Source of the DNA: Promicromonospora thailandica
GTDB lineage: Bacteria > Actinomycetota > Actinomycetes > Actinomycetales > Cellulomonadaceae
NCBI RefSeq assembly: GCF_024171955.1
Contig: NZ_JAMTCS010000002.1
Span: forward strand, 421,300 to 485,299
Direction of reading: 5' to 3'
Length of the DNA: 64,000 nucleotides
Below, piece by piece: positions 1 to 64,000 of this stretch. The notes beneath the pieces are model-generated. The model saw nothing but the letters and a program-made list of their open reading frames with translations. It did no database searches and was not told the origin of the DNA. Both the position numbers and the translations under genes were made by a program. How positions within the stretch are numbered: the stretch's first letter is position 1; each line of letters opens with the position of its first letter.

Positions 1-290
1 TCTCCCTGCGGCTGCTCGCCCCGGGGATCGTCACGGTGGCGCTGTTCGCGATCGTCGCCACGTGGAACAACTACTTCCTCCCGCTCATCATGCTCAACGA
101 CCCGGACCTGTACCCGCTCACGCTGGGCCTGTACCAGTGGCTCGCGGACGCCTCCGGCATCGGGGCCCAGCCCGTGTTCAACCTGGTCATCACAGGATCG
201 TTCCTGACCATCGTGCCGATCGTCATCGCGTTCCTCCTGCTGCAGCGGTACTGGCAGTCCGGGCTGAGCGCGGGCGGCGTGAAGGCCTGA
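1..290 (+). CDS. Sugar ABC transporter permease, C-terminal part (MalG-like)
   Basis: Only the last 95 codons (from base 3) are in the window; the gene begins upstream. The peptide has hydrophobic segments and the stretch ATWNNYFLPLIML, typical of the last part of MalG/AraQ-type (CUT1 family) permeases, which form half of the membrane channel of an oligosaccharide importer. The end GGVKA is also typical of the family. The binding lipoprotein follows 49 nt later on the same strand, so the two very probably form one operon, with the other permease upstream of the window. The nearby ara genes suggest an arabinoside or other plant-derived oligosaccharide as substrate; this is inference. Confidence 0.85.
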   Translation, partial: SLRLLAPGIVTVALFAIVATWNNYFLPLIMLNDPDLYPLTLGLYQWLADASGIGAQPVFNLVITGSFLTIVPIVIAFLLLQRYWQSGLSAGGVKA

Positions 291-339
291 CCCGACCTTC
301 GAAGACCTGAACTACGACGACGTGGAAGAGGGAAAGACC

Positions 340-1683
340 ATGACCATCACCCGCAACCGCCGTGTCGCGCTCGGCGCCATGACCGCGCTGCTCGCCGCCT
401 CGCTCACCGCCTGCTCGGGCGGCGGGGACGGCGGCGGCGGTGGCGGCGAGGGCGCGAGCGCCGAGGAGATCGAGGCGGCCCTCCAGGAGGGCGGCAGCCT
501 CACCTACTGGACGTGGACCCCGCAGGCCGAGAAGCAGATCGAGGAGTTCGAGAAGGCGTACCCGGACGTCGACGTGACGCTCGTGGACACCGTGGGTGCC
601 GGCGACGCCAACACGAAGCTGCAGAACGCGATCGCGGCGGGTGACGGCGTGCCCGACGTGGTGCAGATCGAGTACCAGTCGATCCCGCAGTTCCAGCTCC
701 CCGGCCAGCTCACGGACCTCACGCAGTACGGGTTCGCCGAGCTCGAGAGCCTGTACACGGCCTCGACCTGGGGCTCGGTCTCGCAGAACGGCGGCATCTG
801 GGGCTTGCCGCAGGACTCCGGCCCCATGGCGTTCTTCTACAACCAGGAGGTGTTCGACGCCGCGGGGGTCGAGGTGCCGGCCACGTGGGACGAGTACGTC
901 GAGGCGGCGCGCACCATCAAGGAGCACGACGCCGACACGTGCCTCGCCAACGACTCCGGTGACCCCGGCTTCACGACGAGCATGATCTGGCAGGCGGGCG
1001 GTACCCCGTTCCAGAACGACGGCGAGTCCGTGACCATCGACCTGGCCGACGAGGGCACCACCCGGTTCGCCGAGATGTACCAGCCGCTCATCGACGACGA
1101 GCTGCTCTGCCAGCTCCCGGGCTGGAGCGACGAGTGGTACGCGGCGCTGAACGACGGCACGATCGCGTCGGTGGCGCTGGGCGCATGGATGCCCGGCATC
1201 CTGGAGGACGGCGTGCCCGACGGCGCCGGCAAGTGGCGCGTGGCCCCGATGCCGACCTACGACGGCCCGCCGACCAACGCCGAGAACGGCGGCAGCACCG
1301 AGTCGATCCCGGAGGCGTCGGAGAACAAGCTGCTCGCCGCGGGCTTCCTGAAGTGGCTCAACGCCAGCGACGAGTCCATCCAGGCCTTCATGGAGACCGG
1401 TGGCTTCCCGGCCACGGTCGAGCACCTGGAGTCGGAGGAGTTCCTGGGCTACGAGTCCGAGTACTTCGGCGGCCAGAAGATCAACGAGGTGCTGGCCGCG
1501 GGCGCCGCCGACGTCAACGAGGGCTGGCAGTACCTGCCCTGGCAGTCGTACGCCAACAGCATCTTCGCGGACACGGTGGGTCAGGCGTGGCTCGACCGCA
1601 GCTCGCTGCTGGACGGCCTGGCCGCCTGGCAGGAGGAGAACGTCGCCTACGGCACCGACCAGGGCTTCACGGTCAACGGCTGA
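340..1683 (+). CDS. Extracellular solute-binding lipoprotein of a CUT1 sugar ABC importer
   Basis: A 447-residue family 1 solute-binding protein. It has a basic N-terminus, a hydrophobic stretch and a lipobox (SLTAC) with the lipid-modified Cys near residue 26, then a Gly-rich linker, so it should be anchored outside the membrane. The mature part opens with LTYWTWTPQAEKQIEEFEK, the usual start of this family. ATG at 340 is chosen because GAGGGAAAG lies just upstream; a GTG at 322 is in frame but has a poorer site. It presents its sugar to the permease encoded just upstream. No ATPase is encoded here; CUT1 systems often share an MsmK-type ATPase encoded elsewhere. The substrate is unknown; arabino-oligosaccharide is suggested only by the neighbours. 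Confidence 0.88.
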   Translation: MTITRNRRVALGAMTALLAASLTACSGGGDGGGGGGEGASAEEIEAALQEGGSLTYWTWTPQAEKQIEEFEKAYPDVDVTLVDTVGAGDANTKLQNAIAAGDGVPDVVQIEYQSIPQFQLPGQLTDLTQYGFAELESLYTASTWGSVSQNGGIWGLPQDSGPMAFFYNQEVFDAAGVEVPATWDEYVEAARTIKEHDADTCLANDSGDPGFTTSMIWQAGGTPFQNDGESVTIDLADEGTTRFAEMYQPLIDDELLCQLPGWSDEWYAALNDGTIASVALGAWMPGILEDGVPDGAGKWRVAPMPTYDGPPTNAENGGSTESIPEASENKLLAAGFLKWLNASDESIQAFMETGGFPATVEHLESEEFLGYESEYFGGQKINEVLAAGAADVNEGWQYLPWQSYANSIFADTVGQAWLDRSSLLDGLAAWQEENVAYGTDQGFTVNG

Positions 1684-1707
1684 CAGGCCGAGGGGCCCGA
1701 GGGGCCT

Positions 1708-1769
1708 CCTCGAGAACGACCTGCGGGACGGATTCCGGTGCGGATCCGTCCCGCAGGTCGTTCTCGAGG
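1708..1769. terminator. Perfect 26-bp stem, 10-nt loop hairpin (family C)
   Basis: Bases 1708-1733 are exactly complementary to 1744-1769. The stem base reads CCTCGAGAACGACCT and the loop is TCCGGTGCGG. It lies 24 nt after the binding-protein gene and before the araB promoter, so it probably ends transcription of the importer operon. There is no U-tract. The AACGACCT/AGGTCGTTCTCGA base recurs in the hairpin at 36035-36091. Confidence 0.75.
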
Positions 1770-1801
1770 GCGACTCGTGGCAGCCGCGCAGTCAGGTATC
1801 G

Positions 1802-1815
1802 TGTGAGCGCTAACA
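1802..1815. promoter_or_regulatory. LacI-type operator upstream of araB
   Basis: TGTGAGCGCTAACA is a near-perfect palindrome (one mismatched pair) with the central CG typical of LacI-family sites. It lies about 60 nt before araB, and a -10-like TATCGT (1797-1802) overlaps it, so a bound repressor would block the promoter. The same 14 bases occur before ytfQ at 6695-6708. The regulator is probably a LacI-family sugar repressor, possibly the one encoded at 14071, but this is not shown. Confidence 0.75.
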
Positions 1816-1876
1816 TCCACGAGATCGAGTACGAGCAACGCCCCGCGACGGTGCGGGCAGGACGGAGCGGCAGGCG

Positions 1877-3532
1877 ATGGTGCAGCGGCAGGACGACAGC
1901 GCGGCGCACGGCGGGCTCCAGGAAGCGATAGCGCAGGGCCGCACCGCCCTCGGCATCGAGCTCGGGTCCACCCGCATCAAGGCGTGCCTGGTGGGTCCGG
2001 ACAACGCCCCGCTGGCGAGCGGCAGCCACGACTGGGAGAACCAGCTGGCCGACGGCGTCTGGACGTACTCGCTCGACGCCGTCCGGACCGGGCTGCAGGA
2101 GGCCGTCGCCACGCTGCTCGCCGACGTCGAGAGCCGGTACGGCGTGCGGCTCACCACGGTCGGGGCGCTCGGCGTGTCGGCCATGATGCACGGCTACCTC
2201 GCGTTCGACGAGGCCGGCGAGCTGCTCGTGCCGTTCCGCACCTGGCGCAACACGAGCACCGAGCGGGCCGCCGCCGAGCTGACAGCGCTGTTCGGGCACA
2301 ACGTCCCGCAGCGGTGGTCGGTCGCCCACCTCTACCAGGCGGTCCTCGACGAGGAGCCGCACGTGCCGCGCGTGCGGCACCTGACCACGCTGGCCGGGTA
2401 CGTGCACCGGCAGCTCACGGGCCGGCACGTGCTCGGCGTCGGCGACGCCTCCGGCATGTTCCCGATCGACGTGGCCACCACCGACTACGACCAGCGGATG
2501 CTCGCCGCCTTCGACGAGCGCGCGGCCGGCCGGGTCCCGGCGCTCGCCGGCCTGCTCCCCGCCGTCCTGCCGGCCGGCGCGGACGCCGGTGAGCTCACGG
2601 CCGAGGGCGCGGCGTTCCTCGACCCGACCGGCACGCTCCGGCCGGGCATCCCGCTGTGCCCGCCCGAGGGCGACGCGGGCACCGGCATGGTCGCCACCAG
2701 CTCGGTGGCGCCCCGCACCGGGAACGTCAGCGCCGGCACCAGCATCTTCGCCATGGTCGTGCTGGAGCGCCCGCTGGAGCACGTGCACGAGGAGCTCGAC
2801 CTCGTCACGACCCCGGCGGGGGACCTCGTCGCGATGGTGCACTGCAACAACGGCGCCAGCGAGCTGGCCGCCTGGGCGGACGTGTTCGGCCAGTTCGCGG
2901 CCGCGCTGGGCCGCCCGGCCGAGCCGGGCGCCGTCTTCGAGGCGTTCCTGCGGTCCGCGTTGGACGGCGACGCCGACGGCGGCGGGCTGCTCGCCTACAA
3001 CTACCTGTCGGGCGAGCCGATCACGGGCCTGGAGGCCGGGCGCCCCCTGGTCACGCGCACGCCGGACAGCCGCCTCACCCTGGCCAACTTCGCACGCACC
3101 CAGGTGTACGGCGCGTTCGGCACCCTGAGCCTCGGCATGCGCGTGCTCGCGCAGGAGCAGGTGGGGCTGGACACCATGTTCGCGCACGGCGGCATGTTCA
3201 AGACGCAGGGCGTGGCGCAGCGGCTGCTGGCCGCGGCGCTCGGCGCCCCGGTCGCCGTCGGCCGGACGGCGGGCGAGGGCGGGGCCTGGGGCATCGCGGT
3301 CCTGGCCGCGTACCGGGCGTCCGCCGCCGGGGCCGAGGCCCCGGACCGTGACCTGGGCACCTGGCTGGCCGCCGAGGTGTTCGCCGACGCCGAGCTCGAC
3401 GTCGTCGAGCCGGACGCCGCCGACGTGGCGGGCTACACCGCCTTCCTGGAGCGCTACGAGGCAGGCCTGGCGGTCGAGCGGGCCGCCGTCGCCGCGCTCC
3501 CCACCCGAGACACGCAGGAGAGCGACCGATGA
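1877..3532 (+). CDS. araB: L-ribulokinase, FGGY family
   Basis: A 551-residue FGGY carbohydrate kinase. It begins with the phosphate-binding segment [14 protein letters not shown] and later has [12 protein letters not shown] and [13 protein letters not shown], as in the ATP-binding half of the fold. It resembles the AraB-like branch often labelled xylulokinase, but it is first in an operon with L-ribulose-5-phosphate 4-epimerase and L-arabinose isomerase, so phosphorylation of L-ribulose is the likely job. The stop overlaps the araD start (ATGA), implying coupled translation. The start at 1877 has only a weak ribosome site (GGAGCGGCAGG). A LacI-type operator lies upstream. The main alternative is a xylulokinase with broad substrate range. 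Confidence 0.88.
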
Positions 3533-4269
3533 GCGGCACCACCCTGACCGACTACGCACCCGAGGTCCAGGAGGAGGTGGCGCGCGTGCGCGCCGTCGTC
3601 TCCGACCTGCACGCCGAGCTGCCGCGCTGGGGCCTGGTGGTCTGGACGGCGGGCAACGTGTCCCAGCGGGTGCCGAACCCCGCCGTGCCCGACGGCAGCG
3701 CGGACCTGTTCGTCATCAAGCCGTCCGGCGTCTCCTACGACGCCCTGACGCCCGCCGACATGGTCGTGTGCGACCTCGACGGCGCGCTCGTGGACGGCAC
3801 CCGCGCGCCGTCGTCGGACACCGCGGCGCACGCCTACGTGTACCGGCACCTGCCCGAGGTGGGCGGCGTCGTGCACACGCACTCCACGTACGCGACGGCC
3901 TGGGCCGCGCGCGGCGAGGAGATCCCGTGCGTGCTGACGATGATGGCCGACGAGTTCGGCGGCCCCGTGCCCGTCGGACCGTTCGCGATCATCGGCGACG
4001 ACTCGATCGGCCGCGGCATCGTCGAGACCCTGCGCGGGCACCGCAGCCCCGCCGTCCTCATGCGCAACCACGGCCCCTTCACGATCGGCAAGGACGCTCG
4101 GGCCGCCGTCAAGGCCGCCGCGATGGTCGAGGAGGTCGCGCGCACCGTGCACGTCTCCCGCCAGCTCGGCGAGCCCGTGCCCATCGAGCAGCAGCACATC
4201 GACTCCCTCTACGACCGCTACCAGAACGTCTACGGGCAGCAGCCCGCCACCACGGAAGGACAGGCATGA
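3529..4269 (+). CDS. araD: L-ribulose-5-phosphate 4-epimerase
   Basis: A 246-residue class II aldolase/epimerase converting L-ribulose 5-phosphate to D-xylulose 5-phosphate, the exit step to the pentose phosphate pathway. The metal-binding histidines are visible in [11 protein letters not shown] (H116, H118) and in RNHGPF (H181), and the phosphate-binding region is near AGNVSQRV and KPSGVSYD. Length is close to the E. coli enzyme. It overlaps araB by four bases at its start and araA by four bases at its end, so the three genes are one transcript with coupled translation. Confidence 0.95.
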
Positions 4270-5780
4270 GCACCAAGCCCTACGCGGACCGTGAGGTCTG
4301 GTTCCTCACCGGGAGCCAGGACCTCTACGGCGAGGAGACCCTCGCCCAGGTGGCGGAGCAGTCCCAGGAGGTCGCCCGCGCGCTGGACGCGTCGTCCGAC
4401 GTGCCGGTGAACGTGGTGTGGAAGCCCGTGCTGAAGGACTCCGCCGCGATCCGCCGGGCCATGCTCGACGCCAACGGCGACGACCGCGTGCTGGGTGTGA
4501 TCACGTGGATGCACACGTTCAGCCCCGCCAAGATGTGGATCGCGGGCCTGGACGCGCTGCGCAAGCCGCTGCTGCACCTGCACACCCAGGCGAACGTCGA
4601 GCTGCCGTGGGACAGCATCGACATGGACTTCATGAACCTCAACCAGGCCGCGCACGGCGACCGCGAGTACGCCTACCTGGCCACCCGCCTGGGCGTCGCG
4701 CGGACGACGGTCGTGGGGCACGTCTCGAACCCGGCCGTCACGCGCCGGGTGGGCACCTGGGTGCGCGGCGCGGCCGGCTGGGCCGCGACGCACGAGCTCC
4801 GGCTGGTCCGGTTCGGCGACAACATGCGCAACGTCGCCGTCACCGAGGGCGACAAGACCGAGGCCGAGCTGCGGTTCGGCGTCTCGGTGAACACCTACGG
4901 CGTGAACGACCTGGTCGCGGCCGTCGAGGCGGTCGAGGAGAGCGCGATCGACGCCCTCGTCGCGGAGTACGAGGAGCGGTACGACGTCGCCCCCGAGCTG
5001 CGCGCGGGCGCCGAGCGGCACGACTCCCTGCGGTACGCCGCACGCCAGGAGGTCGCGCTGCGCGGCTTCCTCGAGGGCGTGGGCGCCAAGGCGTTCACGA
5101 CCAACTTCGAGGACCTCGGCGCGCTGCGCCAGCTCCCCGGCCTCGCGGTGCAGCGCCTCATGGAGCAGGGCTACGGCTTCGGCGCCGAGGGTGACTGGAA
5201 GACGGCGGTGCTCGTGCGCGCGGCCAAGGTCATGGGGCTCGGCCTGCCGGGTGGCGCGTCCCTCATGGAGGACTACACCTACGACCTCACGCCGGGCCGC
5301 GAGCTGATCCTCGGCGCGCACATGCTCGAGATCTGCCCGACGCTCACCACGTCGACGCCGCGCATCGAGATCCACCCGCTCGGCATCGGCGGCAAGGAGG
5401 ACCCGGTGCGCATGGTCTTCTCGGCGGACGCCGTCGAGGGCGCCGTCGTCGTCTCGCTCGCCGACATGCGCGACCGGTTCCGGCTCACGGCGAACGTCGT
5501 CGACGTCGTCACGCCGCCGCACGACCTGCCGAACCTGCCCGTGGCGCGCGCCGTGTGGGCGCCGCGGCCGTCGTTCGAGGTCTCGGCCGAGTCGTGGCTG
5601 ACGGCGGGCGGCGCGCACCACACGGTCATGTCGACGGCCGCCGGCCTCGAGGCGTTCGAGGTGTTCGCGAACATCGCGCGCACCGAGCTGCTGGTCATCG
5701 ACGAGGACACCACGCGCCGCGGGTTCGCGGACCAGGTGCGGCACAACGCGGCGTACTACCGCCTGGCCCAGCCCCTCTGA
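4266..5780 (+). CDS. araA: L-arabinose isomerase
   Basis: A 504-residue enzyme, close to the usual 500, converting L-arabinose to L-ribulose in the cytoplasm. Family features are [16 protein letters not shown] at the N-terminus, [44 protein letters not shown] and, near the end, GGAHHTVMS, which carries a metal-binding His. ATG at 4266 overlaps the araD stop (ATGA). It is the last gene of the araBDA operon; the next gene is convergent, 35 nt away. The GC-rich spacer between them has a TGACCC/GGGTCA pair but no strong hairpin. Confidence 0.97.
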
Positions 5781-5815
5781 CCCTCGGCGGGGTGAGTCGG
5801 CGGGGTGAGGCTGGG

Positions 5816-6493
5816 TCAGCTCGTGGCCGAGGTGGTGGCGACCAGGACCGCCGTCGTGGCCGCCGTCAGAGCGTCGACCGCCTTCTTGACGGCGGCACCC
5901 GCCCACTGCGAGTCCGCGATCTCCTTGGCGCGCCGCCGCAGCGCCCTGCGGTCCTGGTCCGGGTAGACCTTGCGCACCAGGTCGGTCGCCAGCAGGAGCG
6001 AGACCAGGGCGGCGGTCCGTTCGTCCGGCGCCGTCCGGCCGATGAGCGCGTCGAGCAGGCGGGCGCGGACGGCGGCCTCCGGCGCCGCGTCATGCGCGGG
6101 CCACCTGGTCGTCGGGAAGAGCCCGAGGACCTTCGCCTGCTCGGCGCGCAGCACCCCGCCGGCGGCCAGCCGGTCCAGCAGGGTCTCGCGCACGCGCCGG
6201 CCCGTCGTGCCCTGCCCGGCCTTCCCCACGGCGTCCTGCGGCGTGCGGCCCTCCGTGGTCGTGAGCACGTCACGCAGCACCGGGTCGGCGGGCGCGGCGC
6301 GGCCGGTCGACCGGAACCGGCCCTTGCGGCCGCCGTCCGTGCCGTCCGACACGGTCAGCACGCCGTGCAGCGCGAGGTCGGCCGCGGCGGCCCCCGCCAG
6401 CCCGAGCTGAAGGTACTGCGTGCTGAGCAGCGGGCGGCCGGAGGTGTCGTCGAGGGCGAGGAGCAGGTACTCCTCGGCGAGGCTGAGCTGCAC
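5816..6493 (-). CDS. GOLPH3/VPS74 (GPP34) family protein
   Basis: A 225-residue protein starting VQLSLAEEYLLLALDD and continuing STQYLQLGLAGAAAADLALHGVL, the hallmark of the GPP34 family. In eukaryotes the fold binds phosphatidylinositol 4-phosphate and retains Golgi glycosyltransferases; the role of the many actinobacterial homologues is unknown. GTG at 6493 is chosen because AGGAGG lies five bases upstream and the family homology begins there, although the frame stays open to 6652. It is divergent from the ytfQ transporter operon and shares a 279-nt intergenic region containing two putative sugar operators. Confidence 0.85.
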   Translation of the reverse strand: MQLSLAEEYLLLALDDTSGRPLLSTQYLQLGLAGAAAADLALHGVLTVSDGTDGGRKGRFRSTGRAAPADPVLRDVLTTTEGRTPQDAVGKAGQGTTGRRVRETLLDRLAAGGVLRAEQAKVLGLFPTTRWPAHDAAPEAAVRARLLDALIGRTAPDERTAALVSLLLATDLVRKVYPDQDRRALRRRAKEIADSQWAGAAVKKAVDALTAATTAVLVATTSATS

Positions 6494-6596
6494 GGGTCCT
6501 CCTGTGGCGCGTCGTCGTGCCTCCAGCAGACCATCGATGGCCGTGCGGGACATCCGCCCCCGGGATGAACCGGCTCCCCTGCGCGGCGGATCGACG

Positions 6597-6604
6597 CAAC
6601 GTTG
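6597..6604. promoter_or_regulatory. CAACGTTG palindrome (candidate LacI-family site)
   Basis: A perfect 8-bp palindrome followed at once by AACCGGTT (6605-6612), in the region between the GPP34 gene and ytfQ. The same CAACGTTG occurs between abfA and the lacI gene (13984-13991). LacI-family operators commonly have such a central-CG palindrome, so this may be a second operator type controlling the transporter. Confidence 0.45.
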
Positions 6605-6694
6605 AACCGGTTGTGGTGATCCTGTTCCCGTGCGGGCGAAAAAGGGGCACACTCGTTACCCGAATGTGACGCCGCGCACTATCTGTTGGCACTT

Positions 6695-6708
6695 TGTGAG
6701 CGCTAACA
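6695..6708. promoter_or_regulatory. LacI-type operator upstream of ytfQ
   Basis: TGTGAGCGCTAACA, identical to the site before araB, 64 nt before the ytfQ start. The shared T on the 3' side extends the identity. It links the importer to the araBDA operon in one regulon. Confidence 0.75.
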
Positions 6709-6772
6709 TTCCAGGTGGGTACCACGCAGCTCGCACCCGCACGACGCCGTGCGGGGATCTCAAGGAGGAGAC

Positions 6773-7774
6773 ATGGCACGCACTACCCTCACCCGTTCCG
6801 TCCTCGCGGCGGTGTCGGCGGCAGCCCTGTTCACGCTCGGCGCGTGCGCCTCCGACGCCGGGTCCGGCACCGGGGGCGGTGGTGGTGGCGGGGCCGACGA
6901 CGGCGTCATCACGCTCGGTTTCTCCCAGGTGGGCGCGGAGTCCGGCTGGCGCGCCGCCAACACCAAGTCCATCCAGGACACGCTGACCGCGGACAACGGC
7001 TTCGACCTGAAGTTCTCCGACGCGCAGCAGAAGCAGGAGAACCAGATCCAGGCGATCCGCTCCTACATCACCCAGGGCGTGGACGTCATCGCCTTCTCCC
7101 CGGTGGTCGAGACCGGGTGGGACGCGGTGCTCCAGGAGGCCAAGGACGCCGGCATCCCCGTGATCCTCACGGACCGCGCCGTCGACTCCGAGGACGAGAG
7201 CCTGTACGAGTCGTTCATCGGCTCCGACTTCGTCAAGGAGGGTCAGATGGCCGGCGAGTGGGTCGTCGACCAGTACGACGGCGAGGGCTACAAGGTCGTC
7301 GAGCTGCAGGGCACCACGGGTGCGGCACCGGCGATCGACCGCAAGGAGGGCTTCGAGTCGGCCATCGAGGGCTCGGACCTCGAGATCATCGACAGCCAGA
7401 CCGGCAACTTCACGCGGGCCGAGGGCAAGACCGTCATGGAGGGCTTCCTCAACAAGCACGACGACATCGACCTCGTCTACGCGCACAACGACGACATGGG
7501 GCTGGGCGCCATCGAGGCCATCGAGGCCGCGGGCATGACCCCGGGCGAGGACATCAAGATCGTCACCGTCGACGCCGTGAAGGACGGCATGCAGGCGCTC
7601 GTCGACGGCAAGATCAACTACATCGTCGAGTGCAACCCGCTGCTCGGGCCGGACCTGGCGGAGATCGCCAAGAAGGTCGTCGCGGGCGAGGAGGTCGAGA
7701 AGCGGATCGTGGTCGAGGACCAGGCGTTCGACCAGGAGGCCGCGAAGGAAGCGCTGCCCACCCGCGAGTACTGA
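6773..7774 (+). CDS. ytfQ: Monosaccharide ABC transporter substrate-binding lipoprotein (YtfQ-like)
   Basis: A 333-residue periplasmic-binding-protein-like domain 4 protein. The signal peptide ends in a lipobox (TLGAC), followed by a Gly-rich linker. The mature start ITLGFSQVGAESGWRAANTKSIQ closely resembles E. coli YtfQ, which binds galactofuranose; Shewanella AraU-type relatives serve arabinose. Further family pieces are DVIAFSPVVETGWDAVL and YAHNDDMGLGAIEAIEAAG. An excellent ribosome site (AAGGAGGAG, 6762-6770) fixes the start. The ATPase and two permeases follow, giving the ytfQRT-yjfF order. In this arabinose context L-arabinose (furanose form) or galactofuranose is the likely ligand. 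Confidence 0.88.
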   Translation: MARTTLTRSVLAAVSAAALFTLGACASDAGSGTGGGGGGGADDGVITLGFSQVGAESGWRAANTKSIQDTLTADNGFDLKFSDAQQKQENQIQAIRSYITQGVDVIAFSPVVETGWDAVLQEAKDAGIPVILTDRAVDSEDESLYESFIGSDFVKEGQMAGEWVVDQYDGEGYKVVELQGTTGAAPAIDRKEGFESAIEGSDLEIIDSQTGNFTRAEGKTVMEGFLNKHDDIDLVYAHNDDMGLGAIEAIEAAGMTPGEDIKIVTVDAVKDGMQALVDGKINYIVECNPLLGPDLAEIAKKVVAGEEVEKRIVVEDQAFDQEAAKEALPTREY

Positions 7775-7790
7775 CGCACAGACCCGAGGG

Positions 7791-7838
7791 CCGGGGCGGC
7801 GCGCTCCGCGTGCGCGTGCCGTCCCGACTCGCCCGGCT
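7791..7838 (+). other. Imperfect GC-rich hairpin between ytfQ and ytfR
   Basis: A stretch around GCCGGGGCGGCGCGC can pair imperfectly with GCGCGTGCCGTCCCGACTC just downstream. Such hairpins after the binding-protein gene often stabilise its mRNA or partly end transcription, giving more binding protein than channel. A clearer one lies between chvE and gguA. Confidence 0.4.
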
Positions 7839-7853
7839 GACAGAAGGTCGAGG

Positions 7854-9380
7854 ATGACCCAGCAGACACCACCGCCCGTCGTCGAGATGACCGGCGTCAC
7901 CGTGGAGTTCCCGCCGGTGACGGCCCTCGACGGGGTCGATCTCCACCTGCGCCCCGGCGAGATCCACGCCCTCATGGGCGAGAACGGCGCGGGCAAGTCC
8001 ACCCTCATCAAGGCCCTCACCGGCGTGTACTCCCCGACCGCGGGGACCATCCTGGTCGACGGCGCGGAGCACCGGTTCAGCGGGCCGGCGGACGCGCGGG
8101 CCCACGGCATCAGCACCGTGTACCAGGAGGTCAACCTCTGCGAGAACCTCACCGTCGCGGAGAACATCATGCTCGGCGCGGAGCCGCGCGTGCTGGGTGG
8201 TCTGAACTGGCGGGCGATGCGCCGCCAGGCGGCGGCGCACCTGCGACGGATGGGCCTCGACATCGACCCGGCGTCCTCGCTCGGGTCGCACTCGCTCGCG
8301 GTGCAGCAGCTCGTCGCCATCTGCCGGGCCACGGTCGGGGACTGCAAGGTGCTCATCCTCGACGAGCCCACCTCCAGCCTCGACGCCGACGAGGTGGCGC
8401 ACCTGTTCGCCGTCATGCGCTCCCTGCGGGACGAGGGCGTGGCGATCCTGTTCGTGAGCCACTTCCTGGACCAGGTCTACGAGGTGTCCGACCGGATGAC
8501 GGTGCTGCGCAACGGCGGCCTGGTCGGCGAGTTCGTCACCGCCGACCTGCCGGCCGCCGAGCTCGTGCAGCACATGATCGGCCGGTCCATGGACGTCCTG
8601 GAGGCCGCCGAGGAGGCAGCCGAGCGCGCCGAGCGCCCGGCGGGCGCCACGCCGCTGCTGCAGGTGGTGGGCCTCGGGCGCAAGGGATCGGTCCAGCCCT
8701 TCGACCTCGACCTGTACGAGGGTGAGGTGGTGGGGCTCGCCGGCCTGCTCGGCTCGGGGCGCACCGAGCTGGCGCGCCTGCTCACGGGCGCCGACCGGGC
8801 CGACGTCGGACAGGCCCGCGTGTCCGGGCGGCCGACCCGGCTGCGGAACCCGCGCGTGGCGATGGGCCACGGCATCGCGTACACGTCGGAGGACCGCAAG
8901 GGGGAGGGCGTCGTGGACGGCCTCACCGTGCGGGAGAACATCGTGCTCGCGCTCCAGGCCGAGCGCGGCTGGATGCGGCCGCTGCCCCGCCGCCAGGTGG
9001 ACGAGCTGGTCGCGGGGTACATCGAGCGGCTCGGCATCCGGCCCGCCGACCCGGAGGCGCTGCTGCGCAACCTGTCGGGCGGCAACCAGCAGAAGGTGCT
9101 GCTCGCCCGGTGGCTCGCCACCGCCCCGAGGCTGCTCGTGCTGGACGAGCCGACGCGCGGTATCGACGTCGGGGCCAAGGCCGAGATCCAGAAGCTCGTG
9201 GCGGAGCTGGCGGCGGACGGCATGTCCGTCGTCTTCATCTCCGCCGAGCTGGAGGAGGTGCTGCGCATCTCGCACCGCATCGCGGTGCTGCGCGACCGGC
9301 GCAAGGTGGCCGAGATCGACGGGGACGGCGCCTCGATGGACCGGGTGGTCGACCTCATCGCCGGAGGTGGTGCGGCATGA
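7854..9380 (+). CDS. ytfR: Sugar ABC transporter ATP-binding protein, two ABC domains (YtfR-like)
   Basis: A 508-residue fused double ATPase of the CUT2 (RbsA/MglA) type. Domain 1 has Walker [10 protein letters not shown] at residues 42-50 and Walker B LILDEPTSSLD; its signature region (GSHSLAVQQLVAI) is degenerate, as in relatives. Domain 2 has a degenerate Walker A (GLLGSGRTEL), signature LSGGNQQKV near residue 407 and Walker [14 protein letters not shown]. It powers uptake through the two permeases encoded next. The start follows GGTCGAGG, and its stop overlaps the next ATG (ATGA). Confidence 0.93.
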   Translation: MTQQTPPPVVEMTGVTVEFPPVTALDGVDLHLRPGEIHALMGENGAGKSTLIKALTGVYSPTAGTILVDGAEHRFSGPADARAHGISTVYQEVNLCENLTVAENIMLGAEPRVLGGLNWRAMRRQAAAHLRRMGLDIDPASSLGSHSLAVQQLVAICRATVGDCKVLILDEPTSSLDADEVAHLFAVMRSLRDEGVAILFVSHFLDQVYEVSDRMTVLRNGGLVGEFVTADLPAAELVQHMIGRSMDVLEAAEEAAERAERPAGATPLLQVVGLGRKGSVQPFDLDLYEGEVVGLAGLLGSGRTELARLLTGADRADVGQARVSGRPTRLRNPRVAMGHGIAYTSEDRKGEGVVDGLTVRENIVLALQAERGWMRPLPRRQVDELVAGYIERLGIRPADPEALLRNLSGGNQQKVLLARWLATAPRLLVLDEPTRGIDVGAKAEIQKLVAELAADGMSVVFISAELEEVLRISHRIAVLRDRRKVAEIDGDGASMDRVVDLIAGGGAA

Positions 9381-10435
9381 GGGACGTGCTGCGGCATCAC
9401 CTGTTCTGGCCGGTGGCCGCCCTGGTCGCGCTGCTGGTCGCCAACACGGTCGCCCGCCCCGGCTTCCTCGCGGTCACCGTACGGGACGGCCACCTCTTCG
9501 GGGCGCCGGTCGACATCCTGCGCACGACGGCGCCGCTGCTGCTCGTGGCGCTCGGCATGACCCTGGTCATCGCCACCCGCGGCATCGACCTGTCCGTCGG
9601 CGCCGTGGTGGCCGTCTCGGGGGCCGTCGCGCTGTCGCACCTCGCGTCGGCGCCGGACCCCGCCGCCCCCGGCACCGTGCTCACCGCGATCGGCCTGGCG
9701 CTGGCGCTGTGCCTGGTGCTGGGCGTGTGGAACGGGTTCCTGGTGTCCGTGCTCGGCATCCAGCCGATCATCGCCACGCTCATCCTGATGACGGCGGGGC
9801 GCGGCGTCGCCATGCTGATCACGGGCGGCATGATCACCACGGTCAACAGTGCGCCGTTCAAGGTGCTCGGCTCCGGGTTCTGGCTGGGGCTGCCCACGGC
9901 CGCCGTCCTCGCGTTCGGTGTGTTCGCCGTCGTCGCGTACGTGGTGCGGCGCACCGCGCTCGGCATGCTGCTCGAGGCCACGGGCATCAACCCGGCCGCG
10001 AGCCGACTGTCCGGCGTACGGTCCAGGACCCTGACCTGGACCGTGTACGCCGCGTCGGGTCTGTTCGCCGGGCTCGCGGGCCTGCTGATCAGCGCCGACA
10101 CCATGGCGGCCGACGCGAACAACGCCGGTCTGTTCATCGAGCTCGACGCGATCCTCGCGGTGGTGATCGGCGGCACGGCGCTCTCGGGCGGCAAGTTCAA
10201 CCTGTCCGGCACCCTGGTGGGTGCGCTGGTCATCGCGACCCTCGAGCGCACGGTGACCGTGCTGGGCATCTCGCCGCTGGTCACGCCCCTGTTCATGGCC
10301 CTGGTCGTCATCGCGGTGACGCTGCTGCAGTCGCCTCGCATGCGGGAGCGGCTGACCGCGGTGCGCCGGCGGCCCACCACCGGTGCGCAGCGGCCCGCCG
10401 CGCGCCCCGACCCGACGGAGGTGACGGCCGGATGA
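9377..10435 (+). CDS. ytfT: Sugar ABC transporter permease (YtfT-like)
   Basis: A 352-residue CUT2 permease of the BPD_transp_2 family with about eight or more hydrophobic helices. The family motif GMTLVIATRGIDLSVGAVVA lies near residues 57-77, and GILAVVIGGTALSGGKFNL-like sequence near the C-terminus (AILAVVIGGTALSGG). ATG at 9377 overlaps the ytfR stop by four bases, and its own stop overlaps yjfF the same way. It probably pairs with YjfF as a heterodimer channel. An Arg/Pro-rich cytoplasmic tail follows the last helix. Confidence 0.9.
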   Translation: MRDVLRHHLFWPVAALVALLVANTVARPGFLAVTVRDGHLFGAPVDILRTTAPLLLVALGMTLVIATRGIDLSVGAVVAVSGAVALSHLASAPDPAAPGTVLTAIGLALALCLVLGVWNGFLVSVLGIQPIIATLILMTAGRGVAMLITGGMITTVNSAPFKVLGSGFWLGLPTAAVLAFGVFAVVAYVVRRTALGMLLEATGINPAASRLSGVRSRTLTWTVYAASGLFAGLAGLLISADTMAADANNAGLFIELDAILAVVIGGTALSGGKFNLSGTLVGALVIATLERTVTVLGISPLVTPLFMALVVIAVTLLQSPRMRERLTAVRRRPTTGAQRPAARPDPTEVTAG

Positions 10436-11424
10436 CGACGTCGGCCCCCGCTCGCTGGACGGCGGCGCTGCCGGTGCGCCTCGACCGGCGCTACCTGCCC
10501 GTGCTGGGCACGTTCGTGGTGCTCGCCCTCATGCTGGTCGTGGGCGGCACCCGGTACGACAACTTCCTGACGCCCGCCGTGGTGTCCAACCTGTTCATCA
10601 ACAACGCGCACCTCGTGGTGCTCGCGGTCGGCATGACCTTCGTCATCCTCACCGGCGGCATCGACCTGTCGGTGGGAGCCGTGCTCGCGCTGTCCACCGT
10701 GGTCACCGCGGCCCTGCTGCAGGCGGGCTGGCCCGTACCCGTGGTGCTCCCGCTCGCCGTCGGCGTCGGCACCGTGATCGGCCTGGCGCACGGCCTGATG
10801 ATCCACTACTTCCAGGTGCAGCCGTTCGTGGCCACGCTCGCCGGCATGTTCTTCGCCCGCGGGCTGTGCTTCCTCATCGCGCCCGAGTCCATCGCCATCG
10901 GCGACCCGGCCTTCGTGGGGCTCGCGAGCTGGGTGCAGATCGCGGGCCAGTGGCGCATGACGTCCAGCGTGCTGATCGCGCTGATCGTGCTCGGCCTCGC
11001 CTTCCTGGTGCTGCACCTCACGCGGTTCGGGCGCACCGTGTACGCCATCGGCGGGGGCGAGCAGTCCGCCCTCCTCATGGGCCTGCCCGTTGCCCGCACC
11101 AAGGTGCTCGCCTACGTGGTGAGCGGCACGTGCGCCGGGCTCGGCGGCCTGCTGTTCGCGATGTACTCGCGGTCCGGCTACTCGCTCACCGGCGTGGCCA
11201 TGGAGCTCGACGCCATCGCCGCGGTGGTCATCGGCGGCACGCTGCTCACGGGCGGCACCGGGTTCGTGCTCGGCTCGGTGCTGGGCGTGCTCGTGCTCGG
11301 GCTGATCCAGACCATCATCACGTTCGAGGGCACGCTGAGCTCCTGGTGGACCCGCATCGTGATCGGCGTGCTGCTCCTGGTCTTCGTGCTGCTCCAGCGG
11401 GCCTTGAGCCTGCGCCGCACCTAG
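10432..11424 (+). CDS. yjfF: Sugar ABC transporter permease (YjfF-like)
   Basis: A 330-residue second CUT2 permease, with GMTFVILTGGIDLSVGAVLA and later AIAAVVIGGTLLTGGTGFV, the same landmarks as its neighbour. The order binding protein, double ATPase, YtfT-like, YjfF-like matches the E. coli ytfQRT-yjfF galactofuranose system. It is the last gene of the operon and ends in TAG, followed by a short hairpin at 11434-11452. Confidence 0.9.
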   Translation: MTTSAPARWTAALPVRLDRRYLPVLGTFVVLALMLVVGGTRYDNFLTPAVVSNLFINNAHLVVLAVGMTFVILTGGIDLSVGAVLALSTVVTAALLQAGWPVPVVLPLAVGVGTVIGLAHGLMIHYFQVQPFVATLAGMFFARGLCFLIAPESIAIGDPAFVGLASWVQIAGQWRMTSSVLIALIVLGLAFLVLHLTRFGRTVYAIGGGEQSALLMGLPVARTKVLAYVVSGTCAGLGGLLFAMYSRSGYSLTGVAMELDAIAAVVIGGTLLTGGTGFVLGSVLGVLVLGLIQTIITFEGTLSSWWTRIVIGVLLLVFVLLQRALSLRRT

Positions 11425-11433
11425 GGTCGCCAC

Positions 11434-11452
11434 GGGTGCGGGTTTCGCACCC
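11434..11452 (+). terminator. Short hairpin after yjfF
   Basis: GGGTGCG (11434-11440) pairs with CGCACCC (11446-11452) around GGTTT, ten bases after the yjfF stop. It is a plausible end of the ytf operon, but short and without a U-tract. Confidence 0.4.
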
Positions 11453-11454
11453 AC

Positions 11455-11484
11455 GGGACCACCGTCAGCCCGTACGGTGGTCCC
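11455..11484 (+). promoter_or_regulatory. Inverted repeat and -10 element abutting the alarmone synthetase start
   Basis: GGGACCACCGT (11455-11465) pairs perfectly with ACGGTGGTCCC (11474-11484), and the GTG start is the next base. Within the right arm TACGGT (11473-11478) has the actinobacterial TANNNT -10 form, six bases before the GTG, so a leaderless promoter is the best reading. The palindrome itself may be an operator or the upstream operon's terminator. Confidence 0.5.
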
Positions 11485-12264
11485 GTGAGCAAGCTGCCCG
11501 AGGACGTCCGGGAACGTCCTGTGCCTGATCCCGCCGAGCTGCGCCAGCTGGTCGCCGACCTGCGCCGTCTGGTGCTGACCTACAAGTTCGGCATCGACGA
11601 GGTCATGACCAAGATCACGATCCTGCGGGACGAGTTCCGGCACATGCAGAACTACAACCCCGTGGAGCACGTGGGATCGCGGCTCAAGTCCTTCGAGTCG
11701 ATCGTCGCGAAGTGCCGGCGCAAGGGCATCCCGCTGACGCCCGAGGGCGTGCGCGAGCAGATGTTCGACGTCGCCGGGGTGCGGATCACCTGCAGCTTCG
11801 TCAACGACATCTATCTGGTGCGCGACATGCTCCTGGCGCAGTCGGACCTGACCCTGCTGGAGGAGCGCGACTACATCAAGCACCCGAAGGCCACCGGGTA
11901 CAAGTCGCTGCACCTCATCGTGCAGATCCCGGTCTACCTGTCCGACCGGGTCGAGAAGGTCATCGTCGAGATCCAGCTGCGCACCATCGCGATGGACTTC
12001 TGGGCGAGCCTGGAGCACAAGATCTACTACAAGTACGACGGCGACGTGCCCCGCCACCTGACCGACTCGCTCAAGCTCGCCTCCGACGTCGCCTGGTCGC
12101 TCGACACCTCGATGGAACGCATCCACGACGAGGTCAAGGCGATCTCGGGCGACGAGGAACCGGTGGCGAGCCGGCACAACCTGCACACGCCGGAGGAGAT
12201 GCTGCGCGACTTCTGGCGTGCGGCGGAGGCCGACGGCGGTTTCGGCTTCGACAGCGAACCCTGA
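11485..12264 (+). CDS. Small alarmone synthetase, RelQ-like (p)ppGpp synthetase
   Basis: A 259-residue protein with the RelA/SpoT nucleotidyltransferase domain but no HD hydrolase, TGS or ACT domains. Landmarks are VGSRLKSFESIVAKCRRKG, MFDVAGVRITCSFVNDIY, DYIKHPKATGYKSLHLIV, EIQLRTIAMDFWASLEHK and IYYKYDGD. Such stand-alone synthetases transfer pyrophosphate from ATP to GTP or GDP; here the output would be (p)ppGpp under stress. The G-loop region before KSFESI and the EIQLRT strand are intact, so it is probably active. The GTG start has a TACGGT box six bases upstream and probably no leader. It converges on abfA across a repeat-built palindrome. Confidence 0.9.
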   Translation: MSKLPEDVRERPVPDPAELRQLVADLRRLVLTYKFGIDEVMTKITILRDEFRHMQNYNPVEHVGSRLKSFESIVAKCRRKGIPLTPEGVREQMFDVAGVRITCSFVNDIYLVRDMLLAQSDLTLLEERDYIKHPKATGYKSLHLIVQIPVYLSDRVEKVIVEIQLRTIAMDFWASLEHKIYYKYDGDVPRHLTDSLKLASDVAWSLDTSMERIHDEVKAISGDEEPVASRHNLHTPEEMLRDFWRAAEADGGFGFDSEP

Positions 12265-12274
12265 CCCCCTCCGC

Positions 12275-12424
12275 CGAAGTAGAACTGCAGCGAAGTAGAA
12301 CTGCAGCGAAGTAGAACTGCAGCGAGATAGAACCGGAGCCCGGCTGCAGTTCTACTTCGCTGCAGTTCTATTTCGCCCTGGTTCTATCTCGCTGCAGTTC
12401 TACTTCGGCGGAGGTTCTACTTCG
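12275..12424. repeat. Palindromic array of 16-bp units (family A, locus 1)
   Basis: Four left-hand units (12275-12290, 12291-12306, 12307-12322, 12323-12338), mostly CGAAGTAGAACTGCAG, face five inverted units starting at 12344, 12360, 12376, 12392 and 12409. The central five bases are the loop. The array fills the gap between two convergent genes, can form a very long hairpin on either strand, and supplies the TAG stop of abfA (12417-12419). A sister array with a variant unit lies at 19489-19591. Confidence 0.85.
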
Positions 12425-13952
12425 GCGAGGCCAGGGTGCCCGACAGCGCCGTCCAGGACTCCGGCGCGAGCGTCACCGTGGTCGTCGTGCCGTCGCCTGT
12501 CGCGACCCGGGTCGCGACGTCGAACGCGCCCCAGTGCTCCGCCGCGACCTTCCGCGCGTGCTCCGGCCCGGCGACGGCGGCCTCGTGGTCGGCGGTCATG
12601 GTCCAGCCCTCCGCGACGTCGAGCGACGCGCCCAGGTGCGCCAGCTCGACCTCGACCGGCTCGGCCGAGCGGTTGGTCAGGAACAGGGCGAGGGCTCCGT
12701 CGGCCAGGGTCGCCGCCGCCGTCACGGAGGGCACGTCGCCGTGCGCCGCGGTGGTGATGGCCGGGGTGGACACGCGCAGGTCGAGGGCCTCGCCGTGGGC
12801 GAGCCGCGCCGTCGTCGCGAACGGGTGGAAGGTGGGCTGCCGCCAGGCCTCACCGCCCGGCTCGGTCATGATCGGCGCGATGACGTTGACGAGCTGGGCC
12901 AGGCAGGCGACGGGCACGCGGTCGGCGTGGTTGAGCAGCGTGACCAGCAGGTCTCCCACGACCACGGCGTCGAGCCCCGAGTAGACGTCCTCGATGATGC
13001 GGGGAGCGTCGCGCTGGATCGGCAGGTTCTCCTCGCCCGGGAACCGCGTGGTGAGGTACCAGACGTTCCACTCGTCGAAGCTCACGGTGATCTTCTTGTC
13101 GGACCGGCGCTGCGCCCCGACGGCGTCGGCCGAGGCCACGACCCGCTCGATGAACCGGTCCATCGCGGTGCCCGAGCCGAGGAACGACGCGCGGTCGCCG
13201 TCGACCTCCTCGTAGTACGCGTGCATGGACACGTGGTCCACCACGTCGTAGGTGTGCTCCAGGACGGTGCGTTCCCACGCGCCGAACGTCTCCATCTGCA
13301 TGGACGACGAGCCGCACACGACCAGCTCGATCGTCGGGTCGACCAGCTTCATCGCGGCGCCCGTGTTGCGGGCCAGCCTGCCGTACTCGTGCGCGTCCTT
13401 GTGGCCGATCTGCCAGGGGCCGTCCATCTCGTTGCCCAGGCACCAGAGCTTGACGCCGTACGGCTCCTCGCGGCCGTTGGCGATGCGCAGGTCGGCCCAG
13501 CGCGTGCCCGCCTCCCCGTTGCAGTACTCCAGCAGCGCGACGGCCTCCTCGACGCCCCGCGTGCCGAGGTTGACCGCCATCATCGGCTCGATGCCCTCGC
13601 GCTCGGCCCACTGCAGGAACTCGTCCGTGCCCACGAGGTTGGGCTCGACGGTGCGCCATGCCAGGTCGAGGAACGGCTTGCGCTGCTCGACCGGCCCCAC
13701 CGCGTCCTCCCAGCGGTAGTTCGACACGAAGTTGCCGCCGGGATACCGGACGGTCGTCACGCCGAGCTCGCGGGTCAGGTCGGCGACGTCACGGCGGAAC
13801 CCGTGCTCGTCGGACGCCGGGTGCCCCGGCTCGTGGATCCCCGTGTAGACGGCGCGGCCCAGGTGCTCCACGAAGGAGCCGAACAGGCGGCGGTCCACGG
13901 TGCCGACGGTGAAGTCGGGGTGCAGCAGGACGCGGGTGCGGGAGGTCGTCAT
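12417..13952 (-). CDS. abfA: Alpha-L-arabinofuranosidase, GH51
   Basis: A 511-residue intracellular-type GH51 enzyme with no signal peptide; it cleaves terminal arabinofuranosyl groups from imported arabino-oligosaccharides. The catalytic acid/base is E175 in LWCLGNEMDGPW and the nucleophile is E294 in VSFDEWNVWY; by my count these are the positions known in the Geobacillus enzyme. RYPGGNFVSNYRWEDAVGP is also a family signature. ATG at 13952 has GAGGAAC just upstream and begins where homology begins. The stop codon lies in the family A repeat. It is divergent from the lacI gene, with a CAACGTTG palindrome between them, and its product feeds araA. Confidence 0.95.
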   Translation of the reverse strand: MTTSRTRVLLHPDFTVGTVDRRLFGSFVEHLGRAVYTGIHEPGHPASDEHGFRRDVADLTRELGVTTVRYPGGNFVSNYRWEDAVGPVEQRKPFLDLAWRTVEPNLVGTDEFLQWAEREGIEPMMAVNLGTRGVEEAVALLEYCNGEAGTRWADLRIANGREEPYGVKLWCLGNEMDGPWQIGHKDAHEYGRLARNTGAAMKLVDPTIELVVCGSSSMQMETFGAWERTVLEHTYDVVDHVSMHAYYEEVDGDRASFLGSGTAMDRFIERVVASADAVGAQRRSDKKITVSFDEWNVWYLTTRFPGEENLPIQRDAPRIIEDVYSGLDAVVVGDLLVTLLNHADRVPVACLAQLVNVIAPIMTEPGGEAWRQPTFHPFATTARLAHGEALDLRVSTPAITTAAHGDVPSVTAAATLADGALALFLTNRSAEPVEVELAHLGASLDVAEGWTMTADHEAAVAGPEHARKVAAEHWGAFDVATRVATGDGTTTTVTLAPESWTALSGTLASPK

Positions 13953-13983
13953 TGTTCCTCGCTGGTCGGTGGGGGCTGTTCTA

Positions 13984-13991
13984 CAACGTTG
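13984..13991. promoter_or_regulatory. CAACGTTG palindrome between abfA and lacI
   Basis: TACAACGTTGCA (13982-13993) is a central-CG palindrome of LacI-family type, 32 nt before abfA and about 80 nt before the lacI start. It is well placed for repression of abfA and autoregulation. The same 8-mer core is found before ytfQ at 6597. Confidence 0.55.
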
Positions 13992-14070
13992 CACAGTAGC
14001 CGATGGCCGACGCGGCGGCGAGGTCCGTCCTCTACCCTGTGGACAAACTTGCGGAGCGGAGGCAGGCAGC

Positions 14071-15147
14071 GTGGCCGTGACGATGCACGACGTGGCGCAG
14101 CGCGCCGGCGTCTCCATCAAGACCGTGTCGAACGTGGTGAACGGGTACCCGTACATCCGCGCGGCCACCAAGGAGCGCGTCGAGGCCGCGATCGAGGAGC
14201 TCGGCTACCGCGTCAACATGTCCGCGCGAAACCTGCGCACCCGGCGCACGGGGCTGATCACCCTCGCGGTGCCCGAGCTCTCGCTCCCGTACTTCGCGGA
14301 GCTGGCCGACGCCGTCATCTCCGCCGCCGACGCCGCCGGCTGGACCGTGCTCATCGAGCAGACCAGCGCGAGCCGCGAGCGCGAGACCGAGGTGCTCTCG
14401 GGGCGGCGCAGGCACCTCACCGACGGCCTGATCTTCTCGCCGCTAGCGCTCGGCCCCGACGACCTCGGGCTGTTCTCCGTCGACTTCCCGCTGGTGATCC
14501 TCGGGGAGCGCGTCTTCGGCGCGCCCGCCGACCACGTGACCATGAACAACGTGGCCGCGGCCAAGGCCGCCACGCTGCACCTCGCGTCGCTGGGCCGCCG
14601 CCGGATCGCGGTGATCGGGGCGCACGAGGGGGAGCGGGCCGGGTCGGCCGCGCTGCGCACCGAGGGCTACCGGGAGGGCCTGGCCGAGGCGGGCCTGTCC
14701 TACGACCCCGCGCTCGTGCGCGAGGCCGTCCCGTGGCACCGGTCGACCGGCGCGGAGGCCGTGGGCCGCATGCTGGACGACGGCGTCGACTTCGACGCCG
14801 TCTTCGCGCTCAACGACGCCCTGGCCCTCGGCGCGCTCCACGCGCTGCACGCGCACCGGGTCGACGTGCCGGGGCAGGTCGCGCTCATCGGGTTCGACGA
14901 CGTCGACGACGCGCGCTTCGCCGTGCCTGCGCTGTCCTCGGTGGACCCGGGGCGGGACCAGATCGCCCAGACCGCCGTCGACCTGCTCGTCGAGCGGATC
15001 GGGGCATCGGGCGACCCGGCGCCCTTCCGGCGGGTGGTGCCGGACTCGCGCATCGTCGGCAGGGAGTCGACGGGCGAGGACGGCTCGGTCGTCGGCGTGC
15101 AGCACGGCGGCACCGAGCCGGTGGCGGCCGCGCCCGCCCGGGCGTGA
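14071..15147 (+). CDS. LacI-family transcriptional regulator
   Basis: A 358-residue repressor. The N-terminal helix-turn-helix reads MHDVAQRAGVSIKTVSNVVNG, the hinge follows at about residues 50-60, and a periplasmic-binding-like effector domain ends with ALIGFDDVDDARFAVPALSSV. GTG at 14071 is chosen because GGAGG lies eight bases upstream; GTG 14077 or ATG 14083 would also retain the DNA-binding domain. Its position between abfA and chvE suggests it senses arabinose or an arabinoside and controls abfA, itself and probably the transporters. Which of the two operator types it binds cannot be told from sequence. Confidence 0.9.
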   Translation: MAVTMHDVAQRAGVSIKTVSNVVNGYPYIRAATKERVEAAIEELGYRVNMSARNLRTRRTGLITLAVPELSLPYFAELADAVISAADAAGWTVLIEQTSASRERETEVLSGRRRHLTDGLIFSPLALGPDDLGLFSVDFPLVILGERVFGAPADHVTMNNVAAAKAATLHLASLGRRRIAVIGAHEGERAGSAALRTEGYREGLAEAGLSYDPALVREAVPWHRSTGAEAVGRMLDDGVDFDAVFALNDALALGALHALHAHRVDVPGQVALIGFDDVDDARFAVPALSSVDPGRDQIAQTAVDLLVERIGASGDPAPFRRVVPDSRIVGRESTGEDGSVVGVQHGGTEPVAAAPARA

Positions 15148-15183
15148 GACCCACGCTGCCCGGCCGGCGGTGCCAGCCCTTGA

Positions 15184-15197
15184 CGGTATCGATGCCG
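15184..15197. promoter_or_regulatory. CGGTATCGATGCCG imperfect palindrome
   Basis: A 14-bp palindrome with one mismatched pair and a central CG, overlapping a TTGACG -35-like element (15180-15185), in the 244-nt gap before chvE. It could be another LacI-family operator, but its core differs from the other sites. Confidence 0.3.
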
Positions 15198-15287
15198 TAA
15201 CCATCCCAGTGGTTCCCGATGCTCGTCGCCGACCCCGGCTACGGTGAACTCCGTCATCGCTCGTGGCGGCGTTCACCCGGCACGGTT

Positions 15288-15338
15288 TTGACCAACTGCC
15301 TTGTGAGCGATCACAATCTGTTGCGTTCACAAAGTGAA
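15288..15338 (+). promoter_or_regulatory. chvE promoter with operator
   Basis: TTGACC (15288-15293) is a good -35. The matching -10 position, 17-18 nt downstream, falls in TTGTGA-GCGA-TCACAA (15301-15316), whose TTGTGAGCG half resembles the TGTGAGCGCTAACA sites of araB and ytfQ. TTCAC-AAA-GTGAA (15326-15338) is a second small inverted repeat near the likely transcription start. Repressor binding would cover the promoter. Confidence 0.65.
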
Positions 15339-15391
15339 GTCGGCCGGGGTCGCAGAGACGTGCCCGGGCACACACTCGAAGAGGAGAAGTC

Positions 15392-16567
15392 ATGGCAAGG
15401 AAGCTGTGGGCCAAGCGCGGTATGGCCGCGCTGGCGACGGGCGCTGTGGCCGTGTCGCTCGCTGCGTGCGGCGGTGGCGGTGCCGGCGGTGGCGGCGGTG
15501 CCGGTGCCGGTGGCGGGGACGGCGAGGAGGGCGGCCTGGTCGGCGTCGCCATGCCGACCCAGACGTACGAGCGCTGGATCGCGGACGGCAACGCCGTCAA
15601 GTCGGGTCTGGAGGAGGCCGGGTACGACGTCGACCTGCAGTTCGCGGGCGACGACATCCCGACCCAGCAGCAGCAGATCGACGCGATGATCAACAAGGGC
15701 GCCGAGGCGCTCATCATCGCCTCGATCGACGGCACCGCGCTGGGCAGCCAGCTCGAGGCCGCTGCCGCCGCGGACATCCCGGTGATCTCCTACGACCGCC
15801 TGATCCGCGACTCGGAGAACGTGAACTTCTACGTCACGTTCGACAACTACCAGGTGGGCGTGCAGCAGGGCACCTCGCTGCTGACCGGCCTGGGCATCCT
15901 CGACGAGAACGGCGAGGAGGCCGCTGACGCGCCCGAGGGCCCGTTCAACATCGAGATCTTCGCGGGCTCGCCCGACGACAACAACGCCGGGTTCTTCTAC
16001 GACGGCGCCATGTCGGTGCTCCAGCCGTACCTCGACGACGAGACGCTCGTCGTGCCGTCGGAGCAGACCGACTTCGGCACCGTCGCCATCCAGCGCTGGG
16101 AGCAGGAGCGTGCGCAGAAGCGCATGGAGGACCTGCTGACCTCGACCTACACCAAGGGTGACGTGACGGTCGACGGCGTGCTCGCCCCGGCCGACGTGCT
16201 CTCGCGCGGTGTCATCACGGCGCTGGAGAACTCCGGCTACGGCAAGGGCGACCTCGCGATGCCGATCGTCACCGGTCAGGACGCCGAGGCGGCGTCGGCC
16301 AAGCTGATCCAGGACGACGTGCAGTACTCGACCATCTTCAAGGACACGCGTCTGCTGGCCGAGCAGGCCGTCACCGCGGCCACGTCCTACCTGCAGGGCG
16401 AGGAGCCCGAGGCCAACGACACCGAGACGTACGACAACGGCGTGAAGGTCGTGCCGTCGTACCTGCTGCCCACGGTGATCGTCACGAAGGACAACCTCGA
16501 GGCGGAGCTCATCGACTCCGGCTACCTCACCGAGGAAGAGGTCTCGACGGGTCAGGTCGACGAGTAA
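15392..16567 (+). CDS. chvE: Multiple-monosaccharide ABC transporter substrate-binding lipoprotein (ChvE-like)
   Basis: A 391-residue sugar-binding protein. The signal peptide ends with a lipobox (SLAAC), then a Gly/Ala-rich linker. The mature domain begins GLVGVAMPTQTYERWIADGN and has QQQQIDAMINKGAEALIIASIDG, features of ChvE/MmsA-associated binding proteins that take L-arabinose, D-xylose, galactose and glucose. The ribosome site GAGGAGAAG precedes ATG 15392. It is first in the chvE-gguA-gguB operon, and an intergenic hairpin after it may raise its level relative to the channel. Confidence 0.9.
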   Translation: MARKLWAKRGMAALATGAVAVSLAACGGGGAGGGGGAGAGGGDGEEGGLVGVAMPTQTYERWIADGNAVKSGLEEAGYDVDLQFAGDDIPTQQQQIDAMINKGAEALIIASIDGTALGSQLEAAAAADIPVISYDRLIRDSENVNFYVTFDNYQVGVQQGTSLLTGLGILDENGEEAADAPEGPFNIEIFAGSPDDNNAGFFYDGAMSVLQPYLDDETLVVPSEQTDFGTVAIQRWEQERAQKRMEDLLTSTYTKGDVTVDGVLAPADVLSRGVITALENSGYGKGDLAMPIVTGQDAEAASAKLIQDDVQYSTIFKDTRLLAEQAVTAATSYLQGEEPEANDTETYDNGVKVVPSYLLPTVIVTKDNLEAELIDSGYLTEEEVSTGQVDE

Positions 16568-16620
16568 GGCCTGACGCCTCGTAGGTCCGGCCGACCCGGC
16601 TGACGCCCCGGCCCCGCCTG

Positions 16621-16656
16621 CCGGTGGTCGCGCTCCCAAGGGCGCGCGACCACCGG
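16621..16656 (+). other. Hairpin between chvE and gguA
   Basis: CCGGTGGTCGCGC (16621-16633) pairs perfectly with GCGCGACCACCGG (16644-16656) around a ten-base loop. Being inside an operon after the binding-protein gene, it is probably an mRNA-stabilising or attenuating element. More GC-rich pairing is possible on both sides (16590-16685). Confidence 0.6.
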
Positions 16657-16729
16657 CCGGCCGGGCCGGGGCCGACGGGTCGGCTCCCGCAAGATCACTA
16701 TTGGCGACAAGTACGCGACAAGGACTGGC

Positions 16730-18298
16730 ATGGCCGATTCGGCGCCGACCGACATCCTCGAGATGCGCGGCATCACCAAGACATTCCCTGGGGTCAAGGC
16801 GCTCCAGGACGTCAACCTCACCGTCCGCCGGGGCGAGATCCACGCGATCTGCGGCGAGAACGGGGCGGGCAAGTCCACCCTGATGAAGGTGCTGTCGGGC
16901 GTCTACCCGTTCGGCTCCTACGAGGGTGACATCGTGCTCGACGGCGAGACCGCCCAGTTCGGCACGATCAACGACTCCGAGGCGCGGGGCGTGGTGATCA
17001 TCCACCAGGAGCTCGCCCTCGTCCCGTACCTGTCGATCGCCGAGAACATCTTCCTCGGCAACGAGCGCCGCCGTACGGGCGGGGCCATCGACTGGAACAA
17101 GACCAACGCCGAGGCGTCCGCGCTGCTGGCGCGGGTGGGCCTGAGCGAGTCGCCGACGACGCCCATCTCCGCGCTCGGCGTGGGCAAGCAGCAGCTCGTG
17201 GAGATCGCCAAGGCGATCTCCAAGGACGTGCGCCTGCTCATCCTGGACGAGCCGACGGCGGCGCTGAACGACAACGACTCCGAGCACCTGCTCGGCCTGC
17301 TCCGGCAGTTCAAGGAGCAGGGCATCACCTCGATCATGATCTCCCACAAGCTGGCGGAGATCGCCGAGATCGCGGACCGCACCACGATCATCCGCGACGG
17401 CCGGTCGATCGAGACCTTCGACATGGCCACGGCCGGCGAGTCGTCCGAGGCGGTCCAGAACCGCATCATCCGCGGCATGGTGGGTCGTGACCTCGACAAC
17501 CGCTACCCCGACCGTGAGTCGCACCCCGGCGAGGAGGTGCTCCGCGTCGAGGACTGGACGGTCTACCACCCCACCCAGCCCGGGCGCGTCGTCGTCGAGA
17601 ACGCGAGCCTGAACGTCCGGGCCGGCGAGGTCGTCGGCATCGCCGGGCTGATGGGCGCCGGCCGCACCGAGCTCGCGATGTCGCTGTTCGGCCGGTCCTA
17701 CGGCCGGGACATCAGCGGCAAGGCGTACCTGCACGGCAAGGAGATCGACGTGCACAGCGTGCCCGCCGCCATCCGGTCGGGTATCGCGTACGTGTCGGAG
17801 GACCGCAAGCAGTACGGGCTCAACCTCATCGAGGACATCCGCCGCAACATCTCCGCCGCGGGCCTCGGCAAGCTGGCGAAGAACGGCTTCGTCGACGAGA
17901 ACGAGGAGCTCAAGGTCGCGGAGGAGTACCGCGCGTCCATGAACATCCGCACCCCCAACGTGCTGACGGAGGTGGGCAAGCTCTCGGGCGGCAACCAGCA
18001 GAAGGTCGTGCTGTCCAAGTGGCTGTACACCGCGCCCGAGGTGCTGATCCTCGACGAGCCCACCCGCGGCATCGACGTCGGCGCCAAGTACGAGATCTAC
18101 ACCATCATCAACGAGCTGGTCGCTGCCGGGAAGGCGGTGCTGGTCATCTCCTCGGAGCTCCCTGAGCTGCTCGGGATCTGCGACCGCATCTACACCCTGG
18201 CCTTCGGCCGCATCACCGGCGAGGTCGACGTGCCCTCCGCCACCCAGGAAGGACTCATGGCCCTCATGACCCAGGAGACGCAGGAGACGAAGGCATGA
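16730..18298 (+). CDS. gguA: Multiple-monosaccharide ABC transporter ATP-binding protein
   Basis: A 522-residue double ABC ATPase. Domain 1 has Walker [10 protein letters not shown] at residues 42-50, [15 protein letters not shown] and [12 protein letters not shown]; domain 2 has [27 protein letters not shown] near residue 418 and [26 protein letters not shown] and the insert [12 protein letters not shown] are typical of GguA/MmsA rather than RbsA. It couples ATP hydrolysis to uptake through GguB. It lies 162 nt after chvE, and its stop overlaps gguB (ATGA). The start is preceded by ACAAGGACTGGC, a modest ribosome site. Confidence 0.94.
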
Positions 18299-19476
18299 CC
18301 GGCATCGCCAACATCCGGGACCTGCTCACCCGGAACATCCGCACCAGCGGTATCTACATCGCGTTCGTGCTGATCATCGTGCTGTTCTCGGTGCTCACCA
18401 ACGGACTGCTCCTCAGCTCGCGCAACCTCACCAGCCTCGTGCTGCAGTTCTCGTACATCCTGATCCTCGCCATCGGCATGGTGATCATCATCATCGGCGG
18501 GCACATCGACCTGTCGGTGGGGTCGGTGGTCGCGCTCACCGGCGCCATCGCCGCCGTCGTCGTCGTGCGGAACGGCATGCCCTGGTGGGTCGGCGTGCTC
18601 GCGGCGCTCGGCACCGGGTTGCTGGTCGGGGCCTGGCAAGGGTTCTGGGTGGCGTACGTCGGGATCCCAGCGTTCATCGTGACGCTGGCCGGCATGCTCC
18701 TGTTCCGCGGCCTCACGCTCCAGGTGCTGAACAACGTCTCGCTCTCGCCGTTCCCGAGCGAGTACACGAGCATCGCCACCGGCTTCTTCAACGGCCTGCT
18801 CGGCGGCTACGGCTACGACACCTTCACGCTCGTCATCTTCGCGATCGGCGTGCTCGGCTTCGCGTACAACGCCTGGCGCACCCGCCGGGCCCGGATCGCC
18901 TACAACCAGACGGTCGAGGCGCCGGCGCTGTTCGTGCTGAAGATCGTGGTGATCGCCGCCGTCGTCATGTGGTTCGCATGGAACCTCGCCACGTACCGCG
19001 GTCTCCCTGCCGTGCTGATCATCCTGGCCGTGCTGGTGATGGCCTACACGCTGGTCACCAAGCACAGCGTGTTCGGCCGCCACGTCTACGCCATCGGCGG
19101 CAACCTCGCCGCGGCGCAGCTGTCCGGCGTGCGGGTCAAGCGCGTGAACTTCTGGATGTTCGTGAACATGGGCTTCCTCGCCTCCGTCGCGGGCATCGTG
19201 TTCTCCGCGCGGTCGAGTGCCGCCCAGCCGGGCGCGGGCAACATGTTCGAGCTCGACGCGATCGCGGCCTGCTTCATCGGTGGCGCCGCAGTGACCGGCG
19301 GTATCGGCACCGTGACCGGCGCCATGGTCGGTGGCCTCATCATGGCCGTCATGTCGAACGGCATGTCGCTCATGGGCGTGGACCAGTCCACGCAGCAGAT
19401 CGTCAAGGGCGTCGTGCTGCTGCTGGCCGTCGCGTTCGACGTCTGGAACAAGAAGCGGGCGGCCGCCACCCGCTGA
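18295..19476 (+). CDS. gguB: Multiple-monosaccharide ABC transporter permease
   Basis: A 393-residue permease, longer than ordinary CUT2 permeases as expected for GguB, with about ten hydrophobic helices. The family motif [20 protein letters not shown] is present near residues 62-81, and [19 protein letters not shown] near the C-terminus. It is presumably a homodimer channel served by GguA and ChvE. It ends just before the family A palindromic array at 19489. Confidence 0.93.
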
Positions 19477-19488
19477 CACTCGCCCCGC

Positions 19489-19591
19489 CGAGATAGAACC
19501 GTGGCGAGATAGAACCGTGGCGAGGTAGAACCGCAGACTTGCGCTGCAGTTCTATCTCGCCACGGTTCTATCTCGCCACGGTTCTATCTCG
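19489..19591. repeat. Palindromic array of 16-bp units (family A, locus 2)
   Basis: Three units (CGAGATAGAACCGTGG twice, then CGAGGTAGAACCGCAG) face three inverted units (starting 19544, 19560, 19576) around a seven-base loop. 46 of 48 possible pairs match. The unit is a variant of that at 12275-12424, but each locus matches itself better than it matches the other. It lies between gguB and a downstream tetR gene, where it should act as a very strong terminator. Confidence 0.85.
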
Positions 19592-19621
19592 GCGTTTCTG
19601 GGGGTGGGCGAGAATGGGCGG

Positions 19622-20230
19622 ATGGCTGATGCTGCTCCCGCACCGCGCCGCGGCAGGAGGCCCGCCGGGCAGGACGCGCGCGCCGAGATCTTGGCCGCCG
19701 CGCGCGACGAGTTCGTCGAGCGCGGCTACGAGGCCGCCTCGCTGCGCTCCGTCGCCCGCCGGGCCGGCGTCGATCCCGGCACCGTGCGGCACTGGTTCCC
19801 CGACAAGCCGCGCCTGCTCACGGCGACCCTCGGCGTCGCGGGCATCGAGCCCGCCGCGGTCGTCGAGCGGGTCACCGACGGCCCCGTCGAGACGCTCGGC
19901 GAGCGTCTGCTGGAGGCGGTCATCGGCCTCTGGGACTTCGACGACGGCGACACCGTGCGCGTGGTGCTGCCGGCGATCATCGCGGACGCAGAGCTGCGCG
20001 GGCTGCTGCCGCAGTTCATCGGGGCCGCGATCCTGCGGCCGGTGGTCCGGGCGCTCGGTACGGTCGACGCCCCGCTGCGCACCTCGCTGGTCGCCTCGCA
20101 GATGGCGGGGGTGCTCATGACCCGGTACCTGGTGCGGCTGGAACCTCTCGCGTCGCTGTCGCCCGGCGAGGTCGCGCGGCTCGTCGGCCCCAATCTCCAG
20201 CGGTACCTCACCGGAGACCTTGCGTCCTGA
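19622..20230 (+). CDS. TetR-family transcriptional regulator
   Basis: A 202-residue regulator with the DNA-binding domain AEILAAARDEFVERGYEAASLRSVARRAGVDPGTVRHWFPDKPRLL near the N-terminus. ATG at 19622 is preferred because GAGAAT lies six bases upstream, as in the leaderless genes here; an in-frame GTG lies at 19604. It is followed 26 nt later by an ABC exporter operon in the same direction, so it probably controls that exporter in response to a small toxic or lipophilic molecule. The ligand is unknown. Confidence 0.88.
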   Translation: MADAAPAPRRGRRPAGQDARAEILAAARDEFVERGYEAASLRSVARRAGVDPGTVRHWFPDKPRLLTATLGVAGIEPAAVVERVTDGPVETLGERLLEAVIGLWDFDDGDTVRVVLPAIIADAELRGLLPQFIGAAILRPVVRALGTVDAPLRTSLVASQMAGVLMTRYLVRLEPLASLSPGEVARLVGPNLQRYLTGDLAS

Positions 20231-20256
20231 CACCGGGCGGGCGCACAATTCATCAC

Positions 20257-20997
20257 ATGAGGAAAAACGCGGTCGTCATCGCCGGGCTGCGGGTGGTGCG
20301 CGGCGGCCGGCCGGTCATCGACGGCCTGGACCTGTCCGTGCCCGCGGGGTCCGTCGTGGGGCTGCTCGGGCCGTCCGGGTCCGGCAAGACGACGCTCATG
20401 CGCAGCGTCGTCGGCGTGCAGGCTAGTGTCACGGGTTCCGTCGAGGTGCTCGGCGCGACGGCCGGCACGCCGGCGCTGCGCCGGCGCGTGGGCTACATGA
20501 CGCAGGACGCGAGCGTCTACACCGACCTCACCGTGGTCCAGAACCTCCGGTACTTCGCGGCGCTGGCCGGCGTGCCGTCACCCGCCCGGGCCGTGGCGGC
20601 CGCCGTCGCGACCGTCGACCTGGGTGGGCACGAGAGGCAGCGGGTCGGCACGCTGTCCGGGGGCGAACGGTCCCGGGTCTCGCTGGCCGCGGCCCTGGTC
20701 GGCGACCCTGAGCTGCTCGTGCTCGACGAGCCCACGGTGGGTCTGGACCCGGTGCTGCGGCGCGACCTGTGGGCGGTGTTCCGCCGGCTCGCCGCCGAGG
20801 GGCGCACGCTCCTGGTCTCCAGCCACGTCATGGACGAGGCCACGCAGTGCGACCGGCTGCTCCTCATGCGCGCGGGCGGGCTCGTCGCGGACACCACGCC
20901 GGACGACCTGCTGGCCGGCACCGGGGCGCCCGACGCCGAGCGCGCGTTCCTCACCCTGATCGACCGGGCCGCCCGACGCGAGGAGGACGTCCGATGA
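20257..20997 (+). CDS. ABC transporter ATP-binding protein (ABC-2 exporter)
   Basis: A 246-residue single ABC domain with Walker A GPSGSGKTT, signature LSGGERSRVSLAAAL, Walker B LLVLDEPTVGLDPV and the switch His in VSSHVMDEATQ. It belongs to the drug/antibiotic export group (DrrA-like). ATG at 20257 has CACAAT seven bases upstream and no clear ribosome site. Its stop overlaps the permease start (ATGA), so both subunits are made together. A tetR gene lies directly upstream. Confidence 0.9.
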   Translation: MRKNAVVIAGLRVVRGGRPVIDGLDLSVPAGSVVGLLGPSGSGKTTLMRSVVGVQASVTGSVEVLGATAGTPALRRRVGYMTQDASVYTDLTVVQNLRYFAALAGVPSPARAVAAAVATVDLGGHERQRVGTLSGGERSRVSLAAALVGDPELLVLDEPTVGLDPVLRRDLWAVFRRLAAEGRTLLVSSHVMDEATQCDRLLLMRAGGLVADTTPDDLLAGTGAPDAERAFLTLIDRAARREEDVR

Positions 20998-21719
20998 GCC
21001 CGACCCTCGCCACCGCGGGCCGCGTGCTGGCCCAGCTCCGCGGCGACCACCGCACGGTCGCGCTCATCCTGCTGCTGCCGTGCCTGCTGATCGGCCTCAT
21101 CGCGTGGATGTTCGACGACCAGCCCCAGGTGCTCGACCAGTTCGGCCCCATGCTCGTAGGTCTGTTCCCGCTGATCGTGATGTTCCTGGTCACGAGCGTG
21201 GCGACGCTGCGCGAACGGCAGTCCGGCACGCTGGAGCGGCTCATGACCACGCCCATCCGCCGGGGCGACCTCGTGGCGGGCTACGCTCTCGCGTTCGCGA
21301 CGCTCGCGCTGGTCCAGGCGCTCGTCGTGGTCGGCTTCGCCGTGCTCGTGGGCATGGACGTCGAGGGACCGCTCGGGCTGGTCGTCGTGGTCGCGCTGCT
21401 CGACGCGATCCTCGGCTGCACCCTGGGCCTGGCCGCCTCGGCGCTGGCCCGGAGCGAGTTCCAGGCGGTGCAGATGATGCCGGCCGTCCTGTTCCCGCAG
21501 CTCATCACGTGCGGGCTGCTCATGCCCCGGGACCAGATGCCGCAGGTGCTCGAGTGGCTGTCCCGCGCCTTCCCGCTGACCTACGCGATCGAGGCGATGA
21601 CGTCGCTCGCGGCGGGGGCCGAGTGGGCGGGAATCCGCGGCGCCGTCGGCGTGATCGGCCTGTTCATCGTGGGCGCGGCGCTGCTCGGCGTCCTCACTCT
21701 TCGCCGCCGCACCCCCTGA
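20994..21719 (+). CDS. ABC-2 type transporter permease
   Basis: A 241-residue membrane protein with six hydrophobic helices and the ABC-2 landmarks LRERQSGTLERLMTTPIRRGDLVAGY and PQVLEWLSRAFPLTYAIEAM. It should dimerise and export a lipophilic compound using the ATPase encoded just upstream. The start overlaps that gene's stop, and the ribosome site is GAGGAGG. The next gene is convergent, only 5 nt beyond the stop. Confidence 0.9.
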   Translation: MSPTLATAGRVLAQLRGDHRTVALILLLPCLLIGLIAWMFDDQPQVLDQFGPMLVGLFPLIVMFLVTSVATLRERQSGTLERLMTTPIRRGDLVAGYALAFATLALVQALVVVGFAVLVGMDVEGPLGLVVVVALLDAILGCTLGLAASALARSEFQAVQMMPAVLFPQLITCGLLMPRDQMPQVLEWLSRAFPLTYAIEAMTSLAAGAEWAGIRGAVGVIGLFIVGAALLGVLTLRRRTP

Positions 21720-21724
21720 CGCGT

Positions 21725-23026
21725 TCAGGGGAGGCGGAGCGCCCTTGCCACCTCGCCCCACGCGACGTACGAGAAGCCCGTCGCGTCGCGCTCCGGGTCG
21801 GTGTCCGGGCCGGTCTCGGGCTCGTCGTGCGTGACCAGCAGGCCAGACCGGTACCCGCCGACCGGCGCGTTCGACACGGCGAGCCCGTCCGACCCGTTGA
21901 CGTCGTCCACGCCGTCGCCCGCCACGCGGAAGGTGCCGAGCGACCGGTTCCGGCCCGTCAGGGAGTAGACGGCGTACGTGTCGTCGCCCTGGCTGGACAC
22001 GATCACGGAGCCGGTGCGGCCCGGTCCGTACCAGATGTCGACCCCCTCGGCGTCGGCGGTCAGGTTCGTCCCGCCGTACGACGGCGCGCCCGGGTCCACC
22101 GGTGCGCACTCCTCCGTCTCCGGGTCGTAGACGTCGTGCACGCCGAAGTCGCGCACCCGGTCGACCAGCCGCGGCGCGCCCGAGCCCAGGGGGAGCGGCA
22201 GCCGCCACAGGCCGACGTCCTCCTGCGTGGCGTACAGCGTGCCGGTGCGGCGGTCGACGGCGACCCCCTCGAGCTGCGGGCCCACGCCCGGCTCCGCGCA
22301 CGGCACCCAGGTGGTGCCGTCGGGCAGGCGGAACTCTCCGGGCAGCGCCAGGTGCTCGACGTCGGTGTAGCCCACGCCGTCCGGCCCGGTCGTGATCCGG
22401 GCCGTCGCGACGGTGGTGTCGCCCTCCTGCGTGACCACCACGGAGGCCTCGCCACGTCGCGGCTGGTAGACGGCCAGGCCGTACGCGGTGTGGTCCTCGG
22501 CGACCGTCTCCCGGTCCGGGCTGAACAGGAACTCCTGCTCGGGGGCGGTGACCTCGGTGAGCGGGGTCGCAGCCGCTGATCCAGCCGGGTCGATCGCGAA
22601 GAAGCGCACCTGGTCGTTGTACCGGTCCGAGACGACGGCGACGTCCCTGGTCCGGCCATCGACGCGCAGGCCGTGGGCGATGTCCACGTTGTTGTACCGG
22701 CCGGGCACCCCGTCGGCCCGCGGCGCCGGCGTGGCCGGGACCGACTGCAGCTCCGTCGCGTCCACGCCGTACACCCGCAGGCCGCCCTCCTTGGCCGTCA
22801 CGACGACGAGCGAGCGGCGCGAGTCGCGGGGGTGCACCCAGATCGCCGGGTCGTCGCCGGACGCGTCGCCGCCGGCCTCGTCGTCGTACAGCGGGGGAGT
22901 CTCGACCGAGGTGGTCACCGTGACCGGGCCTCCGCCCGGGCGGTGGCCGCCCGCGACGGCCGAGGCGGGCGTGAGCACGGTCAGGAGCAGCAGCGTGGCC
23001 GACAGGGCGGCGAGACGACGGCGCAT
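21725..23026 (-). CDS. Secreted beta-propeller phytase
   Basis: A 433-residue protein with a signal peptide (MRRRLAALSATLLLLTVLTPASAVAGG). The body matches Bacillus-type 3-phytase: DDPAIWVHP, RYNNVDIAHGLR, SDRYNDQVRFFAID, EGVAVDRRTGTLYATQED and DAEGVDIWYG. Several acidic side chains in these segments would bind the Ca2+ ions on which catalysis depends. It releases phosphate from phytate outside the cell, in keeping with a plant-litter habitat. ATG at 23026 is chosen because it gives a complete signal peptide; the frame is open further upstream. It lies 70 nt after acuC, on the same strand. Confidence 0.9.
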   Translation of the reverse strand: MRRRLAALSATLLLLTVLTPASAVAGGHRPGGGPVTVTTSVETPPLYDDEAGGDASGDDPAIWVHPRDSRRSLVVVTAKEGGLRVYGVDATELQSVPATPAPRADGVPGRYNNVDIAHGLRVDGRTRDVAVVSDRYNDQVRFFAIDPAGSAAATPLTEVTAPEQEFLFSPDRETVAEDHTAYGLAVYQPRRGEASVVVTQEGDTTVATARITTGPDGVGYTDVEHLALPGEFRLPDGTTWVPCAEPGVGPQLEGVAVDRRTGTLYATQEDVGLWRLPLPLGSGAPRLVDRVRDFGVHDVYDPETEECAPVDPGAPSYGGTNLTADAEGVDIWYGPGRTGSVIVSSQGDDTYAVYSLTGRNRSLGTFRVAGDGVDDVNGSDGLAVSNAPVGGYRSGLLVTHDEPETGPDTDPERDATGFSYVAWGEVARALRLP

Positions 23027-23096
23027 GCGTCGAGGCTGCCGGACCGAGGTGTCGGCGACCTGAACTCCGGCGGAACGCTCGGCGGGATCAGTCCGG

Positions 23097-24266
23097 TCAG
23101 TCCAGGAGCGGGTCGAGGCCCCAGTGGGGGAAGACGGCCCGGCGGGTCGCCTGGACCGCTCGGTCCACGGCGTCGGCCGGGTCGTAGCCGTCACGCCAGC
23201 TCCGGAACGGCACCTCGGCCGTGCCGAGAGTGCGTGCGGCGTCCAGCTCCAGCGCCTCCACGGCGGCGCGCCACGACGCGGGCAGCTCCGACCCGCGGTC
23301 CAGCGGGGTGTGCGCGGCCTCGGCGACGAGCGCCGCCCAGGCGAGCGGGACGACGTCGGACACCGCGTACCCGCCCCCGCCCAGGGCGAGCCAGCGCCCG
23401 TCGGCGTGCTCGTGCGCGAGCGCGTGCGCCCACTGCTGCGCCGTGGTCTGGGCGTCGACCGAGACGTTCAGGTTCGACAGCGGGTCGCGGCCGTGGGCGT
23501 CGCAGCCGTGCTGCGAGACGACCGCCTGCGGGCGGTGCTCACGCACCAGGGCGGGCACCACGGCGTCGATGGCCCGCAGCCAGGCGGCCCCCGTGGTGCG
23601 TGCCGGCACCGGCAGGTTGACGGCGGTCCCCTCGGCAGGCCCGGGTGGCCCGACGTCGGACGACGCGCCCGTGCCCGGGAACAGCGTGCGGCCGTCCTCG
23701 TGGATCGAGACGGTCAGCACGCGCGGGTCGTCCCAGAAGATCGCCTCGACGCCGTCGCCGTGGTGGGCGTCGAAGTCCAGGTAGGCGACGCGCTCCGCGC
23801 CGAGGTCGAGCAGACGACGGATCGCCGCCGCCGCGTCGTTGTACACGCAGAAGCCGGACGCCGCGCCGGGCATCGCGTGGTGCATGCCGCCCGCCACGTT
23901 GACGCCGTGCGTGATCTCGCCGCGCCAGAGGGCGTCGGCCAGCGCGACCGAACCGCCGAGCTGCCGGGCGGCGGCCTCGTGCATGCCGAGGAACAGGGGG
24001 TCGTCGTCGGTGCCGAGCCCGCGTGCCAGGTCGGGTTCCAGCGTGGTGCCGGCGTGGCGGACGGCGGCCACGTAGTCGGCGTCGTGCACGGTCTCGATGA
24101 CGGCGTCCGAGGCGGGTTCGGCGTCGACCACGTCGAGGCGGTCGAGCAGACCGAGCGCCTCGACGAGCCGCATGGTCAGGTCGAGGCGGGCCGGGGCCAT
24201 GGGGTGCCCGGGACCGAAGTCGTACTCGAGGAGCTGCGGGCTCCAGACCAGACGGGCGAGGTGCAC
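23097..24266 (-). CDS. acuC: AcuC-like protein deacetylase (histone deacetylase superfamily)
   Basis: A 389-residue arginase/deacetylase-fold enzyme. The zinc and charge-relay residues are visible in GGMHHAMPGAASGFCVYND, YLDFDAHHGDGVEAIFWDD, SIHEDGRTLFPGTG, VSQHGCDAHGRDPLSNL and LGGGGYAVSD. AcuC deacetylates, and so reactivates, acetyl-CoA synthetase in Bacillus; here the target is unproven since no acs or acuA lies nearby. The GTG start has TACCGT exactly six bases upstream, so the transcript is probably leaderless. Confidence 0.92.
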   Translation of the reverse strand: MHLARLVWSPQLLEYDFGPGHPMAPARLDLTMRLVEALGLLDRLDVVDAEPASDAVIETVHDADYVAAVRHAGTTLEPDLARGLGTDDDPLFLGMHEAAARQLGGSVALADALWRGEITHGVNVAGGMHHAMPGAASGFCVYNDAAAAIRRLLDLGAERVAYLDFDAHHGDGVEAIFWDDPRVLTVSIHEDGRTLFPGTGASSDVGPPGPAEGTAVNLPVPARTTGAAWLRAIDAVVPALVREHRPQAVVSQHGCDAHGRDPLSNLNVSVDAQTTAQQWAHALAHEHADGRWLALGGGGYAVSDVVPLAWAALVAEAAHTPLDRGSELPASWRAAVEALELDAARTLGTAEVPFRSWRDGYDPADAVDRAVQATRRAVFPHWGLDPLLD

Positions 24267-24406
24267 CCGCCCACGGTAACGGACGTGGCCCGGGGCGGGC
24301 CGTCCCGTCCGCGGGGTGCGTCCAGGGCGGTCGTGGGGCCGGGAGCGTGGCAGAGTAGGGCGTCGGTCGACACGCGAGGGGTCACGGTACGGAGGGAGCA
24401 GGGCGG

Positions 24407-25804
24407 ATGCCGAGCTTGCGGCACAGGCTGTTCAGCCTCCGGGAGCTGGTGGACGAGCTGGCGTTCCGGGCCCCGGCGCGGCTCGCCGTCACCGTGTTCG
24501 CGTGCGTGATCGGCCTGTTCGCGGTGCTGCTGCTGATGCCCTTCGCGACGGCGGACGGCGAGGGCGCCAGCCTGGTCGACGCGCTCTTCACCGCCGTCTC
24601 GGCCGTGTGCGTCACGGGTCTGGTGGTGCAGGACACCGCCACCTACTGGTCGCTCTACGGGCAGATCGTGATCCTCGCGGGCATCAAGGTGGGCGGCTTC
24701 GGCATCATGACCGTCGCGTCGCTGCTCGGCATGATCGTGTCCCGCAAGATCGGCCTGACGCAGAAGCTCCTCACGGCGTCGGAGACCAAGACGAGCCGGC
24801 TGGGCGACGTCGGCTCCCTGGTCCGCGTCATCATCATCACCGCGACCACGCTCGAGCTGTCGATCGCGCTGCTGCTGTTCCCCCGGTTCGTGGTCATCGA
24901 GGGCAACGTGGGCACGGCGGCGTGGCACTCCCTGTTCTACGGCATCTCGGCGTTCAACAACGCGGGGTTCGTGCCCACGGCCGAGGGCCTGATGCCGCAC
25001 GTGGGGGACTGGACGCTCGTGCTGCCCCTGGCCCTCGGTGTGTTCGTCGGCGCGCTCGGCTTTCCCGTGATCCTGAACATCCAGCGCGCCTGGCCGCGCC
25101 CCGGGCAGCGCTGGCGCGGCTGGACCAAGAAGCTGTCGCTGCACAGCAAGCTGACCGTGGTGACCAGCGGGGTGCTGTTCGTCGTCGGCGCGCTGCTGCT
25201 CCTGGTGCTGGAGTGGTCCAACCCGGCGACCTTCGGGCCGCTGGCCCTGGGCGACAAGGTGCTGGCGTCGGTCTTCGCCGGGATCATGCCGCGCTCGGGC
25301 GGGTTCAGCACGGTCGACATCGGGGCGATGCACGAGTCGAGCTGGCTCATCCAGGACGCGCTGATGTTCGTGGGCGGCGGCTCGGCGTCGACGGCCGGCG
25401 GCATCAAGGTGACGACGCTCGCCGTCATGCTGCTCGCGATCGTCGCGGAGGCGCGCGGCGACCGGGACATCGAGGCGTTCGGCCGCCGGATCCCGCGGGA
25501 CGTGCTGCGCCTGTCGATCGCCGTGGTGTTCACCGGGGCGAGCATCGTGCTCGTCTCGTGCGTGGCGCTGCTCCAGGTGACCGACCTGAGCCTGTCGCGT
25601 GTCCTGTTCGAGGTGCTGTCGGCGTTCGCGACGGTCGGGCTGACGACGGGCATCACGCAGGACCTGCCCGACTCGGGCAAGTACATCCTGGCGCTGCTCA
25701 TGTTCGTGGGCCGCACGGGCGCCGTGACCGTCGTGGCGGTGCTGGCGCTCCGCGACCGCCGGCGCATCGTACGCTTCCCCGAGGAGCGCCCGATCATCGG
25801 GTGA
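24407..25804 (+). CDS. ktrB: Potassium uptake channel subunit (TrkH/KtrB family)
   Basis: A 465-residue membrane protein with four repeats of helix-pore-helix. The selectivity-filter segments are visible as TAVSAVCVTGLVV, YGISAFNNAGFV, AGIMPRSGGFST and SAFATVGLTTGIT. It forms the K+-conducting dimer, gated by the KtrA ring encoded next. The start is preceded by GGAGGGAGCAGG. Length fits KtrB better than TrkH. Two 24-nt direct repeats lie between it and ktrA. Confidence 0.93.
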   Translation: MPSLRHRLFSLRELVDELAFRAPARLAVTVFACVIGLFAVLLLMPFATADGEGASLVDALFTAVSAVCVTGLVVQDTATYWSLYGQIVILAGIKVGGFGIMTVASLLGMIVSRKIGLTQKLLTASETKTSRLGDVGSLVRVIIITATTLELSIALLLFPRFVVIEGNVGTAAWHSLFYGISAFNNAGFVPTAEGLMPHVGDWTLVLPLALGVFVGALGFPVILNIQRAWPRPGQRWRGWTKKLSLHSKLTVVTSGVLFVVGALLLLVLEWSNPATFGPLALGDKVLASVFAGIMPRSGGFSTVDIGAMHESSWLIQDALMFVGGGSASTAGGIKVTTLAVMLLAIVAEARGDRDIEAFGRRIPRDVLRLSIAVVFTGASIVLVSCVALLQVTDLSLSRVLFEVLSAFATVGLTTGITQDLPDSGKYILALLMFVGRTGAVTVVAVLALRDRRRIVRFPEERPIIG

Positions 25805-25852
25805 GACGACCTGGTCGGACAGACCTGGGACGACGTGGTCGGACAGACCTGG
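25805..25852 (+). repeat. Two tandem 24-nt repeats between ktrB and ktrA
   Basis: TGGTCGGACAGACCTGG occurs at 25812-25828 and again at 25836-25852, with similar flanks, giving a 24-nt period. They immediately precede the ktrA ribosome site. They probably arose by local slippage; no function can be assigned. Confidence 0.6.
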
Positions 25853-25867
25853 CGAGAGAGGAAGACC

Positions 25868-26536
25868 GTGCCGGAGAAGAAGCCCGAACGCGATGCGGGC
25901 GTGCTGGTGATCGGCCTGGGCCGGTTCGGGTCGGCGATCGGCGCGACCCTGGACCGCCTGGGTCAGGACGTGCTCGCCGTCGAGCAGGACCCGGTGCTCG
26001 TCGCGCAGTGGTCGGGCCGGCTGCCGCTGGTCGAGGCCGACGCGTCGAACCCGGAGGCGCTGGAGCAGCTCGGCGCGCGGGACTTCGGCGTCGCGGTGGT
26101 CGGCGTGGGCTCCTCGCTCGAGGCGTCGGTGCTCATCACCGGCAACCTCGTGGACATGGGCACGCCCCAGATCTGGGCCAAGGCCATCTCGGCGGAGCAC
26201 GGCCGCATCCTGACCCGCATCGGCGCCCACCACGTGGTCTTCCCGGAGGCCGACGCCGGCAAGCGCGTGGCGCACCTGGTCAGCGGCAAGCTGCTCGACT
26301 ACATCGAGGTCGAGGACGGGTTCACCATCGTGAAGATGCGCCCGCCGAAGGAGGCGCAGGGGTTCACGCTGGCGCAGTCGAACATCCGCAAGCGGTACGG
26401 GATCACGGTGATCGGCGTGAAGTCGCCGGGCGCGGACTTCGTCTACGCGACGCCCGAGACCCGGATCTCCGCCAACGACCTCCTCGTGTGCTCGGGGCAC
26501 GCCGAGCTCCTGGAACGGTTCGCGGCCCGGCCCTGA
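25868..26536 (+). CDS. ktrA: Potassium uptake regulatory subunit (TrkA/KtrA family)
   Basis: A 222-residue cytosolic RCK protein. It has an N-terminal Rossmann fold (VLVIGLGRFGSAIGATLDRLG) that binds nucleotide, and a TrkA-C domain from about residue 140 (LDYIEVEDGFTIVKM to SANDLLVCSGHAELLERF). As an octameric ring it gates KtrB according to ATP/ADP or cyclic di-AMP. GTG at 25868 is chosen because GAGAGAGGAAG precedes it; an in-frame upstream start at 25835 would fall inside the direct repeats. Confidence 0.92.
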   Translation: MPEKKPERDAGVLVIGLGRFGSAIGATLDRLGQDVLAVEQDPVLVAQWSGRLPLVEADASNPEALEQLGARDFGVAVVGVGSSLEASVLITGNLVDMGTPQIWAKAISAEHGRILTRIGAHHVVFPEADAGKRVAHLVSGKLLDYIEVEDGFTIVKMRPPKEAQGFTLAQSNIRKRYGITVIGVKSPGADFVYATPETRISANDLLVCSGHAELLERFAARP

Positions 26537-26680
26537 ACCCGCTCCGGCACACCTCACACCGCGCCGATTACGGGCCTCGCGGCGAAGCAGGTAACCTAGG
26601 TGCGGACTACTTTTCGTGTTGGTCGGCCATCGTCACTCTGGCGTCACTGTCCCGGACCAACCGTGGACCATTTCGCCGAG

Positions 26681-26698
26681 CGGCCCGTCGCCGGGCCG
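26681..26698 (+). other. Hairpin in the bS22 5' untranslated region
   Basis: CGGCCCG (26681-26687) pairs with CGGGCCG (26692-26698) about 30 nt before the bS22 start. A promoter-like GTAACCTAGGT (about 26590) lies further upstream, giving a leader of over 100 nt, unusually long for a 33-codon gene. It may act in translational control, which is common for ribosomal-protein mRNAs. Confidence 0.35.
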
Positions 26699-26728
26699 CC
26701 GCCGACCGATCGAACATTGCGAGGACCT

Positions 26729-26827
26729 ATGGGCTCCGTCATCAAGAAGCGCCGCAAGCGTATGGCCAAGAAGAAGCACCGCAAGCTGCTTCGCAAGACG
26801 CGCCACCAGCGTCGTAACAAGAAGTGA
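26729..26827 (+). CDS. Ribosome-associated mini-protein bS22 (AURKAIP1/COX24 domain)
   Basis: A complete 32-residue, very basic protein starting MGSVIKKRRKRMAKKKHRKL and ending RHQRRNKK. It is almost invariant in actinobacteria, where a mycobacterial ribosome structure showed it (bS22) bound in the small subunit near the decoding centre. GAGGA precedes the ATG. A strong terminator hairpin follows at 26856, so it is probably a single-gene transcript. Its tiny size means it is often missed in annotation. Confidence 0.93.
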   Translation: MGSVIKKRRKRMAKKKHRKLLRKTRHQRRNKK

Positions 26828-26855
26828 CGCGCGCGCCGTCGGGCGCGTGACGAGC

Positions 26856-26884
26856 AGGCCCGGTCCCTTGAGGGGCCGGGCCTT
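26856..26884 (+). terminator. Intrinsic-type terminator after bS22
   Basis: AGGCCCGGTCCC pairs with GGGGCCGGGCCT (one mismatch) around TTGA and is followed by TCT, 28 nt after the bS22 stop. Confidence 0.75.
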
Positions 26885-26929
26885 CTCCATGCCCGCGCCG
26901 GCACCCCCGCCCGCTGCGCGCCCGGCCGA

Positions 26930-27259
26930 CTGCAGAGTTCCTGACACGGCGGGCGTCGACTGCAGAGTTGTTGACGGCGCTGGGGCGTCGAGCCGTGGGG
27001 AACTCTGCAGTCGACGGCTGTCGCCGGGGGAAGTCTGCAGTCGCGGGTGCCGGCGGCTGCTTCATGGTTGGGGGCTGCACGGCGCCCGGCCGTGGCTGTG
27101 TCCCTGTGGGCGTCCGGGGCTCGCAGCTCGCGCCAGGACCAGCCGTCGACTGCAGAGTTCCTGACACGGCGGGCGTCGACTGCAGAGTTGTTGACGGCGC
27201 TGGGGTGTCGAGCCGTGACGAAGTCTGCAGTCGACGTCGAGCCGTGAGGAAGTCTGCAG
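26930..27259. repeat. Duplicated CTGCAGAGTT array (family B) in a 514-nt gene-free gap
   Basis: No gene is visible from 26828 to 27341. Two similar modules 220 bp apart each contain CTGCAGAGTT twice in direct order, about 30 nt apart (26930 and 26960; 27150 and 27180), then the inverse AA(C/G)TCTGCAG twice (27001 and 27031; 27221 and 27250). About 65 bp following the first CTGCAGAGTT are almost identical between modules. Each module can fold back on itself. The array lies between the convergent bS22 and HAD genes. The tract 27264-27341 is GC-rich with CGCGCCGG repeats. Confidence 0.8.
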
Positions 27260-27341
27260 TCGCGCCGGCGCGCCGGCGCGCAGTCGCGCCGGTGGCTGTC
27301 GCGTGGCGGCGGGTCGAGTGCCCCCCGGTCAGCGCCCCCGG

Positions 27342-28136
27342 TCAGTGGCCGCGGAGGCGGCGGCGGGCGGCGCGCAGGACCAGGCCCAGGACCCAGGCCG
27401 CACCCGCCCACGACGCCGTCCGCACGCCCCGGCCCGCCGCGCGCTGCGAGCGGCCGCGGAACTCGCGGATGGGCCAGCCCACCTCCTGCGCGTGCCGGCG
27501 CAGGCGCAGGTCGGGGTTGATGGGGCAGGGGTGCCCCACGACCCGCATCATCGGCAGGTCGTTCAGGGAGTCGCCGTACGCGTAGCTCTCGTCCAGGTCG
27601 ATCTCGGCGGTGCCGGCGAGCTCGACGATGGCGTCGGCCTTGGCCTGGCCGTGCATGAGGTCGCCCTTGAGGCGGCCGGTGTAGAAGCCGTCCTTGTGCT
27701 CGGCCACCGTGCCGAGCGCGCCGGTCGCGCCCAGGCGGCGGGCGATGAGCTGCGCGATCTCGACCGGGGTGGCCGTCACGAGCCACACCTGGTGGCCCGC
27801 CGCGATGTGCTCGTCCAGCAGCCGCCGGGTGCCCGGGTAGATCCGGAGCGACAGGACGGCGTCCCACACCTCCTCGCCCAGGGTGGCGATCTCGGCGACG
27901 CTGCGCCCCGCGATGAGGGTGAGGGCACGGTCGCGCACCTGGTCGATCTCTTCCCGGTTCTCGCCCCAGAGCAGGTACCGCGCCTGGACCAGGGCGAACT
28001 TGAGGATGTCCCGGGTCCCGAAGAACTTGCGCTGGTACGCCGACTTGGCGATGTGGAAGGCGCTCGCACCGCGGATGATCGTGTTGTCGACGTCGAAGAA
28101 CGCCGCGGTGGCGGACGAGGGGTGCGTCGACGGCAT
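27342..28136 (-). CDS. HAD-IB family phosphatase (SerB-like)
   Basis: A 264-residue haloacid-dehalogenase hydrolase. Motif I is FFDVDNTII, motif II lies in VWLVTATPVE, and motifs III/IV are around KADAIVEL and YAYGDSLNDLPMM. The helical cap (AFHIAKSAYQRKFFG to LLWGENREE) places it in subfamily IB with SerB and CicA-type enzymes. The C-terminal 40 residues are basic and partly hydrophobic and may touch the membrane. ATG at 28136 has TAGAGT seven bases upstream, fitting leaderless transcription. The substrate is unknown: phosphoserine or a lysophospholipid-type phosphate are both possible. Confidence 0.87.
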   Translation of the reverse strand: MPSTHPSSATAAFFDVDNTIIRGASAFHIAKSAYQRKFFGTRDILKFALVQARYLLWGENREEIDQVRDRALTLIAGRSVAEIATLGEEVWDAVLSLRIYPGTRRLLDEHIAAGHQVWLVTATPVEIAQLIARRLGATGALGTVAEHKDGFYTGRLKGDLMHGQAKADAIVELAGTAEIDLDESYAYGDSLNDLPMMRVVGHPCPINPDLRLRRHAQEVGWPIREFRGRSQRAAGRGVRTASWAGAAWVLGLVLRAARRRLRGH

Positions 28137-28214
28137 GGAGGCCACTCTATCCGCGTGGAACGGCCCGCACGTTCTCCCCGGGCGCCCACGCGGAGCCGCT
28201 GGTAGAACCGGGTC

Positions 28215-28886
28215 GTGACGTTCAACAGCGGGTCCGGGGGGGCCGTCCTCCTCGTGCGAGCCCTGCACCTCCTGGTCGGCCTGGCCGCCCTGACCGGTGT
28301 CGTGATGGAGCTCGTGGTGGCGGTCACCGACGGTCCCGGGCTCGCGCCCACGCACGCCGAGCGGCTCGTCCGCCTGTTCAGCTATTTCACGATCCAGTCG
28401 AACCTGCTGATCGCGGGTGTCTCGTTCGCGCTGGCCGGGGATCCGCGCCGGGACGGCCCGGTGTTCCGGGTGCTGCGGCTCGACGCGCTCCTGTGCATCG
28501 CCGTGACCGGCATCGTCTACAACACGGTGCTGCGCGGTCTGACGCCGCTGGCGGGCGCCGGGCCCGTGGCGAACACCCTGCTGCACGGGGTGGCACCGGT
28601 CGCGGCGGTCGTCGTCTGGCTGCTCGCCGGGCCGCGGCCGCGCGTCTCCTCGCGGACGGTGTGGTGGTCCGTGGCCTACCCGGTCGCCTGGCTGGTCTGG
28701 ACCTTCGTGCGCGGGGCCGTGACCGGCTGGTACCCGTACCCGTTCCTCGACGTCACCGAGCTCGGGCTCGCGGGCGCCCTCGTCAACGCGGCGCTGGTCG
28801 CCGTCGTCTTCCTGGTCCTGGCCTGGGGCGTGCGGTGGGCGGACGGGCGGCTCCCGGCGACCGACCGTTCGCCGCACGCGCGGTGA
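28215..28886 (+). CDS. Pr6Pr / FAR-17a-AIG1-like family membrane protein
   Basis: A 223-residue integral membrane protein with six hydrophobic helices. Family landmarks are FSYFTIQSNLLIAG, LLCIAVTGIVYNTVLRG, LLHGVAPVAAVVVWLLAGP and YPVAWLVWTFVRGAVTGWYPYPFLDV; the conserved Thr in FTIQSN and His in LLHG match the catalytic pair of the related eukaryotic AIG1/ADTRP fatty-acid ester hydrolases. Whether bacterial members are hydrolases is unknown. GTG at 28215 has TAGAAC six bases upstream. It is divergent from the HAD gene and 28 nt before the glutaredoxin gene. Confidence 0.8.
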   Translation: MTFNSGSGGAVLLVRALHLLVGLAALTGVVMELVVAVTDGPGLAPTHAERLVRLFSYFTIQSNLLIAGVSFALAGDPRRDGPVFRVLRLDALLCIAVTGIVYNTVLRGLTPLAGAGPVANTLLHGVAPVAAVVVWLLAGPRPRVSSRTVWWSVAYPVAWLVWTFVRGAVTGWYPYPFLDVTELGLAGALVNAALVAVVFLVLAWGVRWADGRLPATDRSPHAR

Positions 28887-28914
28887 CGGCTCCGCCGTGT
28901 CGTAACCTCGGGGC

Positions 28915-29163
28915 GTGACAGCTCCTGCCGTGCCCCGGGTCGTCCTGTACACGCGTGACGCGTGCCATCTGTGCGAGGACGCGCGTGCCGTCGTCGTGCG
29001 CGTGTGCGAGGACGCGGGCGTCGCCTGGCGGGAGGTCGACATCGACAGCGCGCCCGGGCTGCGCGACCGCTACGGGGAGTACGTGCCCGTGCTCGAGGTG
29101 GACGGGATCCAGCAAGGTTTCTGGCGCGTGGACGGTGCGCGCCTGGCCCGCCTCCTGGCATGA
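28915..29163 (+). CDS. Glutaredoxin-like thiol oxidoreductase
   Basis: An 82-residue thioredoxin-fold protein with the redox pair in DACHLCEDA and the cis-Pro in YVPVLEVDG. It belongs to the DUF836/glutaredoxin-like group found next to rex in many actinobacteria. TAACCT lies six bases before the GTG start, so the mRNA is probably leaderless. It runs up to 60 nt before rex on the same strand. Mycothiol-using actinobacteria lack glutathione, so the partner thiol is likely different from that of classical glutaredoxin. Confidence 0.85.
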   Translation: MTAPAVPRVVLYTRDACHLCEDARAVVVRVCEDAGVAWREVDIDSAPGLRDRYGEYVPVLEVDGIQQGFWRVDGARLARLLA

Positions 29164-29223
29164 TCGTCCAGGCAGTGTGTGCGTACGCCCGCGACACGGT
29201 GGTCGTGGGGAGGGGAGCAGCAC

Positions 29224-29871
29224 GTGGTCGAACTCAGTGACGGGACAGTTCCGGCGGCAACCGTGGGCCGGTTGCCGTACTACCTGCGCGCCCTGCGCGA
29301 CCTCGCGGCGGAGGGGGTGGATCTCACCTCGTCGACGGAGCTGGCCGAGCGGTCGGGCGTGAGCTCGGCCCAGCTGCGCAAGGACCTGTCCTACCTGGGT
29401 TCGTTCGGCACGCGCGGTGTCGGGTACGACGTCGAGTCGCTCGCCTCCTACATCACCGTCGCCCTGGGGCTGGAGACCGAGCACCGGCTGGCCATCGTCG
29501 GCATCGGCAACCTCGGGCACGCCCTCGCGAACTACTCCGGCTACACGACGCGCGGCTTCCAGGTGGTGGCGCTGCTCGACGCGTCGCCGGAGGTGGTGGG
29601 CACCCGGGTGGCCGGCGTGCCCGTCGAGCACGTGCGCGACCTGACCGAGGTGCTCCGGCGGGAGCGCGTCTCGATGGTGGTGCTCGCCCTGCCCGCGCAC
29701 GGCGCACAGGACGTGGCGGACGCCGTGGTCGGCGCGGGCGTCCGGGAGATCCTCAACTTCGCGCCGGTGGCGCTCCAGGTGCCGGACGACGTGGTGGTGC
29801 GCTCGGTCGACGTCGGCGGCGAGCTGCAGATCCTGGCCTTCCACGCGGCGACCCGCGCCGCGGCGCTCTGA
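29224..29871 (+). CDS. rex: Redox-sensing transcriptional repressor Rex
   Basis: A 215-residue Rex. The N-terminal winged helix includes VGRLPYYLRALRDL and SSAQLRKDLSYLGSFGTRGVGYDV; the C-terminal Rossmann domain has LAIVGIGNLGHALANY and ends with the swapped helix region. Rex binds NAD+ or NADH and leaves its operators when NADH rises, controlling respiratory genes such as nuo and cyd in streptomycetes. GTG at 29224 is preferred (GAGGGGAG upstream); an in-frame GTG at 29179 also exists. The usual hemA gene is not downstream. A candidate Rex site lies at 54699 before the nuo region. Confidence 0.93.
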   Translation: MVELSDGTVPAATVGRLPYYLRALRDLAAEGVDLTSSTELAERSGVSSAQLRKDLSYLGSFGTRGVGYDVESLASYITVALGLETEHRLAIVGIGNLGHALANYSGYTTRGFQVVALLDASPEVVGTRVAGVPVEHVRDLTEVLRRERVSMVVLALPAHGAQDVADAVVGAGVREILNFAPVALQVPDDVVVRSVDVGGELQILAFHAATRAAAL

Positions 29872-29893
29872 CGCCGCCGTCCCGGAGAGCAGC

Positions 29894-29950
29894 TCAGCAG
29901 GCCCGGGGCGGCCACGACCACGTGGGTCATGGTCGTCCCGAGCCTGCTGA
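29894..29950. terminator. Hairpin between convergent rex and yceI
   Basis: TCAGCAGGCCCGGG (29894-29907) pairs with CCCGAGCCTGCTGA (29937-29950), one mismatch, and an inner pair ACGACCA/TGGTCGT extends it. No U-tract. It can serve both converging genes. Confidence 0.65.
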
Positions 29951-29973
29951 AACGTCAGTCAGGCGCGGCGGGG

Positions 29974-30525
29974 TCAGCCCTTGGCGATGGCGCTGACGTC
30001 CAGCTCGATCTTGACCTTGTCGCCCACCAGGAAGCCGCCGGTCTCCAGCGTGGCGTTCCACGTGAGGCCGAAGTCCTTGCGGTTGACCTCGAGCTTGGCC
30101 TCGAAGCCGGCGCGGTTGTTGCCGAACGGGTCCGTGGCGGTGCCGGTGAACTCGGTCTCCAGCTCCACGCCCTTGGTGATGCCGTTGATCGTGAGGTCGC
30201 CGGAGATGAGGTAGTCGTCACCGTCGGCGCGGATGCCCGTGGACGTGAAGGTCCAGGTCGGCTTCTCGTCGGCGTGCCAGAAGTCGGCGCTCTTCAGGTG
30301 GCCGTCGCGACCGGCGTCGCCCGTGCTCACCGAGGCCGCGTCCAGCTCGGCGGTGACGCTCGACGACTCCAGGTCCTCACCGACCGTGATGGTGCCGGAG
30401 GTGACGGCGATGCTGCCGCGCACCTTCGCGATACCGGCGTGACGGACGGAGAAGGAAGCAGCGGTGTGGGAGGGGTCGATCTCGTACACGCCTGCGGTGA
30501 GGCCTGCGGGGAGCGGGGTGGCCAT
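29974..30525 (-). CDS. YceI-family lipid/isoprenoid-binding-like protein
   Basis: A 183-residue YceI beta-barrel. Family features are YEIDPSHTAASFSVRHAGIAKVRG, SVSTGDAGRDGHLKSADFWH, LTINGITKGVELE and NRKDFGLTWNATLETGGFLVGDKVKI. There is no signal peptide, so it is probably cytoplasmic. Relatives bind long isoprenoid chains, so a link to menaquinone is possible but unproven. AAGGAG precedes ATG 30525. It is divergent from a marR gene with a shared palindrome in the promoter gap. Confidence 0.9.
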   Translation of the reverse strand: MATPLPAGLTAGVYEIDPSHTAASFSVRHAGIAKVRGSIAVTSGTITVGEDLESSSVTAELDAASVSTGDAGRDGHLKSADFWHADEKPTWTFTSTGIRADGDDYLISGDLTINGITKGVELETEFTGTATDPFGNNRAGFEAKLEVNRKDFGLTWNATLETGGFLVGDKVKIELDVSAIAKG

Positions 30526-30563
30526 GAGGGGGAACTCCTTGGTGATGTGGCGGTTTGGGTGGA

Positions 30564-30581
30564 TAGTTGAGGGATCAACTA
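30564..30581. promoter_or_regulatory. MarR-type operator between yceI and marR
   Basis: TAGTTGA-GGGA-TCAACTA is a perfect 7-bp inverted repeat of the TTGA/TCAA kind used by many MarR regulators. It lies 39 nt before yceI and 76 nt before marR, well placed for repression of both. Confidence 0.75.
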
Positions 30582-30656
30582 CCCACGGTGACATCCAACA
30601 TAACTGGTCCCGTAACGTATTCCTAGAGGGCTCGTTCGCACGAAAGTGGTGGTGAC

Positions 30657-31169
30657 ATGGCTGCGCAGACGGTCGAGGAACGCGATATCTGGCTCACCGA
30701 GGAGCAGCAGGCCGCCTGGCGGCACTATCTGGAGGGCACCGCGCGCTTCGTCGAGGCGCTGGGGTCCGTGCACGACCGCACCCTCCCGCTGTCCCTCGGG
30801 GAGTACAGCCTGCTGGTCCAGCTCTCCGAGGCACCGGACCGCACCATGCGGATGTCGACGCTCGCCGACGGCCTGGTGCTGTCCCGCAGCCGGCTCACGC
30901 ACACCGTCGCGCGGATGGAGGCGCGGGGGCTCGTGTCCCGCTGCGCCGCCGAGGGTGACCGGCGCGGCGTGAACTGCGCCATGACCGAGGCCGGGTACGC
31001 GGCGCTGGTGGCGGCGGCGCCCGGGCACGTGTCCGCGGTGCGGCGCATCCTCGTCGAGGCGCTGGAACCGGAGGAGTTCGAGATGCTGGGCCGCGTCATG
31101 GCCAAGGTCGCCGCGTCGTCGCGCGCCGCGGGCGGCACGGAGGAGGGCCTGACGGTGCTCTGCGACTGA
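30657..31169 (+). CDS. MarR-family transcriptional regulator
   Basis: A 170-residue regulator with a MarR winged helix: LSLGEYSLLVQLSEAPDRTMRMSTLADGLVLSRSRLTHTVARMEARGLVSR, then the wing with GDRRGVNCAMTEAG. Divergence from yceI and the TAGTTGA palindrome between them suggest it represses yceI and itself, releasing on binding an aromatic acid or on thiol oxidation. One Cys (SRCAAEGDR) lies near the wing. Confidence 0.9.
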   Translation: MAAQTVEERDIWLTEEQQAAWRHYLEGTARFVEALGSVHDRTLPLSLGEYSLLVQLSEAPDRTMRMSTLADGLVLSRSRLTHTVARMEARGLVSRCAAEGDRRGVNCAMTEAGYAALVAAAPGHVSAVRRILVEALEPEEFEMLGRVMAKVAASSRAAGGTEEGLTVLCD

Positions 31170-31243
31170 GCGCCCCGCCGGGAGACGTACTCCACACCGC
31201 CCGATTTCACGGGTACCCAGGCTCGGGTGCGAGACTGGGCGCC

Positions 31244-31888
31244 ATGGTCTCCACGACGGTCCACCTGCTGCGCCACGGTGAGGTGCACAACCCCGACGGC
31301 ATCCTGTACGGGCGGCTGCCCGGGTACCGCCTCTCCGACCGCGGCCAGGCGATGGCGAAGATCGTCGCCGACCACCTCACCAGCACCGGTCGCGACGTCG
31401 TCCGCGTGGTGGCCTCGCCGCTGCAGCGCGCGCAGGAGACCGCCGCACCGGTGGCCCAGGGCTTCGGCCTGGAGCTGGCCACGGACGACCGCATCATCGA
31501 GGCCGACAACCGGCTCGAGGGCCAGCGCGTCGCGGACGGCGGCGGCGCGCTCAGCAGCCCCCGCAACTGGCCCCTGCTGTGGAACCCGTTCCGCCCGTCG
31601 TGGGGCGAGCCGTACACGCAGCAGGTCACGCGCATGCGCGCCGCGGTCGAGGACGCCCGCCGCGCCGCGGAGGGCCACGAGATCGTGCTGGTCAGCCACC
31701 AGCTCCCCGTCTGGCTCACGCGCCGGTCGTTCGAGGGCGGCACGCTCTGGCACGACCCGCGCAACCGGCAGTGCAACCTCGCCTCCCTGACGTCCCTGCA
31801 CTTCGAGGACGACCGGTTCGTGGGCCTGCACTACACGGAGCCCGCCGCGGAGCTCTACCCCGGCGCGAGCAAGGTCGCCGGCGCGTGA
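31244..31888 (+). CDS. Histidine phosphatase (phosphoglycerate-mutase-like)
   Basis: A 214-residue branch-1 histidine phosphatase. The catalytic motif is LLRHGEVHNPDG, the second Arg is in VASPLQRAQETA, and the second His is in IVLVSHQLPVWL. It matches the actinobacterial group that often precedes the resA-ccdA-resB-ccsB genes. The substrate is unknown. Its stop shares a base with the resA start (TGATG), so it is translated with the cytochrome c maturation genes. Confidence 0.9.
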   Translation: MVSTTVHLLRHGEVHNPDGILYGRLPGYRLSDRGQAMAKIVADHLTSTGRDVVRVVASPLQRAQETAAPVAQGFGLELATDDRIIEADNRLEGQRVADGGGALSSPRNWPLLWNPFRPSWGEPYTQQVTRMRAAVEDARRAAEGHEIVLVSHQLPVWLTRRSFEGGTLWHDPRNRQCNLASLTSLHFEDDRFVGLHYTEPAAELYPGASKVAGA

Positions 31889-32484
31889 TGCGGGGGAAGA
31901 CCTTCAAGGTCGTGCAGTGGGTGGTGGCCGTCGGCATCGTCGTCGGCCTGGTCGCGGCGCTCACCGCGTGCACACCCGAGGAGTCGGGCGCGGGCGACGT
32001 CGTGGGCCAGGGGTACGTCTCGGGCGACGGTTCCGTGCAGACGTACGACGCCGGGGAGCGCCGCGGACCCGTCGCCGTGGCGGGTACCGACTTCGAGGGC
32101 AACGCCGTCGACAGCTCCGACTGGGCGGGCGACGTCGTCGTCGTCAACACCTGGTACGCCTCGTGCGCGCCGTGCCGCGCCGAGGCCCCCGACCTCGTGG
32201 ACCTCGCCACGAGCAAGGAGGGCGTGCGGTTCCTCGGCATCAACACGGAGGACGACGCCGGCGCCGCCCAGGCGTTCCAGCGCACCTTCGAGGTGCCCTA
32301 CCCGAGCATCGAGGACCGCACCGGGACGGTGATCGCCGGCCTCAACGGCGTCGTGCCGCTGCAGGCCGTGCCCACCACCGTGGTGCTGGACCAGGAGGGC
32401 AAGGTCGCCGCCCGCGTCATCGGCCAGGCCGAGCGCTCCACGCTGGAGGCGCTGGTCGACGAGGTCCTGGCGGAGGCCACCTGA
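31888..32484 (+). CDS. resA: ResA-like thiol-disulfide oxidoreductase, lipoprotein
   Basis: A 198-residue TlpA/ResA protein with an N-terminal membrane segment and lipobox (ALTAC), so it faces outward. The thioredoxin fold carries the active pair in WYASCAPCRAEAP and the cis-Pro in LQAVPTTVVLD. It reduces the haem-binding cysteines of apocytochrome c before haem attachment by ResB/CcsB. Start and stop overlap both neighbours by one base (TGATG), so this is a tightly coupled operon. Confidence 0.92.
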   Translation: MRGKTFKVVQWVVAVGIVVGLVAALTACTPEESGAGDVVGQGYVSGDGSVQTYDAGERRGPVAVAGTDFEGNAVDSSDWAGDVVVVNTWYASCAPCRAEAPDLVDLATSKEGVRFLGINTEDDAGAAQAFQRTFEVPYPSIEDRTGTVIAGLNGVVPLQAVPTTVVLDQEGKVAARVIGQAERSTLEALVDEVLAEAT

Positions 32485-33287
32485 TGGTCCCCGGCTCGGT
32501 CGCGACGGCCGTCGGCGACGGTCTCGCCGTCACCGCGTTCAGCGGCTCCCTGCTGCTCGCCGTGCCCGTCGCCGTGCTGGCCGGCCTGGTGTCGTTCGCG
32601 TCGCCGTGCGTGCTGCCGCTCGTGCCCGGCTACATCGGCTACGTGAGCAGCATGGCCGCCGCGTCGGCCGGGGCCACCTCCGGGATCGTGACCACCCGCC
32701 CCCGCCCCGCGCGGGGCCGCGTCGTCGGCGGCGTGGCGCTGTTCGTGCTCGGCTTCACCGCCGTGTTCGTCTCGTTCGGGGCGGCGTTCGGCGGCCTGGG
32801 CACCTTCCTGGTGCGCTGGGAGGACCTGATCACGCGCGTGCTCGGCGCCGTGGTGATCCTGCTCGGCCTCGGCTTCCTCGGCGCCGTGCCCTTCCTGCAG
32901 CGCGAGGCACGGTTCCACCTGACACCGCGCGCCGGCCTGTGGGGTGCCCCCCTGCTGGGCGTCGTCTTCGGTCTGGGCTGGACGCCCTGCATCGGTCCCA
33001 CCCTCGGCGCCGTGCAGGCGCTCGCGATCGACGAGGCCTCCGCGGGCCGCGGGGCGCTGCTCGGCGTCGCCTACTGCGTGGGCCTGGGCGTGCCCTTCCT
33101 GCTCGTGGCCCTCGGGCTGCAGAGCTCCGAGCGCATGATGGACTTCCTGCGCCGGCACCGGCTCGCCGCGCTGCGGATCGGCGGCGGGCTGCTCGTGCTG
33201 GTCGGGCTGCTGCTGGTCACCGGCCTGTGGACGCGGCTGACGGGCGCCATGCAGCTCTGGGTCACCGGATTCGAGACGGTGCTCTGA
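32484..33287 (+). CDS. ccdA: Cytochrome c biogenesis protein CcdA
   Basis: A 267-residue membrane protein of the CcdA/DsbD transmembrane family with six helices. The two redox cysteines are in VSFASPCVLPLVPGYIGYV and LGWTPCIGPTLGAVQAL. It carries electrons from cytoplasmic thioredoxin across the membrane to ResA. Translation is coupled to resA and resB by TGATG junctions. Confidence 0.94.
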   Translation: MVPGSVATAVGDGLAVTAFSGSLLLAVPVAVLAGLVSFASPCVLPLVPGYIGYVSSMAAASAGATSGIVTTRPRPARGRVVGGVALFVLGFTAVFVSFGAAFGGLGTFLVRWEDLITRVLGAVVILLGLGFLGAVPFLQREARFHLTPRAGLWGAPLLGVVFGLGWTPCIGPTLGAVQALAIDEASAGRGALLGVAYCVGLGVPFLLVALGLQSSERMMDFLRRHRLAALRIGGGLLVLVGLLLVTGLWTRLTGAMQLWVTGFETVL

Positions 33288-35047
33288 TGGCGGGCCGTAC
33301 GAGCAGTGACAGCACCTACGTGCCCGAGGGCATCGCGGACGAGTTCACGCAGGGCGCGCCGTCGTCCGGCGAGCAGCCGCGGCCGGGCCGCCCGAGCGCC
33401 CCGGTGCTGGGGCTGGTCGGCACGCTGCGCTGGATGTGGCGCCAGCTCACGTCCATGCGCGTGGCGCTCATGCTGCTCATGCTGCTCGCCGTGGCCGCCG
33501 TGCCCGGGTCCGTGCTGCCGCAGCGCAACCAGGACGCCGCCGGCGTCATCACGTACCTGGCCGAGCACCCGACCGCGGGGGAGTGGCTCGACCGGGCCGG
33601 CTTCTTCGACGTCTACTCGTCGGTCTGGTTCTCCGCCATCTACATCCTGCTGTTCGTGTCCCTCGTGGGCTGCATCCTGCCGCGGTCGGCGGCGCACTAC
33701 CGCGCCCTGCGCGGCCGGCCGCCGCGCGTCCCCTCCCGGTTCCACCGGTTCCCGGCCAAGGCCACGGCGACCACCACGGCCTCGCCCCAGGAGGCGGCGG
33801 ACGCCGTCGCCGCCCGCCTCCGCGGCACCCTCCCCTGGCTGCCCACCTTCCGCGTGGACCAGGGCGAGGAGGCCGCCCGCGGCGCCCGTCCCGCCACGCG
33901 GACCGTCAGCGCCGAGCGCGGCTACCTGCGCGAGACCGGGAACCTCGTGTTCCACCTCGCGCTCGTGGGCCTGCTGGTCTCCGTGGCGACCGGCCAGCTG
34001 CTGCACTACCGCGGCCAGGCCATCGTCACCGAGGGCCGCGGCTTCGCGAACGCTGTCGTCGACTACGACACCTTCGAGAAGGGCTCCTGGTTCCGGCCCG
34101 GGTCGCTGGTCCCGTTCTCCATGACGCTCGACCGGTTCGAGTCGGAGTTCGCGAGCGACACCGTCGCCTTCGCCCAGGCACGCGACTTCACGGCGCACGT
34201 GACCGTCAGCGAGCCCGACGGCGAGCAGCGCCCCGAGCAGATCAAGGTGAACCACCCGATCGTCGTCGACGGCGCCAAGATCTACCTGCAGGGCAACGGC
34301 TTCGCCCCCGAGATCACCGTGCACGACGCCGAGGGCGAGGTCGCCTTCGCCGGCCGGGTCACGTTCATCCCCGAGGACACGATGTACACGTCCCGCGGCG
34401 TGGTGAAGGTGCCCGACGTGTCGCCCGGGCTCGACCAGATCGGCCTCGTCGGCTACTTCCTGCCCACCGCGGAGGCGAACGAGGACGGGTCGGTGCGCTC
34501 CGCGTTCCCGCAGCCCGTCGACCCGCTGCTCGTGCTCGAGGTGTACACGGGCGACCTCGGCCTCGACGACGGCTCGCCGCAGAACGTGTACGAGCTCGAC
34601 ACGGCGTCGCTCACCCCCGCCCTCGACGAGCAGGGCGAACGCGTCAAGGTGCTGGCACGGCCCGGCGAGACCGTCGACCTCCCGGACGGGCTCGGCACCC
34701 TGACCCTGGGCGAGAACCTGCCGCGCTACGTGGCCCTCGACCTGCGGCACGACCCGTCCCTCACGTTCGTGCTCGTCTTCTCGCTGCTCGCGCTCGCGGG
34801 CCTCACCGTCTCGCTGTTCACGCCCCGGCGCCGCGTCTGGGCGCGCGCGTACACGGGGCCGGACGGGGCAACGGTGGTGGAGGTCGCGGGCCTCGCCCGC
34901 GGGGACGACGCAGGCCTGCAGGCCGAGGTGGACCGCGCGCTGGAGGCCGTGCCCGCGGCCGTGCGGGTCCAGGAGCAGGAGCCAGAGACCCGGGACGTGC
35001 CGGCCGTACCGGCCGCGCCCGACCGGACCGGATCGGAGAAGGACTGA
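33287..35047 (+). CDS. resB: Cytochrome c biogenesis protein ResB (Ccs1)
   Basis: A 586-residue membrane protein of system II cytochrome c maturation. After a basic cytoplasmic head come helices (RVALMLLMLLAVAAVPGSVLP, SSVWFSAIYILLFVSLVGCILP, NLVFHLALVGLLVSVATGQLL), a large external domain (about residues 250-490) and a final helix (PSLTFVLVFSLLALAGLTVSL). With CcsB it moves haem outward and ligates it to cytochrome c. The last 80 residues are a cytoplasmic tail, partly acidic and Glu/Pro-rich. Confidence 0.95.
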   Translation: MAGRTSSDSTYVPEGIADEFTQGAPSSGEQPRPGRPSAPVLGLVGTLRWMWRQLTSMRVALMLLMLLAVAAVPGSVLPQRNQDAAGVITYLAEHPTAGEWLDRAGFFDVYSSVWFSAIYILLFVSLVGCILPRSAAHYRALRGRPPRVPSRFHRFPAKATATTTASPQEAADAVAARLRGTLPWLPTFRVDQGEEAARGARPATRTVSAERGYLRETGNLVFHLALVGLLVSVATGQLLHYRGQAIVTEGRGFANAVVDYDTFEKGSWFRPGSLVPFSMTLDRFESEFASDTVAFAQARDFTAHVTVSEPDGEQRPEQIKVNHPIVVDGAKIYLQGNGFAPEITVHDAEGEVAFAGRVTFIPEDTMYTSRGVVKVPDVSPGLDQIGLVGYFLPTAEANEDGSVRSAFPQPVDPLLVLEVYTGDLGLDDGSPQNVYELDTASLTPALDEQGERVKVLARPGETVDLPDGLGTLTLGENLPRYVALDLRHDPSLTFVLVFSLLALAGLTVSLFTPRRRVWARAYTGPDGATVVEVAGLARGDDAGLQAEVDRALEAVPAAVRVQEQEPETRDVPAVPAAPDRTGSEKD

Positions 35048-35049
35048 AC

Positions 35050-36021
35050 ATGGAGCTGGCAAACCTGAGCGTGCTGCTCGTCTGGGGCGCCGCGACCGCG
35101 CTGGCCGTCGCGCTGATCGCGTTCTCGATCGACCTGTCGCGCCTGTCGGGCGCCCGGGTCGAGGCGCGGGACGCGACGCGCGAGCGCGTGGCGGTGGCCG
35201 CCGGTGGGGTGGCCGACGCGCCGCGCGACGGCACGCCGGAGGACGGCGCGCCCGGGCCCGTGAACCGCCGGTACGCCGGGGTCGGTATGTCGGTGACCTG
35301 GCTCGCGGCCGTGCTGCTGCTGGTCGCCATCGTGCTGCGGGGCATCGCCGCGGGCCGCACGCCCTGGGCCAACATGTACGAGTTCACGCTGGTGGGCGCG
35401 TTCGTGGCCGTCGCCGTGTTCGCGATCGTGAGCACCCGCCGCGACGTGCGGTTCCTCGGGGCCTTCGTGACCTTCCTGGGCACGCTGTTCCTCGTGACGG
35501 CGCAGACCCGGTTCTTCGTCGAGGCCACGGGCGTGCAGCCCGCGCTGCAGAAGTACTGGCTCGTGATCCACGTGGGCGTCGCCATCGTGGCCACCGGCAT
35601 CTTCACGGTCGCGTTCGTCACCTCGGTGCTGCAGCTCCTGCGCGACGCCCGGGACAACGGCTCGCCGGTGCTCGGCAGCGCCCGGTGGGGCTGGCTCGAC
35701 CACACCCCGGCGCCCGCCGCCCTGGAGTCGCTCTCGTTCCGGCTCAACGCCGTGGCGTTCGTGCTGTGGACGTTCACGATCATCGGCGGCGCCATCTGGG
35801 CCGAGGACGCCTGGGGCCGCTACTGGGGCTGGGACCCCAAGGAGGTCTGGAGCTTCATCGTGTGGGTGGTCTACGCGGCCTACCTGCACGCCCGGACCAC
35901 GCGCGGCTGGTCGGGCACCCGGGCGGCCTGGTTCGTGGTCGCCGGCTACGCGTGCGTGCTGTTCAACTTCACGGGCGTCAACCTGATCTTCAACGGGAAG
36001 CACAGCTACTCGGGCCTGTGA
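35050..36021 (+). CDS. ccsB: c-type cytochrome biogenesis protein CcsB (CcsA family)
   Basis: A 323-residue haem handling protein with about eight helices. The tryptophan-rich haem-binding motif is WGRYWGWDPKEVWSFIVW, and the external His ligands lie in LVIHVGVAIV and near the C-terminus (GKHSYSGL). It pairs with ResB as the cytochrome c synthetase. It starts two bases after the resB stop and ends the operon; a long palindrome follows. Confidence 0.95.
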   Translation: MELANLSVLLVWGAATALAVALIAFSIDLSRLSGARVEARDATRERVAVAAGGVADAPRDGTPEDGAPGPVNRRYAGVGMSVTWLAAVLLLVAIVLRGIAAGRTPWANMYEFTLVGAFVAVAVFAIVSTRRDVRFLGAFVTFLGTLFLVTAQTRFFVEATGVQPALQKYWLVIHVGVAIVATGIFTVAFVTSVLQLLRDARDNGSPVLGSARWGWLDHTPAPAALESLSFRLNAVAFVLWTFTIIGGAIWAEDAWGRYWGWDPKEVWSFIVWVVYAAYLHARTTRGWSGTRAAWFVVAGYACVLFNFTGVNLIFNGKHSYSGL

Positions 36022-36034
36022 CGCCCGGCCTCTT

Positions 36035-36091
36035 GCGAAAACGACCTCGGGTACCGAATCACGCCAGATTCGGTACCCGAGGTCGTTCTCG
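36035..36091. terminator. Long hairpin between convergent ccsB and PLDc_N gene (family C)
   Basis: GCGAAAACGACCTCGGGTAC and the following CGAATC (to 36060) pair with 36067-36091 across a six-base loop, almost perfectly over 25 bp. The stem base (AACGACCT/AGGTCGTTCTCG) is shared with the hairpin at 1708-1769, while the upper stem differs completely. It can terminate both converging transcripts. Confidence 0.8.
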
Positions 36092-36101
36092 AAGCGGACC
36101 C

Positions 36102-36476
36102 TCAGGGCTCCGGGTCGTCGTCCTGCGGGGCGCGGGTCTCGCGCTCCTGGCGGCGCTTCTCCTGCTCCAGGCGCCAGAGGAACTCGGGGTCGTCGTCCGG
36201 GGCGACCGGGCCGGACGGGCGGCGCGGTCCGGAGCCCGGGCGCGGGGGCCGCGGGCGGCTGCCGCCGGGACCGGAGGCGGGTCCCGCCCCCGACCGGCGC
36301 GCGGACACCCGCACCACGATCCAGGAGATGGCGCCGAGCAGGGGCAGCAGGACGATGAGCAGCACCCAGAGCCAGCGGGGCAGCCCGCCGCGCTCGTCCT
36401 CCTCGGAGCCCCAGACGTCGACCAGGGCGTAGACGGCGAGTCCGACGACGGCCAGGATCAGAAGTACGCGTGGCAT
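36102..36476 (-). CDS. Small membrane protein with PLDc_N (phospholipase D nuclease N-terminal) domain
   Basis: A 124-residue protein with two hydrophobic helices (MPRVLLILAVVGLAVYALVD and RWLWVLLIVLLPLLGAISWIVV), matching the PLDc_N domain, then a Pro/Gly/Arg-rich tail ending in DDPEFLWRLEQEKRRQERE. The catalytic PLD domain is absent. Similar stand-alone proteins are common in actinobacteria; the role is unknown. ATG at 36476 has TAGGCT six bases upstream, so a leaderless mRNA is likely. Confidence 0.82.
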   Translation of the reverse strand: MPRVLLILAVVGLAVYALVDVWGSEEDERGGLPRWLWVLLIVLLPLLGAISWIVVRVSARRSGAGPASGPGGSRPRPPRPGSGPRRPSGPVAPDDDPEFLWRLEQEKRRQERETRAPQDDDPEP

Positions 36477-36627
36477 AGCCCCAGCCTACGGCGGGTCGGC
36501 CCCTCCCGGTCAGCCTTCGGCGTGACCTTCGCCGCGTTCCCACGGGTCCTTCGCGGTCCGGTGCGATGTCCTGTGCGATGTCTGGTGTGAGGTCTGGTGT
36601 GATCCAGGCCCGGCCTACCATGGACGG

Positions 36628-36906
36628 GTGCCCCTCGTGATCTACACCCTGCTCCGTCTCGCGCTCTTCGGCGCGGCCCTCGGCGTGCTGTACCTGGCCG
36701 GGCTGCGGGGCTGGCTGCTGCCGGTCGTCGCGGTGGTGGTCGCGCTGACGCTCTCCTACCTGACGCTCACCCGGCCGCGCGACGCCGCGACCCGGTGGAT
36801 GGCGGAGCGCGCCGAGCGCCGGGCCGCCGAGCGCGCCGCGCGGGTCGACGTCGACGCCGCCCACGAGGACGCGCGCCTGGACGAGGAGCTTCGCAGCGAC
36901 CGCTGA
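36628..36906 (+). CDS. DUF4229 family small membrane protein
   Basis: A 92-residue protein with two adjacent hydrophobic helices (LVIYTLLRLALFGAALGVLYLAGL and LLPVVAVVVALTLSYLTL) and a charged helical tail (RWMAERAERRAAERAAR). It matches DUF4229, commonly encoded near menaquinone genes in actinobacteria; function unknown. TACCAT lies six bases before the GTG start. Confidence 0.8.
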   Translation: MPLVIYTLLRLALFGAALGVLYLAGLRGWLLPVVAVVVALTLSYLTLTRPRDAATRWMAERAERRAAERAARVDVDAAHEDARLDEELRSDR

Positions 36907-36989
36907 CGGGCCGAGATCGCCCGCTCCGGCGCGGGTGACATCGCGTGCCGTCGACCGGCGGGTGCCCGGGAGCCACCTAAACTGGCGCC

Positions 36990-37793
36990 ATGACCGTCGC
37001 CACCACCCGCCACAGCGTCAGGATCACGGGCGCTCCGGAGGGCTCCCCCGCGATGGTGTTCGCTCATGGATTCGGCTGTGACCAGTCCATGTGGCGCTTC
37101 GTCGCCCCCGCCTTCGAGGCCGACCACCGCGTGGTCACGTTCGACCACGTGGGTGCCGGCGGCTCGGACCTCGCCGCGTACGACCCCGACCGGCACTCGT
37201 CCCTCGAGGGGTATGCGGCCGACGTCGTCGACCTGCTGGACGAGCTCGCGCTCGGGCCGGTCGTCTTCGTGGGGCACTCCGTGAGCGCGATGATCGGCCT
37301 GCTCGCCGCGGGCCGCCGTCCGGAGCTCTTCGACCGGCTCGTGCTGGTGGGCCCCAGCCCCCGCTACATCGACGACGAGGACTACCGCGGAGGGTTCGCC
37401 GCGGACGAGATCGACGAGCTGCTGGAGACCATGGACTCCAACTACCTCGGGTGGTCGGAGTTCATCGCCCCGGTGATCATGGGCAACCCCGACCGGCCGC
37501 AGCTCGGCGAGGAGCTGACGAACGCGTTCTGCCGCACCGACCCGGCGATCGCCAAGCGCTTCGCCCGCACGACGTTCCTCTCCGACAACCGCGCCGACCT
37601 CGCCGCCGTGCGGACGCCGAGCCTCGTGGTCCAGTGCCGGGAGGACGCGATCGCACCCGTCGAGGTGGGCCGCTACGTGCACGAGCACCTCCCCGGCAGC
37701 GCGTTCACGCTCATCGACGCGGTCGGCCACTGCCCCAACCTCAGCGCGCCCGACGCCCTGACCGCCGCGATCCGCGAGTACCTCTCCCCTTGA
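36990..37793 (+). CDS. RsbQ-like alpha/beta hydrolase
   Basis: A 267-residue hydrolase of the RsbQ/KAI2/D14 type. The triad is S97 (VGHSVSA), D219 (CREDAIAP) and H247 (VGHCPNLS), matching Bacillus RsbQ, which is needed with phosphatase RsbP for energy-stress activation of sigma-B. The next gene overlaps its stop and encodes a PAS-containing PP2C phosphatase, so the RsbQP pair is conserved. RsbQ is thought to produce or modify a small hydrophobic cofactor for the PAS domain. TAAACT lies six bases before ATG 36990. Confidence 0.9.
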   Translation: MTVATTRHSVRITGAPEGSPAMVFAHGFGCDQSMWRFVAPAFEADHRVVTFDHVGAGGSDLAAYDPDRHSSLEGYAADVVDLLDELALGPVVFVGHSVSAMIGLLAAGRRPELFDRLVLVGPSPRYIDDEDYRGGFAADEIDELLETMDSNYLGWSEFIAPVIMGNPDRPQLGEELTNAFCRTDPAIAKRFARTTFLSDNRADLAAVRTPSLVVQCREDAIAPVEVGRYVHEHLPGSAFTLIDAVGHCPNLSAPDALTAAIREYLSP

Positions 37794-39415
37794 CGCCCCC
37801 CGGTCGCGCCCGCTCGTGGGACTCCGCACCCGTCGCGCTCCTCCGGCTCGACGGCGCGGGCGCGATCCTGGACGCCAACGCGACCTTCCGGCGCTGGCTC
37901 GGCGACCGTCCCGCGCACGACCTGCGCGGCACCCGGCTGAGCGCGCTGCTGTCCGTGGGCGGCCGCATCTACTGGGAGACCCACCTGGTGCCGCTGCTCC
38001 GGCTGCAGGGCCGGGTCGAGGAGATCGCGGTCGAGCTGCGCGCGGGCGGCGCACCCCGGCGCGTCCTCCTGTCCGCGGAGATGCACGACGGCGCCGGGAC
38101 GGACGACGGCGCCGGCTCCGTCATCAGCGTCGCGCTCTTCGAGGCCCGGGAACGGTCGCGGTTCGAGCGTGAGCTGGTCGCGGCCCGTGCGGAGGCCGAA
38201 CGGTCGGCGACGAGCGTCCGCACCCTCCTGACCACCACCACCGCCCTCGCCCGGGCCGCGGGCGTCGAGGGCGTCTGTGACGCGCTGGTCCACGCCGCGG
38301 TCGGCGAGTTCCGCGCGGAGTCCGCGTGGGTGTGGCTCGTCGACGGCGCCTGTGCCCCCACCCTGCGGGCGTGGTCGGGCCATGGTCCGCAGTCCGAGGA
38401 GTCGGCCGCGGCGCTGCGGGCGGCGACGGGTGTCGCGCGTCGCGGGAGGTCCGCGGCGGACGACATCACGGTGATGTCCGACGGCCATCTGGTGGTCCCG
38501 CTGCGTGGCGCGGACACCCTGCACGGCGTGCTGGTGCTCGTGCCGCGGGCGCACGCCGGGGACGACGCGCTGGACCGGGGCGCCCTGGCCGCCACCGGCC
38601 AGCAGGGCGGGGTCGCGCTCGACCGCGCGGTGCTGCACGAGCAGAGCGTGTCGGTGGCGCACGAGCTGCAGCGCGCCATGCTCACCGAGAACCTGCCTCA
38701 GACCGAGCGCGCGCGCATCACCACCGACTACCGGCCCGCGGAGCGCACGCTCCAGGTGGGCGGCGACTGGTACGACGCGTTCTGGGTGGACGACGACACC
38801 CTGGCGCTCACGGTCGGCGACATCGTCGGTCACGGCCTCCGGTCGGCCACGGCGATGGGGCAGCTGCGGACGGTGGTGCGCAGCCACGCCGAGAGCGGCG
38901 TCGGGCCCGCCGAGGTGCTCCGGCGCGTGGACCGGTTCGTGCGGCGGCACGGGGTGGGCTTCGGGTCGACGCTGGTCTACGCCGAGCTGGACGTGACGGC
39001 GGGGCGGCTCGCCTTCGCGTGCGCGGGTCATCCGCCGCCGCTGCTCACCCGGCGCGACGGGGAGGCCGAGTTCCTGTGGCAGGGCCGGTGGATGCCCCTG
39101 GGCGTGGCCGCCGCGCCGGTGCGCCCGCCCGAGGCCGTCGTGGCGGACCGCTCGGGGCGGCACGCCACCGACCCCGGGGCCCCCGCTCCCGGCGCCGGCG
39201 CCGTCGAGCTGCGTGCCGGCGACGTGCTGTGGCTCTACACCGACGGGATGGTCGAGCGGCACGACCGCGGCCTGCTCACGGGCCTGGAGGAGCTCGCGCG
39301 CGCGGCGGCCGCCGCGCCGGGCGTGGCGACGGGCGAGCTCGTCTCGTCGCTGCTCGGCGGCGAGCTCAACGAGTACGACGACGCGTGCGTGCTCCGGCTC
39401 GAGTGGGACGGCTGA
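37790..39415 (+). CDS. RsbP-like PAS-GAF-PP2C serine phosphatase
   Basis: A 541-residue signalling phosphatase. A PAS domain spans about residues 12-125, a coiled helix (RSRFERELVAARAEAERSAT) links to a GAF-like domain (about 145-290), and the SpoIIE/PP2C domain follows, with GGDWYDAFWVDDD, VGDIVGHGLRSATAMGQLR, FACAGHPPPLL, LWLYTDGMVERHD and DDACVLRLE supplying the metal-binding Asp residues. Its target would be an anti-anti-sigma factor; none is encoded here. The only start giving the whole PAS domain is TTG at 37790, overlapping the rsbQ-like stop as TTGA, so coupled translation is likely. Confidence 0.85.
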   Translation: MTPPGRARSWDSAPVALLRLDGAGAILDANATFRRWLGDRPAHDLRGTRLSALLSVGGRIYWETHLVPLLRLQGRVEEIAVELRAGGAPRRVLLSAEMHDGAGTDDGAGSVISVALFEARERSRFERELVAARAEAERSATSVRTLLTTTTALARAAGVEGVCDALVHAAVGEFRAESAWVWLVDGACAPTLRAWSGHGPQSEESAAALRAATGVARRGRSAADDITVMSDGHLVVPLRGADTLHGVLVLVPRAHAGDDALDRGALAATGQQGGVALDRAVLHEQSVSVAHELQRAMLTENLPQTERARITTDYRPAERTLQVGGDWYDAFWVDDDTLALTVGDIVGHGLRSATAMGQLRTVVRSHAESGVGPAEVLRRVDRFVRRHGVGFGSTLVYAELDVTAGRLAFACAGHPPPLLTRRDGEAEFLWQGRWMPLGVAAAPVRPPEAVVADRSGRHATDPGAPAPGAGAVELRAGDVLWLYTDGMVERHDRGLLTGLEELARAAAAAPGVATGELVSSLLGGELNEYDDACVLRLEWDG

Positions 39416-39428
39416 GCCGCCGCGGCGA

Positions 39429-40298
39429 TCAGGCCGTCAGGCCGAACCAGAGCAGCAGGCCGTAGCCGAGCTCGTACAGGCCGGTGCCGGCCAGCACGGG
39501 GACGAGCAGCTTGCCGCGCGCCCCGGCGAGCACCGGGATCGACAGCAGCGTCGCGGGGCCGATCAGGAGCAGCACCACGAGCGACCACGGCGCCCAGAAG
39601 GCGCACACGGCGGCCAGCAGCACCGGCACCCAGATCATCGCGATGTATGCCCGCCGTGCGCGGTGGTCGCCGAGCCGCACGGCCAGGGTGCGCTTGCCGG
39701 ACAGGACGTCGGTGGGGATGTCGCGCAGGTTGTTCACCATGAGCAGCGCGCACGCGATGAGCCCCACGCCCACGGCGCCGAGCACGGCCGGCCACGTGAT
39801 GGTGCCGGCCTGCGTGTAGGTGGTGCCGAGCACCGCGACCAGGCCGAAGAACACGAACACCGCGACCTCGCCGAGCCCGCGGTACCCGTACGGCGTGCGG
39901 CCGCCCGTGTAGTACCAGGCGGCGACCACGCACACCGCGCCGACGGCGAGCAGCCACCAGTGGCCCGTCACCGCGCACAGCGCCAGGCCCAGCACGGCCG
40001 CGACGCCGAAGGCCGCGAACGCCGCGCGCCTCACCGCGCCCGGGGCGGCCGCACCGGAGGCCGTCAGACGCATCGGCCCCACCCGGTCCAGGTCGGTGCC
40101 GCGCACCCCGTCGGAGTAGTCGTTGGCGTAGTTGACGCCGACCTGCAGCGCCAGCGCCACGCCCAGGGCGAGCAGGGCGGGCAGCCAGGCGGAGGCGTCG
40201 ATCTGGGCCGCCGCGCCGGTGCCCACCATGACCGGGGCCGCCGCCGCCGGCAGCGTGCGGGGCCGCGCCCCGGAGATCCACTCGGCGGCAGTCGCCAT
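39429..40298 (-). CDS. menA: 1,4-dihydroxy-2-naphthoate polyprenyltransferase
   Basis: A 289-residue UbiA-family membrane enzyme attaching the polyprenyl tail to dihydroxynaphthoate. The Asp-rich motif NYANDYSDGVRGTDLDRVGP binds the prenyl diphosphate through Mg2+, and a second one is NNLRDIPTDVLSGKRTLAVRLGD. About nine helices. GAAGGAC lies before the ATG. It is preceded on the same strand by a 22-codon frame that couples it to menE. Confidence 0.95.
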   Translation of the reverse strand: MATAAEWISGARPRTLPAAAAPVMVGTGAAAQIDASAWLPALLALGVALALQVGVNYANDYSDGVRGTDLDRVGPMRLTASGAAAPGAVRRAAFAAFGVAAVLGLALCAVTGHWWLLAVGAVCVVAAWYYTGGRTPYGYRGLGEVAVFVFFGLVAVLGTTYTQAGTITWPAVLGAVGVGLIACALLMVNNLRDIPTDVLSGKRTLAVRLGDHRARRAYIAMIWVPVLLAAVCAFWAPWSLVVLLLIGPATLLSIPVLAGARGKLLVPVLAGTGLYELGYGLLLWFGLTA

Positions 40299-40366
40299 CA
40301 GCGTGTCCTTCGTTCGTGAGGGGTGTTCGTGGGGAGGGTGGGTTCCTGGCGGAGGAACGAAGTCAT
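40298..40366 (-). CDS. Possible 22-residue coupling peptide between menE and menA
   Basis: An ATG overlapping the menE stop (ATGA) opens a 22-codon frame, MTSFLRQEPTLPTNTPHERR and TR, whose TGA shares a base with the menA ATG (TGATG). Such a frame would let ribosomes leaving menE pass directly to menA across the 64-nt gap. The peptide has no recognisable family and may have no function of its own, or may not be made. Confidence 0.4.
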   Translation of the reverse strand: MTSFLRQEPTLPTNTPHERRTR

Positions 40367-41571
40367 GGTCGCACGGGTTCCCGCTCGGCCCGGACGACGG
40401 CGTCCCGCACCGCCCGGCGGTCGATCTTGCCCGGCCCGCGCGCGGGCAGGGACGTGGTGACGTAGACGCGGCGCGGCGCTGCGGCGGCCCCGAGGCGTTG
40501 CCCGACGGCGGCGCGGAGCCCGGCCAGCAGACCGTCGTCGCGGCGGAGGCCGTCGTCCCCGGTCTCGTGTCCCGTCCCGCGTGTGACGACGGCGACCACC
40601 GCCTGGCCCCACTCGGGGTCGGGCACGCCGACGACGCACACCTCGCCCGGCGTGCCGACCTCGGCCAGGTGCTCCGCGACCGCCGCCTCGACGGCCGCCG
40701 GGGCGACGTTCACGCCGCCGGTGACCACGACGTCGTCGGCCCGGCCGAGCACGGTGAGCCGGACGCCGTCGAGGCGGCCCAGGTCGGAGGTACGGAACCA
40801 GCGGGTGCCGTCGGGGTCGGTGCGGAACGCCGCGGCGGTCGCGTCGGGGTCGCCCACGTAGCCCTCGGCGAGCATCGGGCCGGAGAGCTCGATGACGCCG
40901 GCGTCGGTCAGGCGCACGCGGACGCCCGGGAGCGGGACGCCGTCGTACACGCAGCCGCCGCTGGTCTCGGACATGCCGTAGGTGGTGACCGCCCGGACGC
41001 CCGCGGCGCGGGCCCGGGCCAGGAGCGGGGCGGGCGTGGCGGCGCCGCCGACGAGCACGGCGTCGAACCGGGCGAGGGCGGCGAGGCCCGCGGGGGCGCC
41101 GTCGTCGGCCGCGTCGACGAGCCGGTGCAGCTGGGTGGGCACGACCGACACGTAGGCCCGGGTGCCTGCCGTGCCGCGCGCGAGGAAGTCCTCGGCCAGC
41201 TCCGCGAAGCCGCCGGCGGTGAACCGGTCGGTCGTGCCCGTGCGGACCTCGGTCCCCGCGACGACGGACCGGGTGATCACCTGGACGCCGGCCACGTGGG
41301 TGGGCGGCAGCACGAGGAGCCAGCGTCCGGGGCCGCCGAGGCGCTCGTGCGTGGCCTGCGCGGACGCGCGCAGGGCGGCGGCGCTCAGGGCGACCTCGCG
41401 GGGGTTTCCCGTGGAACCGGAGGTGCGCAGCACCAGTGCGGTGCCGGAGGGCAGGGGGCCGTCGCCGGTGCGGGGCTGCGGCGCGAAGGCGGGGCCGCCG
41501 TCGAGGGCGGCGCGCACGGCGTCGATCACGGCCGGGAACGCGGCGGCGGCCGCCGGGTGGTTCGTGGGCAC
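40363..41571 (-). CDS. menE: o-Succinylbenzoate-CoA ligase
   Basis: A 402-residue, short adenylate-forming ligase. The P-loop is VLRTSGSTGNPREVAL, the A5 motif is TTYGMSETSGG, A7 lies around WFRTSDLGRLDG, and the catalytic Lys is in ARGPGKIDRRAV near the C-terminus. It activates o-succinylbenzoate for ring closure by MenB. The N-terminal region before the P-loop is only about 45 residues, as usual in actinobacterial MenE. GTG at 41571 has TACGCT six bases upstream, suggesting a leaderless mRNA. It is transcribed with menA. Confidence 0.93.
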   Translation of the reverse strand: MPTNHPAAAAAFPAVIDAVRAALDGGPAFAPQPRTGDGPLPSGTALVLRTSGSTGNPREVALSAAALRASAQATHERLGGPGRWLLVLPPTHVAGVQVITRSVVAGTEVRTGTTDRFTAGGFAELAEDFLARGTAGTRAYVSVVPTQLHRLVDAADDGAPAGLAALARFDAVLVGGAATPAPLLARARAAGVRAVTTYGMSETSGGCVYDGVPLPGVRVRLTDAGVIELSGPMLAEGYVGDPDATAAAFRTDPDGTRWFRTSDLGRLDGVRLTVLGRADDVVVTGGVNVAPAAVEAAVAEHLAEVGTPGEVCVVGVPDPEWGQAVVAVVTRGTGHETGDDGLRRDDGLLAGLRAAVGQRLGAAAAPRRVYVTTSLPARGPGKIDRRAVRDAVVRAEREPVRP

Positions 41572-41676
41572 GTCACGAGCGTAAGCGTGCCGCGGGGGCG
41601 CGGGACGCGGTCGTGGGTAAGGTGTGCGCCACGTCCCAGGGTGCGCCTGGGCGCGGACTGCCGCGGAGGAGGGTCG

Positions 41677-42774
41677 ATGACGATCCGCTGGACTGCGCGC
41701 CGCGCCGCGCGGGGTGCCGGTGCCGCGCTCGTGGCGGTGCTGGCGGCCGGGCTCGTGCTCACGGGGTGCGGTGCGGGTGCTCCTCCGGAGCCGCTGCCGA
41801 CGCCCACCGCGACCGTCCAGGCCCCGGTGCGCGGCGACCGGCACCGGCCGCCGAAGCCGGACGTGCCCCTGGTCTGGCCGCTCACCGGCGTGCGGACCGA
41901 GAAGGTCGCGGACCGGCCGGCGGTCTCGGTGAAGATCGAGAACTCGGTGGAGGCCCGGCCGCAGCGCGGGCTGGCGGAGGCGGACATCGTCTGGGAAGAG
42001 GTGGTCGAGGGTGGCATCACCCGGTTCGTGGCCACCTACCACTCGACGCTGCCGGACGTCGTGGAGCCCGTCCGCTCGGTGCGGCCCATGGACGCGGCGA
42101 TCGTGGCGCCGCTGGACGGCGTCCTGGCCTTCTCGGGTGGCCAGGGGCCGTTCATCGCGGCGGTCCAGCGGTACGGCACGCAGACCCTCAGCAACGACGA
42201 CGGCGACCCGGGCTTCGCCCGCGACCCGGGGCGGCCGGCGCCGCACAACGTGCTCGGCGACGTGGCGACGTTCGCGGCCCGGGCCGACGGCGGTCGCACC
42301 AGCCCGCCGCCCGCCCAGTTCCGGTACGCCCGCAAGCCCGGGCAGGGCACCGCGCCCCGGGCGGGCAGCCCCGCGCCGGCGGTGGACGTGCGGCTGTCCC
42401 GGGCGCAGCGCACCGTGTGGACCTGGGACGCGCACAGCAGGCGCTACCTGCGCAGCGAGGGCGGTGTGCCGTCGGTGACCGCGGGCGGACGGCGGCACTC
42501 GGCGCGCAACGTCGTGATCCTCTCCACGGAGGTGTTCAACACGAACTTCGTGGACCCGGCCGGCGCGCCCGTGCCCGAGCACCGCCTGGCCGGGAGCGGC
42601 GGCATCGGCACCCTGGTCTCCATGGGACACAGCATCACCGTGCGCTGGTCCAAGAAGGACCACAGGTCACCCATCGTGCTGCGCACCCGCAACGGCAAGG
42701 AGGCGCAGCTCGACCCGGGGAACACGTGGATCGAGCTGGTCCCGGCGGGCACGGGCACGTGGACTCCGCGGTGA
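41677..42774 (+). CDS. DUF3048 lipoprotein (YerB-like)
   Basis: A 365-residue lipoprotein with lipobox VLTGC. The DUF3048 N-terminal domain contains VSVKIENSVEARPQRGLAEADIVWEE and GGITRFVATYHS with EPVRSVRPMD; the C-terminal domain covers VDVRLSRAQRTVWTW to SKKDHRSPIVLRT. Bacillus YerB has the same build; its function is unknown, though a cell-wall or extracellular role is likely. The ribosome site CGGAGGAGGG fixes ATG 41677. It lies divergently between menE and the convergent menB. Confidence 0.88.
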   Translation: MTIRWTARRAARGAGAALVAVLAAGLVLTGCGAGAPPEPLPTPTATVQAPVRGDRHRPPKPDVPLVWPLTGVRTEKVADRPAVSVKIENSVEARPQRGLAEADIVWEEVVEGGITRFVATYHSTLPDVVEPVRSVRPMDAAIVAPLDGVLAFSGGQGPFIAAVQRYGTQTLSNDDGDPGFARDPGRPAPHNVLGDVATFAARADGGRTSPPPAQFRYARKPGQGTAPRAGSPAPAVDVRLSRAQRTVWTWDAHSRRYLRSEGGVPSVTAGGRRHSARNVVILSTEVFNTNFVDPAGAPVPEHRLAGSGGIGTLVSMGHSITVRWSKKDHRSPIVLRTRNGKEAQLDPGNTWIELVPAGTGTWTPR

Positions 42775-42784
42775 GCGGGCCTGC

Positions 42785-43753
42785 TCAGTAGTAGTACGGG
42801 AAGGCCGACCAGTCCGGGTCGCGGCGCTCCAGGAACGCCTCCTTGCCCTCGACGGCCTCGTCCGTCATGTACGCCAGGCGGGTCGCCTCGCCGGCGAACA
42901 CCTGCTGGCCGGCGATGCCGTCGTCGGCCGCGTTGAAGGCGAACTTGAGCATGCGGATGGCCTGCGGCGACTTGGTCGCGATGATGCGGGCGTACTCCAG
43001 GGCCAGCCCCTCGAGGTCCGCGTGCTCAGCCACCTCGTTGACGGAACCCCAGCGCTCGGCGTCGTCGGCCGAGTACTCGCGGGCCAGGAAGAAGACCTCG
43101 CGGGCGCGCTTCTGGCCGAGCTGGCGGGCGAAGTAGGCGGAGCCGTACCCGGCGTCGAACGAGCCGACGTCGGCGTCGGTCTGCTTGAACCTGCCGTGCT
43201 CCCGGCAGGCGACCGTGAGGTCGGCCACGACGTGCAGCGAGTGCCCGCCGCCCGCGGCCCAGCCGTCCACCACCGCGACGACCACCTTGGGCATGGTGCG
43301 CATGAGGCGCTGCACCTCGAGGATGTGCAGGCGGCCGGCCTTGGCGGGGTCGATGGTGTCCGCGTTCTCCCCCTCGGCGTACCGGTACCCGTCGCGGCCG
43401 CGGATGCGCTGGTCACCGCCGCTGCAGAACGCCCAGCCGCCGTCCTTGGGGGAGGGGCCGTTGCCGGTCAGCAGCACCGTGCCGACGTCGGAGGTCATGC
43501 GCGCGTGGTCCATCACCCGGTACAGCTCGTCCACCGTGTGCGGGCGGAACGCGTTGCGCACCTCCGGCCGGTCGAACGCGACCCGCACCACGGGCAGGTC
43601 GCGCGGCGCCGTACCGTCGGGGCCGGTGCCGCTGCGGTCCACGCCGCGGTGGTAGGTGAGGTCGGTCAGGTCCTCGAACCCGGCCACGGTGCGCCACCGC
43701 TGCGGGTCGAACGTCTCGGAGACCTGTCGGGGCAGTTCGGTGCTGGTGCTCAC
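42785..43753 (-). CDS. menB: 1,4-dihydroxy-2-naphthoyl-CoA synthase
   Basis: A 322-residue crotonase-fold enzyme closing the second ring of the naphthoquinone. Landmarks are RPEVRNAFRPHTVDEL, WAFCSGGDQRIRGRDGYRY, VVAVVDGWAAGGGHSLHVVADL, TDADVGSFDAGYGSAYFARQ and the C-terminal DWSAFPYYY. The conserved Asp in VGSFDAGYGS acts in place of bicarbonate only in some types. The GTG start at 43753 is where homology begins. It is divergent from menC across a 205-nt gap holding a palindrome. Confidence 0.96.
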   Translation of the reverse strand: MSTSTELPRQVSETFDPQRWRTVAGFEDLTDLTYHRGVDRSGTGPDGTAPRDLPVVRVAFDRPEVRNAFRPHTVDELYRVMDHARMTSDVGTVLLTGNGPSPKDGGWAFCSGGDQRIRGRDGYRYAEGENADTIDPAKAGRLHILEVQRLMRTMPKVVVAVVDGWAAGGGHSLHVVADLTVACREHGRFKQTDADVGSFDAGYGSAYFARQLGQKRAREVFFLAREYSADDAERWGSVNEVAEHADLEGLALEYARIIATKSPQAIRMLKFAFNAADDGIAGQQVFAGEATRLAYMTDEAVEGKEAFLERRDPDWSAFPYYY

Positions 43754-43816
43754 GCGGCCCAGCCTAGTTGGGGGCGGGCGGCGGCTTCGGTCCCTTGCCA
43801 TGGGTCAGCCCGTGTG

Positions 43817-43877
43817 TTCGGTCCGATGCCACGAGATCGGTCCTCCGAACTACCGATCTCGTGACATCCGACCGAAC
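43817..43877. repeat. 26-bp inverted repeat in the menB/menC divergent gap
   Basis: 43817-43842 (GTTCGGTCCGATGCCACGAG then ATCGGT) pairs with 43852-43877, 24 of 26 positions, around a nine-base loop. Unlike the other long palindromes here, it lies upstream of both flanking genes, so it cannot be an ordinary terminator for them. It may be an operator, a leader hairpin, or a palindromic repeat element. Confidence 0.75.
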
Positions 43878-43958
43878 TCCGAGCGCGGGTGGAGACAGGG
43901 GACCGACGTCAGGTGGTGGCGTGCGCCGAGGAGGCGGGAGCCGCCGTAGCCTGGGGGC

Positions 43959-44936
43959 GTGCTCCTCGGTCAACCCCTCGTCTGGTCCACACCCCTGCGG
44001 ACCCGCTTTCGCGGGATCGACGTGCGCGACGGCGTGCTCCTGCGCGGCGACGCCGGCTGGAGCGAGCTGTCGCCCTTCTGGGACTACGACGACGAGGAGT
44101 CGTCGACCTGGCTGCGCGCCGCCCTCGAGGCCGCGACCGTCGGCTGGCCCGACCCCGTGCGGCAGAGCGTCCCGGTGAACGTCACCGTCCCCGCCGTCGG
44201 ACCCGACCGGGCGCGCGAGATCGTGCTCGCCTCCGGCGGCTGCCGCACCGCCAAGGTCAAGGTCGCCCAGCGCGGCCCCGACGGCACCCTCGAACCCGTG
44301 GGCGCCGAGGCCGAGCGCGTCGCCGCCGTCCGCGAGGCGCTCGGGCCCGACGGCGCCATCCGGGTCGACGCCAACGCCGCCTGGACCCCCGACCAGGCCC
44401 TGACCCACCTCGCCGAGATCGACCGCGCGGCCGGCGGGCTGGAGTACGTCGAGCAGCCCTGCGCCGACGTCGACGAGCTCGCCCTCGTGCGCCGCAAGCA
44501 GGACGTGCCCGTCGCCGCCGACGAGTCGATCCGCCGCGCCTCCGACCCGCTGCGCGTGGTGCGCCAGGAGGCCGCCGACATCGTGGTGCTCAAGGTCCAG
44601 CCCCTCGGCGGCGTCCGCGCGTGCCTCGACCTCGCCGAGCAGGTCGGCCTGCCCGTCATCGTCTCGTCCGCGCTGGAGAGCTCGATCGGCCTCGCCGCAG
44701 GCGTCGCCCTCGCCGCGGCGCTCCCCGAGCTGCCCTACGCGTGCGGCCTCGCCACGTCGCAGCTCCTCGCGCACGACGTCGTCGACCAGCCCCTGCTGCC
44801 CGTCGACGGCGCGCTCCCCGTCCGCCGCCCCGCACCGTCACCCGAGGCGCTCGCGGCCGCACCCGCCGACCGGCCGACGACGGAGCGCTGGCTCGCCCGC
44901 TACCACCGCCTCACCCGCATCCTGGAGGACGCATGA
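43959..44936 (+). CDS. menC: o-Succinylbenzoate synthase
   Basis: A 325-residue enolase-superfamily enzyme dehydrating SHCHC to o-succinylbenzoate. Catalytic lysines lie in CRTAKVKVAQ and near VVLKVQPLGG; the Mg2+ ligands are in IRVDANAAWTP, EYVEQPC and VPVAADES. TAGCCT lies six bases before the GTG start, so the mRNA is probably leaderless. The stop overlaps the menD start (ATGA). Confidence 0.94.
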   Translation: MLLGQPLVWSTPLRTRFRGIDVRDGVLLRGDAGWSELSPFWDYDDEESSTWLRAALEAATVGWPDPVRQSVPVNVTVPAVGPDRAREIVLASGGCRTAKVKVAQRGPDGTLEPVGAEAERVAAVREALGPDGAIRVDANAAWTPDQALTHLAEIDRAAGGLEYVEQPCADVDELALVRRKQDVPVAADESIRRASDPLRVVRQEAADIVVLKVQPLGGVRACLDLAEQVGLPVIVSSALESSIGLAAGVALAAALPELPYACGLATSQLLAHDVVDQPLLPVDGALPVRRPAPSPEALAAAPADRPTTERWLARYHRLTRILEDA

Positions 44937-46669
44937 CCATCCCGCCCGCCGTGGCCGCCGCCCGCGCCCTGGTGTCCGACCTGGTCAGCCGGGGTGTGCA
45001 GGACATCGTGCTCGCGCCCGGCTCCCGGAGCGCCCCCCTCGCCTACGCCGCCGCGGAGGCCGCCGGGTCCGCGCGGGTCACGCTGCACGTGCGCATCGAC
45101 GAGCGGGACGCGGCGTTCCTGGCGCTGGGCCTGGCGAAGGCGTCGGAGGGTGCGCCGGTCGCCGTCGTCACGACGTCGGGCACGGCGGTCGCGAACCTGC
45201 ACCCGGCCGTGCTGGAGGCGAGCCACACGGGACTGCCGCTGCTGCTCCTCACCGCCGACCGGCCGCACGAGCTGCGCGGCACCGGGGCGTCGCAGACCAC
45301 CGACCAGGTGGGCATCTTCGGGTCCGCCGTGCGGTTCGCGGTGGACGTGCCGGCGCCGGGCGAGCGCGAGGTGGCGGACGACCACCGGGACCTGCGCCAC
45401 GTCGCCGCGCGCGCCGTCGACGCCGCCCTGGGCTTCCGGTCCGGGTACCCCGGGCCGGTGCACGTGAACCTGGCGTACCGCGACCCGCTGGCGCCCACGT
45501 CCCTGCTGCCGGGCCTGCCCGCGCAGGAGGGCTACCCCAAGCCCGACGCGCCGCTCGTGGTGCCGGCGGTGGCGCAGCACCTGGGGTCCCCGGCGCTGCC
45601 GGGCGACGCCACCCGCACCGTCGTCGTGGCGGGTGACGGGGCCGGCCCGGGGGCCCGTCGCCTCGCCGAGGCGCAGGGCTGGCCGCTGTTCGCGGAGCCG
45701 TCGTCGGGTGCGACCGGCGGCCCCAACGCAGTGACGGGCTACCGAGCGCTGCTGGCCTCCGGCGCGGTGGCCGAGGGCATCGAGCAGGTGGTCGTGCTCG
45801 GGCGCCCCACGCTGTCCCGGCCGGTGCAGCGGCTCCTCGGCCGCCGGTCCGTGGCGGTCACGGTGGTCGCGCCGGGCTCCGGTCCGTGGCCCGACGCCGC
45901 CCGCAACGCCGCCGTCGTGCTGCCCGGTCTCGCGGAGTCCTGGTACGAGGACGCCGGCGCGCCGGCGAGCCCGTTCCTGGAGTGGTGGCGGGCCGCCGGG
46001 GAGCGCGCCCGCCGCGTCCTGGACGAGGTGACGTCCGACGAGGCGGTCGCCGGCGGCCCGACGGCGCTGTCCGTCGCCCGGGCCGTGGCCGCCGTGCTCG
46101 GGCCGGAGGACCTGCTGGTGGTGGGCTCGTCCAACCCGGTGCGCGACCTGGAGCTGGTGCTCGACCTGGACGGCCCCGGCCCCGCCGTGCTCGCCAACCG
46201 GGGTCTCGCGGGCATCGACGGCACGGTGTCTACCTCGGTGGGCGTCGCGCTCGCCGCGGCCCGGCGCGGCCTGCGCACCCGGGCCCTCCTGGGCGACCTG
46301 ACGTTCCTGCACGACGTCGGCGGCCTGCTCCGGGGGCCCGACGAGCCGCCCGTGGACCTGGAGATCGTGGTGGTCAACGACGACGGCGGCTCGATCTTCG
46401 CGACGCTGGAGCACGGCGCGCTGGCGGAGGCCGACGTCGCCGCGAGCGCCACGTTCGAGCGCGTGTTCGGTACGCCGCACGGGTCGAACCTGGCGCAGCT
46501 GTGCGCGGGGTACGGCGTGGACCACCAGCTCGTGAAGGACGTGCCGACGCTCCGGCACGCGCTGCAGGCGCCGAGCCACGGCGTGCAGGTGATCGAGGTG
46601 CGCGTGCCGCGGGTGGACCGCTTCGCGGAGACCCGCGCCCTGACGCGCCGCATCTCCGACGTCGCCTGA
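44933..46669 (+). CDS. menD: SEPHCHC synthase (2-succinyl-5-enolpyruvyl-6-hydroxy-3-cyclohexene-1-carboxylate synthase)
   Basis: A 578-residue thiamine-diphosphate enzyme joining isochorismate and 2-oxoglutarate. Landmarks are VLAPGSRSAPLAYAA, VRIDERDAAFLALGLAK, TTSGTAVANLHPAVLEA, ANRGLAGIDGTVSTSVGVAL and the cofactor-binding GDLTFLHDVGGL with VVNDDGGSIF. Length is typical. Coupled to menC through a four-base overlap. No menH follows. Confidence 0.95.
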   Translation: MTIPPAVAAARALVSDLVSRGVQDIVLAPGSRSAPLAYAAAEAAGSARVTLHVRIDERDAAFLALGLAKASEGAPVAVVTTSGTAVANLHPAVLEASHTGLPLLLLTADRPHELRGTGASQTTDQVGIFGSAVRFAVDVPAPGEREVADDHRDLRHVAARAVDAALGFRSGYPGPVHVNLAYRDPLAPTSLLPGLPAQEGYPKPDAPLVVPAVAQHLGSPALPGDATRTVVVAGDGAGPGARRLAEAQGWPLFAEPSSGATGGPNAVTGYRALLASGAVAEGIEQVVVLGRPTLSRPVQRLLGRRSVAVTVVAPGSGPWPDAARNAAVVLPGLAESWYEDAGAPASPFLEWWRAAGERARRVLDEVTSDEAVAGGPTALSVARAVAAVLGPEDLLVVGSSNPVRDLELVLDLDGPGPAVLANRGLAGIDGTVSTSVGVALAAARRGLRTRALLGDLTFLHDVGGLLRGPDEPPVDLEIVVVNDDGGSIFATLEHGALAEADVAASATFERVFGTPHGSNLAQLCAGYGVDHQLVKDVPTLRHALQAPSHGVQVIEVRVPRVDRFAETRALTRRISDVA

Positions 46670-46793
46670 GCCGCGCGGCCGGGATCGGGCGTGCGCCGGG
46701 CCGCTTCAGGGCTTGCAGGGAACTCACAGACTCGTCCAAGGGTGAGGCAAGGATGCGGGTGTCAACTGGTGGTGACTTCAAGGAGGGTCACCG

Positions 46794-48470
46794 ATGAACG
46801 ACGAGAACAGCACCACTCCGCGGCCGGACCAGCAGGCGCCCGTCGTGCAGCCGACCCAGCAGCTGCCCGCGACCCCGCCGACCCAGCACCTGCCGGCGCA
46901 GAACCCCGGGCAGGACGCGGCCCCGGCGCAGCCGACTGCCACGGATCAGGCGCCCGCGCAGCCGGGACCCTCGCACCCGGCACAGACGGCACCGGCACAG
47001 ACGGCACCGGCACAGACGGGGCCTGAGCGGACGGCACCGGCACAGACGGAGCCCGCGCAGGTGGGACCGGCTCAGTCGGGGCACCCCGCGCCGCCGGCGC
47101 ACGTGCCGGCGATGCACGCCCCCGCGGCGCAGACCCCCGCCCCCGTGTCGATCCCCGTCGGCTCGGCCCCGGCGCCCGGTGGCGGTTCCGGCTACACCAA
47201 CCCCTACGCGGTGCCCGCGACGGCGTCGGACGAGCCGAAGCCCGCGCGCAACCGCACCTGGGTCCCGGTGGTCGGCGCGGCGGCGGCCGCCGCGCTGCTG
47301 GCGAGCCTCGGGACCGCGGGCGCGATCGCGGTCTCGGGCGGCGACGACGCGGCCTCCCTGGCGGACGTCGGCCAGTCGAACAACCGGAGCGTGCCCGTCA
47401 ACAGCTCCACGGTCGACAACCCGAACTGGACCGAGGTCACCGCCGCCGTCCAGGAGTCCGTGGTGTCCATCCAGGTGGAGGGTCAGCGGGGCGGCGCGGA
47501 GGGTTCCGGCGTCGTGCTGGACTCCGACGGTCACGTGCTGACCAACAACCACGTGGTGTCCGGTGCGCAGAACCTGCAGGTCACGCTGAGCGACGGCCGC
47601 GTGTACGACGCCGAGATCGTGGGCACCGACCCGACCTCCGACCTCGCCGTGGTGCGTCTCTCCGACCCGCCGTCCGACCTGAAGCCCGCCACGTTCGCCG
47701 ACTCGGACCAGGTCGCCGTGGGCGAGCCGGTCATGGCGCTCGGCAACCCGCTGGGCCTGGCCAACACCGCCACGACCGGCATCGTGTCCGCCCTGGACCG
47801 CCCGGTCACGGCCAGCGCCGAGGACGGGTCCGACCAGGTGGTCACCAACGCGATCCAGATCGACGCCGCGGTGAACCCCGGCAACTCCGGCGGCCCGCTG
47901 TTCAACGCGTCCGGCGAGGTCATCGGCATCACGTCGTCGATCGCCACGCTGTCGGGCTCGTCGAACAGCTCGGGGTCGATCGGCCTCGGCTTCGCGATCC
48001 CGTCCAACCTCGCCTCGCAGATCGGCGACCAGCTCACGGCCGACGGCACGGCGGAGCACGCCTTCCTCGGCGTCACGCTGTCCGACGCGGAGGCCACGGC
48101 CGACGGCGTCACCCGGCGCGGCGCGGGCGTCCAGGAGGTCGTCGCGGACTCGCCGGCGGGGGAGGCCGGCATCCAGCAGGGCGACGTGATCGTGGCGATC
48201 GACGGCGACCCCGTGAACGGTTCGGCGTCGCTGACCGCGTTCGTGCGGGAGAAGGCAGCCGGCGACAAGTCGGTGCTGACCGTGGTGCGGGACGGCCGCA
48301 CCCAGGAGGTCACCGTGACGCTCGCCGTCCGCGAGGAGTCGGACACGCAGCAGGGGCAGGGCTCCCAGGACCAGCAGCAGGGTCAGCAGGAGCAGCAGGG
48401 CGGCTCCGACCAGAGCAGCCCGAACAACATCCCGGACTGGCTGCAGGACTTCTTCGACAACCAGCGCTGA
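46794..48470 (+). CDS. HtrA/DegP-like membrane-anchored serine protease
   Basis: A 558-residue S1C protease. The first 155 residues are a Pro/Gln/Ala-rich cytoplasmic region with PAQTA-type repeats; one membrane helix follows (VVGAAAAAALLASLGTAGAIAV, about 160-182). The external trypsin-like domain has H253 (TNNHVVSG), D283 (SDLAVVRL) and S365 (NPGNSGGPL), and a PDZ domain lies at about 425-515. A Gln-rich tail ends in IPDWLQDFFDNQR. It degrades or refolds misfolded proteins at the outer membrane face. AAGGAGG precedes the ATG. A terminator hairpin follows. Confidence 0.94.
   Translation: MNDENSTTPRPDQQAPVVQPTQQLPATPPTQHLPAQNPGQDAAPAQPTATDQAPAQPGPSHPAQTAPAQTAPAQTGPERTAPAQTEPAQVGPAQSGHPAPPAHVPAMHAPAAQTPAPVSIPVGSAPAPGGGSGYTNPYAVPATASDEPKPARNRTWVPVVGAAAAAALLASLGTAGAIAVSGGDDAASLADVGQSNNRSVPVNSSTVDNPNWTEVTAAVQESVVSIQVEGQRGGAEGSGVVLDSDGHVLTNNHVVSGAQNLQVTLSDGRVYDAEIVGTDPTSDLAVVRLSDPPSDLKPATFADSDQVAVGEPVMALGNPLGLANTATTGIVSALDRPVTASAEDGSDQVVTNAIQIDAAVNPGNSGGPLFNASGEVIGITSSIATLSGSSNSSGSIGLGFAIPSNLASQIGDQLTADGTAEHAFLGVTLSDAEATADGVTRRGAGVQEVVADSPAGEAGIQQGDVIVAIDGDPVNGSASLTAFVREKAAGDKSVLTVVRDGRTQEVTVTLAVREESDTQQGQGSQDQQQGQQEQQGGSDQSSPNNIPDWLQDFFDNQR
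46976..47060 (+). repeat. 15-nt tandem repeats in the htrA-like gene
   Basis: GCACAGACGGCACCG and variants repeat several times in frame, coding for PAQTA/PAQTG units in the disordered cytoplasmic region of the protease. Copy number is likely to vary between strains. Confidence 0.75.
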
Positions 48471-48505
48471 GCGCACCCGCCGGCCGTACCGCCGGCCGCC
48501 CGGAC

Positions 48506-48543
48506 ACGCGCCGGGCCGGACCACAGAATCCGGCCCGGCGCGT
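48506..48543. terminator. Strong terminator after the htrA-like gene
   Basis: ACGCGCCGGGCCGGA (48506-48520) pairs perfectly with TCCGGCCCGGCGCGT (48529-48543) around CCACAGAA, followed by ATTC, 35 nt after the stop. Confidence 0.75.
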
Positions 48544-48592
48544 ATTCGCGTTCGCCGGGTGAATCGTGCGCGGCCGGTCTAAGTTGGTCCGC

Positions 48593-49105
48593 GTGTCTGG
48601 GACGTACACCGTGGTCAGGACCCTCGGCAGGTCGGATGCAGCGCACGACATCCTCGAGGAGCTACCCGAATGGTTCGGCATCGACCGGTTCACGCACGAG
48701 TACGTGGACGCGGCCGCCCGGTTCCCCAACTACGTGGCCGTGGCCCCGCCCGAGCCGGGTTCGGACGACGTCGGCGCCGACGGCGGGTCAGTGCCCGCGG
48801 CGGACGTGCTCGGCGTGCTGCTGCTCGACCAGCGCTACCCGACGTCGGCCGAGGTGCACCTGCTCGCCGTGCGCCGCAAGCACCACCGCACCGGGATCGG
48901 CCGCACCCTCCTGGGCCGCGTCGAGGACGACCTGCGGGCCCAGGGGGTGCGCGTGCTGAGCGTCAAGACCCTGGGCCCCTCGGCGGCCGACCCGGGCTTC
49001 GACCAGACCCGCGCCTTCTACGCGGCGTGCGGATTCCACCCGGTGGAGGAGTTCGCCGACCTGTGGGCCGGCGACCCCTGCCTCCTCATGGTCAAGCCGC
49101 TCTGA
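48593..49105 (+). CDS. GNAT-family N-acetyltransferase
   Basis: A 170-residue acetyltransferase. The acetyl-CoA-binding segment is VRRKHHRTGIGRTLLGRVEDDL, preceded by the strand VHLLAV and followed by ALYAACGF-like FYAACGFHPVEEF. The substrate is unknown. GTG at 48593 is chosen since TAAGTT lies seven bases upstream, the same spacing as in other leaderless genes here, and there is no ribosome site. Confidence 0.88.
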   Translation: MSGTYTVVRTLGRSDAAHDILEELPEWFGIDRFTHEYVDAAARFPNYVAVAPPEPGSDDVGADGGSVPAADVLGVLLLDQRYPTSAEVHLLAVRRKHHRTGIGRTLLGRVEDDLRAQGVRVLSVKTLGPSAADPGFDQTRAFYAACGFHPVEEFADLWAGDPCLLMVKPL

Positions 49106-49136
49106 ACGGTCGGGCCGCGCCGGCCGGCGACGCCGG

Positions 49137-49766
49137 TCAGCGCAGCGAGGGCGCCCCGGCGAGGGCCTCCGCGGCACCCGGGACGACGGCGGTGACGACA
49201 CCGCCGAGGCTGCGCTCCAGGTAGCCGACGAGCTCCTCGGCGGCGAGGTCGGAGTTGATGCCGCCGTCCACCAGCGCCTGCTCGGCGAGGGCCACCCAGG
49301 AGCGCACGGCGATGCGCAGCAGCTCGGTGTCGGGCACGCCGAGCTCGAGCAGCACGGCGAGCGCGCGCTCGGTCTGCTCCCGCCGGGCGTCCTCGATGAC
49401 GGCGCGCACCTCCTCGTCACCGCTGGCGGCCCCGCGCACGAGCGAGTAGAACGTGGGCCCGTGCTCGCGCACGTACGCGACCAGCCGGGTCAGCGTGCTG
49501 ACCAGCCGCTCCCGCGGCGGCATCTCGGGGTGCGGCTCGGAGGCGTGCAGCATCGAGTCCCGGGCACGGCGCACGATCTCGTGGTGCAGGCCGTTCTTGG
49601 AGCCGAAGTAGTAGTAGACGAGACCCGTCGAGACGCCCGCTTCGGCGGCGATCTCCTCGACGGTGACCTCGGCCAGGGGGCGGTCCGCGAGGGTGGCGAC
49701 CCCGAGGGCCACGAGCTGGTTGCGACGTTCCTCTGGGCGCAGGCGCGTACGTCGGGCTGTTGCCAT
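49137..49766 (-). CDS. TetR-family transcriptional regulator
   Basis: A 209-residue regulator with the helix-turn-helix VTVEEIAAEAGVSTGLVYYYFGSKNGLHHEIVRRA and a TetR_C effector domain. TATGCT lies six bases before the ATG and is part of the palindrome AGCAT-N7-ATGCT, so it probably represses itself. It is divergent from the DUF6230/DUF6114 pair, which it may control. Similar TetR genes are found near fatty-acid or steroid-related loci, but no ligand can be named. Confidence 0.88.
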   Translation of the reverse strand: MATARRTRLRPEERRNQLVALGVATLADRPLAEVTVEEIAAEAGVSTGLVYYYFGSKNGLHHEIVRRARDSMLHASEPHPEMPPRERLVSTLTRLVAYVREHGPTFYSLVRGAASGDEEVRAVIEDARREQTERALAVLLELGVPDTELLRIAVRSWVALAEQALVDGGINSDLAAEELVGYLERSLGGVVTAVVPGAAEALAGAPSLR

Positions 49767-49772
49767 GTGTCG

Positions 49773-49789
49773 AGCATATCGGGCATGCT
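49773..49789. promoter_or_regulatory. Candidate TetR operator and -10 element
   Basis: AGCATATCGGGCATGCT is an inverted repeat (5-bp arms, 7-nt spacer) overlapping the TATGCT box of the tetR gene (complement of 49773-49778). Its position suggests autoregulation and perhaps control of the divergent DUF6230 gene. Confidence 0.5.
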
Positions 49790-49891
49790 TTCGGCCGCCG
49801 TCGCGGCCACAATTGACGGTGACTCAGTAATCGCGCTAACGTCGCCCGGGGCGACGACGCGGTCGCTCACATTGGCATGAGGGGAACACCA

Positions 49892-50485
49892 ATGAAGCTC
49901 AGCACGCTCACGAGGTCGCGCAAGGGTCGCGTGGCGCTCGCAGTCATCCCGGTCACGATCGCCGCCAGCGTCCTGCTCGGCGGGGTCGCGCAGGGCGCGG
50001 TGCCCGTCTCGTTCGCCATCTCCGGCAGCGAGTTCAAGATCGGCGCGGACCAGCTCGCCGGCACCGGCTTCTCGCAGTACGCGGGCGTGGCCACGGCGTC
50101 GGACGGCACGCAGCACCCGGCCGCCATCGCGAACATCAAGGACGCGCAGCTCTACAACCTGTGCCAGTCGGTCGTGCAGGACACGCCGCTCGGCAAGGTC
50201 GGCCTGCTGATCTCCGCCGGGACCGGCAAGGAGCCCGCCAAGGCCACCGACCTGCAGATCGGCATGAACGACCTGTCGGGCACCGCCGTCTTCAAGAACA
50301 TCCGCATCGGCGTGGACGCCTCGACCGTGAACACGGCCAAGAAGGGCGACGCCGGCGACTTCGCGATGGACTCCGACACCGTCGACATCTCCAACCTGGA
50401 GCAGGTGTCCTGGAGCACGCAGGCCGCCGTCTTCCAGCTGACGGACCTCAGCCTCAAGATCACGGACGGCACCGAGTGCTTCTGA
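49892..50485 (+). CDS. Secreted DUF6230 family protein
   Basis: A 197-residue protein with a signal peptide-like N-terminus (KGRVALAVIPVTIAASVLLGGVAQGAV). The rest (VPVSFAISGSEFKIGADQLAGTGF to WSTQAAVFQLTDLSLKITDGTECF) is polar and rich in beta-type sequence, with two cysteines (NLCQSVV, TECF) that may form a disulfide. It matches the actinobacterial DUF6230 group, regularly followed by a DUF6114 membrane protein, as here. Function unknown; an exported partner of the membrane protein is likely. ATG 49892 has GAGGGGAAC just upstream; the ATG at 49877 is less well placed. Confidence 0.72.
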   Translation: MKLSTLTRSRKGRVALAVIPVTIAASVLLGGVAQGAVPVSFAISGSEFKIGADQLAGTGFSQYAGVATASDGTQHPAAIANIKDAQLYNLCQSVVQDTPLGKVGLLISAGTGKEPAKATDLQIGMNDLSGTAVFKNIRIGVDASTVNTAKKGDAGDFAMDSDTVDISNLEQVSWSTQAAVFQLTDLSLKITDGTECF

Positions 50486-52305
50486 GTCCGGGTGACGGCC
50501 AGGCGCCCGCCGGCCGCCCCGGACTGCGTGCTCGGCTCGCCGGCTGGCGCAGGGACTTCCGTCCCTGGCGCAGGCAGCGGCCGTTCGTCGGGGGTGTGCT
50601 GGTAGCGCTCGCTGGCCTGGAGATGCTCGTGTCCGGCCCGATCAAGCTGGACCAGCTCGGCATGAACATCGTGCTGCAGTTCGGCGTGGAGGGCGCGCAG
50701 GCGACGATCCTGCCGCTGGCGCTCGTGCTGCTCGGGATCCTCTCGATCGCGCAGCCCGTGCACCGGATCTTCTACGGCGTCATCGCGCTCGCCATCTCGG
50801 TCTACTCGATCGCGGGCGTGAACCTCGGCGGCTGGGTGATCGGGTTCCTGCTGGGCGTCGTCGGCGGCGTGATCGTCGTGTCCTGGGCGCCGACCCCGGC
50901 CCCGGAGAGCGGCGAGGCGACGGGCGACGCGGCCGATGGGACAGCCGGCGACCCCGCTGACGACACGGCCGGCGGGCCCGCGGACGGCGCAGCAGACGGC
51001 GCAGCAGACGGCGCAGCAGACGGCGCAGCAGACAGGGCAGCGGACGGCGCGTCCCCGACCGCTGCGCCCGGTGCGGACGACGGGGCGGACGACGGCGCGG
51101 ACGACGGCGCGACGACCGGCGACAGCACGGCGCCCGACAGCACGGCGCCCGCCGACGACGCCTCGAGCGTCCACCCGAGCGGCGACGCCACCGACGGCGA
51201 GCGACCCGCTCCCGACCCGGAGTCCCTCAGCGGGGCGCTGCGGAAGCTGTCCCAGAAGTCGGCGGCGGTCGTGGTGGCGAGCGCCATGGCGCTGGGCGGC
51301 ATGAGCCTGCCCGCGTCGGCGTCGAGCACGTCGGACGCCACCACGTCGTCGGACGACTCGTTCTGGTGCGTGGTCTTCAACGTCTGCGACGACGAGGGGG
51401 ACCCGGAACCGTCGGCGTCGCCGTCGGCGGGCGAGACCGCGGAGCCGGGCACGGGTGAGACGGAGGAGCCGGGTACCGGCGGCACCGAGGACCCGGGCGA
51501 CGGCGCCGGGACCACCGACCCGGCAGGCGGCGACGCGGGCGGCGGCGCGACGGGCGACGGCACCGGCACGCCCGGCGCGGACGACAGCGCGGGCGCCGGC
51601 AAGGCTGACGGAGACGAGCCCGCGGGCGACGACCCGGCGGACTGCGCCGAGCCGACGCAGGACGGTCAGGTGCCGCCCGAGGCGGCCGACGCCGCGCCGT
51701 CCGACCCGTGCGGCGAGATCGACCCGCAGGAGACCATCGAGGAGGCGCTGCAGACCGAGCTCGGCACCTGCGTGAAGGTGAGCTTCGGCGGAAAGTTCGA
51801 CCTCAACGTGGACCTGCCGGGCCAGTGCGGCGCCACGGAGGACGGCAACGTCTTCTCGCTCCCGGCGGACCTGGAGAGCCGCGACCTGACGATCCCGCTC
51901 ACCGGCATCAACGGCATCGGCCTGGCGAACGTGCCGGTCAAGGGTGACGGTGGCGGCCGCAGGGACGCGATCAAGATCTCGGCCGACAAGGTCGTCGTCG
52001 ACGGGTTCTGGCTCAAGTCGTACGCCTACGACCACGGCACGGTGGCGGGCACGGACACGCGGGCGAGCTTCGTCTCGCTGGAGGGCGACGCGCACATGTA
52101 CGTGTCGTCGATCCATGCGAACCTGCCCGACGGCCAGGACCTGCTGGAGGTCGCGACCAAGGTGCTCGAGGGCGCGTCGCTCATCGAGCTGCTGCTCACG
52201 GCCACCGACGCGCGGATGGGCTTCCTCGGTGCGACGTCGGACGTCCAGGTGTGGGACACGTTCCGCGAGCAGGTCTGGGGCGACCCGACCAACCCGATCG
52301 GCTGA
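50476..52305 (+). CDS. DUF6114 membrane protein with long extracellular C-terminal extension
   Basis: A 609-residue protein. Residues about 30-140 are a DUF6114 domain of four hydrophobic helices (RPFVGGVLVALAGLEMLVSG onward). Residues 145-250 are low-complexity Ala/Asp/Gly/Pro, including ADGA and DDGA repeats. Around 254-285 is a signal-peptide-like segment (SQKSAAVVVASAMALGGMSL then PASA). A second Gly/Glu/Pro/Thr-rich linker follows, and about 400-609 form a Cys-containing beta-rich domain. Ordinary DUF6114 proteins have only the first part. GTG 50476 overlaps the DUF6230 stop by ten bases. The frame is continuous, so this is either a fusion or two genes joined by loss of a stop. Confidence 0.7.
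   Translation: MLLSPGDGQAPAGRPGLRARLAGWRRDFRPWRRQRPFVGGVLVALAGLEMLVSGPIKLDQLGMNIVLQFGVEGAQATILPLALVLLGILSIAQPVHRIFYGVIALAISVYSIAGVNLGGWVIGFLLGVVGGVIVVSWAPTPAPESGEATGDAADGTAGDPADDTAGGPADGAADGAADGAADGAADRAADGASPTAAPGADDGADDGADDGATTGDSTAPDSTAPADDASSVHPSGDATDGERPAPDPESLSGALRKLSQKSAAVVVASAMALGGMSLPASASSTSDATTSSDDSFWCVVFNVCDDEGDPEPSASPSAGETAEPGTGETEEPGTGGTEDPGDGAGTTDPAGGDAGGGATGDGTGTPGADDSAGAGKADGDEPAGDDPADCAEPTQDGQVPPEAADAAPSDPCGEIDPQETIEEALQTELGTCVKVSFGGKFDLNVDLPGQCGATEDGNVFSLPADLESRDLTIPLTGINGIGLANVPVKGDGGGRRDAIKISADKVVVDGFWLKSYAYDHGTVAGTDTRASFVSLEGDAHMYVSSIHANLPDGQDLLEVATKVLEGASLIELLLTATDARMGFLGATSDVQVWDTFREQVWGDPTNPIG
50980..51111 (+). repeat. 12-nt in-frame tandem repeats in the DUF6114 gene
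   Basis: GCAGACGGCGCA repeats about five times (50980-51050), then GACGACGGCGCG-type units (51077-51111), coding for ADGA and DDGA. These make the disordered linker after the membrane domain and are liable to slip. Confidence 0.8.
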
Positions 52306-52308
52306 CAT

Positions 52309-52371
52309 CGCTGAGTGCGGGATGTTCGCCCTTCTGGCACACGGAAAAGGGCGAACATCCCGCACTCAGCG
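52309..52371. terminator. Perfect 24-bp stem between convergent DUF6114 gene and menF
   Basis: CGCTGAGTGCGGGATGTTCG and the following CCCT pair exactly with 52348-52371 around a loop of about 14 bases. It begins four bases after the DUF6114 stop, and its right arm contains the menF TGA (52366-52368, minus strand). It can end both transcripts. Confidence 0.8.
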
Positions 52372-53820
52372 GGTGGCGAGGGCGTAGCGCATGGGCTCCA
52401 GCTTGGCCTCGGACTCCGCGAGCTCTGCCGCGGGGTCCGAGGCCGCCACGATGCCGCAGCCCGCGAACAGCCGGATGTGCCGCGGGTTCTTCGCCGAGAT
52501 CTCGGCCGAGCGCAGGGCGATGCCCCACTCGCCGTCGCCGTCGGCCCCCACCCAGCCCACGGGCCCCGCGTAGCGGGCCCGGTCCAGGCCCTCGATCTCG
52601 CGGATCAGGCCGCGGGCGGCCTGGGTGGGCGTGCCGCAGACGGCGGCACTCGGGTGCAGCGCCGCGGCGAGCGAGAGCGACGACGGCGGACGCCGCCCGG
52701 ACGTCGCGCCCTGGTCGGTGAGCACGCCCGTGACGTCGGTGGCCAGGTGCATGACGTTCGGCAGGTGCAGCACGAACGGCGCCTCCGGCACGTTCATGGA
52801 CGAGCAGAACGGCTCCAGCGCGGCGGCCACGGACCGCACGGCGAACTCGTGCTCCTCCAGGTCCTTCGACGACCGGGCGAGCTGGGCGGCCCGCAGCAGG
52901 TCGGCGTCGTCGCCCTGCGCGTCCGGGGTGTCGCCGCCGTGCTCGCGCCGGATCGTGCCGGCCAGCACGCGCGACGCCACGAGGCCCTTCTCGCTGCGCA
53001 CCAGCAGCTCCGGGGTCGCACCCACCATGCCGTCGACGCTGAACGTCCAGCACGCGTCGTACGCGGCCGCCAGGCGGCCCAGCAGGTGGCGGGCGTCGAC
53101 GGGGTGCTCGGTCGAGGCCACGACGTCGCGCGCGAGCACCACCTTCTCCAGCTCGCCCGCCTGGATGCGCGCGATCCCCTCGGCGACCACGCCGGGCCAG
53201 TCGGCGGCCCCCACGGCGCCGTCGGCCAGGACCACGCGCCCCGGCCCGGTGACCGGCCGGTGCGGGTAGGCGGACAGCAGGTCCTCGCCCACGGGCGCGG
53301 ACCGGTCGCCCACCAGGGAGACGGTGGTGAGCCACGCGTGCTCGCCCCGCCGTCCGACGACGACGCGCGGCACGATCAGTACCCCGCTGGCCCGCGCGGG
53401 GTCCTCCTCCTCGTCACCGGGCGAGACGTCGTCGAACGCGAAGCTGCCGAACGCGACCAGGCCGCTGCCGGGCAGGCGCACGTCGTCGTGCACGAGGGCC
53501 TTGTCGAGCACCTGGCGCCACTTGTCGTCGGCGTCGGCGAAGCGCCCCGGGCCGAAGGTCTCGAAGCGCAGGGCCTCGCCCCAGCCCGCGAGCCCGTCGC
53601 CGTGGCGCACCCAGGTCAGGGCGTTGCCGTCGGGCAGCCGGTCGACGAGCGCGGTCCGGCCCTCGGGCAGGTCGTCGATCGCGACCGTGCGGACCACGAG
53701 CTGCGGGCCGTCCGGGGCGCCACGGGGGGCGTCGTCGGACGGGAGCGGCTCCTGCGCCGGCCAGGACTCGTAGGCGGCGGTGGGCGCACCGGGCGCGCCG
53801 CCGGCAGGTGAAACGGTCAT
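52366..53820 (-). CDS. menF: Isochorismate synthase
   Basis: A 484-residue chorismate-binding enzyme converting chorismate to isochorismate, the entry step of menaquinone synthesis. Family landmarks are AGELEKVVLARDV, ATPELLVRSEKGLVASRVLAGTIRR, DLEEHEFAVRSV, LHPSAAVCGTPTQAA and YAGPVGWVGADGDGEWGIALRSAEI with the Mg2+-binding Glu residues. ATG 53820 has TATCCT seven bases upstream and homology begins soon after. Its stop lies in a palindrome. It is divergent from menG. A salicylate or siderophore role is less likely given the men neighbours. Confidence 0.93.
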   Translation of the reverse strand: MTVSPAGGAPGAPTAAYESWPAQEPLPSDDAPRGAPDGPQLVVRTVAIDDLPEGRTALVDRLPDGNALTWVRHGDGLAGWGEALRFETFGPGRFADADDKWRQVLDKALVHDDVRLPGSGLVAFGSFAFDDVSPGDEEEDPARASGVLIVPRVVVGRRGEHAWLTTVSLVGDRSAPVGEDLLSAYPHRPVTGPGRVVLADGAVGAADWPGVVAEGIARIQAGELEKVVLARDVVASTEHPVDARHLLGRLAAAYDACWTFSVDGMVGATPELLVRSEKGLVASRVLAGTIRREHGGDTPDAQGDDADLLRAAQLARSSKDLEEHEFAVRSVAAALEPFCSSMNVPEAPFVLHLPNVMHLATDVTGVLTDQGATSGRRPPSSLSLAAALHPSAAVCGTPTQAARGLIREIEGLDRARYAGPVGWVGADGDGEWGIALRSAEISAKNPRHIRLFAGCGIVAASDPAAELAESEAKLEPMRYALATR

Positions 53821-53926
53821 CGGCCTCAGGATAAGCACCCGCGGGAGGCGCGGGGACGGCCCGTAGCGGAGGTCACAGCGGCACGGTCCGGGTCCCGCCC
53901 GTCCCCGGACGTGGCACGATGACGGC

Positions 53927-54622
53927 ATGTCCCGCGCAAGCCTGGAGAAGAAGCCGGCCGAGGTCGCGTCGATGTTCGACGGGATCGCCGCCCGCTACGA
54001 CCTGACCAACGACCTCATCTCGCTGGGCCAGGACCGGCGCTGGCGCCGGCTCACGGTCGAGGCGGTCGCGGCGATGCCGGGCGAGCGGGTGCTCGACCTG
54101 GCGGCGGGCACGGGCACCAGCAGCGAGCCCTTCGCGGCGGACGGCGCGTTCGTGGTCCCGTCGGACTTCTCGATCGGCATGCTGCAGGTGGGCAAGAAGC
54201 GCCGGCCCGACCTCCCGTTCGTCGCGGGCGACGCCACCCGGCTGCCGTTCGCCGACGAGTCCTTCGACGCGGTCACGATCAGCTTCGGCCTGCGCAACGT
54301 CGTGGACACCGTGGCGGCGCTGCGCGAGATGCGGCGCGTGGTGCGCCCGGGCGGGCGCGTGGTGATCTGCGAGTTCTCCACGCCCACGTGGGCCCCGTTC
54401 CGCACGGTGTACCAGGAGTACCTCATGCGGGCGCTGCCCGTGGTGGCGAGCGCCGTCACGCGCGACAAGGGCTCGTACGACTACCTCGCGGAGTCCATCC
54501 GCGGGTGGCACACCCAGGTCGAGCTCGCGAGGCTCATGCTGGAGGCGGGCTGGGAGCACGCGGCCTACCGCAACGTCACCGGCGGCGTCGTGGCGCTGCA
54601 CCGCGCGGTCCGCGGGTCCTGA
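53927..54622 (+). CDS. menG: Demethylmenaquinone methyltransferase
   Basis: A 231-residue UbiE/MenG enzyme doing the last ring methylation of menaquinone. Landmarks are [30 protein letters not shown]-binding [28 protein letters not shown] and [27 protein letters not shown] lies six bases before the ATG, so a leaderless start is possible. Divergent from menF, and followed by the Rex-like site and the menJ-like gene. Confidence 0.96.
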
Positions 54623-54698
54623 CCCCCGCTCCGCCCCCGCCCCAAGTAAGGGGAACCTTCCTACACAATCCCCCCTAAGTGTGGCTAGGGTGTCGGTG

Positions 54699-54716
54699 TT
54701 GTGACAGGGTTCACAA
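54699..54716. promoter_or_regulatory. Rex- or CRP/GlxR-type operator upstream of menJ-like gene and nuo
   Basis: TTGTGA-CAGGGT-TCACAA has perfect 6-bp arms with six bases between. It fits the actinobacterial Rex site (TGTGAACGCGTTCACA) and equally the CRP/GlxR consensus TGTGA-N6-TCACA. A -10-like TAGGGT (54686-54691) lies just upstream, so binding would block transcription initiation. nuo is a known Rex target in Streptomyces, and rex is in this window. Confidence 0.65.
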
Positions 54717-54791
54717 GGGCTTGTCATCAAGCCCTGTCGAACCCCGCGCAACGAGGTCAGCAACGACCACGGCAGCGGGTTCCCAACGGGG

Positions 54792-56102
54792 GTGAACGTG
54801 CGAAGAGAGCGACGCGACGACGCGGATGTCATCGTGGTGGGCGCCGGGCCGGCCGGCTCGTCCACCGCGCACTGGTGCGCGGCCGCGGGCCTCGACGTGC
54901 TGCTCCTGGAGAAGGGCGAGTTCCCCCGGGACAAGATCTGCGGAGACGGCCTGACGCCGCGCGCCGTGGCCGAGCTGGTCCGGATGGGCGTGCCGACCCG
55001 CGAGGAGGACGGCTGGATCCGCAACCGCGGCCTGCGCGTCCACGGCGGCGGCCGCTCGTACGAGCTGGACTGGCCCACCCTCACCACCTACCCCGGCTAC
55101 GGCATGGCCCGCGCGCGCATGTCGCTGGACCACACGCTGGCGCAGCACGCGCAGGCCGCGGGCGCCAAGCTCCTGGAGCGCACCAAGGTCACCGGCCCCC
55201 TCCGGGACGACGACGGCCGCGTGGCCGGCGTGACCGCCCAGCCGCTCGACGCCCGCGGCCGCGCCGAGGGCGCGGTCAAAGAGCTGCGCGCCCCCGTCGT
55301 CGTGGCGGCCGACGGCGTCAGCTCCCGCTTCGCGCTCGGGATCGGCCGCGAGCGCCGCGACGACCGCCCCATGGGCACCGCCGTCCGCGCGTACTACCGC
55401 ACCCCGCGCCACGACGACCCGTTCATGGAGTCGCACCTGGAGCTGTGGGACGGCGAGCCGGGCAGGAGCGACCTGCTGCCGGGCTACGGCTGGATCTTCC
55501 CGCTCGGCGACGGCACGGTGAACGTGGGCCTGGGCAGCGTGGCCTCGACGCCCGCGCGCCAGTCGAAGGCGGGCATCGACTACCGGCGCCTCATGGAGAC
55601 GTGGCTGGAGAAGAGCGCGCCGGAGGGCTGGGACCTGGTGCACGAGCCGGAGCGCGGGCCGATCCGCGGCGCGGCGCTGCCGATGGGCTTCAACCGGGGC
55701 CCGCTGTACGCGGACGGCGTGCTCCTGGCCGGCGACTCCGCCGGCATGGTGAGCCCGTTCAACGGCGAGGGCATCGCCTACGGCCTGCAGGCCGGGCGGG
55801 TGGCCGCCGAGGCGATCAGCCAGGCCCGGCACCAGCGCACGGACGCGGCCCGGGAGGCCACGCTCGCGACCTACGGCGACCGCATGCGGGCCGACCTCGG
55901 CGGGTACTACACGCTGGGCCGCTGGTTCGTGCGGCTCATCGAGCACCCGGAGATCATGCGCGTCTGCGTGCGGTACGGCCTGCCGCGCAAGGTCGTCATG
56001 CAGTTCACGCTCAAGCTCCTGTCCGACTGCTACGAGCCGCACGGCGGTGACTGGGTCGACCGGGTCATCGCGGGCCTGACCCGGGTGGTCCCGAGCGCAT
56101 GA
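54792..56102 (+). CDS. Geranylgeranyl reductase family flavoprotein (MenJ-like menaquinone reductase)
   Basis: A 436-residue FAD enzyme. The dinucleotide-binding motif VIVVGAGPAGSSTAHWCA and GEFPRDKICGDGLTPRAV are at the N-terminus; DGVLLAGDSAGMVSPFNGEGIAYGLQAGRVAAEA binds the FAD ribityl part. Mycobacterial MenJ of this family saturates one isoprene of menaquinone; the position between menG and nuo supports the same role. GTG at 54792 or 54798 are both possible starts (GGGGG just before). A Rex-type palindrome lies about 80 nt upstream, and nuoA starts 39 nt after its stop, so it may lead the nuo operon. Confidence 0.87.
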   Translation: MNVRRERRDDADVIVVGAGPAGSSTAHWCAAAGLDVLLLEKGEFPRDKICGDGLTPRAVAELVRMGVPTREEDGWIRNRGLRVHGGGRSYELDWPTLTTYPGYGMARARMSLDHTLAQHAQAAGAKLLERTKVTGPLRDDDGRVAGVTAQPLDARGRAEGAVKELRAPVVVAADGVSSRFALGIGRERRDDRPMGTAVRAYYRTPRHDDPFMESHLELWDGEPGRSDLLPGYGWIFPLGDGTVNVGLGSVASTPARQSKAGIDYRRLMETWLEKSAPEGWDLVHEPERGPIRGAALPMGFNRGPLYADGVLLAGDSAGMVSPFNGEGIAYGLQAGRVAAEAISQARHQRTDAAREATLATYGDRMRADLGGYYTLGRWFVRLIEHPEIMRVCVRYGLPRKVVMQFTLKLLSDCYEPHGGDWVDRVIAGLTRVVPSA

Positions 56103-56141
56103 GCACCACGTTCCCCAGGGCACATTCATGAAGGGCACAGC

Positions 56142-56501
56142 ATGAACCCCTACGTACCGATCCTGATCCTCATGGCGATCGGGGCCGTCCTCGCGCTGGG
56201 CGGTGTCGCCGCCAGCGCGATCATCGGCCCCAAGCGGTACAACCGCGCCAAGCTCGACTCGTACGAGTGCGGCATCGAGCCGACGCCGCACGCCGTGGGC
56301 GGTGGGCGGCTGCCGATCAAGTACTACCTGGTGGCGATGACGTTCATCGTCTTCGACATCGAGGTCGTCTTTCTCTACCCGTGGGCCGTGGACTTCACGA
56401 CGCTCGCGACGTTCGGCCTGGTGGCGATGCTGGCCTTCCTGGCGCTGATCACCGTGCCGTTCGTCTACGAGTGGCGGCGCGGCGGCTTCGACTGGGTCTG
56501 A
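56142..56501 (+). CDS. nuoA: NADH-quinone oxidoreductase subunit A
   Basis: A 119-residue membrane subunit with three helices. The loop [21 protein letters not shown] carries the conserved Cys at the quinone channel, and [15 protein letters not shown] is the second signature. GAAGGGCAC precedes the ATG. First of the nuo genes. Confidence 0.96.
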
Positions 56502-56584
56502 CGGCCGGTCTGCACAGACTTCACGCCGGGCGCCTCGTGGTGCCGGGCAGCGACGCCGGGCGGGGCCCGGCACAAGGAGGGGAC

Positions 56585-57136
56585 ATGGGTGTCGAGGAAG
56601 CGCCGTCGGGGTTCCTGCTGACGACGATCGAGGACCTCGCGGGGTACCTGCGCAAGGCCTCGCTGTGGCCGGTGACGTTCGGGCTGGCGTGCTGCGCCAT
56701 CGAGATGATGGCGGCGGGCGCGTCCCGGTTCGACCTGTCCCGGTTCGGCATGGAGGTCTTCCGCGCGTCGCCGCGGCAGGCCGACCTGATGATCGTCGCC
56801 GGCCGGGTCAGCCAGAAGATGGCGCCCGTCGTGCGGCAGGTGTACGACCAGATGAGCGAGCCCAAGTGGGTGCTCTCCATGGGTGTGTGCGCGTCGTCGG
56901 GCGGCATGTTCAACAACTACGCGATCGTGCAGGGCGTGGACCACGTGGTGCCGGTCGACATCTACCTGCCCGGCTGCCCGCCGCGCCCGGAGATGCTGAT
57001 CAACGCCATCCTCGGGCTGCACGACCACATCCAGAACGCGCCGCTCGGCGTCAACCGCCTCGAGGCGGCGCGCGCCGCCGAGGCGGCCGCGCTGGAGGCG
57101 ACGCCCACCTTCGAGATGAAGGGGCTGCTGCGATGA
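56585..57136 (+). CDS. nuoB: NADH-quinone oxidoreductase subunit B
   Basis: A 183-residue subunit holding the last iron-sulfur cluster (N2), which passes electrons to menaquinone. Cluster cysteines are in [26 protein letters not shown] and [19 protein letters not shown] precedes ATG 56585. The 83-nt gap after nuoA is the largest in this operon. Its stop overlaps nuoC (ATGA). Confidence 0.97.
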
Positions 57137-57897
57137 GCGACGTGACGCCGGGCGGCGACCAGCACGCCGTCGTCGAGCGACCGGAGGAAGCCACGCGGCT
57201 CGAGGTCGTCGAGGTCAAGCGGGGCATGTTCGGCGTGCAGGGCTCCGGCGACACGTCCGGGTACGGCGGCCTCGTGACGCCCGTCGCGCTGCCCGGGCCG
57301 TCGGCGCGCCCGTACGGTGGCTGGTTCGACCAGGTGGTCGACATCCTCGCCGAGGTGCTCGAGGAGGGCACCGCGACCGGCGGACCCGGGTTCTCCGAGG
57401 CCGTCGAGAAGGTGGTCGTGGACCTGCACGGCGCCGACAGCGCGGAGGCGCCCCAGGCGGAGCTGACGATCCACGTCGCCCGGGAGCACCTCGTCGCCGT
57501 CTGCCAGGCGCTGCGCGACGACCAGGACCTGCGGTTCGAGCTCTCCCTCGGCGTCAGCGGCGTGCACTACCCGCACGACACCGGCCGCGAGCTGCACGCC
57601 GTCTACCACCTGACGTCGGTGACGCACTCCCGGCGCCTGCGGCTCGAGGTCGCCGCACCCGACGAGCACCCGCACATCCCGTCGACCACGTCCGTGTACC
57701 CGGCCAACGACTGGCACGAGCGCGAGACCTACGACTTCTTCGGGATCGTCTTCGACGGCCACCCCGCCCTGACGCGCATCGAGATGCCCGACGACTGGGT
57801 GGGCCACCCGCAGCGCAAGGACTACCCCCTCGGCGGCATCCCCGTCGAGTACAAGGGGGCCACCGTGCCCCCGCCGGACACGAGGAGGAGCTACTGA
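57133..57897 (+). CDS. nuoC: NADH-quinone oxidoreductase subunit C
   Basis: A 254-residue hydrophilic subunit of the connecting arm. The 30-kDa signature is [40 protein letters not shown]. The N-terminal 60 residues ([22 protein letters not shown]) are the extended form usual in actinobacteria. Starts in the nuoB stop and shares a base with nuoD (TGATG). Confidence 0.96.
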
Positions 57898-59246
57898 TGA
57901 GCGCTCCCGCCCCCCACGCCACCCGCCCCGCGGGCAACGAGGACATGTCGTCCACGGTGCGCGCGTTCGAGGCGTACGGCGACGGCGACTGGGACGACAT
58001 CGCGCGCGAGGCGATCGGCGAGGAGCGGATCGTCGTCAACATGGGCCCCCAGCACCCGTCCACGCACGGCGTGCTGCGCCTCATGCTGGAGATCGACGGC
58101 GAGACCGTCACCGAGGCCCGCGCCGGCATCGGCTACCTGCACACCGGCATCGAGAAGAACATGGAGTTCCGGACGTGGACGCAGGGCACCACGTTCTGCA
58201 CCCGCATGGACTACGTGGCGCCCCTGTTCCAGGAGGCCGCCTACTGTCTCGCCGTCGAGAAGCTGCTCGGCATCACCGACGACGTGCCCGAGCGGGCCTC
58301 CGTGATCCGGGTGCTCATGATGGAGCTCAACCGCATCTCCTCCCACCTGGTCTGCGTCGGCACCGGCGGCAACGAGATGGGCGCCACCACCGTCATGACC
58401 ATCGGGTTCACCGCCCGCGAGGAGATCCTGCGCCTCTTCGAGGCCGTCACCGGGCTGCGCATGAACCACGCCTACATCCGGCCCGGCGGCGTCGCCGTCG
58501 ACACCCCGGAGGGCTTCACCACCCAGGCCCGCGAGGCGCTGACGAAGGTGCGCGGCTACCTCAAGCAGCTCACCGACCTCATGCTCGCCAACCCGATCTT
58601 CAAGGCGCGCCTCACCGACGTCGGCGTGCTCAACCTCTCCGGGTGCATGGCGCTCGCCGTCACCGGCCCGGTGCTGCGGTCCACGGGCCTGCCGTACGAC
58701 GTCCGCAAGGACAACCCGTACTGCGGCTACGAGACCTACGACTTCGACGTCCCCACCTCGAAGGGCGCCGACTGCTACGACCGCGTCGTGCTCCGCGTCG
58801 AGGAGTGCTACCAGTCGCTGCGCATCATCGAGCAGGCCCTCGACCGGCTCGACCGCACCGAGGGCGAGCCCGTCATGGTGGCCGACAAGAAGATCGCGTG
58901 GCCGGCCCAGCTCGCCGTCGGCGCCGACGGCCAGGGCAACTCCCTGGAGCACATCAAGAAGATCATGGGCACCTCCATGGAGGCCCTGATCCACCACTTC
59001 AAGCTGGTCACCGAGGGCTTCCGCGTCCCCGTCGGCCAGGCATGGCAGACCGTGGAGCACCCGCGCGGCGAGCTCGGCGTGCACGTCGTGTCCGACGGCG
59101 GCACCCGCCCCTACCGCGCGCACTTCCGCGACCCCTCGTTCAACAACCTCCAGGCCACGTCGGTGATGTGCGAGGGCGGCCAGGTGGCCGACGTCGTCGT
59201 CGCCGTCGCGTCCCTGGACCCCGTGCTGGGAGGTGTGGACCGATGA
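57897..59246 (+). CDS. nuoD: NADH-quinone oxidoreductase subunit D
   Basis: A 449-residue 49-kDa-type subunit forming the quinone-reducing site with NuoB. Signatures include [53 protein letters not shown] and the C-terminal [21 protein letters not shown]. The HPSTHG His and the Tyr near TRMDYVAP are the quinone-contact residues. It overlaps nuoE by four bases. Confidence 0.97.
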
Positions 59247-60076
59247 CGGCAGAGCCCGTGGAGCAGCCCACGACGAAGACCCGCTACGACGCCGAGACCC
59301 TCGCGTCCCTGACCACCGACGCCACGGCGATCATGGCGCGCTACCCGGACCCCCGGTCCGGGCTCCTGCCGATGCTGCACCTCGTGCAGTCCGTCGACGG
59401 GTACGTCAGCCGCGACGGCATCCTGTTCTGCGCCGAGATGCTCGGCATCACCGCCGCCGAGGTCTCCGCCGTCGCCACCTTCTACACCCAGTACAAGCGC
59501 CACCCCAACGGCACCTACACCGTGGGCGTGTGCACCAACACGCTGTGCGCCGTCATGGGCGGCGACGCGATCTTCGACGAGCTCAGCGAGCACCTCGGTG
59601 TCGGCCACGACGAGACCACGCCCGACGGCGCCATCACGCTCGAACGCGTCGAGTGCAACGCCGCCTGCGACTACGCGCCCGTCGTGATGGTCAACTGGGA
59701 GTTCTTCGACAACCAGACCCCCGAGTCGGCGACGGCGCTCGCGGACAAGCTGATCCTCGGCGAGGACGTCGTCCCCACCCGCGGTGCCGCGTCCGTGTGC
59801 TCGTTCAAGCAGATGAGCCGGGTCCTGGCCGGGTTCCCCGACGGCCGCGCCGACGAGGGCGTGGGCGCGGGCGCGCCGACCCTGGCCGGCCTCCAGATCG
59901 CCCGTGAGCGCGGCTGGACCGCCCCCGAGGCCTCGGCGGCCGGGGACGCGGACGGGGCCGCCGGGCAGACCAGCCCGCCGGTGGGCACGCCCGGCTCGTC
60001 GGCCGAGCGCAAGCCCGCGACGGCGTCGGACGCCTCGGTCGGCAAGGACAAGAAGCCCGGGGAGGACGCGAAGTGA
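59243..60076 (+). CDS. nuoE: NADH-quinone oxidoreductase subunit E
   Basis: A 277-residue 24-kDa-type subunit with the N1a [2Fe-2S] cluster: cysteines in [14 protein letters not shown] and [16 protein letters not shown]. The core ends near residue 215; about 60 further residues (from [13 protein letters not shown] to KPGEDAK) are low complexity and charged, longer than in E. coli NuoE but seen in actinobacteria. It overlaps nuoF by four bases (GTGA). Confidence 0.95.
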
Positions 60077-61416
60077 CGCTCACACCGGTACTCACCGACA
60101 CCTGGGACAAGGACCGCTCCTGGCGCCTGGCCACCTACGAGCGCGCCGGCGGCTACGGCGGGCTCAAGAAGGCGCTGCGCATGGAGCCGGCCGAGATCGT
60201 GCAGGCCGTGAAGGACTCGGGCCTGCGCGGCCGCGGCGGCGCGGGCTTCCCCACGGGGATGAAGTGGGGCTTCCTGCCCCCGCCCGACGGCGGCCCGCGG
60301 TACCTGGTCGTCAACGCCGACGAGTCCGAGCCGGGCACCTGCAAGGACATCCCGCTCATGCTCGCCAGCCCGCAGCACCTCATCGAGGGCGTGGCGATCA
60401 CGAGCTTCGCGATCGGCTGCGACCACGCGTTCATCTACGTGCGCGGTGAGGTCCTGCACGTCTACCGGCGGCTGCTGAGCGCGGTCGAGGAGGCGTACCG
60501 GGCCGGCTACCTGGGCAAGAACATCCAGGGCTCGGGCTTCGACCTCGACGTCACGGTGCACGCGGGCGCGGGCGCCTACATCTGCGGCGAGGAGACCGCG
60601 CTGCTCGACTCGCTCGAGGGCCTGCGCGGCCAGCCGCGGCTCAAGCCGCCGTTCCCCGCCGTGGCGGGCCTGTACGCGCGGCCCACCGTGGTCAACAACG
60701 TCGAGTCCATCGCGTCGGTCCCCGCGATCGTCGCCAACGGGGCCGACTGGTTCGCCTCGATGGGCACCGAGAAGTCGCAGGGCCACGGCCTGTTCTCGCT
60801 GTCGGGCCACGTGACCAGGCCCGGGCAGTACGAGGCGCCGCTCGGCATCACGCTGCGCGAGCTGCTCGACCTCTCGGGCGGCATCCGCGCCGGTCACGAG
60901 CTGAAGTTCTGGACGCCGGGCGGCTCGTCCACGCCCATCTTCACGCAGGAGCACCTCGACACCCCCCTGGACTACGAGTCGGTGGGCGCGGCGGGCTCCA
61001 TGCTCGGTACGCGCGCGCTGCAGATCTTCGACGAGACGGTGTGCGTGGTCCGGGCCGTGTCCCGGTGGACGGACTTCTACGCGCACGAGTCGTGCGGCAA
61101 GTGCACGCCGTGCCGCGAGGGCACCTACTGGCTCAAGCAGGTGCTGCACCGCATCGAGGCGGGCGAGGGCGCCGAGGGCGATCTCGAGCTGCTGCTCGAC
61201 CTGTGCGACAACATCCTCGGCAAGGCGTTCTGCGCCCTCGGTGACGGCGCGGTGTCGCCCATCACGTCGAGCATCGAGCACTTCCGGGACGAGTACCAGG
61301 CGCACATCGACGGGCACGGCTGCCCGTTCGACCCGAGCGCGTCGGCCCTCTTCCCGTACACCCCCAAGACTCGGACCCCCGGAGCCCTCACGGGCGCCGG
61401 GGCGGGAGGTCACTGA
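60073..61416 (+). CDS. nuoF: NADH-quinone oxidoreductase subunit F
   Basis: A 447-residue 51-kDa-type subunit that binds NADH, FMN and the N3 cluster. Nucleotide-binding motifs are [17 protein letters not shown] and [32 protein letters not shown] follows, and the cluster cysteines are in [13 protein letters not shown] and [15 protein letters not shown] start within the nuoE stop. It shares one base with nuoG. Confidence 0.97.
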
Positions 61417-63992
61417 TGACCGTCACGTCCAACGACACCAGCACCGAGGCCGCACCGGTCGAGCTGGTCACCTTCACCATCGACGGCACCGAGGTGAGCG
61501 TGCCCAAGGGCACGCTCATCATCCGGGCCGCCGAGCAGGCGGGCATCCAGATCCCGCGGTTCTGCGACCACCCGCTGCTCGCCCCCGCGGGCGCGTGCCG
61601 GCAGTGCCTCGTCGAGGTCGCGATGCCCGACCGCGAGGGCAACGTGCGGCCCATGCCGAAGCCGCAGGCGTCGTGCACCATGACGGTCGCGCCCGGCATG
61701 GTGGTCAAGACGCAGCACACCTCCGCCGCGGCCGACAAGGCGCAGCAGGGTGTCATGGAGCTGCTGCTCATGAACCACCCGCTGGACTGCCCGGTCTGCG
61801 ACAAGGGCGGCGAGTGCCCCCTGCAGAACCAGGCGATGTCGAACGGCCGCACCGACTCGCGGTTCGTCGACGTCAAGCGCACGTTCCCCAAGCCGATCGC
61901 CCTGTCCACGCAGATCCTGCTGGACCGCGAGCGCTGCGTGCTGTGCCAGCGCTGCACGCGGTTCAGCGAGGAGATCGCCGGTGACGCGTTCATCGCGCTG
62001 CAGGACCGCGGCGCGCACCAGCAGATCGGCCGGTTCGACGAGGACGTGCTCGGTTTCGCGGGCGCCGAGTCGAGCACCGGCCCGGTGGACCGTCCGGTCG
62101 GCGAGGCCGCCACGGACAGCTCCGGGCGCCCGTTCTCGTCGTACTACTCGGGCAACACGGTGCAGATCTGCCCCGTGGGCGCGCTGACCGGCGCGGGCTA
62201 CCGGTTCCGGTCGCGGCCGTTCGACCTGGTCAGCACCGAGAGCATCGCGGAGCACGACGCCAACGGCTCCGCCATCCGCATCGACCACCGCCGCGGCCAG
62301 GTGCTGCGCCGCCTCTCGGGCGAGGACCCGGTGGTGAACGAGGAGTGGATCACCGACAAGGACCGCTTCGCCTTCACGTGGCAGAGCGCGCCCGACCGCC
62401 TCACCACGCCCCTGGTCCGCGAGAACGGTGAGCTGCGGCCCGCGTCCTGGGTCGAGGCCCTGGAGGTGGCGGCGGCCGGCCTGGCCGCGGCGCGCCGGGA
62501 CGGCGGCGTCGGCGTGCTGCCCGGCGGCCGGCTCACCGTGGAGGACGCGTTCGCGTGGTCCCGGTTCGCGCGGACGGCGCTCGGCACCAACGACGTGGAC
62601 CAGCGGGTCCGCGTGCACTCCGCCGAGGAGGCCGCGTTCCTGGCCCATGCCGTGGCGGGTTCGGGCATGGGCGTCACGTTCGGCGATCTCGAGAAGGCCC
62701 CCGCCGTGCTGCTGGCCGGGCTGGAGGCCGAGGAGGAGGCGGGCGTCACCTACCTGCGGCTGCGCAAGGCGGCCCGGTCGGGCACGAAGATCTTCTCGAT
62801 CGCCCCCTACGCCACGCGAGGCCTGCTCCGCCTGGACGGCACGCTGCTCCCGGCGGCGCCGGGCACCGAGTCCGAGTGGCTGGACGGCCTGCGCAGCGGT
62901 CAGGCGGGCGACGTCGACACCAGCGCCCTGACCCAGCCGGGTGCCGTGATCCTCGTGGGCGAGCGCCTCGCCGGCTCGCCCGGCGCGTACGCGGCGGCCC
63001 TGCGGCTCGCCGAGGCGACGGGCGCGCGGTTGGCGTGGATCCCGCGCCGGGCGGGCGAGCGCGGCGGCGTCGAGGCCGGCCTGCTGCCGGGGCTCCTGCC
63101 CGGCGGCCGCCCGGTCACGGACGCCGCGGCGCGGGCCCAGGTCGCGCAGGCCTGGGGCGCCGAGGTGCCGGCGGAGGCCGGCCGCGACACCGCGGGCATC
63201 CTCGACGCCCTGGCGTCGGGGGCGCTCGGCGGGGCCCTGGTGGGCGGCGTCGAGCTCGGCGACCTGCCCGACCCGGAGGCCGCGCGCGCGGCCCTGGACG
63301 CGGCGGGCTTCGTCGTCAGCCTCGAGGTGCGCGCCTCGGAGGTGACCGAGCGGGCCGACGTCGTGCTGCCCGTGGCGCCGCCCGTCGAGCGCGCCGGCTC
63401 GTACTGGAACTGGGAGGGCCGCGTGCGGTCCTTCGGCGCGGCGCTCGAGTCGAACGCGCTGCCGGACCACCGCGTGCTGCACGTGCTGGCCCAGCAGCTC
63501 GGCGTGGACCTGCAGGCGGCCACGCCCGCCGAGGCCCACCTGTCGATCGCGATGACGCAGCAGGAGGCGTGGTCCGGCGACCGCGTCGCCGCCCCGCAGG
63601 ACGTCCGGACGGCCGCGCCGCAGGTCGGCCCCGGCCAGGCCGTGCTCGCCACCTGGCGGCTGCAGCTCGACGCGGGCCGCGGTCAGGACGGCGAGCAGTT
63701 CCTCGCCGGCACGGCCAAGCAGCCGGTCGCGCGCCTGTCGCCGGCCACGGCGGAGGGTTTCGGGGTGGCCGACGGCGGCCGCGTCGCCGTCAGCACGTCG
63801 CGCGGGCGGGTCGAGGTGCCGGTCGCGGTGACCGCGGGCATGGTCGACGGCGTCGTCTGGCTGCCGCTGAACAGCGTGGGCAGCCGCGTCCACGCGACCC
63901 TCGGCGCGGCCGCGGGCGACCTCGTCGACGTGTCAGCGGCACAGGTCGCCCCGGTGGCCCCCACGTCTGACAACTCGGAAAGGCAGGGGTGA
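61416..63992 (+). CDS. nuoG: NADH-quinone oxidoreductase subunit G
   Basis: An 858-residue 75-kDa-type subunit, the electron wire of complex I. The N-terminal ferredoxin part has [19 protein letters not shown] and QASCTMTV ([2Fe-2S]), [17 protein letters not shown] ([4Fe-4S]) and [19 protein letters not shown]; a molybdopterin-oxidoreductase-like region without active cofactor follows to the end, with [13 protein letters not shown] between. Its stop overlaps the start of nuoH (TGATGG). Confidence 0.97.
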
Positions 63993-64000
63993 TGGATCAC
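63992..64000 (+). CDS. nuoH: First three codons of the next gene, presumably nuoH
   Basis: ATGGATCAC begins at the last base of the nuoG stop (TGATG), with AGGCAGGGG upstream as ribosome site. Only M-D-H is visible; the assignment to nuoH rests on the invariant nuo gene order. Confidence 0.7.

Follow-up and report, generated by a model that had tools for sequence, protein, structure and literature searches.

Here we report that the gap between an alarmone synthetase gene and the converging arabinofuranosidase gene abfA in Promicromonospora thailandica is occupied by four forward and five inverted 16-bp units that together make a single long hairpin, and that arrays of the same kind stand at gene ends elsewhere in this genome and in other members of the genus. 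On the pattern of these sequences we consider it fairly probable that the arrays are U-less, bidirectional gene-end hairpins, grown locally, and that they serve as terminators or as stabilisers of RNA 3' ends.

A modular palindrome between two converging genes

The array lies in a 64-kb window (the whole stretch of DNA analysed, 64,000 nucleotides), whose relevant features are the following.

11485 to 12264, + strand: RelA/SpoT-type alarmone synthetase gene (PF04607), start codon as given in the list of open reading frames
12272 to 12427, no strand: whole array with its outer CGC...GCG ends (YGC/CGA boundary), placed by the boundary logo of 236 array ends
12275 to 12338, + strand: left arm, four forward units at an exact 16-bp period, from unit matches
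12339 to 12343, no strand: centre, 5 bases between the unit arms, from the sequence and unit matches
12344 to 12424, - strand: right arm, five inverted units (16, 16, 16 and 17 bp apart), the outermost of which provides the abfA stop
12417 to 14171, - strand: arabinofuranosidase (abfA) frame (PF06964), convergent, ending within the array; its listed start may be too far upstream
19489 to 19591, no strand: second array of the window, 3+3 units, from six unit matches

Forward units start at 12275, 12291, 12307 and 12323 and inverted units at 12344, 12360, 12376, 12392 and 12409, all of them matching CGARRTAGAACYGNRG with at most two mismatches (two inverted units carry 1 and 2). Shuffling the window 100 times gave a mean of 0.64 such matches and never more than 2; the array is genuine and chance is excluded. 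The nine matches bear out the four forward and five inverted units described in a sequence-only reading of this DNA, and the exact 16-bp period claimed there holds throughout the left arm and for inverted units one to four, and fails at the fifth inverted unit, which lies 17 bp from its neighbour. The arms of the palindrome, 73 nt long and 1 nt apart, are 85% complementary. The array is predicted to fold as RNA at -116.9 kcal/mol on the + strand (z -14.8) and at -115.6 kcal/mol on the - strand (z -13.9), with none of 200 shuffles as good in either case, in agreement with the very long hairpin on either strand that had been proposed.

On its left side the array begins 10 bases past the stop codon of the synthetase. 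On its right side the end of the abfA frame extends into it, and the TAG that closes this frame belongs to the outermost inverted unit. Because the units abut without spacers, and both orientations are present, the exclusion of a CRISPR stands. So does that of an ordinary terminator, as the array has no U-tract and no terminator-like site was found between 12100 and 12600. No Rfam family matched at gathering score in the 64-kb window. The second array lies 12 bases behind a + strand gene and ahead of another + strand gene, not at a convergent junction, and a lone match to the unit (two mismatches) occurs at 51714.

Distribution in the genome and the genus

The P. thailandica genome (5.38 Mb in 24 contigs) contains 151+141 copies of the core CGARRTAGAAC, 292 in all, against 4+0 for a reversed control pattern. 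The unit therefore extends far beyond two loci, and the outcome that the earlier reading had held against itself, a unit found only at two places by chance similarity, falls away. A scan of named genomes for the direct unit pair, a pattern without bias toward palindromic arrays, returned at least 80 loci, all of them from Promicromonospora among the matches listed. The loci named P. soli, P. panici and P. sukumoe come from the same genomes as three of our thirteen genus genomes (G005, G009 and G011), and between the two sets only identical stretches were dropped before counting. The unit-pair pattern is present in 8 of 59 genomes, all of genus Promicromonospora; the hairpin pattern has between 1 and 83 matches in each of 8 genus genomes out of 13 and is absent from the other 5. 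A phage-borne repeat was ruled out by the lack of any unit-pair match in viral contigs.

One P. thailandica array is split (C1:167059-168408; locus L002, 1501-2850): 1.25 kb separate its 3 forward from its 4 inverted units, and between the halves stands a whole 348-aa gene together with the gene's own hairpin; the gene has no Pfam match at E 0.001.

Position relative to genes and stop codons

Gene calls for this survey came from a custom codon-usage script, with no published annotation. Among the matches listed for P. thailandica there are 37 arrays, of which 28 lie at convergent junctions, 7 between tandem genes and none at divergent ones, with 2 at fragment edges; of the 24 contigs the set covers those from C1 into C11, and the arrays of C3 to C11 were located with the hairpin pattern, which favours palindromic arrays. 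The 81 arrays of named species among the matches listed are distributed in the same way (52 convergent, 16 tandem, 0 divergent, 13 undecided). Background gene pairs on contig C2 number 72 convergent, 274 tandem and 71 divergent, which gives binomial P values for the convergent excess of 8e-16 in P. thailandica and 2e-26 in the named species. The proposed association with gene ends is thus well founded. Arrays are nearly absent within genes, with one lone unit core intragenic among those examined.

Gene stops mostly fall within 25 bases of an array, with one peak at about 8-12 bases before it and a second at -8, which corresponds to genes that stop at the TAG within the unit. Most of the 199 adjoining gene ends (152) reach a stop codon ahead of the array. 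For the others the stop lies in unit 1 (40 cases), unit 2 (5), unit 3 (1) or at another place inside the array (1); no gene ends at 37 further array sides. About one adjoining gene in four accordingly ends on the TAG of the octamer CGARRTAG, a property of the unit that the sequence-only reading had missed. Counted per array arm (n = 236), three reading frames are closed in 135, two in 92, one in 8 and none in 1.

Unit anatomy and probable local growth

Unit anatomy was counted in 118 clean arrays comprising 734 units, with mixed-orientation and one-armed arrays left out. Each 16-bp module, itself non-palindromic, consists of the 11-nt core and a 5-nt variable linker; neighbours are spaced by 16 bp in 488 of 498 cases, and arms hold up to 8 units each. 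The core is nearly invariant save for AG, GA or GG at positions 4-5, and its TAG is no better conserved than the rest. Array ends are sharp, with YGC/CGA at 236 ends (G 0.90 at -2, C 0.87 at -1), and are thus defined inverted ends of the kind by which MITEs and insertion elements are recognised. No array lacked an inverted arm among 121, part of which were located with the hairpin pattern. The mean difference in length between arms is 1.05, against 1.19 expected by chance (32 of 1000 shuffles as low), only a slight excess of equality.

Linker letters 12-15 agree in 0.657 of comparisons between hairpin partners, in 0.426 between non-partners of the same array and in 0.418 between arrays. Identical units make up 0.245 of neighbours, 0.289 of hairpin partners, 0.161 of opposite-arm non-partners and 0.049 of units from different arrays. 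The higher identity of neighbours and of hairpin partners suggests duplication in place together with copying between arms. GG at positions 4-5 accounts for 64% of units in P. panici and 12% in P. thailandica, a species-wide difference that suggests some exchange of units between loci as well. In 13 centre hairpins, hand-picked for their palindromic look and so favouring covariation, 12 of 26 pairs show two-sided changes, every cell (338 of 338) is paired, and four of five covariation measures exceed all 500 shuffles; the fifth, which counts further pair types, shows no excess (78 of 500 shuffles as high). The agreement between arms could come from DNA-level copying alone.

The same data bear on a selfish origin, in which a REP-like palindromic element moved by its own or a borrowed enzyme, with the hairpin as its mobility substrate rather than a terminator, survives mainly at gene ends since it is harmless there. 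Such an element would account for the sharp ends, the core kept near-invariant across hundreds of units, copy numbers that range from 0 to 83 among species of Promicromonospora, the species-wide drift at positions 4-5 and a hairpin nested within another hairpin, and REPs occupy the same kinds of places in the excerpts of PMC3733652. We nonetheless regard it as rather unlikely. The Y1 (RAYT) transposase domain PF01797 was found in 0 of 13 genus genomes and in 5 of 14 controls, which rules out a RAYT-driven REP. The flanks of 118 arrays, compared at many offsets, gave at best 6 matches against 2.55 expected, so that insertion with target duplication is ruled out too. Units are much more alike within arrays than between them, which points to local growth, and the near absence of arrays inside genes also speaks against free insertion. 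Pairing between the flanks beyond the array ends, which would be a sign that a single hairpin had grown or that one had entered an older hairpin, gave no clear general signal in the array-end survey, although one nested case is visible by eye.

Exchange of hairpin families at gene-end slots

The synthetase/abfA junction of the window was compared by eye across 13 genomes. The array is present in four (G000, G003, G005, G006), a TGTCAGACG hairpin in two (G007, G010), a GTCGAGCTTGTCGAGAC-type hairpin in two (G011, G012) and a GTGATCGTTGCG hairpin in three (G002, G004, G009); the last two genomes (G001, G008) have a different neighbour gene and no hairpin clearly visible by eye. Eleven of 13 genomes thus carry a long hairpin here, drawn from four sequence families, and these unrelated hairpins in sister species are a feature that the sequence-only reading had missed.

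Orthologous convergent junctions gave a broader view, with 353 pairwise comparisons over contig parts of eight genomes; a junction here counted as having a long hairpin if it contained one of the listed family motifs or if a stem of at least 15 pairs, small bulges allowed, was predicted in it. In the 53 comparisons with an array on one side, the opposite side had a different hairpin in 42, likewise an array in 6 and no hairpin in 5. An array occurs somewhere in 9 of 52 junction groups, and 27 of the 30 non-array members of these groups carry a long hairpin. Members without a hairpin number 3 of 30 in array groups against 57 of 156 in array-free groups (P 0.005, a rough value as members of one group are related). 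Among gaps of 30-300 bp, a stem of at least 20 pairs is present in 129 of the 190 at convergent junctions, in 63 of the 239 at divergent ones and in 184 of the 678 between tandem genes. Family motif and long stem are both missing from 98 of 292 convergent junctions, about one in three, and a hairpin is therefore not obligatory. Taken together, the comparisons are consistent with a slot that seems to ask for a hairpin rather than for one particular sequence.

Several further repeats were observed. A GGTCGAGCTTGTCGAGACC family has 0 copies in P. thailandica and 113 in G011. Another family, around ACCTCGGTCTCGAA, has 11 copies at 7 places on contig C2 of P. thailandica, also at convergent junctions (for example C2:103074-103191 and C2:333893-334029). 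In G004 (L149), a 16-bp array with a different core, CGAGGTAGTC..., stands between same-strand genes on the upstream side of the synthetase gene, and a small relative of it occurs at C2:86450-86484 in P. thailandica. In the G006 counterpart of the P. thailandica junction at C2:473605, a GTCGAGCTTGTCGAGACC hairpin appears by eye to be nested in an older hairpin, which is whole at C2:473605.

Related arrays in other genera

Of 396 genomes of the order, 385 have no more than background numbers (at most 8 matches) of the pattern CGARRTAG-N6-16-CGARRTAG. Counts are high (26-234) in the other 11, which belong to six genera including Promicromonospora; in a class sample of 117 other genomes the highest count is 5. 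Promicromonospora has a period of 16, four of the other genera have 19 and the remaining one has 20, and G036 has one 20-spaced pair among its 19-bp arrays. The gene context of 24 such arrays is convergent in 12 cases, tandem in 9 and divergent in 0, with 2 at edges and 1 intragenic call. Arrays that share the octamer at other periods had also escaped the sequence-only reading. In genus g21 (L306, 1501-1730), twelve direct 20-bp units CGAGGTAGGCAACGTTCGGC stand at a gene end without an inverted arm, the TAG of the first unit being the stop codon, and this direct-only array is a misfit with a pure hairpin reading.

That array would agree with a DNA-level site, the core being bound by a nucleoid, gyrase-type or replication/segregation factor where converging transcription builds positive supercoils; a protein-binding role at supercoiled sites has been proposed for some BIMEs. 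Conservation of the core far beyond the needs of pairing, and of CGARRTAG in six genera despite changing linkers and periods, would be explained in the same way. We hold such a site to be improbable as the main role, since the linkers agree in hairpin register, sister species fill the slot with unrelated hairpins, arrays are also found behind single tandem genes, and 5 of 13 genus genomes have no arrays by the hairpin pattern.

That the arrays are mainly a translation stop cassette, in which the TAG of units at a period that is no multiple of three closes every frame on both strands, is very improbable. The gene ends within units 1 to 3, the arms that close two or three frames and the periods of 16, 19 and 20 in six genera, with the 20-spaced pair of G036, agree with it. 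Against it, TAG is no more conserved than the remaining core, a set of only three periods without a multiple of 3 is weak evidence, and three genes in four reach their own stop first; moreover, CGARRTAG is not the building block of the other hairpin families that occupy these slots.

Comparison with known elements

Judged by analogy, the arrays work like REP/BIME elements, yet are not members of that class; they would be close to REP/BIME elements in place and behaviour and to I-shaped terminators in form. Excerpts of PMC3733652 describe REP/BIME elements as palindromes tagged with GTAG and CGTC that lie between genes, mostly convergent or unidirectional, in clusters and inverted dimers, with convergent copies less than 20 bp from both gene ends; the unit is a 20-40 bp palindrome with the tag at one end, often with a RAYT transposase. 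As far as those excerpts go, both are repeated intergenic palindromic DNA at gene ends with very uneven copy number between relatives, and the P. thailandica arrays are likewise extragenic, convergent or co-directed, and near gene ends. The REP unit is itself a palindrome, whereas here non-palindromic 16-bp units build one long palindrome; the GTAG of the array lies within the paired stem instead of at one end, and position 5 of the unit is A in 29% of 734 units. RAYT transposases, common with REPs in the same excerpts, have no Y1 counterpart found in the 13 Promicromonospora genomes.

The I-shaped terminators of mycobacteria, as presented in part of PMC12288462, share with the arrays a U-less hairpin soon past the stop codon (within about 50 bp) in a high-GC actinobacterium; the arrays are far longer, modular, a repeated family and two-directional, and their terminator role is putative. 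Repeated stem-loop families are a known kind (PMC2267715). The uptake-sequence terminators of Neisseria and Pasteurellaceae (PMC1852404) resemble the arrays in that a short repeat in inverted pairs yields many terminator hairpins, but each of those hairpins is formed by a single inverted pair of a signal 9-11 nt long that generally has at least 1000 genomic copies. The arrays here have multi-unit arms, 292 cores and no known link to DNA uptake.

Within the open-licence literature we found no matching description of such arrays, and one may exist elsewhere. The GGTCGAGCTTGTCGAGACC string was not found there; five unit strings led to papers that by their listed titles concern other subjects, the strings probably being primers. 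REP and termination in actinobacteria gave nothing matching (the nearest paper is on Bradyrhizobium), and repeats in Cellulomonas, Isoptericola and Promicromonospora gave nothing related. Three features appear to be new: the two-armed build from several units, a stop codon carried by the unit itself, and hairpin families that take each other's place at a single slot.

A proposed bidirectional terminator hairpin at gene ends

A classical (L-shaped) intrinsic terminator is ruled out by the lack of a U-tract: besides the absence of terminator-like sites at the focal array, the U fraction at array ends is 0.179, and 5 or more U in 10 occur at only 5 of 236 sides. Among the alternatives offered by the sequence-only reading, a modular U-less terminator or a palindromic gene-end repeat would fit best, and the array may also have an RNA-processing or nucleoid role.

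The termination, RNA processing and copying that we infer from these patterns would proceed as follows. A transcript from either converging gene would traverse the near and then the far arm and fold into a single long RNA hairpin with no U-tract, just past the stop codon or taking the stop codon in. The hairpin would most likely terminate transcription alone, in the I-shaped manner, or with Rho or NusG, and would leave a protected or RNase III-processed 3' end; neither converging gene would then be read antisense by its neighbour. The array would grow and stay symmetric in place through unit duplication and copying between arms, the sequence family being exchangeable and the hairpin slot being what is kept. 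The nearly invariant core exceeds what a pure hairpin role needs and counts against the hairpin explanation.

Long palindromes would be able to persist where the palindrome nuclease SbcCD is absent. SbcD (TIGR00619) scored over cut-off in 0 of 13 genus genomes, with weak partial matches in 2 (G003, G004), and in 8 of 14 control genomes, 13 of which were positive. The arrays show long palindromes built and kept in a genus in which no SbcD was detected over the cut-off. A wider proposal, which we offer as a speculation with the odds against it, is that these are order-wide gene-end cassettes, CGARRTAG being set at a genus-specific period that is no multiple of 3 (16, 19, 20) and usually mirrored into one palindrome; they would close all frames and transcription on both strands, grow by hairpin-templated copying, and be tolerated in Promicromonospora through missing SbcCD.

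It is disputed whether U-less hairpins truly end transcription in high-GC actinobacteria. U-tracts are often missing at inferred termination sites in a study of 13 genomes; against this, the title of a paper cited in PMC12288462 states that a U-tract is required by mycobacterial RNA polymerase. At the synthetase/abfA junction, where four unrelated hairpin families occupy one place, structure has already been uncoupled from sequence in the course of evolution, and natural variants would therefore allow U-less termination to be tested directly.
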